37,202 nucleotides of DNA, taken from contig JAURJU010000034.1 of assembly GCA_030832085.1 (NCBI GenBank), positions 1 to 37,202 on the forward strand, written 5' to 3'. Below, one piece after another: positions 1-37,202 of the stretch. The notes beneath the pieces were generated by a model. It had not been told where the DNA came from. It saw nothing but the letters and a program-made list of their open reading frames with translations, and made no database searches. The DNA comes from Chitinophagales bacterium. GTDB lineage: Bacteria > Bacteroidota > Bacteroidia > Chitinophagales > Chitinophagaceae. The position numbers were made by a program, and so were the translations under genes. Position 1 is the first letter of the stretch. Every line of letters begins with the position of its first letter.

Positions 1-100
1 ATGCCGAGGGTGTTCACCTCTTCCCATACCGAACAGAGAAGTTAAGCCCCTCATGGCCGATGGTACTGGGACTTGTCCCGGGAGAGTAGGTAGGTGCCAT
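1..100 (+). rRNA. rrf: 5S ribosomal RNA, 5' end cut by window edge
   Basis: The first 100 bases match the bacterial 5S pattern: CCGAACAGAGAAGTTAAGCCC in the middle, then GCCGATGGTACT, and GGGAGAGTAGG near the 3' end. The last bases (AGGTGCCA) are the 3' strand of the closing helix, whose 5' partner is missing. About a dozen bases therefore lie upstream of the window. A strong terminator follows directly, so this is the last gene of an rRNA operon running into the window on the plus strand. Confidence 0.93.
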
Positions 101-108
101 ATTTATTG

Positions 109-139
109 AGCCCTGATCGAAAGATCAGGGCTTTTTTTT
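109..139 (+). terminator. rRNA operon intrinsic terminator
   Basis: A perfect 10-bp stem AGCCCTGATC / GATCAGGGCT closes a GAAA tetraloop and is followed by eight T residues. It sits 8 nt after the 5S gene and before a convergent minus-strand gene, so it ends rRNA transcription. Confidence 0.93.
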
Positions 140-224
140 GCCCATTTCCAAAAGGGAAAGTTTCTATAAGGCTAAAATGAATGTAAAGATTGCTTTTTAA
201 GTGTGTGTCAAGCAATAAGGTGTC

Positions 225-1529
225 TCACCCCCATTGTGCAAAGTCCTTTTCAAAATCTCCCTTGATCCTTTCCATGGGAGGGTTGTAATAACCGAATTTC
301 AGTGTAGGGAATTCTTCTCTGATCATTTCCATCATGTTGCGCACACCTATTGGTTCTCCTGGTTCCGTAATCTCCATTCGTCCAAGGTACCAGTCAGGGT
401 CAATATTGAAATTGCGCCATTGGATCATCTTGAGGTTGGTGTCCTTGATGACTTTTCTAAGGGCTTCGTATTCAGCCTCAGTATCGGTCATGCCCGGGAA
501 AACAAAATAATTGATGGAACTCCATCCGCCAAATTCATCCAGGATTTTCAGGCTCTCGATGATGTCTTCAAATTGATAATTGTTTGGACGATAATACCTT
601 TCGTACCAGGATTTCTGAAGGGAGTTCGTACTCACGCGGATAGAGTCCAGGCCTGCTTCACAGAGCGCGCGAACTGCTTTGGGCATCGATCCGTTGGTGT
701 TGATGTTGATGCTCCCCCTTGAAGTATGTTTTCTGATTTCTTTGATGGCTACCCTGATGGTTTCCCACATCAGGAGTGGCTCTCCTTCGCATCCCTGTCC
801 AAAACTGACAAGGGGGAATGGTGCTTCTGCAAGATGAGGTACTGTAAATTCAACGATCTCTTCAGCAGAAGGCTTGAATTGAAGCCTGTCTTGTGGAGAT
901 GTGATAGACTCCGCTTCGGGTTGAAAAGAAATACATCCAATGCAGTTTGAATTGCAGGCCGGTGATGTGGGAATAGGACATTCCCATCTTCCTATAAAAT
1001 AATTTCTTGCTGCCGGGCATGTATAGGTTCTGCAACAGGTTTCTGCAAGATGGTTGACCAACCTGTTGTTGGGAAACGCCGCCAACATATTCTCTACGCC
1101 CAATTCAATTTTTTCCGGATCATATCCTGCACATTCCTGGCGTATATCATTTTCAATTCTTACAGCGGTGACATAAAATTCCTCATTGTGCCATCCTGCT
1201 GCTGTATAACAAAACAAGGGAAGTGTTTCTGCATCGGTAGCAGTTTCAAAGGCAGCAATAAAAGTGCCTGTATGTGCAGGGGGAATAAATGCTGCAACAG
1301 CCCATCCCTTCTCACACAACCGCATTTCACCAGTTTGAACATCAATGCCAATGCCCTTTCTGCCTGGAAGTTCATACAGGGAACCACCATCAGGGAGTTT
1401 GATCCATTCTTCAACTTCAACAGGAAATGCATCCCAACCTGCGCGACCAATTGCAAAAAGCGTATTGTCTTCAAAAATATTTCCTTTTCCGTCGGAGTAC
1501 AGAAGGTAAGGTGATTGCGAAATGACCAT
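225..1529 (-). CDS. Radical SAM protein of unknown function with long N-terminal extension
   Basis: This 434-residue protein carries the radical SAM cluster motif CNSNCIGC (C192, C196, C199), which would bind a 4Fe-4S cluster and cleave S-adenosylmethionine. A glycine-rich SAM-binding stretch, SFGQGCEGEPLL, follows about 50 residues later, and NINTNGS fits a later strand of the partial TIM barrel. The roughly 190 residues before the core are not a domain I recognise. They hold extra cysteines just ahead of the core (C165, C166, C171, C184) that might bind a second cluster or zinc. The start is set at the ATG at 1529: an in-frame TTG at 1535 lies inside the TAnnTTTG promoter box and cannot be in the transcript if that box is used. 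The gene stands alone, convergent with the rRNA operon. The substrate is unknown. Confidence 0.85.
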   Translation of the reverse strand: MVISQSPYLLYSDGKGNIFEDNTLFAIGRAGWDAFPVEVEEWIKLPDGGSLYELPGRKGIGIDVQTGEMRLCEKGWAVAAFIPPAHTGTFIAAFETATDAETLPLFCYTAAGWHNEEFYVTAVRIENDIRQECAGYDPEKIELGVENMLAAFPNNRLVNHLAETCCRTYTCPAARNYFIGRWECPIPTSPACNSNCIGCISFQPEAESITSPQDRLQFKPSAEEIVEFTVPHLAEAPFPLVSFGQGCEGEPLLMWETIRVAIKEIRKHTSRGSININTNGSMPKAVRALCEAGLDSIRVSTNSLQKSWYERYYRPNNYQFEDIIESLKILDEFGGWSSINYFVFPGMTDTEAEYEALRKVIKDTNLKMIQWRNFNIDPDWYLGRMEITEPGEPIGVRNMMEMIREEFPTLKFGYYNPPMERIKGDFEKDFAQWG

Positions 1530-1532
1530 GCG

Positions 1533-1540
1533 CAAATTTA
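1533..1540 (-). promoter_or_regulatory. Bacteroidota -7 box for the radical SAM gene
   Basis: TAAATTTG on the minus strand matches the TAnnTTTG consensus. It ends 3 nt before the ATG, so a box centred at -7 puts the transcription start on the A of the ATG. No clear -33 TTG is visible. Confidence 0.5.
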
Positions 1541-1668
1541 AGGCTTAATGAGATGAAATGGTGGAAGATTTGGTTGCTTGTCGTTGTGCTTCCTGACACA
1601 AGCTGAACCTGCCTGTTTACTGGAGGTTGACAAGTTGAAGACAAGGCAGTTCAAGCATAGATTTTCAC

Positions 1669-2229
1669 TCAACTGCCCAACCGCTGCTGGCAATATTGAT
1701 TAAATTCATCACTCTCCACTTCATATTCATCATCTTCCTGGTCATCGGTTTGATCTTGGAAGACCCTGTTGTTCTTGAAGTCCAATGTAAGCAGGTCATC
1801 CTTGATCAGTACATTGTTCAACTCAGACCATTGGTATTTTTTGGGAATGAATCCACTCATTACAATACCGCTATCTGAAAAACCTATTTCCTTGTTTTTG
1901 TTCAAGAATTTTTCAGCAATGCCTGCCAAGATGAAAAGGCTGTCAACATATCCTGTTTCTGCAAAAAATGAAAGACCGATGCCCGTGCAAATGAGCAAGG
2001 TTGCAAAGCTGATTTTTTTCTTCTTTCTTTTTTCGAAGAAGTTGGAAGCCATCAATGCAATGATGGTGAGCAAAGTGAAAAAGATTCCCCAATCAGTGGG
2101 TTCTTGGTAAATGATAACAAGAAAGATGACGATGGACAATAGGGCCAGCAACCAACCTGTGATTTCAATCGCATGTTTGTTGTGGTTTTTCAGCACCACG
2201 ACATAGTCATGTACTTTTTGCTTTCCCAT
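1669..2229 (-). CDS. Small integral membrane protein, unknown function
   Basis: This is a 186-residue protein with hydrophobic helices at about residues 24-42, 48-62 and 75-105. A basic loop between the second and third (EKRKKKK) marks the cytoplasmic side by the positive-inside rule. The C-terminal 80 residues are soluble and very acidic (QDQTDDQEDDEYEVESDEF), probably a small beta-rich domain. I do not recognise a family. Its ATG lies 4 nt after the stop of the upstream agmatinase-family gene, so the two are almost certainly one transcript and perhaps translationally coupled. Whether it has a role in agmatine or polyamine transport or sensing is only a guess from that linkage. Confidence 0.8.
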   Translation of the reverse strand: MGKQKVHDYVVVLKNHNKHAIEITGWLLALLSIVIFLVIIYQEPTDWGIFFTLLTIIALMASNFFEKRKKKKISFATLLICTGIGLSFFAETGYVDSLFILAGIAEKFLNKNKEIGFSDSGIVMSGFIPKKYQWSELNNVLIKDDLLTLDFKNNRVFQDQTDDQEDDEYEVESDEFNQYCQQRLGS

Positions 2230-2233
2230 CCGA

Positions 2234-3277
2234 TCAGTTGTCGCTCAACATGAGGTTGCACATTTTGAAAAGCACCCTAGCGCCAACATTTTCATCCCAT
2301 CCATCCTTACTTGTACCTGTTTCACTCAGGTCAAAGCCAATGATTTTTCTGCCACTGTTGACGATTTTTTTAAAGAGATAACTGAGTTGCTCCATCTCAA
2401 ATCCTCCAGGGACGGGCGTTCCAGTATGTGGGCAGAGTTTGGGGTCTAACCCGTCGATATCGTAACTGATGTAAACGTGCTGCGGCAATTGTGCGATGAT
2501 CTCATCGGTGATTTGTGCCCAGGTGGATCCTTCAAACTGTCTTTCACGGATTTCCCTTTCCAGGTAGGTGACAACCCTGTACTCGCTCTCACAAATATAA
2601 TTCCACTCCGCTTCGCAATAATCCCTGATGCCCAATTGTATCAGCTTGCTCACGTTTGGAAAACTGTTCAATACATTGTACATGATGGATCCGTGGGAAT
2701 GATCAAGGCCTTCATATGATTTGCGCAGGTCGCAGTGAGCATCAATTTGCAGGATGCCAAAGTTTTCATGTTTTTCCGCAAGGGCTTTGATGAAACCAAA
2801 TGCAATGCTGTGGTCGCCACCCAGCAAGCCTACTTTTTTTCCTTTGTTCAATTGTTCGATACACTTCTGGTAAACCCATTGTGCAATCATCGCGCAACCC
2901 TCATTCACCTCTTTCAGGGTTTTGCACATGAACTTGTTGGTTTCAATCTTTTCACCGGAGTTGATGAAATTGAGGTAAAGCTCATTTTCTTTTCTGAGGA
3001 AGTCGTTTTTCAGCAGCATTTTCTTGTCGACAGGCTCCATGAACACACCCTTTCTCCAGCTGTTTTGGAATTGACTGTCGTATAAATCCACTTGCAGGCT
3101 TGCCCTGAGGATTTGTTCAGGCGCCCTGGCCGTTCCGCTTTTGAAACTGACAGTCACTTCCCAGGGAACGGGGATGATGATCAGTTCAGCGTTTTCAGCA
3201 TTGTAAGGAAGTCCGAAAAGGTTGTTGTTCGCTACACTGACCCCATTGGGGTCAAACCGGGATAGATCTGCAATCAT
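2234..3277 (-). CDS. Agmatinase / arginase-family (ureohydrolase) protein
   Basis: A 347-residue member of the binuclear-manganese ureohydrolase fold, which removes urea from a guanidino substrate. All three metal-binding signatures are visible: LLGGDHSIAFG, LQIDAHCDLR and ISYDIDGLDP. Together they supply the full set of His and Asp ligands. The protein is about 40 residues longer than typical agmatinases, with an insert near residues 85-120. Agmatine to putrescine is the likely reaction, but the same window also encodes the two-step agmatine route (agmatine deiminase and N-carbamoylputrescine amidase), so a different guanidino substrate is possible. A small membrane protein follows 4 nt downstream. 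The gene is divergent from ccmE across a 197-nt spacer. Confidence 0.88.
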   Translation of the reverse strand: MIADLSRFDPNGVSVANNNLFGLPYNAENAELIIIPVPWEVTVSFKSGTARAPEQILRASLQVDLYDSQFQNSWRKGVFMEPVDKKMLLKNDFLRKENELYLNFINSGEKIETNKFMCKTLKEVNEGCAMIAQWVYQKCIEQLNKGKKVGLLGGDHSIAFGFIKALAEKHENFGILQIDAHCDLRKSYEGLDHSHGSIMYNVLNSFPNVSKLIQLGIRDYCEAEWNYICESEYRVVTYLEREIRERQFEGSTWAQITDEIIAQLPQHVYISYDIDGLDPKLCPHTGTPVPGGFEMEQLSYLFKKIVNSGRKIIGFDLSETGTSKDGWDENVGARVLFKMCNLMLSDN

Positions 3278-3450
3278 TTTATTGGATCATTGTGGTGTTG
3301 GGTAAGGCATTTTTTTTCAAGAAAACGCTGCAAGTTAAATAAAAATCAGGCATGCAGCAGAAACAATTGAGCATCGGCGTTGTTATTTTTTCAGCAAAAA
3401 ATACCGCCATTTCTGGCAGTGCTTCTTCCTCTCCCTATTGCAGTTTTAAC

Positions 3451-3458
3451 TAACTTTG
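3451..3458 (+). promoter_or_regulatory. -7 box of the ccmE-ccmF promoter
   Basis: TAACTTTG fits TAnnTTTG and would start transcription near 3462, giving a 13-nt leader before the ccmE ATG at 3475. The -33 element is not well conserved. Confidence 0.55.
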
Positions 3459-3474
3459 CAGCGATACATTCACT

Positions 3475-3900
3475 ATGAAAAAAATGCATATTCTCGGTTT
3501 GGTGCTGATTGCAGGAGCAATAGCAGCCCTTTTGACCCTGATGGATGATATAAGCACCTATGATTCAATTGCTTCGGCAAGAAAAAAGGAGGGAAAGTTT
3601 GTTCACCTGATTGCCAAGGTGGATACTGCCAGCCCTGTGGTGTATGATCCCCTGAAAGATCCCAACTACCTGGCTTTCACAGCCATTGATTCATTGGGGG
3701 CATCAACAAAAGTGGTGTACAAAAATGCAAAGCCTACAGATTTTGAAAAAAGCCAACGCGTGGTGATGAAGGGATCCATGGTTGGGGAAACTTTTCAATG
3801 CCAGGAAATCATCCTCAAGTGTCCATCAAAATACACAGATGAAAAAGGACCGAAAGCCCCGGGCATGGTCACCGAAACATCGATGAAGACTGCAGAATAG
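3475..3900 (+). CDS. ccmE: Cytochrome c maturation protein CcmE, cysteine-type haem chaperone
   Basis: This 141-residue protein has one N-terminal membrane anchor (residues 5-22) and a periplasmic OB-fold domain. CcmE holds haem covalently and hands it to the CcmF haem lyase for attachment to apocytochrome c. In the classical protein the haem-binding residue is a histidine in an HxxxY motif. Here the equivalent site reads CPSKY (C116, Y120), the CxxxY variant known from Desulfovibrio and archaea. There is no histidine in the C-terminal half. The neighbour 24 nt downstream is ccmF, which confirms the assignment. No ccmA, B, C, G or H lies in the window. Confidence 0.92.
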   Translation: MKKMHILGLVLIAGAIAALLTLMDDISTYDSIASARKKEGKFVHLIAKVDTASPVVYDPLKDPNYLAFTAIDSLGASTKVVYKNAKPTDFEKSQRVVMKGSMVGETFQCQEIILKCPSKYTDEKGPKAPGMVTETSMKTAE

Positions 3901-3924
3901 TGCAATAAAAAACATTCAATCAAC

Positions 3925-6390
3925 ATGATCAAATTCAATGGGGAGCACTTGCTCATCGGACAGATAGGTTATTTTTTAACCCTGCTCGCCTTTTGTTCGG
4001 CCCTTGTTGCGGCATATGCCAATTTCAAGGCTGCATCCCCAAAGGACATTCTTGATGAACGTGCCTGGAAACGTTTGGCAAGGATTTCTTTTTTCACCAA
4101 TGTAGTTGCTGTAATAGGTCTCTTCCTTACCCTTTATCTCATCATTTACAACCATTATTTCGAATACAAATACGCGCACCAGCATTCCAAGCGAAGCCTT
4201 GATATGCAATACCTGTTGAGTTGCTTTTGGGAAGGGCAGGAGGGAAGTTTCATGCTCTGGGGATTTTGGAATGCCATGTTGGGGCTGGCGCTCATCAAGT
4301 GGGCCAAGAAATGGGAGTTTCCCGTGATGACCGTCATGAGCATGGTACAGTTGTTTTTGGCCAGTTTCCTGATAGGGATTTATTTTTTTGATGTACGCAT
4401 CGGAACCAACCCATTTGTGCTGATGCGGAATGAATTTCCTGATGCACCGATTTTTCAGGATGCCGACTACCTGGCCAAGTACCTGACCGATGGAAATGGT
4501 TTGAACATCCTTCTGCAAAACTATTGGATGGTGATACATCCACCCGTACTTTTCCTTGGCTTTGCATCTTCTGTAGTACCCTACGCGTTTGCGGTTGCGG
4601 GATTGTGGAAGAAAGACCACGCGGGCTGGGTAAGGCCTGCCATGCCATGGGCCTTGTTTTGTGCCGGTATCCTTGGATTGGGCATCATGATGGGCGCTGC
4701 TTGGGCTTATGAATCCTTGACCTTTGGTGGCTACTGGGCCTGGGATCCGGTAGAAAATGCCTCGATGGTGCCCTGGCTTTTGCTGGTGGCCGGCATCCAT
4801 ACCCTGTTGATTTTTCAGAGTACAGGATTCTCCCTCAAGGCCAGTTATCTCTTCATCTGCCTTGCATTTTTGCTGGTGCTTTATTCTACATTTCTTACCC
4901 GTACCGGGGTGTTGGGTGATACCTCTGTGCACTCCTTTACCGGAGAGGGCAGTACGCTTTATTGGCACCTGATCATCATGCAGCTTTTCTTTATTTTCCT
5001 TCCCCTGGTGTTGTATTGGAGAGACAGGAAAAATGTTCCGGTGGTCATGAAAGAGGAAAGCATGAACTCGCGCGAATTCTGGATGTTTGTGGGTTCTCTG
5101 CTGCTTTTGATTTCTGGATTATACATCATCGTTTTGACTTCATTGCCTTTTTTCAACAAACTTTTCGGTACCAGTTGGGCGATAGGAAAGGACGTTGAAT
5201 ATGTGTACAACAGGATCATGATTCTTGTGGCAATCATCATCGGCCTGCTCACGGCCATCACCCAATATTTCAAGTACAAGGATACCACAAGAAAATACAT
5301 TTGGTCAAAGCTTCTGGTTCCAACCATACTATCTGTTGTGCTGTCAGCATTGATAAGCATCTTCGGTGGTATCGATTATGACAATTATGGTGCCGGTTTT
5401 CTTGCAGCAATTCATCTTGCCCTGTGGACTTCTGTGTATGCGGTAATTGCCAATGCAAGTTATTTGATCGTGGTGTTGAAGTGGAAAATGAAAGCAGCAG
5501 GATCTTCCATCACCCATTTTGGTTTTGGATTGATGTTGGTGGGGATCCTGATTTCCTCTGCAAAAAAGGAATTGATGTCTGAAAACCGCACGGGCATTGC
5601 TGTTTCAGGATTGAAGGATGCAAAAGGCAGGGATGAAAACCCATTGGAGAACATCACCTTGATCTACAATATTCCCACTCCCATGGGAAAGTACACCGTC
5701 ACCTACCTTGGCGATTCTACAGAAACAAAGAACAACAAGGTGTATTTCAAGATAAAGTTCATCAAAACCGATTCCACCGACAACAGCATCACAGAGGAAT
5801 TTGATGTTAGTCCCAATGCGTTTTTGATGAAAGGAGAGGAGGGAACACAGTTGTCGTCGAACCCTGGTGCAAGACATTATCTGTCCAATGATGTGTTTGT
5901 TTACATCACCTCTTGGTTGAATCCTGACAACATCAAGGATACCGCTAGCTTCAATTACAAGCCTGTTGCTGCCGGTGATACGGTGTATTACTCCAATGGA
6001 TTTGTTGTGGTGGACAGGGTGCTGGCCGCCAATAAAAATGACAACAAGGAACTGCCATTGGTAGACAGTGCATGGCTTTCTGAATTGTCCATTTATTCCA
6101 AAGAAGGCAGAAAGTTCTCCGCGACGCCAGCCTTTTTTATCAAGGATGGTGGCGCCTCCGGCAAAACCGATACCATCATGGAGCAAAACCTGGTGCTAAC
6201 CCTGAACAAACAGCCTTCTGGTGCAGTAGAGCTGGGCGTCAAGGAGTCCAATGCGGTTATGCGTTACATCACCCTGAAAGCCTATCGCTTTCCCTGGATC
6301 AACCTGCTTTGGCTGGGAACCGTTATCATGGTCATAGGATTCATGATCAGCATGTTTTCCAGGATCAAGAGCAAACTCTACGCAGTCTAG
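3925..6390 (+). CDS. ccmF: Cytochrome c haem lyase CcmF (CcmF/CcsA family)
   Basis: An 821-residue polytopic membrane protein. It carries the WWD haem-handling motif GGYWAWDPVENAS (about residues 268-280) and the conserved histidine in HPPVLFLG (H205). Roughly a dozen hydrophobic helices lie between residues 10 and 545, followed by a periplasmic domain of about 230 residues and a last helix at about 790-810 (INLLWLGTVIMVIGFMISMF). It would join haem delivered by CcmE to the CxxCH cysteines of apocytochromes on the outer face of the inner membrane. Transcribed with ccmE. The stop codon lies inside a perfect inverted repeat (6383-6407), after which a C-rich repeat array begins. Confidence 0.95.
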   Translation: MIKFNGEHLLIGQIGYFLTLLAFCSALVAAYANFKAASPKDILDERAWKRLARISFFTNVVAVIGLFLTLYLIIYNHYFEYKYAHQHSKRSLDMQYLLSCFWEGQEGSFMLWGFWNAMLGLALIKWAKKWEFPVMTVMSMVQLFLASFLIGIYFFDVRIGTNPFVLMRNEFPDAPIFQDADYLAKYLTDGNGLNILLQNYWMVIHPPVLFLGFASSVVPYAFAVAGLWKKDHAGWVRPAMPWALFCAGILGLGIMMGAAWAYESLTFGGYWAWDPVENASMVPWLLLVAGIHTLLIFQSTGFSLKASYLFICLAFLLVLYSTFLTRTGVLGDTSVHSFTGEGSTLYWHLIIMQLFFIFLPLVLYWRDRKNVPVVMKEESMNSREFWMFVGSLLLLISGLYIIVLTSLPFFNKLFGTSWAIGKDVEYVYNRIMILVAIIIGLLTAITQYFKYKDTTRKYIWSKLLVPTILSVVLSALISIFGGIDYDNYGAGFLAAIHLALWTSVYAVIANASYLIVVLKWKMKAAGSSITHFGFGLMLVGILISSAKKELMSENRTGIAVSGLKDAKGRDENPLENITLIYNIPTPMGKYTVTYLGDSTETKNNKVYFKIKFIKTDSTDNSITEEFDVSPNAFLMKGEEGTQLSSNPGARHYLSNDVFVYITSWLNPDNIKDTASFNYKPVAAGDTVYYSNGFVVVDRVLAANKNDNKELPLVDSAWLSELSIYSKEGRKFSATPAFFIKDGGASGKTDTIMEQNLVLTLNKQPSGAVELGVKESNAVMRYITLKAYRFPWINLLWLGTVIMVIGFMISMFSRIKSKLYAV

Positions 6391-6407
6391 TGCCCATCAC
6401 TAGACTG
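6383..6407 (+). other. Perfect hairpin spanning the ccmF stop codon
   Basis: CAGTCTAGTG, a 5-nt CCCAT loop, then CACTAGACTG form a perfect 10-bp stem. The ccmF TAG stop (6388-6390) is in the left arm. No T-tract follows, so it is not a standard intrinsic terminator. It may slow termination or protect the 3' end of the message. Confidence 0.6.
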
Positions 6408-6612
6408 TCCCCCATCCCCCCATCCCTCATCCCTCATCCCTTGCTGTTCCCTCATCCCCGGCTGTTCCCCCTCGTCCCTCGTCCCCTGTCCCTCGTCCCT
6501 GGCTGTTCCCCCATCCCTCATCCCCGGCTGTTCCCCCCTCGTCCCTCGTCCCCTGTCCCTCGTCCCTGGCTGTTCCCTCATCCCTCATCCCCAGCTGTCC
6601 CCCCATCCCTCA
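6408..6612. repeat. Low-complexity array of C-rich 7-8-mers (array 1)
   Basis: About 200 bases built from CCCTCGT, CCCTCAT, CCCCTGT and CCCCATC units, interrupted by GGCTGTTCCC spacers. A block of about 50 nt recurs at 6460-6510 and 6526-6577. Both copies hold an identical 25-nt core (6476-6500 and 6543-6567) that recurs exactly in array 3 and, inverted with one mismatch, at 8948-8972. The minus strand has closely spaced GGG tracts. Open frames across it encode only repetitive Arg/Gly/Asp/Glu peptides and are not genes. Confidence 0.9.
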
Positions 6613-6639
6613 TTAACACTTTTTTATCCCCAACTTTCT

Positions 6640-6647
6640 TAAATTTG
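6640..6647 (+). promoter_or_regulatory. -7 box directly in front of the DUF4294 gene
   Basis: TAAATTTG fits TAnnTTTG and ends 3 nt before the GTG start at 6651, placing the predicted transcription start at the first base of that codon. No convincing -33 element is seen. Confidence 0.45.
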
Positions 6648-6650
6648 AAT

Positions 6651-7250
6651 GTGCGCAAGTTGCTCCCCATATTGCTGTTGATGCTTTCATCACATTCTTT
6701 TGGACAGTCCAGGTATGGCCCAAACGATACGCTTGTTGTGCCGTATATTGTTTATGGCGGTGATACCATGACCTATGCCCAATTGGACATGGTCATGGTT
6801 TGGGGAAAGATGTCCAATGCCCAGCGCAAGGCCAACCGGGAGTGGACCAGGCTTCGGAATGCGGTCTATGTTACCTATCCATATGCAAAAAAGGCTGGTC
6901 ATATCATCAATGATGTCAACAGCAGTCTCCAACACATCATCGACGAAAAGAAAAGAAAACAATACCTCAACTCCCGGGAAAAGGTCTTGAAAAAGGAGTT
7001 TACCGAGCCACTCACCAACCTTTCTGTTTACCAGGGAAAAATCCTGATGAAGCTCATCAACCGCGAGACCAGCAACACCTGTTACGAACTTGTAAAGGAA
7101 TACAAGGGTGGTTTTTCTGCGAAATTTTGGCAGACCATCGCATGGGTATTTGGCGGAAGCCTCAAACAAAACTACGATCCAAAAGGGGAGGACGCTGAAA
7201 TGGAACAAATCGTTCTGGAGGTTGCAAGGATGTACGGACATGCTTCCTGA
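6651..7250 (+). CDS. DUF4294 exported protein
   Basis: A 199-residue protein. The start is a GTG giving MRKLLPILLLMLSSHSFGQ, a signal peptide with a cleavage site near residue 19. The reading frame stays open further upstream, but there it only translates the repeat array and overlaps ccmF. The mature part has the features I associate with the Bacteroidota family DUF4294: a VPYIVYGGDT strand, a basic NAQRKANREWTRLRNAV helix and VYVTYPYAKKAGHIIND. The function of this family is not known. The gene is followed closely by bshB1, which has its own promoter box. Confidence 0.82.
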   Translation: MRKLLPILLLMLSSHSFGQSRYGPNDTLVVPYIVYGGDTMTYAQLDMVMVWGKMSNAQRKANREWTRLRNAVYVTYPYAKKAGHIINDVNSSLQHIIDEKKRKQYLNSREKVLKKEFTEPLTNLSVYQGKILMKLINRETSNTCYELVKEYKGGFSAKFWQTIAWVFGGSLKQNYDPKGEDAEMEQIVLEVARMYGHAS

Positions 7251-7255
7251 TTCTG

Positions 7256-7263
7256 TATCTTTG
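7256..7263 (+). promoter_or_regulatory. -7 box of the bshB1 promoter
   Basis: TATCTTTG matches TAnnTTTG. It starts 6 nt after the stop of the preceding gene and predicts a start near 7267, giving a 15-nt leader to the ATG at 7282. Confidence 0.55.
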
Positions 7264-7281
7264 CGCGGTAAAAAACAACAC

Positions 7282-8019
7282 ATGAAACTTTTTGTACTGG
7301 CAATCGGGGTTCACCCGGATGACGTGGAGTTGAGTGCTTCAGGTACTTTGATCAATGAAGTACGGAAGGGGAATGCAGCAGGTGTTGTTGACCTTACCCA
7401 AGGTGAATTGGGGACAAGAGGAACCGTTGAAACCCGTTATGAAGAAGCCGCCAAGGCAGCGGAACTGATGGGGCTGTCGGCAAGGGAAAACCTCTGCATG
7501 CGGGATGGATTTTTCAAGAATGATGAAGAGCACCAGATGAAGGTCATCCGGGCCATTAGAAAATACCAGCCGGAAGTGATACTGGCCAATATTCTGGACG
7601 ATCGTCATCCCGATCATGGCAGGGCAGGACGATTGGTGGTGGATGCAGCATTTCTATCGGGGCTCAGCAAAATCGAAACCTTTGACGAAACCGGCCAGCC
7701 TCAGAAAAGATGGAGGCCCAAGCATGTCTTGCACTATATCCAGGACAGGTTTTATGAACCGGATCTGGTGGTGGACATCAGTGATGTTTTTGAACAAAGG
7801 ATGGAAGCCATCAAGGCCTATGCCACGCAGTTTCATACAAGCTCCGACTCAAGCAAAGGAGTCCAGACCTATATTTCGACTCCTGATTTTCTGGACGCTT
7901 TGGTTGCGAGGTCGCGGTTGATGGGCAAGCGGATTGGTGTGAAATATGCAGAAGGGTTTGTGACCCAGAAAAACATTGGAATAAGAAGTCTGGAAGACCT
8001 GGTGCTCAATGAAACCTAG
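7282..8019 (+). CDS. bshB1: Bacillithiol biosynthesis deacetylase BshB1
   Basis: A 245-residue LmbE/PIG-L family zinc deacetylase. The metal and catalytic motif GVHPDD (H11, D13, D14) lies at the N-terminus and the second zinc motif DDRHPDHGRAG (H109, H112) in the middle. HTSSDSSKGVQTYIST near the C-terminus is typical of BshB1. It would deacetylate GlcNAc-malate to GlcN-malate in the cytoplasm, the second step of bacillithiol synthesis. The frame is open upstream, but the ATG at 7282 gives the canonical length and sits behind a promoter box. No bshA or bshC is present here. Confidence 0.93.
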   Translation: MKLFVLAIGVHPDDVELSASGTLINEVRKGNAAGVVDLTQGELGTRGTVETRYEEAAKAAELMGLSARENLCMRDGFFKNDEEHQMKVIRAIRKYQPEVILANILDDRHPDHGRAGRLVVDAAFLSGLSKIETFDETGQPQKRWRPKHVLHYIQDRFYEPDLVVDISDVFEQRMEAIKAYATQFHTSSDSSKGVQTYISTPDFLDALVARSRLMGKRIGVKYAEGFVTQKNIGIRSLEDLVLNET

Positions 8020-8067
8020 ATGAATTTTTGGGCGCCTGTTTTTTCATTTAATCAATAAAAGTGAATC

Positions 8068-8937
8068 ATGTCAAAAGTAAATGTTGGTCTCGTCCAAATG
8101 GCTTGTTCATCTGATGCCAGGGAAAATCTCGACAAGGCCATTCTTGGAATAAGGGATGCCGCAGCCAAGGGTGCAAACATTGTCTGCTTGCAGGAACTGT
8201 TTACATCACTTTATTTCTGTGATGTGGAGGACTATGAGAATTTCAAGTTGGCAGAAGCCATCCCAGGCGCAACTACTGATGCATTGTCTTTGGTGGCGAA
8301 AGAAACAGGTGTAGTGGTCATCGCGTCCCTGTTTGAGAAGCGGGCACAGGGCCTTTACCACAATACCACTGCCGTGATAGATGCGGATGGCACTTATCTG
8401 GGCAAGTACAGGAAGATGCACATCCCTGATGATCCTGCATATTTTGAAAAATTTTATTTTACACCAGGCGATCTGGGGTACAAGGTTTTTGAGACGAAAT
8501 TTGCTAAGATTGGCGTGCTGATTTGCTGGGACCAATGGTATCCTGAAGCAGCAAGACTTACCAGTTTGATGGGTGCGGAAATCCTGTTTTACCCAACTGC
8601 CATTGGATGGGCAACTGCTCAGGATGAAGCCACCAACACTGAACAATACAATGCGTGGCAGACCATTCAGCGAAGCCATGCCATTGCCAACGGCGTGCAT
8701 GTGGTGAGCGTGAACAGGGTTGGATTTGAACAGAACGGTGCAATGAAATTTTGGGGCGGATCTTTTGTTTCCAATCCTTTTGGCACCCTGCTTGCAAAAG
8801 GATCCCATGAAGATGAGGCAGTCATCGTGACTGAACTCGACCTCTCAAAAACTGACAGCTACCGCACCCATTGGCCCTTCCTCCGAGACAGGAGGGTTGA
8901 CAGTTATGGGGAGATTGTTAAAAGGTTTATTGATTGA
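8068..8937 (+). CDS. aguB: N-carbamoylputrescine amidase AguB
   Basis: A 289-residue nitrilase-superfamily enzyme with the Glu-Lys-Cys triad visible as LQELF (E43), KYRKMHIP (K117) and VLICWDQWYPE (C154). It hydrolyses N-carbamoylputrescine to putrescine, CO2 and ammonia. The full length and the sequence around ICWDQWYPEAAR are characteristic of the AguB clade. The partner enzyme agmatine deiminase lies downstream on the same strand, separated by a 411-nt repeat-filled spacer. The repeat begins on the base after the stop codon. Confidence 0.94.
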   Translation: MSKVNVGLVQMACSSDARENLDKAILGIRDAAAKGANIVCLQELFTSLYFCDVEDYENFKLAEAIPGATTDALSLVAKETGVVVIASLFEKRAQGLYHNTTAVIDADGTYLGKYRKMHIPDDPAYFEKFYFTPGDLGYKVFETKFAKIGVLICWDQWYPEAARLTSLMGAEILFYPTAIGWATAQDEATNTEQYNAWQTIQRSHAIANGVHVVSVNRVGFEQNGAMKFWGGSFVSNPFGTLLAKGSHEDEAVIVTELDLSKTDSYRTHWPFLRDRRVDSYGEIVKRFID

Positions 8938-8972
8938 GGGAACAGCCAGGGATGAGGGACAGGGGACGAGGG
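8938..8972. repeat. Inverted copy of the C-rich core unit
   Basis: Immediately after the aguB stop, 35 bases are the reverse complement of 6476-6510 in array 1 with a single difference (34 of 35). The strand orientation is opposite to the arrays at 6.4 and 12.4 kb, so GGG tracts are on the plus strand here. Confidence 0.9.
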
Positions 8973-9020
8973 TTCAATCTCTTTTGTTTGACAATTTCAA
9001 TCGTCACATCCCTTAAAAAA

Positions 9021-9124
9021 ATCAATCCTCATCTCTTAACCTTAGAACCTTCATTCTTAAACATCAATCCTCATCTCTTAATCTTCGAACCTTGATTTTT
9101 AAACATCAATCCTCATTCCTCAAC
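9021..9124. repeat. 42-bp period direct repeat
   Basis: Units beginning ATCAATCCTCATCTCTTAA start at 9021, 9063 and 9105, giving about two and a half diverged copies with a 42-nt period. This is a different unit from the C-rich heptamers but grades into them at both ends. No open reading frame, promoter or hairpin was seen in it. Confidence 0.75.
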
Positions 9125-9185
9125 GCTAAGCACATCTCATTAAAAGTTTATTCATCCATCCTCACACTTAATCTAAAAAAAAGTT

Positions 9186-9344
9186 TATCCCTCAACCCTC
9201 ATCCCTTAAAAACCCTCATCCCTCAACCCTCATCCCTCAACCCTCATCCCTCATCCCTCAAATAACTTAACCCATAAACTTTCATCCCTCAACCCTCATC
9301 CCTTAAAAACCCTCATCCCTCAACCCTCATCCCTCATCCCTCAA
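9186..9344. repeat. CCCTCAT/CCCTCAA array ending at the aguA start
   Basis: Tandem CCCTCAA and CCCTCAT units form two copies of a longer block, each containing CATCCCTTAAAAACCCTCAT, at about 9189-9261 and 9285-9344. The last unit ends 4 nt before the aguA ATG, so the whole ribosome-loading region of aguA is made of repeat. No TAnnTTTG box is visible in the spacer. Confidence 0.85.
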
Positions 9345-9348
9345 ACAC

Positions 9349-10383
9349 ATGACGCCCAAATCCCTCGGTTACTACTTCCCTGCAGAATTTGCAAAGCATG
9401 AGGCAACCTGGCTCAGTTGGCCACACAAGGAAGCTTCATGGCCAGGAAAAATCGATGCCATTTATCCATCATATGTTGCATTTATCAAGACGCTTTCAAG
9501 GTTTGAACGGGTCAACATCAACGTGGTGGATGAAGCCATGAAACAGCGTGCGCATCAGCTGATCGAGGCTGCAGGTGTCGATATGTCCAACATCAATTTC
9601 TATCTTCACCCCACCAATGATGCGTGGTGCAGGGACCATGGCCCTGCTTTTCTTTTGAACAAAACGAATCCCGGCAAGAAGGCCATTGTGGATTGGGATT
9701 ACAATGCCTGGGGAAACAAGTATCCGCCCTTTGATTTGGATGATGTTATTCCAACCTTGATTGGTCAAAAGTTGGGTTTACCTGTTTTCAATCCGGGAAT
9801 CATCATGGAAGGCGGGTCTGTTGATTTCAACGGGGCGGGAACTGTGATTACTTCAACAGCCTGTCTGTTGAATCCCAACCGCAACCCGCATTTACATCAG
9901 GCGGAGATTGAACAATATTTGATAGACTATTACGGGCAAGACCAGGTCTTGTGGGTAGACGAGGGAATTGTTGGTGATGATACCGATGGCCACATAGATG
10001 ATACGGTAAGGTTTGTCAATGCGGACACCGTTATTACCGTTGTTGAGGAAAACAAGTCCGATGACAATTATGCATTGCTGCAGCACAACCTGAAACAGCT
10101 GAATGCCATGCGGTTGTTGAGTGGGAAACAATTGAACATTGTAACATTACCAATGCCGGACCCGGTCATTTGGGAAGAACAAATGTTGCCCGCTTCTTAT
10201 GCGAATTTTTACATTGCCAACCAACAGGTCGTTGTGCCAACTTTCAGGTCTAAAAAAGATGATAAGGCGTTGCAGATCATTCAGGGATGTTTTCCTGACC
10301 GGGAAATTGTGGGCATTAATTCAACAGATATCATCTGGGGGCTGGGAAGTTTCCATTGCTTGAGCCAGCAGGAGCCGGAATAG
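9349..10383 (+). CDS. aguA: Agmatine deiminase AguA
   Basis: A 344-residue guanidino-group-modifying enzyme (pentein fold) that converts agmatine to N-carbamoylputrescine and ammonia. Signature stretches are LSWPHKEASWPGK near the N-terminus, NDAWCRDHGPAF, IIMEGGSVDFNG, DDTDGHIDDTVRF and the C-terminal WGLGSFHCLSQQ, which holds the catalytic cysteine C337. The start matches the family N-terminus. With aguB upstream it makes the two-step agmatine-to-putrescine route. Arginine decarboxylase, the enzyme that would feed it, is not in the window. Confidence 0.95.
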   Translation: MTPKSLGYYFPAEFAKHEATWLSWPHKEASWPGKIDAIYPSYVAFIKTLSRFERVNINVVDEAMKQRAHQLIEAAGVDMSNINFYLHPTNDAWCRDHGPAFLLNKTNPGKKAIVDWDYNAWGNKYPPFDLDDVIPTLIGQKLGLPVFNPGIIMEGGSVDFNGAGTVITSTACLLNPNRNPHLHQAEIEQYLIDYYGQDQVLWVDEGIVGDDTDGHIDDTVRFVNADTVITVVEENKSDDNYALLQHNLKQLNAMRLLSGKQLNIVTLPMPDPVIWEEQMLPASYANFYIANQQVVVPTFRSKKDDKALQIIQGCFPDREIVGINSTDIIWGLGSFHCLSQQEPE

Positions 10384-10601
10384 AAATTTATCGATTGCTC
10401 AATTGAGTAAATTGATAATGTTGACAAGTGTTTCCAGTCATATCAGAGGATATTTTTGAGCAAGTGATTGGATTGTTGTGTCAACACTAGGTTAGTATCA
10501 AGACAGAAAATTACAATGGCATCTGCATTCAACACCAACATTATTCGTAAACATTCGAAATTGAATTTGCAACGCGCAGGGTGAAGTTTGTTCGAGTGTA
10601 A

Positions 10602-11606
10602 TCAATGCAACTGCGTTTCCACACCATGCTTCTCATTGCTGGAGATATTGTGCACATCCCACTCAACCCTTTTTTCAAAGGGATTTTTTCGCTCAGCACA
10701 TGCCGACTTGGAACAGATCTTGCAAGAAAAATCCAGGCAGCCGTCTGCGTGAACAAACAATTCAAGGCTTTCCCCAAACTCATTTTTGGCAATCGTAGAA
10801 AATGCCTCTACTTCATTGTGTGCCTCATGTACGTTGAGAAACCAGGGAACGGTGAGGTGGCAATCCACATGCAATACAGATCCGAATTTGATGATGCGCA
10901 AGTTGTGCAGGTCAACCCAGTTTTCTCTTCTGTCTGCATTCATTCTTGCAACAAGTTTTTGCAGCAGTTCGTGGTCGGCCTCATCCATGATGCCAGCAAT
11001 GGAACTTCTGACAATGGTATATCCGGTATAAATGATGAAGAATGCAAATCCAATTGCAACGGCACTGTCGAGCCAGATCCAATTGGTAAAAAAGATGATG
11101 GCCATTCCCAAAACAATGCCAACTGTTGAATAGGTATCGCTTTGGAGATGTTTGCCAGATGCCACCAGTGCCAGGGAGTTGTTTTTCTTTCCGGTTTTGA
11201 TGGCATACCATCCCGTAACGTAGTTGATGATGGCAGTGAATCCCACAATCGCCATTCCTGTATCGAGTTTTTGGATGACATGTGGATGAATAAAATTGTT
11301 GATGGCTTCGTATATGATGACCATTCCTGCAATGCCCACCAGGCTCCCTTCAACAGCGGCTGAAACAAACTCAGCCTTCCCATGGCCATAGGGATGTTCC
11401 TTGTCTCTTGGTTTTGAGGCGATGTAAAGGCTATAAAGGCTGATAAACCCGGCGACCACATTGACAGTGCTTTCCAGTGCATCGGTCAATACAGCCACTG
11501 ACCTCGTCATCCACCATGCAACGAGTTTGAATGCAAACAACACAACTGCAACGATGGCTACAACCCGTTGGATCCTGAAATTGAGCTTTGCATGTTCACT
11601 GGTCAT
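10602..11606 (-). CDS. Cation diffusion facilitator family transporter
   Basis: A 334-residue CDF protein with about six membrane helices and a C-terminal cytoplasmic domain. The conserved HPYGHGKAEFVSA loop (71-83) and the TM5 half-site HLQSD (H153, D157) are present. The TM2 half-site, normally D/HxxxD, reads ESTVN here (E45, N49), so metal choice may differ from that of the zinc exporters. The C-terminus has a cysteine cluster, CLDFSCKICSKSAC, that could bind metal. The ATG at 11606 is preferred over an upstream in-frame TTG at 11624. The gene stands alone and is convergent with aguA across 218 nt in which I see no feature of note. Confidence 0.9.
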   Translation of the reverse strand: MTSEHAKLNFRIQRVVAIVAVVLFAFKLVAWWMTRSVAVLTDALESTVNVVAGFISLYSLYIASKPRDKEHPYGHGKAEFVSAAVEGSLVGIAGMVIIYEAINNFIHPHVIQKLDTGMAIVGFTAIINYVTGWYAIKTGKKNNSLALVASGKHLQSDTYSTVGIVLGMAIIFFTNWIWLDSAVAIGFAFFIIYTGYTIVRSSIAGIMDEADHELLQKLVARMNADRRENWVDLHNLRIIKFGSVLHVDCHLTVPWFLNVHEAHNEVEAFSTIAKNEFGESLELFVHADGCLDFSCKICSKSACAERKNPFEKRVEWDVHNISSNEKHGVETQLH

Positions 11607-11714
11607 GGTAGAATTTGGGTCCAATATATTAAAATGCAGTCATGCAAAAAACTTATTCATTCAAATGGTGTTTAATTCCTTGGCAAACCATAAATTGTTT
11701 GAATATTCGCAGCC

Positions 11715-12389
11715 ATGGGTGTAAACAAGGAAGTATTTGGAACATTGACAGCGGCCATGAAGCCATCGGGAGCTACATTGATAGCCGTCTCCAAGACCAA
11801 GCCATCAGAAGATATCATGGAATTGTATGCACTTGGACAGCGGGATTTTGGGGAGAACTATGTGCAGGAGCTGGTTAAAAAGCAAGCGGAACTTCCCGCA
11901 GATATCCGTTGGCATTTTATTGGGCATTTGCAGACCAACAAAGTAAAGATGATTGCACCTTTTGTGCACATGATCCATGGGGTCGACAGCATCAGGTTGT
12001 TGGAAGCCATTGACAAGGAAGGAAAAAAGATCAACAGGAAAATCAATTGTCTCTTGCAGGTCCATGTTGCCAGAGAAGAAACAAAGTTCGGTTTGGATCT
12101 TGCTGAAGCAAGGCAGGCAGCGGCCATGTATTTTCTTGAAAAAAAATATCCTTTTGTTGCGCTTTGCGGTATCATGGGTATGGCCTCCTTTTCTGAAGAC
12201 AAGGAACTGCTTAAAAAAGAATTCAGCGACCTGAAAAAAATATACGATGAGATTCGTTCTCTCTATGGTTCAGATGCATCTGCATTCAATACCCTTTCCA
12301 TGGGGATGAGCGGCGATTATCCCATTGCGCTTGAATCTGGCAGCAACATGGTCAGGGTAGGGAGTCTCTTGTTTGGCGCCAGAGGCTAG
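11715..12389 (+). CDS. YggS/PLPBP family pyridoxal phosphate homeostasis protein
   Basis: A 224-residue single-domain PLP-binding protein with the alanine racemase N-terminal barrel fold. The PLP lysine is in LIAVSKTKP (K27). Family motifs RDFGENYVQEL, WHFIGHLQTNK, HGVDS, REETKFGL, GIMGMAS and LSMGMSGDYPIAL follow in order. These proteins buffer free PLP and influence amino-acid pools but have no established enzymatic reaction. Divergent from the CDF gene. A C-rich repeat array begins 16 nt after the stop. Confidence 0.93.
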   Translation: MGVNKEVFGTLTAAMKPSGATLIAVSKTKPSEDIMELYALGQRDFGENYVQELVKKQAELPADIRWHFIGHLQTNKVKMIAPFVHMIHGVDSIRLLEAIDKEGKKINRKINCLLQVHVAREETKFGLDLAEARQAAAMYFLEKKYPFVALCGIMGMASFSEDKELLKKEFSDLKKIYDEIRSLYGSDASAFNTLSMGMSGDYPIALESGSNMVRVGSLLFGARG

Positions 12390-12405
12390 CACGTAGAATC
12401 TGCTG

Positions 12406-12554
12406 CCCCCCCTCGTCCCTTCATATCCCTTCATATCCCTTGTCCCTCGTCCCCTGTCCCTTGTCCCTCGTCCCCTGTCCCTCGTCCCTTCATATCCCTT
12501 CATATCCCTTGTCCCTCGTCCCCTGTCCCTCGTCCCTTCATGTCCCTCATCCCT
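12406..12554. repeat. C-rich heptamer array between convergent genes (array 3)
   Basis: The array fills the spacer between the yggS and M20 stop codons. A 41-nt block starting TCATATCCCTTCATATCCCT occurs exactly twice (12421-12461 and 12490-12530, offset 69). The 25-nt core shared with array 1 occurs exactly at 12465-12489 and 12513-12537. The last unit runs into the M20 stop codon (12553-12555). The minus strand is rich in GGG tracts. A 99-codon frame across it is repeat-derived and not a gene. Confidence 0.9.
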
Positions 12555-13881
12555 ACTTCTTTCCCGCAAAATCCATTACCAAATTACAAAATGCCCTCAC
12601 CCCTACATCCAGCATGCTGTCGTCGATGAAGAAGTCAGGTGTATGGTGCGGTGCAGCTTTTGACGCTTCAGTTCCTTTTGGCATGCCGCCCAGGTTGAAA
12701 AAGAATGATGGGGCTTTTTCACCGAAAAATGAAAAATCCTCTGCACCGGTTGTCCAAATCCCAGGAGTAACATTTCCTTTACCTGCAGCCCTCTCAAGCG
12801 ATGGCACCATAGCGGCAACCAGCGCTGGATCATTGTAGGTAACCAATGTCTTTGTATCAATCTTGACATCCACTTCAGCACCCCAAGCTTCGGCTACATT
12901 CTTTGCTACCAGTCTTATTTTTTCATGCACATCCTTTTGCATTTTGCTGTCAAGGGTCCTGATGGTGCCTTCCAGTTCTGCTGTTTCTGGAATAATATTG
13001 GCCCTGACACCGCTATGGAATTTACCCACAGTAATGACAACTGGTGCAACGGTCAGGTCTTGTTGACGGCTTACAATGGTTTGCAGGTTGTTGATGATCT
13101 GTGTGCCCACAACAATGGGGTCGATGCCTGTCCAAGGGGTCGATCCATGGGTTTGCTTGCCCTTGATCTTGATGGTGAACCAATCAGAGGATGCCATCAT
13201 TGATCCGCTTTTGTATTTTATTTTACCGATCTCAAGCGCCGAAGCAATGTGGAGTCCAAACACTGCATCCACTTTTGGATTCTCCATTACGCCTTCTTTG
13301 ATCATCAAGGGTGCTCCACCTTCTTCATCACCGGGAGGCCCTTCTTCAGCGGGCTGAAAGAAGAATTTTACTGTTCCCGAAATGTCTTTTTTCATTCCTG
13401 CCAGCACTTCTGCCGTTCCCATGAGAATAGAAGTATGGGTATCGTGTCCGCAGGCATGCATAACGGAAACATTTGTGCCGAGGTAGTCGGCCGTCACGGT
13501 AGATTTGTAGGGGACATCAACCCTTTCTTTTACGGGTAAGCCATCAATGTCCGCACGCAGTGCGACGACTGGTCCGGGCTTGCCACCGCGCAGCACACCC
13601 AGTACGCCTGTTTTTGCGAGTAGGGTCACTTCAATGCCCAGGCTTTTCAGGTGGGTGGCAATATACTGTTGGGTTTTGAATTCACGGTTTCCCAATTCTG
13701 GATTTTGGTGGAGATGCCTTCTCCATTCTATGAGTTTTGGGGATATGGCCCTGGACCTGCTGTCAATGGCAGATTCCATTGGTGATTGTGCATGGGATGT
13801 CGTGCCAACAAAGAGAAGGGCGGTGAGAAGAAGAGATAATCGCATAATCTTGGATTGTGTTCGTAAAATAAGCATTTTCAT
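12553..13881 (-). CDS. Exported M20 family amidohydrolase
   Basis: A 442-residue M20D-type zinc amidohydrolase/peptidase, in the family of hippurate and N-acyl-amino-acid hydrolases. Motifs in order are WRRHLHQNPELGNREF, VALRADIDGLPV, HACGHDTHTSILMG and QPAEEGPPGDEEGGA, which supply the metal ligands and the catalytic glutamate. A dimerisation domain (about 230-350) separates the two halves of the catalytic domain. A signal peptide RLSLLLTALLFVGTTSHAQ ends near residue 32, so the enzyme is exported. The start could also be the ATG at 13875 (AAGGA lies 5 nt ahead of it) or at 13845 (classic 20-residue signal). The stop codon abuts repeat array 3. The substrate cannot be read from sequence. Confidence 0.9.
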   Translation of the reverse strand: MKMLILRTQSKIMRLSLLLTALLFVGTTSHAQSPMESAIDSRSRAISPKLIEWRRHLHQNPELGNREFKTQQYIATHLKSLGIEVTLLAKTGVLGVLRGGKPGPVVALRADIDGLPVKERVDVPYKSTVTADYLGTNVSVMHACGHDTHTSILMGTAEVLAGMKKDISGTVKFFFQPAEEGPPGDEEGGAPLMIKEGVMENPKVDAVFGLHIASALEIGKIKYKSGSMMASSDWFTIKIKGKQTHGSTPWTGIDPIVVGTQIINNLQTIVSRQQDLTVAPVVITVGKFHSGVRANIIPETAELEGTIRTLDSKMQKDVHEKIRLVAKNVAEAWGAEVDVKIDTKTLVTYNDPALVAAMVPSLERAAGKGNVTPGIWTTGAEDFSFFGEKAPSFFFNLGGMPKGTEASKAAPHHTPDFFIDDSMLDVGVRAFCNLVMDFAGKK

Positions 13882-13914
13882 CCATCCTTACCGATAACTG
13901 ACAAGCATTTTCCG

Positions 13915-13922
13915 TAACTTTG
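13915..13922 (+). promoter_or_regulatory. -7 box of the ABC-F gene
   Basis: TAACTTTG, followed by CAG as in the ccmE promoter, predicts transcription from about 13926 and a 27-nt leader before the ATG at 13953. Confidence 0.5.
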
Positions 13923-13940
13923 CAGCCTTTCGAAAGATAA

Positions 13941-15575
<1,635 letters not shown>

Positions 15576-15619
15576 CGGCACTCATCATATGGATTGACAT
15601 TGGTCATGTTGTTGTTTGG

Positions 15620-15644
15620 TTTGAAACCTGACATTTGTTTCAAA
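15620..15644. promoter_or_regulatory. Inverted repeat upstream of a small unknown gene
   Basis: TTTGAAAC and GTTTCAAA form a perfect 8-bp inverted repeat with a 9-nt spacer, 10 nt before the ATG at 15655. It overlaps a near-consensus -7 box (GACATTTG, 15630-15637) with TTG 18 nt upstream, so it could be an operator or a leader hairpin. No regulator is encoded nearby. Confidence 0.35.
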
Positions 15645-15654
15645 TACCAGCAAC

Positions 15655-16035
15655 ATGCAGCTCACCGAAACAGCACCGCAACAGGCCGAACATTTTGAAT
15701 GGCTGAATGCCGTAGATTTTTACCATACCTATCTGGACATTGTTGCTGACAGGCTTTCTGCATTGTCTTCATTGGAAAAGGAAGTTATTGACGAGAGGAA
15801 AGTGGAAAATTTTTCTGAGCAGCTCATTGAGCTGAAGGAAAGGCTTTATGGGATTTCATATTCAGTGAGTGAACACATTGATGAAATGGACCTGGTTCCT
15901 GCTGTTGCCAACAGGCTCGAAAAGGACTTACAAACGGTGCATCATTTTGGAATTCGCGACAAGATTGAATCATTTGAGGAACAGGTCAACGATTTCAGGA
16001 CTGCGTTCAATGATTTTTATGTGAAGGTGCTCTAA
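15655..16035 (+). CDS. Small helical protein of unknown function
   Basis: A 126-residue, mostly charged and helical protein without a signal peptide or membrane segment. Heptad-like Leu/Ile/Val spacing runs through residues 25-65 and 95-125, suggesting a helical bundle or coiled coil. I recognise no domain. It follows the ABC-F gene after 79 nt with its own candidate promoter and inverted repeat. It converges on the mutase gene with only 3 nt between the stop codons, so neither has a conventional terminator. The typical codon use and the clean frame make a real gene likely. Confidence 0.7.
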   Translation: MQLTETAPQQAEHFEWLNAVDFYHTYLDIVADRLSALSSLEKEVIDERKVENFSEQLIELKERLYGISYSVSEHIDEMDLVPAVANRLEKDLQTVHHFGIRDKIESFEEQVNDFRTAFNDFYVKVL

Positions 16036-16038
16036 TGG

Positions 16039-17595
16039 CTATTGGCGGTATTCGCCAAATACATTTCTGAGCACATCGGATATTTCCCCCAATGTACAAA
16101 ACTGTTCTACAGCATCCATTACCGAAGGCATGATGTTGTTGCCATTGGCGGCAGCCTGCTCAATCATCTTAAGGCAATGCACAACTTTTTCCTGGTCTCT
16201 TTTCGCCTTCAGTTTTTTTAATTTTTCTGTCTGCAGATCCCTGATGGAATCGTCAATGGTGAGCAAGGTCGGCTCCGGATCTTTCGCACCCTGAAATTTG
16301 TTTACGCCTACTACAATCTTTTTTTGCTGTTCCACTTCCCGTTGAAAATGATAAGCACTTTGTGCAATCTGTTCTTGCATGAAGCCTTCTTCAATGGCGC
16401 GAACACTTCCTCCCATTTCATCGATATGTGCCATGATTTCTTTAACGGCATCTTCCATTGAGGCAGTGAGGGATTCAACATAAAACGAGCCTCCAAGTGG
16501 ATCAGCGGTTTCAGCAACCCCACTTTCAAATGCAATGATTTGCTGCGTTTTAAGGGCAACCTGTGCTGCCTCTTCGGTCGGCAATCCAAGTGCCTCATCA
16601 AACCCATTAGTATGCAGTGATTGTGTGCCACCCAGGACAGCAGCAAGCGCCTGCAATGTAACCCTCGCAATATTGTTCAAGGGTTGCTGTTGCGTGAGTG
16701 TGCTTCCACCTGTTTGTGCGTGGAAGCGCAGCATCATGGCTTTTGGATCTGTTGCGCCAAGGGATTGCATGGTTTCTGCCCATATTTTTCTGGCAGCGCG
16801 AAACTTTGCAACTTCTTCAAAAAGGTTGTTGTGTGCATTGAAGAAAAATGAAAGCCTTTTGCCAAGAACATTGATGTCGATTCCATTTTCAATGGCAGCC
16901 TTGACATAGGCCTTCCCGTTGCTCAATGTAAATGCCACTTCCTGTGCTGCAGTACTTCCTGCTTCCCTGATGTGGTATCCTGATATGGATATGGTATTCC
17001 ATTTGGGCATTTCTTTGCTGCACCATTCAAACAGGTCTGTAATGATCCGCATGGACGGTGCAGGGGGATAGATATAAGTACCCCTCGCTGCATATTCCTT
17101 CAGGATATCATTTTGAATGGTACCCGTTAATTTAGAGATATCTGCTCCCTTTTTTCTGGCGACTGCTGCATAAAACGCCAACAGGATAAAGCCAGTGGAA
17201 TTGATGGTCATGGAGGTGGATACTTTTTCCATGTCAATGCCTGCAAAAAGGATTTCCATGTCTTCAATGCTGTCTATGGCTACACCAACCTTTCCCACTT
17301 CCCCCTCTGCGAGCGCATGGTCACTGTCGTAACCGATTTGCGTGGGAAGGTCGAAGGCAACGCTCAGGCCTGTTACCCCTTGGGCCAGCAAAAACTGGTA
17401 ACGCCTGTTGCTTTCTTCTGCTGTAGAAAAACCTGCGTATTGTCGCATGGTCCAATGCCGCCCCCTGTACATGTCTTCCTGAATGCCCCTCGTATAAGGA
17501 AATTTTCCTGGGTTGGGGAGGGGTGCAGTAGCATCATCGGCGGTGTAAACTTTATTGATGACTATACCAGAATCGTTTTTGACAGGGTTCTCCAT
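16039..17595 (-). CDS. Acyl-CoA mutase large subunit (methylmalonyl-CoA mutase type), no B12 domain
   Basis: A 518-residue catalytic barrel of a coenzyme B12-dependent mutase. The residues that mark methylmalonyl-CoA specificity are present: Y43 in [17 protein letters not shown]171 in [16 protein letters not shown], and Y207-H208 in [12 protein letters not shown] (equivalent to Y89, R207 and Y243-H244 of the Propionibacterium enzyme). It would interconvert methylmalonyl-CoA and succinyl-CoA. The cobalamin domain with DxHxxG is absent, so a separate B12 subunit must be encoded elsewhere. The start is set at the ATG at 17595: the longer frame from 17637 would overlap the upstream gene and adds no family sequence. 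The ATG is 10 nt after the stop of a 134-residue unknown gene in the same operon. Confidence 0.9.
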
Positions 17596-17605
17596 TGTAT
17601 GTTGT

Positions 17606-18010
17606 TTAAAGGCTGGAAAGGTTTTTTCTTGCTTCATTTTTTAGCAATTCAAGTACAATGGGTTGAATGGATGCATTGGGGTCTGCCTCAAGAAAAGTCT
17701 TTATGGCGGCTGCAAACAAGCTGCCCGAAGCATCCTCGGGAAGCGCCGCAATCAGTTGATCGATGATGAAACACTGTTGTTCCTTCATGTCAAGAACGGC
17801 CTGCCAGGCGGTTTCGCTGACATAGATTTGCTGGGAGAGGTTGTGTTCAAATTCAGTCTGGATGGATTCTTTGAGCACTGCAGCGAGCTGGTTTGCCGTG
17901 AGATTGCCCGCCGGAAACCTTGCTGCCAGGGCATTGAACCCTGACCGGTCGGCAAATGCCACAAGTCTTTCAAAGGCCTGGATGCTGAGCATGGAATTGA
18001 TGTCTGACAT
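17606..18010 (-). CDS. Small unknown protein in operon with the acyl-CoA mutase
   Basis: A 134-residue soluble, largely helical protein. I recognise no domain. The most distinctive stretch is [20 protein letters not shown] (about residues 53-72). It lacks DxHxxG, so it is not the missing B12-binding subunit. It also lacks the Walker motifs of the MeaB-type G-protein chaperones that often sit beside mutases. Being the first gene of the mutase operon, 10 nt ahead, it may be an assembly or regulatory partner, but that rests on position only. A TAnnTTTG box lies 14-25 nt upstream of its start. Confidence 0.75.
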
Positions 18011-18027
18011 AATGTGCTTTGTTAAAG

Positions 18028-18035
18028 CAAATGTA
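18028..18035 (-). promoter_or_regulatory. -7 box of the acyl-CoA mutase operon
   Basis: TACATTTG on the minus strand predicts a start near 18024 and a 14-nt leader. It is arranged back to back with the promoter of the A-type carrier gene in a 74-nt divergent spacer. Confidence 0.5.
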
Positions 18036-18050
18036 CGCCAAGGGCACGGA

Positions 18051-18080
18051 TTGCTGTTTTGTGATTTGTTGTTAATTTTG
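18051..18080 (+). promoter_or_regulatory. Complete -33/-7 promoter of the A-type carrier gene
   Basis: TTG (18051-18053), exactly 19 nt, then TAATTTTG (18073-18080) is the best match in the window to the Bacteroidota TTG-N19-TAnnTTTG consensus. The box ends 4 nt before the ATG at 18085, so the message is predicted to be leaderless or to have a single leader base. Confidence 0.7.
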
Positions 18081-18084
18081 CAGT

Positions 18085-18429
18085 ATGGAAATGCAAACAG
18101 GGATACCCGTGAAGTTTACAGATACTGCAATTGTTGAGATCAGGCGTTTGTTTGAAAACAAGGTGGAAGGCAGTGAGAAATTATTGCGTGTTGGTGTAAA
18201 GGGTGGTGGATGCTCTGGATTGAGCTATCTCCTAGAGATGGACGAGCGTTCCGAAAGGGATGAAGTTTTTGATATCGATGGAATACCTTGCCTTATAGAC
18301 CCTGCACATTCCATGTATTTGTTTGGAATGGAAATCGATTGGAAGAACGGATTGGATGCAAGGGGCTTTATTTTCAACAACCCCAATGCATCATCAACCT
18401 GTGGTTGTGGCACTTCTTTTGCTGTTTAA
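18085..18429 (+). CDS. A-type iron-sulfur carrier (HesB/IscA/SufA family)
   Basis: A 114-residue protein with the three conserved cysteines of A-type carriers: one in KGGGCSGLSY and the C-terminal pair in TCGCGTSF. It would accept an Fe-S cluster or iron from the assembly scaffold and pass it to apoproteins in the cytoplasm. The start could be either of two ATGs 6 nt apart (18085 or 18091). The first directly follows the promoter box. The gene is a single cistron ended by a bidirectional terminator. Which subtype it is (IscA, SufA, ErpA) cannot be decided here, since no suf or isc genes are nearby. Confidence 0.92.
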   Translation: MEMQTGIPVKFTDTAIVEIRRLFENKVEGSEKLLRVGVKGGGCSGLSYLLEMDERSERDEVFDIDGIPCLIDPAHSMYLFGMEIDWKNGLDARGFIFNNPNASSTCGCGTSFAV

Positions 18430-18448
18430 AAACACATGATCTTGGAAA

Positions 18449-18481
18449 CAAAAAAGGCATTCTTTCGAATGCCTTTTTTTA
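18449..18481. terminator. Bidirectional terminator between the carrier gene and secDF
   Basis: GGCATTC (18456-18462), loop TTTC, GAATGCC (18467-18473), flanked by an A-run on the left and a T-run on the right. It can end both converging transcripts. Confidence 0.88.
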
Positions 18482-18496
18482 TGGAATGCAATGTGA

Positions 18497-21400
18497 TTAT
18501 TTCTTTTTTCCTTTCTCGGAATCCGCTTCACCCAATGGCTTGTTTTTCGCCATATCTACCAGCACTGGAGCTGCCACGAAAATGGATGAATATGTTCCGG
18601 TGATAACACCAATCAACATGGCGAAAGCAAATCCTCTTGTTACCTCGCCACCGAAGATGAAGAGAATAAGAAGTGTAAGGAATACAGTGAGTGAAGTCAT
18701 GATGGTTCTGCTCAATGTATCATTGATCGCCCTGTTGATGATGCCGCTCTTTGTTTCACCCTTGAGTTTGCTGCTGTATTCCCTGATCCTGTCGAATACA
18801 ATAACGGTATCGTTCATCGAGAATCCTATCACGGTAAGGACTGCGGCGATAAAGTGTTGATCGATTTCCAACGGGAATGGAACAATACCCTTGAGGAAAG
18901 AGAATACTGCGAGCGTTACAAAAACGTCATGCAACAATGCAATGATGGTACCCATTGAATACCTCCAGTCGCGGAAGCGAAGGAAGATATAGAGGAAGAT
19001 GGCAATGATTGCAAAAATGGTTGCCTTAACGGCACCTTTTTTCAGGTCATCAGAAATGGATGGTTGTACCGTTTGTGAACTTTGCTTGTAGCTCTTCTGG
19101 AAGTCTGCATAGGCCAGACCTGCAGGAAGGCTTTCTTTCAATCCATTGAACAAGGCAACCTCAACGGCAGAGTCTGCACTCTTGCTGGGGTTGTCAATCA
19201 TGTAAGAGGTTGTAATGTTCAAAGTCTTGTTGTCTCCAACTGTTTTCAACACAGGATGCTCTCCGAAAACGGATTTCAGGGATTCCCTGATCTTTTCATT
19301 TTCTGTGGCCTTGTCAAACTTAACAGTATAACTTCTTCCACCTTTGTATTCAACGCCCTGGTCGAAACCATTGAACAATGCGGCAACACCGATGATCAAA
19401 ACGAATACAGAAATGATATACGCAACTTTCCTGTACTCGATGAACTTGAAATTTGCATGTTTGAATACCCTGCGGCTTGTTGCTGTGAAGTATTCAAAAT
19501 GCCTGTTTTTCTTGGTCCAGAAATCGGTGATCAATCTTGAAATCAAGATACCGCAGAACAAGGACAGGATGATACCAAGGATTTGGGTTGTCGCAAATCC
19601 AAGTACAGGCCCAAGTCCGAAGTAGAAAAGTATGACAGCGGTCAACAGGGTAGTGATGTGTGCATCCAAAACCGGGGCCATTGAACGCTTGTATCCCTCA
19701 GCTACAGCCATTTGATAGCTTTTGCCAAAATTCAATTCGTCTTTTATCCTTTCGAAGATGATTACGTTTGTATCTACCGCCATACCAATCGTCAATACAA
19801 GACCGGCAATACCAGGCGCTGTCAATGTTGCTCCGAGTGCGCTCAAAACGCCTACTGTGAAAAGAAGGTTGAGGATAAGGGCAATGTTTGCAACCCATCC
19901 GCCAGTATTGTAATACACAAGCATGAGGATGAAAATTACAACGAATGATATTCCGAAAGCCATGGATCCACCTTCAATGGCAGAGGCACCAAGTGTTGGT
20001 CCGACCACTTGTTCCTGAACGATTTTCGCAGGTGCAGGCAGCTTTCCCGATTGCAGGATATTGGCCAAATCCTGGGCTTCTTCAATGGTGAAATTTCCGC
20101 TGATTTCAGAATTTCCTGTTGTGATGGGATTGATGACATTTGGCGCAGAATATACGTTGTTGTCCAACACAATGGCAATGGGCTTGCCAACATTGTTGGT
20201 GGTCAGTTCTCCCCATATTCTCTCACCTTGTTTGGTCATGATCATTTTGATGGCAGGACGTCCACGGTCATCATAATCCTGTGAAGCCTGTTGTACGCCA
20301 TCACCTTCTAATCTTGCCTTATCAGAACCCTCAACTGTTTTGAGGGCATACAATGCTACGATATCACTTTTAACACCCTTGTCGTTTGTCTCAGGGATGC
20401 CAAATGCAAAGCGGACATTGCCGGGGAACTGGCTTTTTACATTTTCAATGGCCATGTACTCATTGAAAATAGCGGTATCCCTTCCAGCGATATATCCAAG
20501 ATTTGGTGCAAAGCTCATTCTTCCTTGTGCATCCTGTTGTGGAGGAATGGGTTGGAAGATGGTGAAAAATGATTTTGCTGTTTTTTTGATTGTATCGGCT
20601 TTAGCAGGAGTAGTTTTTACCAATTCACCGATGGTGGCTGACTTGCTGGTATCAGTTTTCTGGGCAGCTGTTGCAGCAGCAGGAGCAGTTGCTGTAGATG
20701 TATCGGCTTTGGCTGTTGAATTTCCTGCATAGAAGGATTGCAATGCCTTTTCTGCATCCGTGAAGGATTTGTCCAGTTCACCGATGTTGTACAATTCCCA
20801 GAATTGAAGGTTGGCAGTGGCCTGAAGGTATTTCCTTACACGCTCAGGATCATCTTTGACACCAGGAAGTTCTACGGTGATGATGCCCTTTGTCTTGTCC
20901 AGTTGGATGTTTGGCTGCGCAACCCCAAACTGGTCGATACGCTTTTGCAGTACATTGAATGTATTGCTGATGGCGCCTTCAGCAGAAGCCTTGAGCTTGG
21001 TGATGACATCGTTATCATTGTCTTCCATCTTCACGGTTCTGCCACCGGTTCCTGCAAACAATCCTGCAAGACGGGCATTGGGGTTCTGGGTTTTATACGC
21101 TGCTGCAAAAAGGGTAATAAAATCCGCATCACTGCTGGACTTTTGGCGAAGCGCCTCATTGATCGCGTTGTTGAGTCCTGGATCTTTTGGATTGTTGGCC
21201 AATGTCCTGATCAAGCCTTCCAATTCCACTTCCAAGGTAACACTCATTCCACCCTGAAGGTCAAGACCAAGGTTCAATTCCTGCTCTTTCGCTTTTTGAT
21301 AGCTGATGGCGCCAGTAATGCCATATGTTACAGTGTTTTCCCTGGTGCTGTCGAGAAGCCTGCGGTACCGCTTGTTGAACTCAATGTCTTTCTGCTCAGT

Positions 21401-21553
21401 GTCAGCATTTGGAAAATTGGCCTTGACAAAAGCCTGGGCTTTGGACTCCTGCTTTTTCTCGTGGCTGCGAACAACCCAAGTGAAATGCAGTTGGTACAAT
21501 GAGATCAGGATCAGTGCAATCGCAAAAAAACGAACCAAACCTTTCAGTTGCAT
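18497..21553 (-). CDS. secDF: Fused protein-export subunit SecDF
   Basis: A 1018-residue fusion of SecD and SecF, the proton-driven RND-type unit that pulls exported proteins from the SecYEG channel. The N-terminal helix (7-25) is followed by the SecD P1 region with LGLDLQGG (95-102) and QKRIDQFGVAQPNI. There is then a low-complexity Ala/Thr/Lys insert (about 270-320), the periplasmic head, and the SecD membrane block with GLVLTIGMAVDTNVIIFERI. SecF follows after about residue 700, with VIGFSMNDTVIVFDRIRE and its own helices. The fusion is usual for Bacteroidota. It is monocistronic, with a TATCTTTG promoter box at 21605-21612, a 5' hairpin, and a terminator downstream. Confidence 0.96.
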   Translation of the reverse strand: MQLKGLVRFFAIALILISLYQLHFTWVVRSHEKKQESKAQAFVKANFPNADTEQKDIEFNKRYRRLLDSTRENTVTYGITGAISYQKAKEQELNLGLDLQGGMSVTLEVELEGLIRTLANNPKDPGLNNAINEALRQKSSSDADFITLFAAAYKTQNPNARLAGLFAGTGGRTVKMEDNDNDVITKLKASAEGAISNTFNVLQKRIDQFGVAQPNIQLDKTKGIITVELPGVKDDPERVRKYLQATANLQFWELYNIGELDKSFTDAEKALQSFYAGNSTAKADTSTATAPAAATAAQKTDTSKSATIGELVKTTPAKADTIKKTAKSFFTIFQPIPPQQDAQGRMSFAPNLGYIAGRDTAIFNEYMAIENVKSQFPGNVRFAFGIPETNDKGVKSDIVALYALKTVEGSDKARLEGDGVQQASQDYDDRGRPAIKMIMTKQGERIWGELTTNNVGKPIAIVLDNNVYSAPNVINPITTGNSEISGNFTIEEAQDLANILQSGKLPAPAKIVQEQVVGPTLGASAIEGGSMAFGISFVVIFILMLVYYNTGGWVANIALILNLLFTVGVLSALGATLTAPGIAGLVLTIGMAVDTNVIIFERIKDELNFGKSYQMAVAEGYKRSMAPVLDAHITTLLTAVILFYFGLGPVLGFATTQILGIILSLFCGILISRLITDFWTKKNRHFEYFTATSRRVFKHANFKFIEYRKVAYIISVFVLIIGVAALFNGFDQGVEYKGGRSYTVKFDKATENEKIRESLKSVFGEHPVLKTVGDNKTLNITTSYMIDNPSKSADSAVEVALFNGLKESLPAGLAYADFQKSYKQSSQTVQPSISDDLKKGAVKATIFAIIAIFLYIFLRFRDWRYSMGTIIALLHDVFVTLAVFSFLKGIVPFPLEIDQHFIAAVLTVIGFSMNDTVIVFDRIREYSSKLKGETKSGIINRAINDTLSRTIMTSLTVFLTLLILFIFGGEVTRGFAFAMLIGVITGTYSSIFVAAPVLVDMAKNKPLGEADSEKGKKK

Positions 21554-21583
21554 GTGATTTCTAGTTTATGCTTAAAAATGAAA

Positions 21584-21599
21584 CCCCGATTTGTCGGGG
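21584..21599 (-). promoter_or_regulatory. 5'-terminal stem-loop in the secDF leader
   Basis: On the minus strand CCCCGA, loop CAAA, TCGGGG, then TTTCATTTTT. With the predicted start at 21601 the hairpin begins at the second base of the message. It looks like an RNA-stabilising or attenuating element. The T-rich tail is interrupted, so early termination is uncertain. Confidence 0.5.
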
Positions 21600-21604
21600 G
21601 TGGG

Positions 21605-21612
21605 CAAAGATA
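21605..21612 (-). promoter_or_regulatory. -7 box of secDF
   Basis: TATCTTTG on the minus strand fits TAnnTTTG. Spacing places the start on an A at 21601, about 48 nt ahead of the secDF ATG. Confidence 0.55.
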
Positions 21613-21713
21613 GGGATTTTGAGCTCAAAATCTGATTTGCCCCAGTGAATTTTGCCCCTGTTCTTCCGCGCCAATGTTACTAACTTTCGATGCCATTTGT
21701 TCAAGGACTTTTT

Positions 21714-21721
21714 TAACTTTG
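21714..21721 (+). promoter_or_regulatory. -7 box of the aminotransferase gene
   Basis: TAACTTTG predicts transcription from about 21725, giving an 11-nt leader before the ATG at 21736. This supports that start over an earlier in-frame one at 21652. Confidence 0.55.
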
Positions 21722-21735
21722 CCAAAAATTCAAGC

Positions 21736-22926
21736 ATGAAACTTTCTTCTCGTCTCGATCTTTTTGCAGAACCGGAAACTTTGAAAATGGCCAAACTGGG
21801 CAGGGAACTGAGGGCAAAAGGTATCGATGTGATTGATTTGTCTCTCGGGGAGCCTGATTTTGATACCCCGGACCACATCAAAACAGCCTTGAAAAAAGCA
21901 GTGGATGACAACTACAGCCATTATACACCTGTTGCTGGTTATCCAGACCTGAGGGAAGCGGTGTGCACGAAGTTGAAGCGGGACAACAACCTTGATTACA
22001 AACCTGAAAATATTTTGGTGTCTACAGGTGCCAAGCAGAGCCTAGCCAATGTGGTTATGGCCATAGTGAACAAGGGGGATGATGTCGTTATTCCTACTCC
22101 TTATTGGGTGACTTATTCCGAAATCGTGAAGCTTGCAGAAGGAAAAGTAACGCTTGTTCGCACCTCCATCGAAAACAAGTACAAATTGACCCCTGCCGAA
22201 CTTGAAGCGGCGCTTACCCCCAATACATCCCTTTTCATCTTCTCATCCCCCTGCAACCCCAGCGGTTCAGTGTATTCCAAGGATGAATTGGCTGCATTGG
22301 CTGGTGTGTTCAGGAAATTCCCCAATGTATTCATCATCTCTGATGAAATATATGAATACATCAACTTTGTGGGGAAGCACGAGAGCATTGCACAATTTGA
22401 AGACCTCAAGGACAGGATCATCATCATCAATGGTCTTAGCAAGGGATATGCAATGACAGGTTACAGGCTGGGATATATTGCAGCACATCCAGATGTGATC
22501 AAGGCCTGTGAAAAGCTCCAGGGACAATATACAAGTGGCGCAAATGCAGTAACCCAGCGGGGTGCCATCGAGGCGCTTACCGGTGATCTTGCTCCCAGCA
22601 TCGCCATGAACGAGGAGTTTGGCCGCAGAAGACAGAGGATGCTGGAGTTGTTGAAAGCCATTCCTGGAATCCAGATTGCGGAGCCCGATGGTGCTTTCTA
22701 TGTTTTTCCAGTCGTGACGGCCTATTTCGGAAAAATGAATGGAGAGGAACTGATCAAGGATGCCGACGACCTTTGCATGTACCCGTTGAATACAGCCCAT
22801 GTTTCTACTGTAACAGGAAGGGCTTTCGGTGAGCCGACCTGTATCCGGATATCATTTGCCAACAGCATGCAGAAGATTGAAGATGCTATGGCAAGAATCA
22901 CAGCGGCTTTGGCAAAACTTGCCTGA
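21736..22926 (+). CDS. Class I pyridoxal-phosphate aminotransferase, aspartate aminotransferase type
   Basis: A 396-residue fold-type I aminotransferase. Family landmarks are DLSLGEPDFDTP, SHYTPVAGYPDLREA, STGAKQSLANV, PTPYWVTYSE, SSPCNPSG, ISDEIYEYI and the PLP lysine in NGLSKGYAMTGYRLGY (K236). R398-type substrate binding is represented by TCIRISFANS near the C-terminus. The likely reaction is aspartate plus 2-oxoglutarate to oxaloacetate plus glutamate, though closely related enzymes also accept aromatic amino acids or prephenate. The frame is open upstream to 21652, but that extension precedes the promoter box. Monocistronic. Confidence 0.92.
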   Translation: MKLSSRLDLFAEPETLKMAKLGRELRAKGIDVIDLSLGEPDFDTPDHIKTALKKAVDDNYSHYTPVAGYPDLREAVCTKLKRDNNLDYKPENILVSTGAKQSLANVVMAIVNKGDDVVIPTPYWVTYSEIVKLAEGKVTLVRTSIENKYKLTPAELEAALTPNTSLFIFSSPCNPSGSVYSKDELAALAGVFRKFPNVFIISDEIYEYINFVGKHESIAQFEDLKDRIIIINGLSKGYAMTGYRLGYIAAHPDVIKACEKLQGQYTSGANAVTQRGAIEALTGDLAPSIAMNEEFGRRRQRMLELLKAIPGIQIAEPDGAFYVFPVVTAYFGKMNGEELIKDADDLCMYPLNTAHVSTVTGRAFGEPTCIRISFANSMQKIEDAMARITAALAKLA

Positions 22927-22999
22927 TCCCTTTGACAGGATTTATTGCCAGAAGGTTTGGTATTGGATTGATTTGCCTGCGTCTCGGTCTTTGATTCAG

Positions 23000-24889
23000 T
23001 TACCAAGCGATGCCATAATCTTCTCCATGGTTGCTTGACCCACCCCAAAAACTGCCATGTTTCCAATCAAACCAAATGGCATTGATGGGGCCTGAGCTGC
23101 GTTCCGTAAAACTCATGGTGTATCCCATGTTTTTCAATGCTGCCCTCACAGGGGCGGGGGTTTTGTCTTGCAGTAAAATGCTTCCTGGTCTTGGTTTTCT
23201 GTCTTCAGTTTTTGTTCCGCCAAGCGACAGCCATAGTTGGTTGGAATTGATATTTGCTGCTTCAGATGCCTGTTGTACCGTCATGCCGAACTCAACCATG
23301 TTCAGAAAGAATTGCAACAGGTTTTGGTCTTGTGTATCACCGCCCTGAACTGCAAAGGAAAGAAAAGGTTTTCCATCTTTCATGGCAAGGCTGGGTGTCA
23401 GGGTTACCCGCGGCCGCTTGCCTGGAGCAACAACATTGAAGGGATTCAGTGTTGAATCGAGTACAAAACTTTGCATGCGCTGGCTCATGCCAACACCGGT
23501 CTTTCCCGCAATGCATGCAGGAATCCAGCCTCCACTGGGGGTAATGGAGACGACCCAGCCCTCTGCGTCTGCCGCTTCAACAGATGTCGTTCCCCTCCAA
23601 AGGCGGTCCTGGTATTGAACCTCAGCCAGGGCCATGGCAGTGGAATCGTGGGCAGGAACAAAGTTTCTTTTTGAGCTGTCAAAACCAGTAAATCCCCTTT
23701 TGGAAAGCAGTTCAAGGTATGGATTTGTTCTTCCTTCAAACGGATAGGGGTCACCCGGTCCAATGCTGGGATCGTTTCTTGTTGGATTGACCTGTGCCGC
23801 CCTCATTTTTGCATATCCTTTGCTGAGCAATCCCTTGATGGGTTGCTTTGGCCCAAAAGATGGATCTCCATAATAAAAGTCGCGGTCGGCAAATGCCATG
23901 CTCATCGATTGGTAGACGGTGTGGATGTATTGGGTGCTGTTGTATCCCATGGATTTCAGGTCGAAGTTTTCGAGAATATTAAGTGCCTGAAGCATGGATG
24001 GTCCCTGTGTCCATGATTGTAATTTGTAGACATCAATCCCTTTGTAGTTGGTATGTGTTGTTTCTTCCTCAACAGGTTTCCAGTTGGCCAGGTCCTGCTT
24101 TGTGATGAGACCGCCCTGTTCCTGGCATCCCCTGACAAATTCAGTGGCAATATCACCTTTGTAAAACCTGTCATAAGCAGCCATGATGGCGGCTTTGCGG
24201 GACAGTCCCTTTTTCAGTGCCAACTGTTCTGCTTCTACCATTTTTGAGAGGGTGACAAGGAGATCGGCTTGTTTGAATATTTCCCCGGCTTCAGGGGCTT
24301 CTCGTTTTTCACCGGGATGGGTTAGAAAAACTTTTTTGCTGTAGGGCCAATCCTTTATTTTATCCTTTCCTCTTTCAATGCTGTTGGCCGTTTGGGCATC
24401 GATTGGATAACCTGCCGCAAGCTGCATTGCTGGTGTCAGCACTTCTTTAAGGCTCATCGTACCATAATTGGCCAGCATGTGACAAATCCCCCCAGGGGTG
24501 CCTGGAGTAGTGGCTGCCAGTGCCCCAAACTCGGGCGGAAAATCATATCCTTTGCTTTTGAAAAACTTGGGGGTGGCACCAGTGGGGGCAACACCCATGG
24601 CACTAAGGGCGATTACTTTTTTGGTTTTTGGATTGTAGATGATGGCCTGTGTTTCACCGCCCCAGCTCAGCACATCCCACATCGTACACGTCGCTGCCAG
24701 CATTGCGCAGGCTGCATCCACTGCATTGCCACCTTTGTTAAAAATGGTGGAACCTGCGGTTGCGGCAAGTGGCTTTCCTGTAATTGCCATCCAGTTTTTG
24801 CCATGCAAGGGAGGCTTTTGTGTTTGTTGTGCAAATGCAACCCCAACAAGCATTGCAATGATAATGACTGATATGATGTGTTTTTTCAT
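23000..24889 (-). CDS. Gamma-glutamyltransferase-like exported Ntn hydrolase
   Basis: A 629-residue protein with signal peptide (cleavage after about residue 20, VAFA-QQ). The order of motifs is that of GGT: GGNAVDAACAM (53-63), TTPGTPGG (127-134), SLKEVLTPAMQLA, and the self-cleavage site RGTTSVEA, where T434 would become the N-terminal nucleophile of the small subunit. It differs from classical GGT at functional points. The DxRExAP motif, whose arginine grips the gamma-glutamyl carboxylate, reads ALSAMGVAP (95-103), and the HYS after TT is SVE. The substrate may therefore not be a gamma-glutamyl compound. Its ATG lies 4 nt after the stop of an exported amidohydrolase, so the two probably work on related peptides or amides. 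Confidence 0.87.
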   Translation of the reverse strand: MKKHIISVIIIAMLVGVAFAQQTQKPPLHGKNWMAITGKPLAATAGSTIFNKGGNAVDAACAMLAATCTMWDVLSWGGETQAIIYNPKTKKVIALSAMGVAPTGATPKFFKSKGYDFPPEFGALAATTPGTPGGICHMLANYGTMSLKEVLTPAMQLAAGYPIDAQTANSIERGKDKIKDWPYSKKVFLTHPGEKREAPEAGEIFKQADLLVTLSKMVEAEQLALKKGLSRKAAIMAAYDRFYKGDIATEFVRGCQEQGGLITKQDLANWKPVEEETTHTNYKGIDVYKLQSWTQGPSMLQALNILENFDLKSMGYNSTQYIHTVYQSMSMAFADRDFYYGDPSFGPKQPIKGLLSKGYAKMRAAQVNPTRNDPSIGPGDPYPFEGRTNPYLELLSKRGFTGFDSSKRNFVPAHDSTAMALAEVQYQDRLWRGTTSVEAADAEGWVVSITPSGGWIPACIAGKTGVGMSQRMQSFVLDSTLNPFNVVAPGKRPRVTLTPSLAMKDGKPFLSFAVQGGDTQDQNLLQFFLNMVEFGMTVQQASEAANINSNQLWLSLGGTKTEDRKPRPGSILLQDKTPAPVRAALKNMGYTMSFTERSSGPINAIWFDWKHGSFWGGSSNHGEDYGIAW

Positions 24890-24893
24890 AAAC

Positions 24894-26228
24894 TTATGCT
24901 CCTTTGTAGAATTTACCTTTTTTCATGATCAAATCAACCTTTTGCAACAGGTTGATGTATTTCAATGCATCACCTTTAACGGCTATGATATCAGCTTGTT
25001 TTCCTTCACTGATGGTTCCAACCTTGTTGTCAACACCCATGAACACTGAAGGCCAATACGTGGCAGATTTTATGGCTTGAACAGGGTCTACACCGAAGAC
25101 CCTTACCCATACATCGAGTTCATTCCAGGTGCTTTGAGAATGGAATTTCATAGGGATTCCGCTGTCGGTCCCGACCAGCAAAACAACACCTGACTTTTGC
25201 AGCTGCCTGAACTTGGTTTCAAGTGTGGGTTTTCTAATGGGGGTCAGTTGGAAATAGCTCATTCTTCCGGGATGTGTCAAGGATTGTTTGATGTCTTTGA
25301 CCACTGAGTCTGGCAGATCCAGGTGCCAGGAAGGGTCGTCCAGTTTTTCGGGATTGTCGCGCACATCCTCATAATTGTACAGCCCTTCGACAGTGGGAGT
25401 CCAAAAAAGTGGACCCTTGTTCATTTGCGCTGTTCTTTCTGCCAATGCTTTTACAATATCATCAGGATAGGCAGGTGCAGAGGATAAGCCAGTATGTTCA
25501 AAATTATCTATGCCAGCCTCCAATCCAATCCTGATTTCATCTGGCCTGTGGGAATGTCCAACCACTTTCAACTTGTTTTTGTGGGCCTCATCAACAATGG
25601 CAAATACCTCCTCTTTTGACATTTCATCCTGATCGATCAATTTAATACAATCCACACCTGCTTTTGCCAAGGTTTGAACTTTTTCCCTGGCATCTTTTTC
25701 TCCATAGATCCCCCATCGAAACTGCTCAGTTCCCGGATAGGGTCGGTGTTGTAAAAATGGTCCGCTGACATACATGGTTGGCCCTGGCAGTTCACCCCTG
25801 TTGATGGCGTCCCTTACCCAGAGGCTTTCTTCCAATGGACCTCCAAGATCGCGTGCGCTGGTAACTCCTGCCATGAGCAATTGATGAGCAGATGCAGGCA
25901 TGATTACTTTTTTGAAGAGTGGAGGATATTTTTTATCCCAGTAAGTATAGTCTGAATGTCCGTTGATCATCATGTGGACATGCATATCCCAGAGTCCTGG
26001 CATTACGGTCATCCCTTCGGTAGAAATGATTTGCGCCCCCTTTGGAATTTCAACTTCCCCAAGTCTCCCGACTTTTTCAATGGTTTCTGCATTGATGATG
26101 ACCACACTGTTGAGAATGGGTTTCCCACCGAATCCATCCACCAGGGTCCCTCCAACCAGGACCTTTTTCTGTGCGGTGGAGGCGAAACATGACAATGAAA
26201 GGGCAAAAAAGAGCAGTTGTTTTATCAT
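24894..26228 (-). CDS. Exported metal-dependent amidohydrolase
   Basis: A 444-residue amidohydrolase-superfamily protein (imidazolonepropionase/prolidase-like branch). The signal peptide is about residues 1-19 (LLFFALSLSCFASTA). Metal ligands appear as PGLWDMHVHMM (HxH), the lysine in VDCIKLIDQ, VVGHSHRP, NFEHTG and GTDSGIP, giving the binuclear pattern HxH, K, H, H, D. It likely hydrolyses a cyclic amide or a dipeptide in the periplasm. It is the first gene of a two-gene unit with the GGT-like protein 4 nt downstream. The 172-nt spacer to kduI contains a weak inverted repeat (TTACG-N10-CGTAA, 26315-26334) that I would not call an operator without support. Confidence 0.88.
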   Translation of the reverse strand: MIKQLLFFALSLSCFASTAQKKVLVGGTLVDGFGGKPILNSVVIINAETIEKVGRLGEVEIPKGAQIISTEGMTVMPGLWDMHVHMMINGHSDYTYWDKKYPPLFKKVIMPASAHQLLMAGVTSARDLGGPLEESLWVRDAINRGELPGPTMYVSGPFLQHRPYPGTEQFRWGIYGEKDAREKVQTLAKAGVDCIKLIDQDEMSKEEVFAIVDEAHKNKLKVVGHSHRPDEIRIGLEAGIDNFEHTGLSSAPAYPDDIVKALAERTAQMNKGPLFWTPTVEGLYNYEDVRDNPEKLDDPSWHLDLPDSVVKDIKQSLTHPGRMSYFQLTPIRKPTLETKFRQLQKSGVVLLVGTDSGIPMKFHSQSTWNELDVWVRVFGVDPVQAIKSATYWPSVFMGVDNKVGTISEGKQADIIAVKGDALKYINLLQKVDLIMKKGKFYKGA

Positions 26229-26373
26229 GAAGTTGTCTTTATGAATAATATTCCTACAAGTTATAAAAAAATGGAACGCATTGTTCGATTTGTTCGGCCA
26301 GCAATGGATTGTTGTTACGGGAACGATTTCGTAAAAAAGATGCTGTGAATCCCTAAGCTAGTGCTGCGTTTTG

Positions 26374-26381
26374 TATATTTG
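26374..26381 (+). promoter_or_regulatory. -7 box of the kduI operon
   Basis: TATATTTG predicts transcription from about 26385, 16 nt ahead of the kduI ATG. No upstream promoter box was seen within the four genes that follow, so one promoter may serve all five. Confidence 0.55.
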
Positions 26382-26400
26382 ATTTCTTAACAAGCTAAGC

Positions 26401-27231
26401 ATGGATATACGGTTTGCCATTGGGAAAAACGAGACAAAAGCATTGGACACGAACGGGTTGCGGGAGAACTTCCTTGTAAGCGATCTTTTTCAGGCAGACA
26501 AGTTGAACCTGACGTATTCTCATTACGACAGGATGATTATTGGTGGTGTGTTGCCAGTGAAAAAATCCATCACCCTTTCCAATCCCGCCGAATTGCGCGC
26601 TGAATATTTTTTGGAAAGAAGGGAGCTTGGGATCATCAACATTGGCGGTAAGGGAGAGATATTGGTAGATGGAAAAAAACATGCACTCAAGAAATTGGAA
26701 TGCCTGTATGTAGGCAAGGGTGCAAAAAAAATAACATTCAGCTCCGCAGATAAAAAAGCCCCAGCAAAATATTATCTGCTTTCTGCTCCCGCACACCATG
26801 CACACCCTACAAAAAAATTCACGAAGGAAGATGCTTCCCCGGTTGAGTTGGGCGATGCATCCACTTCAAACAAAAGAACTGTGTACAAGTACATCCACAG
26901 GGATGGCATACAAAGTTGTCAGTTGGTGATGGGCCTTACTGTCCTTGAAAAGGGAAGTGTTTGGAATTCTGTTCCTCCCCATACCCATACCCGCAGAATG
27001 GAAGTATATCTATATTTTGATCTTGATGCTGCACAACGGCTTTTCCATTTTATGGGTGAGCCCCAGGAAACCCGTCATCTTGTTATGGCCAATGATGAGG
27101 CTGTGATTTCAGCCCCTTGGAGCATGCATTTCGGAAGCGGCACATCCAACTATTCATTCATTTGGGGCATGGCTGGTGAAAACCTTGACTATACAGACAT
27201 GGACCCAGCGCCCATTCCAACATTGAAATAA
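26401..27231 (+). CDS. kduI: 5-keto-4-deoxyuronate isomerase KduI
   Basis: A 276-residue double-cupin zinc enzyme. The metal ligands match those of the E. coli protein: H194 and H196 in PPHTHTRRM, E201, and H243 in WSMHFGSG. It isomerises 4-deoxy-L-threo-5-hexosulose uronate, the product of unsaturated uronate from pectin or glycosaminoglycan lyases, to 3-deoxy-D-glycero-2,5-hexodiulosonate. KduI of E. coli has also been reported to act on glucuronate and galacturonate, which could matter here because no uronate isomerase (UxaC) is in the window. First gene of the plus-strand catabolic operon. Confidence 0.95.
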   Translation: MDIRFAIGKNETKALDTNGLRENFLVSDLFQADKLNLTYSHYDRMIIGGVLPVKKSITLSNPAELRAEYFLERRELGIINIGGKGEILVDGKKHALKKLECLYVGKGAKKITFSSADKKAPAKYYLLSAPAHHAHPTKKFTKEDASPVELGDASTSNKRTVYKYIHRDGIQSCQLVMGLTVLEKGSVWNSVPPHTHTRRMEVYLYFDLDAAQRLFHFMGEPQETRHLVMANDEAVISAPWSMHFGSGTSNYSFIWGMAGENLDYTDMDPAPIPTLK

Positions 27232-27262
27232 TCATTCAACAAGAACCAATAAATACATCAAC

Positions 27263-28288
27263 ATGTCTAAGAAAGTTGTAACCCTTGGAGAGATCATGCT
27301 CCGTTTGTCAACACCTGATTTCAAGCGTTTTGTTCAGGCCGATACTTTTGATATCACCTATGGTGGTGGTGAAGCCAATGTTGCCGCAGCCTTGTGCAAT
27401 TATGGCTTGAACGGTACTTTTGTAACAAAGGTTCCAAACAATCCAATCGGTCAATCTGCCATCAACCATCTTCGCCGTTATGGCGTGGATACGCAGTTCA
27501 TCGCAAGGGGTGGTGACAGGCTGGGCATATACTTTTTGGAGACGGGTGCTTCCATGAGGCCTTCACAGGTGGTCTATGACAGGGCTGGTGCATCCATCGC
27601 TGATGTTGATCCTTCTGCGTTTGACTTTGACAAAATCCTGGACGGAGCAGAATGGTTTCATACAACAGGTATCACTCCTGCATTGTCCGACAAGGCTGCA
27701 GCATTGACCGAAGCAGCGCTGAAGGCAGCAAAGGCCAAGGGAATCACCACGAGCATTGATCTGAACTACCGCAAGAAGTTGTGGAGCAAGGAAAAGGCAA
27801 GAGAAGTAATGACAAGGCTTTGCCAGTATGTTGACGTGTGCATCGGAAACGAGGAAGATGCCGATACCACCCTTGGTTTCAAGGCAAAGGACACCGATGT
27901 TACCAAAGGTGAATTGGACCTTGATGGTTTCAAGGATGTTTTCAAGCAAATGAAAGAAAAATTCGGTTTCAAGTACATCGCTTCGTCTTTGCGTGAAAGC
28001 CACAGTGCAAGTGACAATGGTTGGAGTGCACTTGTGTACGATGGTACTGAATTCTACCATACCAAAAAATACAACGTGCGCATTGTTGACCGTGTGGGAA
28101 GTGGCGACAGTTTTGCCAGTGGATTGATTTACGGCCTTGTTACAGGTATGCCGATGTCAGAGGCGGCAGAATTTGGCGTTGCTGCAAGTGCCATAAAACA
28201 TACCATCCCCGGAGACCTTAACCATGCCACTTTGGGCGAGGTGAAGGACCTGATGAAGGGTGATGGAAGTGGAAGGGTTCAGCGATAA
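27263..28288 (+). CDS. kdgK: 2-keto-3-deoxygluconate kinase (PfkB family)
   Basis: A 341-residue ribokinase/PfkB sugar kinase. The N-terminal substrate region has GGGEANVAAALCNYG, and the C-terminal PfkB signature DRVGSGDSFASGLIYG contains the catalytic aspartate and anion hole. The MRPSQVVYDRAGASIA stretch is typical of KDG kinases. It phosphorylates KDG to KDPG with ATP, joining the UxuA product to the Eda aldolase encoded two genes downstream. 31 nt after kduI. Confidence 0.92.
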   Translation: MSKKVVTLGEIMLRLSTPDFKRFVQADTFDITYGGGEANVAAALCNYGLNGTFVTKVPNNPIGQSAINHLRRYGVDTQFIARGGDRLGIYFLETGASMRPSQVVYDRAGASIADVDPSAFDFDKILDGAEWFHTTGITPALSDKAAALTEAALKAAKAKGITTSIDLNYRKKLWSKEKAREVMTRLCQYVDVCIGNEEDADTTLGFKAKDTDVTKGELDLDGFKDVFKQMKEKFGFKYIASSLRESHSASDNGWSALVYDGTEFYHTKKYNVRIVDRVGSGDSFASGLIYGLVTGMPMSEAAEFGVAASAIKHTIPGDLNHATLGEVKDLMKGDGSGRVQR

Positions 28289-28330
28289 ACCAAATCTTCA
28301 AGACGCCTCGTAGGATAAAAAAATAGAAAA

Positions 28331-28780
28331 ATGATCATCGAATCAATAGAAAACGCATCAAAATACACCAGCATTCATCCCTTGTTTGCACAGGCTTTCG
28401 AATACATACGCAACACGGATTTGGCAGCAATTGAAATTGGAAAATATCAAATTGCTGAGGGCCTCTTGGCCATTGTGTCCAATAAAAAAGGCATGACTGC
28501 TGAAGAATCAACTGCTAAATTTGAATGCCACAATGCCAACATTGACATTCAATATTGCATCAGCGGTGTTGAGACATTGGGCTGGAAGCCACGCCAGTCT
28601 TGCAAGTCAGAGCGAGAGCCTTACAATCTCGAGAAGGATGTACTTTTCTATACCGATAAGCCTGACATGTTTTTCCAATTGTCAGATGGTCAATTTGCCA
28701 TCTTTTTTCCGGAGGATGTTCATGCCCCAATGATCGGGGAGGGCGAGATCAAAAAACTGGTGATCAAGGTAAAAATCTAA
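28331..28780 (+). CDS. YhcH/YjgK/YiaL family protein
   Basis: A 149-residue cupin-like protein of the YhcH/YiaL/EbgC family. The signature is KFECHNANIDIQYCISG, matching the family pattern ExHxxxIDIQ, followed by a C-terminal FFPEDVHAP with another metal-type histidine. Members are found in sialic acid, uronate and beta-galactosidase operons and are thought to act as sugar anomerases or isomerases. Here it lies between kdgK and eda, which suggests help with uronate or keto-sugar conversion. The precise reaction is not known. Confidence 0.9.
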   Translation: MIIESIENASKYTSIHPLFAQAFEYIRNTDLAAIEIGKYQIAEGLLAIVSNKKGMTAEESTAKFECHNANIDIQYCISGVETLGWKPRQSCKSEREPYNLEKDVLFYTDKPDMFFQLSDGQFAIFFPEDVHAPMIGEGEIKKLVIKVKI

Positions 28781-28823
28781 GGGACCTGCCCATGGGCCCC
28801 AATGGCAAACATAAAAAAATCTG

Positions 28824-29489
28824 ATGATGACAAGTGCTAAAGTTGTTTTGGACGCAATCGTTGCGCAGGGAATGCTTCCCCTTTATTTCAATCCTGACGA
28901 ATCCGTTAGTGTAGAAATCCTCCGTGCCCTTCACCGATCAGGGGTTGTGGCCGTTGAATACACCAACCGTGGAGATGCTGCGTTGCAGAACTTTGGGAAA
29001 TTGGTGGAGGTGCGCAATGCAGAAATGCCAGGCATGTTGCTCGGCGTTGGCACCATCAAGAACATGCAGCAGGCTTCAGCTTATCTAGCAGCAGGAGCCG
29101 ATTTTTTGGTCAGCCCAGGCTATATTGCGGACGTCGCTGCGCATTGTGTTGAAAATGATATTTTCTTTGGCCCGGGCTGCATGACACCTACTGATATCAT
29201 CGCTGCCGAAAACGCAGGAATTAAATTCATCAAATTGTTTCCTGGCAACTTGCTTGGGCCTGAGTTCATGAGCAGCATCAAGGAAATCTTTCCCAAGCTG
29301 GTCTTCATGCCTACAGGAGGTGTTGACACCACCCGTGAAAGCATCGAGGGTTGGTTCAAGGCAGGAGTAAGTGCTGTTGGAATGGGCAGCAAGCTCGTCA
29401 GCAAAAAACTCATGGAATCCCGTGACTATACAGCAATTGAAAACAATTCCAGACAAGTGTTGGAGTTGATCAGCTCGATCAAAGGTTAA
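28824..29489 (+). CDS. eda: 2-dehydro-3-deoxy-phosphogluconate (KDPG) aldolase
   Basis: A 221-residue class I aldolase barrel. Visible are GVVAVEYTNRG with the proton-transfer glutamate, GVGTIKNMQQA, ADFLVSPG, GCMTPTDI, the Schiff-base lysine in FIKLFPGN, and FMPTGGVD. It splits KDPG to pyruvate and glyceraldehyde 3-phosphate, the last step of the uronate route. The start is one of two adjacent ATGs (28824 or 28827). It sits 43 nt after the YhcH-type gene and 9 nt before an exported hydrolase. Confidence 0.94.
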   Translation: MMTSAKVVLDAIVAQGMLPLYFNPDESVSVEILRALHRSGVVAVEYTNRGDAALQNFGKLVEVRNAEMPGMLLGVGTIKNMQQASAYLAAGADFLVSPGYIADVAAHCVENDIFFGPGCMTPTDIIAAENAGIKFIKLFPGNLLGPEFMSSIKEIFPKLVFMPTGGVDTTRESIEGWFKAGVSAVGMGSKLVSKKLMESRDYTAIENNSRQVLELISSIKG

Positions 29490-29498
29490 ATTGTTCAC

Positions 29499-30410
29499 AT
29501 GTCAAAACCATTGCTTTCCTCATTCATATTCTCGTTGATGATGTCACTGAATGCAGATGCCCAGTACGAACCATTGTACAAGAAAACGATTCCCAATTTT
29601 ATCGAATCGGTCAATGAGGAATCGGAAGCCGTTACAGGAGGCATTCTGCGGATTTCAAAAGTGTCGGTTCCGGGATACGCTTTTTTCAGTGCGGGCAAGG
29701 AAGGTGGTGTCAAACCATGTGTGATCATTTGCCCAGGCGGTGGATATGGTATTTTGGCTGCTCAACACGAGGGTACGGATGTTGCCAAATATTTCAATTC
29801 CATTGGAGTGCATGCGCTTGTGCTTAAATACAGAATTCCTTCATCAAAGCATCAAAACCACAAGGAAATTGCGCCGCTTCAGGATGCCCAGCAGGCCATA
29901 TTCATGGTGAGGAAAAATGCCAAAAAATGGGGAATTGACGCTGCAAAGGTAGGTATCATGGGCTTTTCAGCTGGAGGTCATCTTGCATCATCTTTAGCGG
30001 TTCACCATGATGATCCCAAAAATAAATTCAAAGGAACCGTTTCATTGCGCCCCGATTTTCAGGTATTGATTTATCCTGTCATCAGCTTTGAAAAATTTGC
30101 CCACCTGGGCTCTAGGAACAACTTGTTGAGTCCGGATACAACGGCCAGCCTCATCAAGTATTACTCTAGTGAACTCCAGGTCAATGAAAAAACTCCTCCT
30201 GCATTTTTGGTGCATGCCAAGGACGACAAGGCTGTTCCCATCGAAAATTCGCAGATGTATTTGTCTGCCCTCAAAGCACACGGAGTTGCCGGAGAACTGT
30301 ATGTTTATGAAAAAGGGGGTCACGGTTTTGGGATGAACAACAAGACCAGTGAAGTAAAGTGGACGGACCTCCTGGCCAAATGGATGCAGCAAACAAAAAT
30401 CATCCCTTAA
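29499..30410 (+). CDS. Exported alpha/beta hydrolase, acetyl-esterase type
   Basis: A 303-residue alpha/beta-hydrolase with a signal peptide ending near residue 21 (LNADA-Q). The oxyanion segment is CPGGGYGILA, the nucleophile elbow is GFSAGGH, and the acid and base are in HAKDDKAVP and KGGHGFGM. The architecture resembles the carbohydrate acetyl esterases associated with xylan and pectin. It is the last gene of the uronate operon, 9 nt after eda, so removal of acetyl groups from an incoming oligosaccharide is a sensible guess. Its stop codon shares a TTAA with the stop of the opposing transporter gene. Confidence 0.87.
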   Translation: MSKPLLSSFIFSLMMSLNADAQYEPLYKKTIPNFIESVNEESEAVTGGILRISKVSVPGYAFFSAGKEGGVKPCVIICPGGGYGILAAQHEGTDVAKYFNSIGVHALVLKYRIPSSKHQNHKEIAPLQDAQQAIFMVRKNAKKWGIDAAKVGIMGFSAGGHLASSLAVHHDDPKNKFKGTVSLRPDFQVLIYPVISFEKFAHLGSRNNLLSPDTTASLIKYYSSELQVNEKTPPAFLVHAKDDKAVPIENSQMYLSALKAHGVAGELYVYEKGGHGFGMNNKTSEVKWTDLLAKWMQQTKIIP

Positions 30411-31336
30411 GAAGAGGTCTTCTTGCTTTTTCTTGATGTAATCCAGACCCCTGCAATGATCAGCAGGCCTGCTGCAATTTTCAAGGATGTAAATTGTTCT
30501 CCCATCAGCATGACGGCACCAAGCGTACCAAACAATGGTTGAAAGTAAACAAAGCTTCCCGTCTTTGATGGTCCCCATTTCATTACTCCCCAGTTCATGA
30601 GGATGTTGGACAGCAATGTTCCCAAGATGATGACATGAAAAATCGCATACCAGCTTGTTCCATTGAATTTGTCCCATGCGGCATCCATGAATCCTTCGAG
30701 GCAAAATGGAATGCTGAAGACAGTTCCAAAAAGAAAAACAAAACGAAGTATTGTCAGGGGAGTGTACCTGGTGGAAATGCGCCTCATTAGGATGAGGTAG
30801 GTTGAGTAGCAGACGGATGCAAGCAATACAAACAAATCACCCCTGATGCTCGCCTCATTGTTTCCGATGGTACTTTTTCTCCCACTGATGAGGATGATTG
30901 CACCTGCCAATCCGAGCAACAATCCAATGAGATTGTTCATGCCAAATTTTTCTTTTATGAATATGGTGGCAAGCAGTGTAACGATAATTGGCGTTGCCAT
31001 GTTGAGCAGGGACGCATTGATGGGATTGGTTGATGCAATCCCCATGATGGAAAGAATTTGATTGCAGGTAATTCCCAGAAAACCTGCTAAAATTAAAAGT
31101 GGATAATCTGAACGAAGTATTCTCTCTTTTGGTTTGATGAAGATTGGGATGGTCAGCAAGACAAGTGCACTGACAAACATCCTTGCAAAAGACAAACCAA
31201 GTGGACTGATCAGGGAAGGGGAGACCAGTTTTACGGCGATGACATTGGTGCCATAGAAAAAGTTGGCGGCCACAAGTGCGGCCGCCGTTTTAAAGTCATC
31301 TGTTTTCGGATGGTCAGTATTTGAATACCTTTCCAC
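30407..31336 (-). CDS. EamA/DMT-family transporter
   Basis: A 309-residue inner-membrane protein with about ten hydrophobic helices arranged as two EamA repeats (about 15-145 and 160-300), for example LVLLTIPIFI, IGLLLGLAGAIILISG and AAGLLIIAGVWITSRKSK at the C-terminus. Members of the family export or import small metabolites. Position suggests a uronate or keto-sugar, but nothing in the sequence fixes the substrate. The start is a GTG at 31336 lying 23 nt inside the end of the upstream oxidoreductase gene, which implies translational coupling. No in-frame ATG exists before the first helix. Last gene of the minus operon. Confidence 0.88.
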   Translation of the reverse strand: MERYSNTDHPKTDDFKTAAALVAANFFYGTNVIAVKLVSPSLISPLGLSFARMFVSALVLLTIPIFIKPKERILRSDYPLLILAGFLGITCNQILSIMGIASTNPINASLLNMATPIIVTLLATIFIKEKFGMNNLIGLLLGLAGAIILISGRKSTIGNNEASIRGDLFVLLASVCYSTYLILMRRISTRYTPLTILRFVFLFGTVFSIPFCLEGFMDAAWDKFNGTSWYAIFHVIILGTLLSNILMNWGVMKWGPSKTGSFVYFQPLFGTLGAVMLMGEQFTSLKIAAGLLIIAGVWITSRKSKKTSS

Positions 31337-32669
31337 CAGCCATTACTTCTTGTGTTTTTTCATCGAAAGTCACTTTCTCTCCGGTTCTTGCAGCAGCATT
31401 TGACATGATGGTTGCAATGGAGTGGCTGTATCCCGCTTCCACAGGGGCATTGGTTTGTTTTCTACTTCTGATGCATTCCATCCAGTTGCGAACATGCGCC
31501 GAGGTCAGGGGATCACTTCCTGTGTTTGCACCTGATTCAACCTTGACCGCTTTATCAGTAAGGTTCATTTCAGGGAGCAATACTGCTTTCATTCCCATTG
31601 GTTTTGCAAACTTTTCGGTCAGTCCTCCTTTGGGCGAAACCTTGTTGTTGATAAGGTTCAATTCTCCACCAACACTATAGTATACTTCACTGGCGTTGTC
31701 ATCGCCATTGTGCATCCGCGACATGAATACAACCTGGAATCCTTTGGACAGGTCGTCAGCAGGACCATAATCGAATACTGCAGTGGTGGTATCCCAGTTT
31801 CTTCTTCCATCCTTCCACTGGTAAACACCTCCATTTGCAACAACACTTCTTGGATGCGACAATCCTGTAAACCAATGCACAGTATCAATTTGGTGGCTCA
31901 TCCACTGGCCTGGCATTCCGGAGGAATAAGGCCAGAACAAACGGTATTCAAGGTATTTGCGGGGGTCGAATTTTTCAAATGGCCTGTTCATCAAATAACG
32001 TTTCCAATCCAGGTCTTCTTCATGGCATTTTGCCACCAGGTCAGGCCTTCTCCACCTGCCGGGTTGGTTTACATTCCAGGTCAGTTCAACCATGGTGATG
32101 TCGCCAAACTGTCCAGACTTGATGAATTTTTCAGCTGCATGGTAGTTTGCACCTGACCTTCTTTGTGATCCCAGCTGAATGATCCTGTCTGAAGCCTTGG
32201 CAGCCTTTAATGCTGCACGGTTGTCTTCCATGGTTTCTGCAAAGGGCTTCTCTACATAAATGTCTTTGTTGGCTTTCAATGCCTCAATGGTGTGGAGCGC
32301 ATGCTGAAAGTCAGCGGTGGAAATCATCACTGCATCAATATCCTTCAGTGCATAGAGCTCGTCATTGTTTTTGCATCCAACAATATCATGCTGCATCTTG
32401 CTTTTAAGAAATTCAACGCCTTCATTTCTGCGCAATTTCCAAATGTCTGATACGGCAACAATGTCAAAATTGAGTTCCTTGTAGTGTTGCATGAAAGCAG
32501 GAATATGCGACTGCTTGTGCCTGTCTGAAAATCCTACAACACCAACCCTGACACGGTCATTGGCACCAAGAATATTTCCGTAAGATTTGGCTGTCCATCC
32601 CATGGAAGCCAGTGCAGTAGCTGCTGTTGCCTGTGCTGTTTGTTTGATGAATGTTCTGCGTTGGGTCAT
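31314..32669 (-). CDS. Tat-exported Gfo/Idh/MocA family oxidoreductase
   Basis: A 451-residue NAD(P)-dependent sugar oxidoreductase. The N-terminus QRRTFIKQTAQATAATAL is a twin-arginine signal, so it is exported folded with its cofactor. The Rossmann part has VGVVGFSDRH, ISTADFQHALHT and the EKPFAE motif. The C-terminal substrate half carries MPGQWMSHQIDTVHWF with the conserved histidine. Periplasmic Gfo/Idh enzymes beside DUF1080 proteins are linked to oxidation of glycosides at C3, giving 3-keto-sugars. The DUF1080 gene lies 22 nt upstream and the transporter overlaps its 3' end. Confidence 0.92.
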   Translation of the reverse strand: MTQRRTFIKQTAQATAATALASMGWTAKSYGNILGANDRVRVGVVGFSDRHKQSHIPAFMQHYKELNFDIVAVSDIWKLRRNEGVEFLKSKMQHDIVGCKNNDELYALKDIDAVMISTADFQHALHTIEALKANKDIYVEKPFAETMEDNRAALKAAKASDRIIQLGSQRRSGANYHAAEKFIKSGQFGDITMVELTWNVNQPGRWRRPDLVAKCHEEDLDWKRYLMNRPFEKFDPRKYLEYRLFWPYSSGMPGQWMSHQIDTVHWFTGLSHPRSVVANGGVYQWKDGRRNWDTTTAVFDYGPADDLSKGFQVVFMSRMHNGDDNASEVYYSVGGELNLINNKVSPKGGLTEKFAKPMGMKAVLLPEMNLTDKAVKVESGANTGSDPLTSAHVRNWMECIRSRKQTNAPVEAGYSHSIATIMSNAAARTGEKVTFDEKTQEVMAGGKVFKY

Positions 32670-32691
32670 AATGAGGGTTTAAGAAGTTGAA

Positions 32692-34068
32692 TTACAATTC
32701 CTTGATTTTAATGCTCCTGTAGCTCACCTTATCTCCATGGTCCTGGATAAGGATTCTGCCTTTGGGCGCCATTCCAAAATTTTCTGCTTTGGCAAATTTA
32801 CTGCGGGCCACCAACGCATTGAAAATGGGAGTACCCCGCTTGTATTCTACCATTTTCCAACCATTCAACCAATGCTCTATGGTGCCGTCTGGATGTGCCA
32901 CAATGCGGCCGCGGTTCCATTGGCCGATGGGAATTCTGTCGCGCCTTGCTGCCTTCGGGTCGAGGCTTGGAGCGGCTGGAATCAGGTCATACAATGAAGC
33001 CATGGTCCTGTTTCCTCCTGCACCCATTTTGGCATCGGGATGTTTTGCATCATCCAGTACCTGGTACTCTGGGCCAACGCCAGATTTTTTATCGGGATGG
33101 GCAACTATAAAATACTTGATCCCTGAGTTGGCACTGTCTGTCAGTTTGAATTCAAATTGCAAATCAAAGGCACCATATTCTTTTTCTGTAATGATGTCAC
33201 CACCATCGGTGCTGTTGGATTCGTCTGCATTGCGGATGCTCAATTCGCCGTTTTCAATGGACCAGCCTTTTGAGGGAAATGCGGTGGTGTTCGCAGACTG
33301 CCAGCCTGCAGAAGTTTTGCCATCCCACAACAGTGAGTATCCTTGCTTGCTTTCTTCAGCCGATATGTTGTTGCTCAAAAGATTGACCACAAAAATATTG
33401 TCAGATGGAGAAGGCTTGAGATTGGTTGTCTTGATCCTGATGTTCTTCCAATGGATTTCCTTGCCTTCATCGGCTTTGTTGGATATGGCATGTACCTGCA
33501 GTGCAATGAATCCTTCTGGTGTCATGTCATCGATGATGTACGCGCAAGCGATTCCATTGATCCAGGTACGGATACTGTTACCGATGCATTCAATCTTGTA
33601 ATGGTTCCAATCCCTTGGCTTGAAGGCCTTTTGTGCACCCGTGTTGTACTCGAGTGGATAGAGCCAACCCCTTCTGGCTTCATCATAGATGCCACCGCTC
33701 CATGCCCTTGCAGAAGGGTCCACTTCCGCCTGGTAGCCCCTGACCCTGTCGGATACTTTGTTGTTACTGCCCTCGTTGGATGTAATGCTCCTGAATTGCA
33801 CACCCGAGTTCATGTCTGCAAACATTTTCAGGTCAAGCTCCAATACGAAATCACCGTATAGTTTTTCAGTTGCCAAAAAAGAGTTCGGTTCTCCATGCAC
33901 TGTTGTTCCAACAATTTCCCCATTTTTCACTTGGTACTTGGCCTTGCCATTCAACTGTTTGAAACCACTCAGGTCCTTGCCGTTGAAAAGGGATGTCCAT
34001 TCGCTTTTTTGCTGTGCCATTGCCAAGGTAAAAACAAGGCACGATAGGATTGTCAATTTGATTTTCAT
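32692..34068 (-). CDS. Exported protein with two DUF1080 (3-keto-disaccharide hydrolase) domains
   Basis: A 458-residue protein with signal peptide KIKLTILSCLVFTLAMAQ. Two copies of the concanavalin-like DUF1080 domain follow one another. Domain 1 is about 24-212, starting WTSLFNGKDLSGF with YGDFVLELDLKM and NSGVQFRS. Domain 2 is about 242-457, starting YSLLWDGKTSAGW with YGAFDLQFEFKL and NSGIKYFIV. DUF1080 proteins are associated with cleavage of 3-keto-glycosides made by Gfo/Idh oxidoreductases, one of which is encoded next. The start at 34068 is chosen because the longer frame (34098) overlaps the upstream gene and precedes the signal peptide. Gaps of 16 nt upstream and 22 nt downstream mark it as mid-operon. 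Confidence 0.92.
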   Translation of the reverse strand: MKIKLTILSCLVFTLAMAQQKSEWTSLFNGKDLSGFKQLNGKAKYQVKNGEIVGTTVHGEPNSFLATEKLYGDFVLELDLKMFADMNSGVQFRSITSNEGSNNKVSDRVRGYQAEVDPSARAWSGGIYDEARRGWLYPLEYNTGAQKAFKPRDWNHYKIECIGNSIRTWINGIACAYIIDDMTPEGFIALQVHAISNKADEGKEIHWKNIRIKTTNLKPSPSDNIFVVNLLSNNISAEESKQGYSLLWDGKTSAGWQSANTTAFPSKGWSIENGELSIRNADESNSTDGGDIITEKEYGAFDLQFEFKLTDSANSGIKYFIVAHPDKKSGVGPEYQVLDDAKHPDAKMGAGGNRTMASLYDLIPAAPSLDPKAARRDRIPIGQWNRGRIVAHPDGTIEHWLNGWKMVEYKRGTPIFNALVARSKFAKAENFGMAPKGRILIQDHGDKVSYRSIKIKEL

Positions 34069-34084
34069 ATGTGTAATTGTAATT

Positions 34085-34906
34085 TTATACTCCTCCAAAT
34101 GCTACAAAGCCGCCATCCACTCCGATGTCGGTGCCGTTCACAAACTTGGATGCGTCGCTCAGGAGATAGATCAGTGCACCAATCAATTCGTCGGGCTTGC
34201 CCATCCTGTTGTCTGGCGTTTTCTTGATCACAAGGTTCCCGCGTTCAGTATAGCTCCCATCCGGTTGTGTAAGCAGCGTCCTGTTTTGTTCCGTCAGAAA
34301 GAACCCAGGCATGATGGAATTGATCCGAATTGCATCCCCATGTCTTTTGGCTGTTTCCACCGCCATCCATTTCGTAAAGCAATCAACACCTGCCTTGCCA
34401 ATGCTGTATCCAAGTACTTTTGTGATGACCTGTTTTGCACTCACAGAAGAAATGTTGACGATGCTCCCGCCGTTCCCTTTTGCCATGCTTGCACCGATGA
34501 TTTTAGTGGGGATGATCGTTCCCATGAGGTTTAGGTCAAGTACCTGCCTTAATCCGTCAATGTTCATGTCAAACACATCCTGGTCTGGCTGGATCACACC
34601 CTGGGGCATGTTTCCTCCAGCACCGTTGACCAATCCATCAATCCTTCCAAACGTTTCCAGTGTCAGATCCCTGACTTTTTCCATGTCTTTTTCATCCAGC
34701 ACATTTCCCTTGACGAACAGGGCCCTGCCACCGTTGGCATTGATTTCTGCGGCACGCTTGTTTCCTTCCTCTTCATTTCTTCCAACGATGACGGCAGTAC
34801 CTCCAAACGATACGATTCCATCAATGAACGCTTTTCCCAAGATGCCTGTTCCTCCGGTGACTACAATCACCTTGTCTTTCAATGAGAACAATGTTGAATA
34901 ACCCAT
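34085..34906 (-). CDS. SDR oxidoreductase, probable D-mannonate/fructuronate reductase
   Basis: A 273-residue classical short-chain dehydrogenase. The NAD(P) motif is VTGGTGILG (17-24), NGAG is at 94-97, and the catalytic set is S154, Y167 and K171 (NISSVSAK, GYSIGKAG). Next to uxuA, proteins of this type reduce D-fructuronate to D-mannonate, replacing the unrelated UxuB. A KduD role (2,5-diketo-gluconate reduction) is less likely because KduD is shorter and has a different N-terminus, but the presence of kduI keeps it open. The 102-nt spacer to uxuA holds a small hairpin (GCGATG-AAAG-CATCGC, 34928-34943) in the SDR leader. Confidence 0.9.
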   Translation of the reverse strand: MGYSTLFSLKDKVIVVTGGTGILGKAFIDGIVSFGGTAVIVGRNEEEGNKRAAEINANGGRALFVKGNVLDEKDMEKVRDLTLETFGRIDGLVNGAGGNMPQGVIQPDQDVFDMNIDGLRQVLDLNLMGTIIPTKIIGASMAKGNGGSIVNISSVSAKQVITKVLGYSIGKAGVDCFTKWMAVETAKRHGDAIRINSIMPGFFLTEQNRTLLTQPDGSYTERGNLVIKKTPDNRMGKPDELIGALIYLLSDASKFVNGTDIGVDGGFVAFGGV

Positions 34907-35008
34907 TTTTTTGTTTTAACTGTTGTTGCGATGAAAGCATCGCTAAATCTTGTTGTCTTTTACCCGTGCAATGATTGTGCCATGATGATCTTGAAGTTGA
35001 CTGACATC

Positions 35009-36181
35009 CTAAAGGCCACTTCTCAAAATTCCCAATTGCAGCCCCCTGAGTTCAGCAAGTCCCCTCAATCTTCCGATGCAGGAATAACCTGGGTTTGTCA
35101 CTTTCTTGAGGTCATCGATCATCTGGTGTCCATGATCGGGTCTGAAAGAAATCTGGTTAGGAACTTCCTGTTGGATCTTTAGCAATTCTTTCATGACGGC
35201 ATACATGTCGGTGTCTCCACCCAAATGATCGTCTTCAAAGAAATTGCCTTCTGCATCACGCCTGGTATTCCTAAGGTGAACAAAGTGGATGCGGTTGCCC
35301 AGTGATCTGGCCATGGCCGGGAGGTCATTGTTCGGATTTGCGCCAAAGGATCCTGTGCAAAAGCAAACGCCGTTGCTTTTGTTGGGCACTGCATTGATGA
35401 TGAACTCAACATCTTCAATATTCTTGACGATTCTTGGGAGCCCGAGGATATCGATGGGCGGATCATCCGGATGGATGGCCAGTTCAAGTCCAAGCGCATC
35501 ACAAAGGGGCGTGATCTGTTGCAGGAAATAAACCAGGTTGCTCCGGAGTACATCCGCATTGATGTTGTCGTAACGCGAAAGTTTTTCGCGCATGTCTTCA
35601 ACGGTAATCTTTTTTTCACCGGGGATGCCGAACATCACAACGCCTGCAATTTTGTCGAGCTCTTCCTGGGTGTACGCTGCATGACGGGTTTCAGCCGCAG
35701 CAACAACTTCGGCAGGGTAGGCGGCTGCTGCATTTTTCCTTTGCAGGATGTAAATGTCAAATATTGCAAGGTCAACCCAGTTGAAGTAAAGTGCTTTTGA
35801 TCCATCTGGCATAACATAATCCAGGTTGGTTCTGGTCCAGTCGTTTACCGGCATGAAGTTGTAGGTAATGACCCGCAGTCCGGCCTTGGCCAAGTTGCGC
35901 AGACTCTCCATGTATTTTTCAATCCAGGATTGGTAATTTCCTGTCCTGGTTTTGATTTCTTCGTGGATGGTTACACTCTCTACCACATCCCAGCTAAGTC
36001 CATAGGATTCAATCAGGGCCTTTCTTTCCATGATCTCTTCATAGCTCCATACTTCACCATGCGGTACGTGGTGCAATGCAGTAACGATTCCAACGGCACC
36101 TGTTTGTTTGATGTCTTGCAATGAAACGGGGTCATTCGGACCAAACCATCTCCATGTTTGTCTCAGTTCTTTCATGTTCAT
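35009..36181 (-). CDS. uxuA: Mannonate dehydratase UxuA
   Basis: A 390-residue TIM-barrel dehydratase that turns D-mannonate into 2-keto-3-deoxygluconate. Family stretches are WRWFGPNDPVSLQDIKQTGA at the N-terminus, HHVPHGEVW, VITYNFMPVNDWTRT, LAIHPDDPP, NGVCFCTGSFGANP and FRPDHGHQM, which hold the His, Cys and Asp metal ligands. The ATG at 36181 overlaps the stop of the upstream plug-domain gene as ATGA, which supports this start over the ATG two codons later. Its product feeds KdgK and Eda on the opposite strand. Confidence 0.95.
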   Translation of the reverse strand: MNMKELRQTWRWFGPNDPVSLQDIKQTGAVGIVTALHHVPHGEVWSYEEIMERKALIESYGLSWDVVESVTIHEEIKTRTGNYQSWIEKYMESLRNLAKAGLRVITYNFMPVNDWTRTNLDYVMPDGSKALYFNWVDLAIFDIYILQRKNAAAAYPAEVVAAAETRHAAYTQEELDKIAGVVMFGIPGEKKITVEDMREKLSRYDNINADVLRSNLVYFLQQITPLCDALGLELAIHPDDPPIDILGLPRIVKNIEDVEFIINAVPNKSNGVCFCTGSFGANPNNDLPAMARSLGNRIHFVHLRNTRRDAEGNFFEDDHLGGDTDMYAVMKELLKIQQEVPNQISFRPDHGHQMIDDLKKVTNPGYSCIGRLRGLAELRGLQLGILRSGL

Positions 36182-36756
36182 TGTGTTATGATCTCTACTT
36201 TTTCAATGTTTCTTTTCAGTATTTCTTTTTTTCTGAGCAGAATACTGCTGTCTGTTTCCTTCCTGATGGATCCTGTGGCAATGGTCTTGCCATCTTTCCC
36301 GATAACCCTTAGTGCTGTCCCATTGCTGATAAAATATTGGTAGGCGGATTTGCTGTAGGTATTGATTGAAGGAGCGGCAGAATTGCTTCCTTTTTTGGTG
36401 ACAACAAGAATTACGCCTCCAAATCCTCTTGATCCATATGCAGCAGTTGCTGATTCATCCTTCAATACGGATACTGATGCAATATCCAAAGGGTTGAGTG
36501 ACGCGATATCTCCTTCATAGATGGCCTGATCAACCACAAACAGTGCAGCCACTTTTCCCTTCATGTTTCTTGCGTCACGCACAAAAACCTGTGGTGTTTT
36601 CATTCCAGCATTTGCGCCAATTTCAACACCGGGAATTGTTCGCAGCAAATCAAAAATATTCCTTGCCGCTCCACTGCTGATGTCCTGGGTGGTTTGGGCA
36701 AAGCTGCTCATATGCCCAACAAAAAATGCAATTAAACAGATCAGTTTACAGTTCAT
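36178..36756 (-). CDS. Orphan SusC/TonB-type plug-domain protein, no barrel
   Basis: A 192-residue exported protein with signal peptide NCKLICLIAFFVGHMSSFA. Residues 28-124 form a plug domain like that at the N-terminus of SusC receptors: NIFDLLRTIPGVEI, VFVRDARN, ALFVVDQ, SVSVLKDESATAAYGSRG and GVILVVTKKG. A linker and a small lysine-rich C-terminal segment (136-192, ending RNIEKVEIITQ) follow instead of a 22-strand barrel. No barrel sequence occurs on either side. The ATG overlaps the previous stop and the stop overlaps the uxuA ATG, both as ATGA, so it is a deliberate member of the operon and not a decayed receptor. Function unknown. Confidence 0.88.
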   Translation of the reverse strand: MNCKLICLIAFFVGHMSSFAQTTQDISSGAARNIFDLLRTIPGVEIGANAGMKTPQVFVRDARNMKGKVAALFVVDQAIYEGDIASLNPLDIASVSVLKDESATAAYGSRGFGGVILVVTKKGSNSAAPSINTYSKSAYQYFISNGTALRVIGKDGKTIATGSIRKETDSSILLRKKEILKRNIEKVEIITQ

Positions 36757-37202
36757 TTTTTTGTATTGGCCAATTCTTTGGCCTTGGTCGTAGTGAAATA
36801 TTTTGCCAACATGTTGGGTACTTCCCAGGAAGGCATGTTGTTGTTCTGAAGATAATCCAGGTATTTTTTGGTTACCTGTGCAAAATGGGATTCATGCCCA
36901 TCATTGTATTTTTCAGGAACACTGATGGTCCACCCGTTATTGGTTTTTACCAATGCGATACCAGGGAAGGTCTTGCTGATTTTTTGGATGGCCGCATTCA
37001 ATTTTTGTTCGAACGCCTCATCCATCTGCCTTTGGGTGATATACAGCGTGGGCTTGAAACTTTCTTCTTTGCCTTGGCGTATGATCAATGAAGCTTTGGA
37101 TCCCCGCATCAATGAATAATGTGTATCGCCCGTTCCTTCTGGTGCTTTGTAGTTCCAGACCACAGAAACCTTGGCATGAACGCCATTGATCTTGTATGTG
37201 AA
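36753..37202 (-). CDS. C-terminal part of a Gfo/Idh-type oxidoreductase, 5' end outside the window
   Basis: The frame is open to the window edge and gives 149 C-terminal residues with no start. The sequence VHAKVSVVWNYKAPEGTGDT followed by HYSLMRGSKASLIIRQG matches what I recall of the putative oxidoreductase C-terminal domain found at the end of some Bacteroidota Gfo/Idh proteins. An NAD-binding half should lie just outside the window. It would be a second sugar oxidoreductase in the same operon. Its stop codon overlaps the ATG of the plug-domain gene (ATGA). Confidence 0.75.
   Translation of the reverse strand, partial: FTYKINGVHAKVSVVWNYKAPEGTGDTHYSLMRGSKASLIIRQGKEESFKPTLYITQRQMDEAFEQKLNAAIQKISKTFPGIALVKTNNGWTISVPEKYNDGHESHFAQVTKKYLDYLQNNNMPSWEVPNMLAKYFTTTKAKELANTKK

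Follow-up and report, generated by a model that had tools for sequence, protein, structure and literature searches.

The minus strand of a 37,202-nucleotide contig from a Chitinophagales bacterium (this whole stretch of DNA is hereafter called the window) carries a gene for an intact, exported 192-residue protein composed of a signal peptide, a SusC-type plug domain, and a C-terminal domain with a predicted Hfq-like fold. Research on plugs has treated them as the moving gate within TonB-dependent transporters, where they are associated with a 22-stranded barrel. The protein described here has no barrel, and its homologues form a conserved family in two genera, where the gene accompanies ThuA in sugar-oxidation operons. 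The original prediction made for this DNA, which held that a standalone exported plug is wired into a sugar-acid operon, is supported by the conserved positions of these loci. It is tempting to speculate that the protein acts as a soluble accessory of the neighboring enzymes, although several other roles must be weighed.

Architecture of the plug-only protein

The open reading frame (36178..36756, minus strand, as are all features of the operon given below) begins with ATG and contains no internal stops. Residues 1-20 (36697..36756) make up a putative signal peptide, with the cut before Q21 placed by eye. A hydrophobic N-terminal stretch is present in 21 of 21 aligned homologues and is followed by A-Q or A-K in 20 of them, and no membrane anchor was seen behind it. 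The sole Pfam match in the protein is Plug (PF07715), which covers residues 22-115 (36412..36693) with E = 2.6e-11 and 44.4 bits against a cut-off of 23.9, and comparison with related SusC proteins reveals no TonB box in front of it. The NCBIfam SusC signature TIGR04057 spans residues 91-121 (47.5 bits; cut-off 46.2), and no barrel family matched any part of the 192 residues. The C-terminal domain (approximately residues 136-189; 36190..36351) is predicted by AlphaFold2 and Foldseek to be a helix followed by five strands in an Hfq/Sm-like fold. Finally, the gene shares an ATGA overlap with the upstream oxidoreductase gene (36753..36756) and another with uxuA (36178..36181). Thus, the earlier description of an exported plug protein of this size, without a barrel and overlapping both neighbors, is borne out by the intact frame, the Plug match, the signal-peptide-like start, and the overlaps visible in the sequence.

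Distribution and constraint

Homologues of nearly full length, 44-100% identical to the window protein, were found in 18 of the 41 genomes of its genus (E <= 1e-20), and their stop-to-stop frames of 190-242 aa contain no stops and are too short for a barrel. Matches were also obtained in 15 of 81 genomes of the sister genus. Three of these (G899, G922, and G945) were dropped as SusC proteins with frames of 757-1059, and 12 are plug-only proteins, 11 of them intact. The remaining copy (L165, from G918) is broken by two TAA stops, reflecting either natural loss or a sequence error; hence 29 of the 30 copies in both genera are free of stops. Among the 21 plug-only proteins that were aligned, identity to the window protein falls to 36%.

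Wider searches, most of which scored the best candidates per genome, gave a family-wide total of four matches at E <= 1e-30 among 244 genomes, two of them in the second genus. With a profile of the C-terminal tail, the phylum-wide search of 395 genomes yielded three matches, all in the same two genera, and the order-wide search of 298 genomes yielded nine, of which the five kept as plug-only proteins are again confined to these genera. The four dropped order-wide matches comprise G704, G715, and G755, along with G096, whose match spans 61 codons, is interrupted by three stops, and lies within another ORF. Of the first three, the one that was tested (L067:1501-2031, minus strand) combines CSD and S1 RNA-binding domains. 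The weak resemblance of its C-terminal part to the tail profile, together with the similar matches in L068 and L069 (E 2e-5 to 9e-5), is probably due to chance. Relatives were also found at 16 contig loci, but five of these (L037-L041) were excluded as weak; four lie in frames of 603-1143 aa and one is an M56 protein. The 11 named contigs with close relatives include six titled Chitinophagaceae or Chitinophaga MAGs and five with wider names. The window's own genome (2.89 Mb in 111 contigs) holds 38 plug-like places at E <= 1. Apart from the gene itself, 29 of these have E < 1e-3, with 28 in frames of 701 to 1135 aa, and contig C78 has a plug-like place in a 238-aa frame with a stop.

The median pairwise dN/dS among seven close members (Nei-Gojobori, computed with our own script) is 0.070 for the plug, 0.152 for the tail, and 0.096 for residues 22-192, and that of the signal peptide is 0.615. 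For comparison, the value is 0.022 for seven UxuA sequences and 0.038 for five sequences of the upstream oxidoreductase. Because the medians for plug and tail are this low, both domains are under purifying selection, less tightly than the adjoining enzymes. A chance or spurious ORF is ruled out by the low dN/dS and by the homologues in 18 of 41 genus genomes, and a frameshifted SusC is ruled out by frames too short for a barrel and a tail unlike a barrel start. Furthermore, the signs of a pseudogene are missing, given a dN/dS of 0.096, a tail free of barrel debris, and a single broken copy among 30. Neither of the two outcomes that the original prediction named as counting against it was observed: no homologue found lies in a barrel-length frame, and the positions of the gene are conserved rather than random.

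Relationship to one SusC family

Like SusC/RagA-type TonB-dependent transporters (PF07715, TIGR04056/TIGR04057), the protein has the plug sequence and the SusC signature. Unlike them, it starts with a signal peptide of its own, ends in an unrelated C-terminal domain, and lacks a CarboxypepD_reg domain, a TonB box, and a barrel. When a profile of 28 plug-only proteins was compared with SusC plugs, complete plugs of one SusC family scored 92.8-112.8 bits. Two paralogues of that family (G001 and G007) scored 90-93 bits, and none of 26 other SusC plugs from the window's genome exceeded 88.2 bits. A split SusC in L172 reached 70.1 bits on a partial plug. This neighboring SusC (L172:2421-5556, minus strand, from G888) is divided into two overlapping frames by a frameshift or an assembly error.

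In a maximum-likelihood tree of 86 plug domains, which drew a tool warning for its long branches and for having few columns (122) for so many rows, the 28 plug-only proteins fall on one branch (100/100). A fork with support of 99/95 unites this branch with the one SusC family and includes none of the 26 other own-genome plugs. The tree does not separate a position inside that family from one beside it, and the length of the plug-only branch is 0.85. The tree drew on every plug-only copy except L177 and the broken L165 (28 of 30) and on 27 of the 37 other plug-like places in the window's genome; the duplicate L002, the split SusC of L172, and SusC pieces without a plug were likewise left aside.

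The alignment also indicates where the two protein types diverge. Right before the plug, all 19 related SusC proteins compared (of 27 in the tree) carry a stretch like DVVVVGYGTQRKKDLTGAV, with the pattern [DE]VVV[VI]GYGT, which is a candidate TonB box. It is absent from 21 of 21 plug-only proteins compared, which begin, after their own signal peptide, directly behind the point where the SusC stretch ends. Residue R60 is kept in 28 of 28 plug-only proteins; residues fixed in SusC plugs (e.g., positions 61, 77, and 113 in the numbering of the window protein) are replaced in many of them. The natural reading of these comparisons is that one duplication would have kept the plug proper and dropped the CarboxypepD_reg domain, the TonB box, and the barrel.

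A SusC/SusD pair lies divergently beside the operon in nine of nine sister-genus loci that reach this place and in two of 12 such genus loci (G030 and G034), with the window counted through contig C96. Other members have the pair elsewhere in the genome, and the window's genome carries the related SusC on contig C92; no SusD was found in the window operon. A related SusC (54% or more) occurs in 13 of 18 plug-bearing genus genomes versus 7 of 23 others, with a Fisher p of 0.012 that ignores shared descent. This search scored the best candidates per genome, and of its 22 matches those in G001 and G007 (44% identity) were counted as paralogues rather than orthologues. The five plug-bearing genomes in which the SusC was not detected are G015 (74% complete), G040 (69%), G009 (87%), G005 (94%), and G010 (95%, in 10 contigs), and seven genus genomes have the related SusC and no plug-only gene. 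The earlier suggestion that the protein regulates a SusC pore encoded elsewhere has gained a concrete candidate, the putative parent SusC, but is weakened by those five genomes.

A predicted Hfq-like fold in the tail

The original prediction proposed that the structure of the C-terminal segment be modeled, and the models suggest a fold like that of Hfq. AlphaFold2, run on residues 126-192 alone (from 12 sequences), produced a helix and then five strands with a mean pLDDT of 83.2. A model of the whole protein has the same tail, for which ten-residue blocks across residues 141-190 have pLDDT values of 80-88, and a plug of more modest confidence (mean pLDDT of the whole 69.1, pTM 0.45). Among the 50 matches that Foldseek listed for the tail model in the PDB, 49 are Hfq (prob 1.00, TM 0.65-0.82, 11-23% identity) and the other is a designed small beta-barrel; the best E-value among those listed is 3.5e-3, with none below 0.001. 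The whole-protein model gave similar Hfq matches and also, through the plug, matches to a heme receptor and SusC chains.

Hfq is an RNA-binding protein that forms hexameric rings. The tail resembles the Hfq/Sm group (PF17209) in its helix and five-strand fold, as a matter of prediction, but unlike Hfq, the plug-only protein has a signal peptide and neither detectable sequence homology nor a Pfam Hfq match. Profiles built from 17 tails and from 11 real Hfq sequences, when compared by hhalign, gave prob 0.1, E 0.61, and a score of 7.8, which is under the mean of 200 column-shuffled controls (mean 9.7, maximum 16.0). Because this profile comparison fails, the likeness concerns a predicted fold and common ancestry is not supported; a true Hfq homologue is accordingly not supported at the sequence level. 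Pfam searches with 18 tails gave no Hfq match (two families were hit by one member each, best E 0.062), the tail had no matches among PDB sequences, and it bears no resemblance to the stretch behind the plug in related SusC proteins (hhalign prob 0.1). The lysine of the Hfq YKHA motif aligns by eye with K181, a residue not kept in the three aligned sister-genus members. RNA binding by the protein is unlikely by location because of the signal peptide. Hfq itself was not found in 41 genus genomes or 118 phylum genomes at the limits used, in a search that did find it in 5 of 14 control genomes.

Genomic context

Upstream of the plug-only gene is the C-terminal part of a Gfo/Idh-type oxidoreductase (36753..37202; PF16490 Oxidoreduct_C, E 3.7e-66), which is cut by the contig end. 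Downstream are genes for the mannonate dehydratase UxuA (35009..36181; TIGR00695, E 2.6e-145), an SDR of the D-mannonate oxidoreductase subfamily (34085..34906; NF006132), a DUF1080 / 3-keto-disaccharide hydrolase family protein with a signal peptide recognized by eye (32692..34098; PF06439), a Gfo/Idh oxidoreductase with a Tat-like N-terminus, also by eye (31314..32669; PF01408), and an EamA-family inner-membrane transporter (30407..31336; PF00892). Because the contig breaks inside the upstream oxidoreductase, the head of the operon, with ThuA and a Tat-type Gfo, lies outside the window. These genes and the upstream part of the oxidoreductase are carried by contig C96, whose first 379 bases (L132:1-379) overlap the last 379 bases of the window, ending at 37202, at 98% identity. 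Given this overlap, the assembly appears to have broken the operon at a point where strains differ.

Relatives of an MFS transporter, LacI, UxaC, KdgK, Eda, and KduI are encoded nearby. Given these neighbors, the cluster most likely serves hexuronates, the predicted substrates of the operon. Genes that match relatives of KduI, KdgK, and Eda, along with an esterase gene, occupy 26401-30410 of the plus strand, convergent to the operon, and form the remainder of the hexuronate route. ThuA, both Gfo types, the oxidoreductase, and the DUF1080 protein have export signals by eye, so these enzymes can share a compartment with the plug-only protein. The operon resembles the periplasmic 3-keto-glycoside pathway in its ThuA, Gfo/Idh, and DUF1080 proteins, whose families are linked to the breakdown of 3-keto-glycosides. 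The DUF1080 proteins BT2157 and CCNA_01705 are reported or proposed to be 3-keto-disaccharide hydrolases, in passages that mention no plug protein (PMC9007349).

Across 30 loci, the usual order is ThuA, Gfo (Tat type), the oxidoreductase with Oxidoreduct_C, and the plug-only protein. Behind the plug-only gene, loci of the genus continue with uxuA, SDR, often DUF1080, a second Gfo, and EamA, and those of the sister genus with SDR, uxaC, and others. The constant neighbor is ThuA, which is present in all 24 loci that reach its place (23 directly and the window via C96; six fall short), and the Oxidoreduct_C-type oxidoreductase is present in 26 of 30. A link to uxuA or DUF1080, as initially envisaged, did not hold. 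The uxuA gene comes next in 17 of 18 genus loci but in none of the 11 sister-genus loci in which the contig extends that far. In four genus loci (L050, L051, L052, and L056), SDR and the second Gfo have no DUF1080 gene between them. The layout of the 30 loci therefore rules out a strict partnership with UxuA or DUF1080. Synthesis of the protein had also been thought to be coupled to both neighbors. The upstream four-base overlap is indeed kept in all 18 genus loci (ATGA in 17 and GTGA in one) but occurs in only 1 of 12 sister-genus loci, which limits translational coupling to the genus; even there, the overlap with uxuA is kept in just 9 of 18 loci.

The upstream oxidoreductase might appear to be a better partner. 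Its orthologue (63% or more) is found in the same 18 genus genomes as the plug-only gene and in none of the 23 others, five of which have only a 48-56% relative. However, this co-occurrence is confounded by shared descent, and four of 12 sister-genus loci (G860, G888, G890, and G949) have ThuA and the plug-only gene without an Oxidoreduct_C oxidoreductase, which therefore cannot be the only partner. In G943 the oxidoreductase is present in a locus without plug and without ThuA. Thus, a strict partnership that is perfect in the genus fails in the sister genus and on contig C93 (see below). In G030 (L058), the plug-only gene stays with ThuA, Gfo, and the oxidoreductase in a locus that has lost uxuA, SDR, DUF1080, and the second Gfo, and in G949 (L173) it stays with ThuA alone.

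Some loci have the module without the plug-only gene. Contig C93 (L133, 3734 bases, in the G000 bin) carries ThuA, Gfo, the oxidoreductase, and then the first 26 codons of uxuA before it ends, with the plug-only gene missing. It is 88-90% identical to relatives and only 82% identical to the genome's own operon copy, and for the latter reason it probably belongs to a close relative of the window genome; a misassembly at the junction is possible. Other species of the genus (L230-L233) have ThuA, Gfo, the oxidoreductase, and a SusC/SusD pair without a plug-only gene, and L235 has the same three enzymes with neither a plug-only gene nor a SusC/SusD pair in the stretch read. Because these relatives run the ThuA/Gfo module without it, the plug-only protein is an added, probably useful, but dispensable part.

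Possible functions

We infer, as our best guess and one held with somewhat more doubt than conviction, that the plug-only protein may be a soluble periplasmic accessory of the ThuA/Gfo sugar-oxidation module. The constancy of ThuA, the low dN/dS, the single plug-only branch (100/100), and the cut-off TonB-box stretch all favor such a role. The plug would have been copied once from the related SusC, cut just behind the TonB box, and given a signal peptide at one end and the tail at the other. Lacking a TonB box, the periplasmic product should not be pulled by TonB, and lacking a barrel, it should not be a pore. Perhaps the plug retains part of its parent's surface for the imported glycoside and for partners, and the small beta-barrel tail might allow oligomerization or docking. 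The protein could then hand over or concentrate imported uronide for the exported ThuA/Gfo enzymes, acting as a booster rather than as an essential subunit. According to a review, the isolated FepA plug bound its ligand at 5 µM, with 100-fold lower strength than FepA, and had the behavior of an unfolded protein (PMC11658791). Binding by a free plug is therefore possible, with stability as the main weakness of the proposal. We consider it rather improbable that the protein is a new kind of soluble periplasmic adaptor in which a plug freed from pore and TonB is joined to a ring-forming Sm-fold domain turned extracytoplasmic assembly module, such that a multivalent ring of plugs would capture glycoside at the exit of the parent SusC and pass it to the periplasmic oxidizing enzymes.

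The main rival to the accessory role, unlikely in our estimation, is that the plug works in trans by entering or capping the pore of the related SusC or by competing with its resident plug, thereby tuning uptake without TonB. Such an activity would suit a protein whose closest relatives are the plugs of that family (92.8-112.8 bits; fork 99/95), whose operon lies beside the divergent SusC/SusD pair in nine of nine sister-genus and two of 12 genus loci that reach it, and whose R60 is kept in 28 of 28 members. It is harder to reconcile with the five of 18 plug-bearing genus genomes in which the SusC went undetected (some are incomplete, but G010 is among them), with seven genomes that have the SusC and no plug-only gene, and with the replacement of SusC-fixed positions such as 61, 77, and 113 in many plug-only proteins. 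Alternatively, the tail might form an Hfq/Sm-like ring, a periplasmic scaffold that arrays the ThuA/Gfo enzymes and uses the plug only as a docking knob. This is likewise unlikely, although 49 of the 50 PDB matches listed for the tail are Hfq (prob 1.00, TM 0.65-0.82) and Hfq is known to form hexameric rings; the tail has no sequence relation to Hfq (7.8 versus a shuffled mean of 9.7), the best Foldseek E-value among the listed matches is 3.5e-3, and small beta-barrels of the Sm fold need not form rings.

We disfavor, as quite improbable, the view that the gene is a selfish or decaying remnant of a SusC duplication that is carried along only by its position in the operon. The copy broken by two TAA stops in G918, the absence of the gene from the close relative's contig C93, and the several genus species with the module and no plug-only gene are what a remnant would lead one to expect. 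However, several observations argue against decay: the median dN/dS is 0.07 for the plug and 0.15 for the tail; 29 of 30 copies are free of stops, with identities to the window protein as low as 36% among the 21 aligned; and the tail is conserved and is not barrel debris (hhalign prob 0.1). Least probable of all, to the point of being only a slim chance, is a sensor that would read a periplasmic sugar via the plug and pass a signal via the tail. A barrel-free plug fragment does occur in a receptor-like Prolixibacteraceae protein (L038; Plug 17.6 bits, under the cut-off of 23.9), but the signal peptide is not visibly followed by a membrane anchor, the operon proteins scanned include no sigma or anti-sigma family, and the nearby LacI regulator could perform the regulation.

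Novelty and related proteins

The plug and the Sm-like fold are each known already. What we have not found described in the open-access literature is a plug-only SusC relative, a fusion of a plug to an Hfq-like fold, the loss of the TonB box, or the fixed place behind ThuA. A barrel-free plug without a TonB box that is maintained by selection would show what plugs can do on their own, be it sugar binding, partner docking, or pore regulation in trans. Moreover, the parent SusC and its offspring plug would be open to comparison, in some species within one locus. A protein that combines a signal peptide with an Hfq-like fold would put this fold to an unexpected use, in a phylum where Hfq was not found among 118 sampled genomes. 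The plug-only gene might also serve as a marker within the poorly understood ThuA/Gfo/DUF1080 pathway.

Two other proteins touch on the use of plugs outside barrels. The Prolixibacteraceae protein noted above (L038:701-2407, 568 aa) is an M56-type, receptor-like protein with the order M56, CarbopepD_reg, partial Plug (under the Pfam cut-off), and TonB_C. Like the plug-only protein, it uses a plug piece outside a barrel; unlike it, the fragment sits in a larger protein with M56, CarbopepD_reg, and TonB_C domains. Approximately 10 kb upstream of the operon, L132:13153-15564 (minus strand) encodes an 803-aa protein with a signal-peptide-like start. This protein matches MG2 weakly, below the Pfam cut-off, contains a stretch that weakly resembles a plug (E 0.03), and is perhaps a further barrel-free plug.
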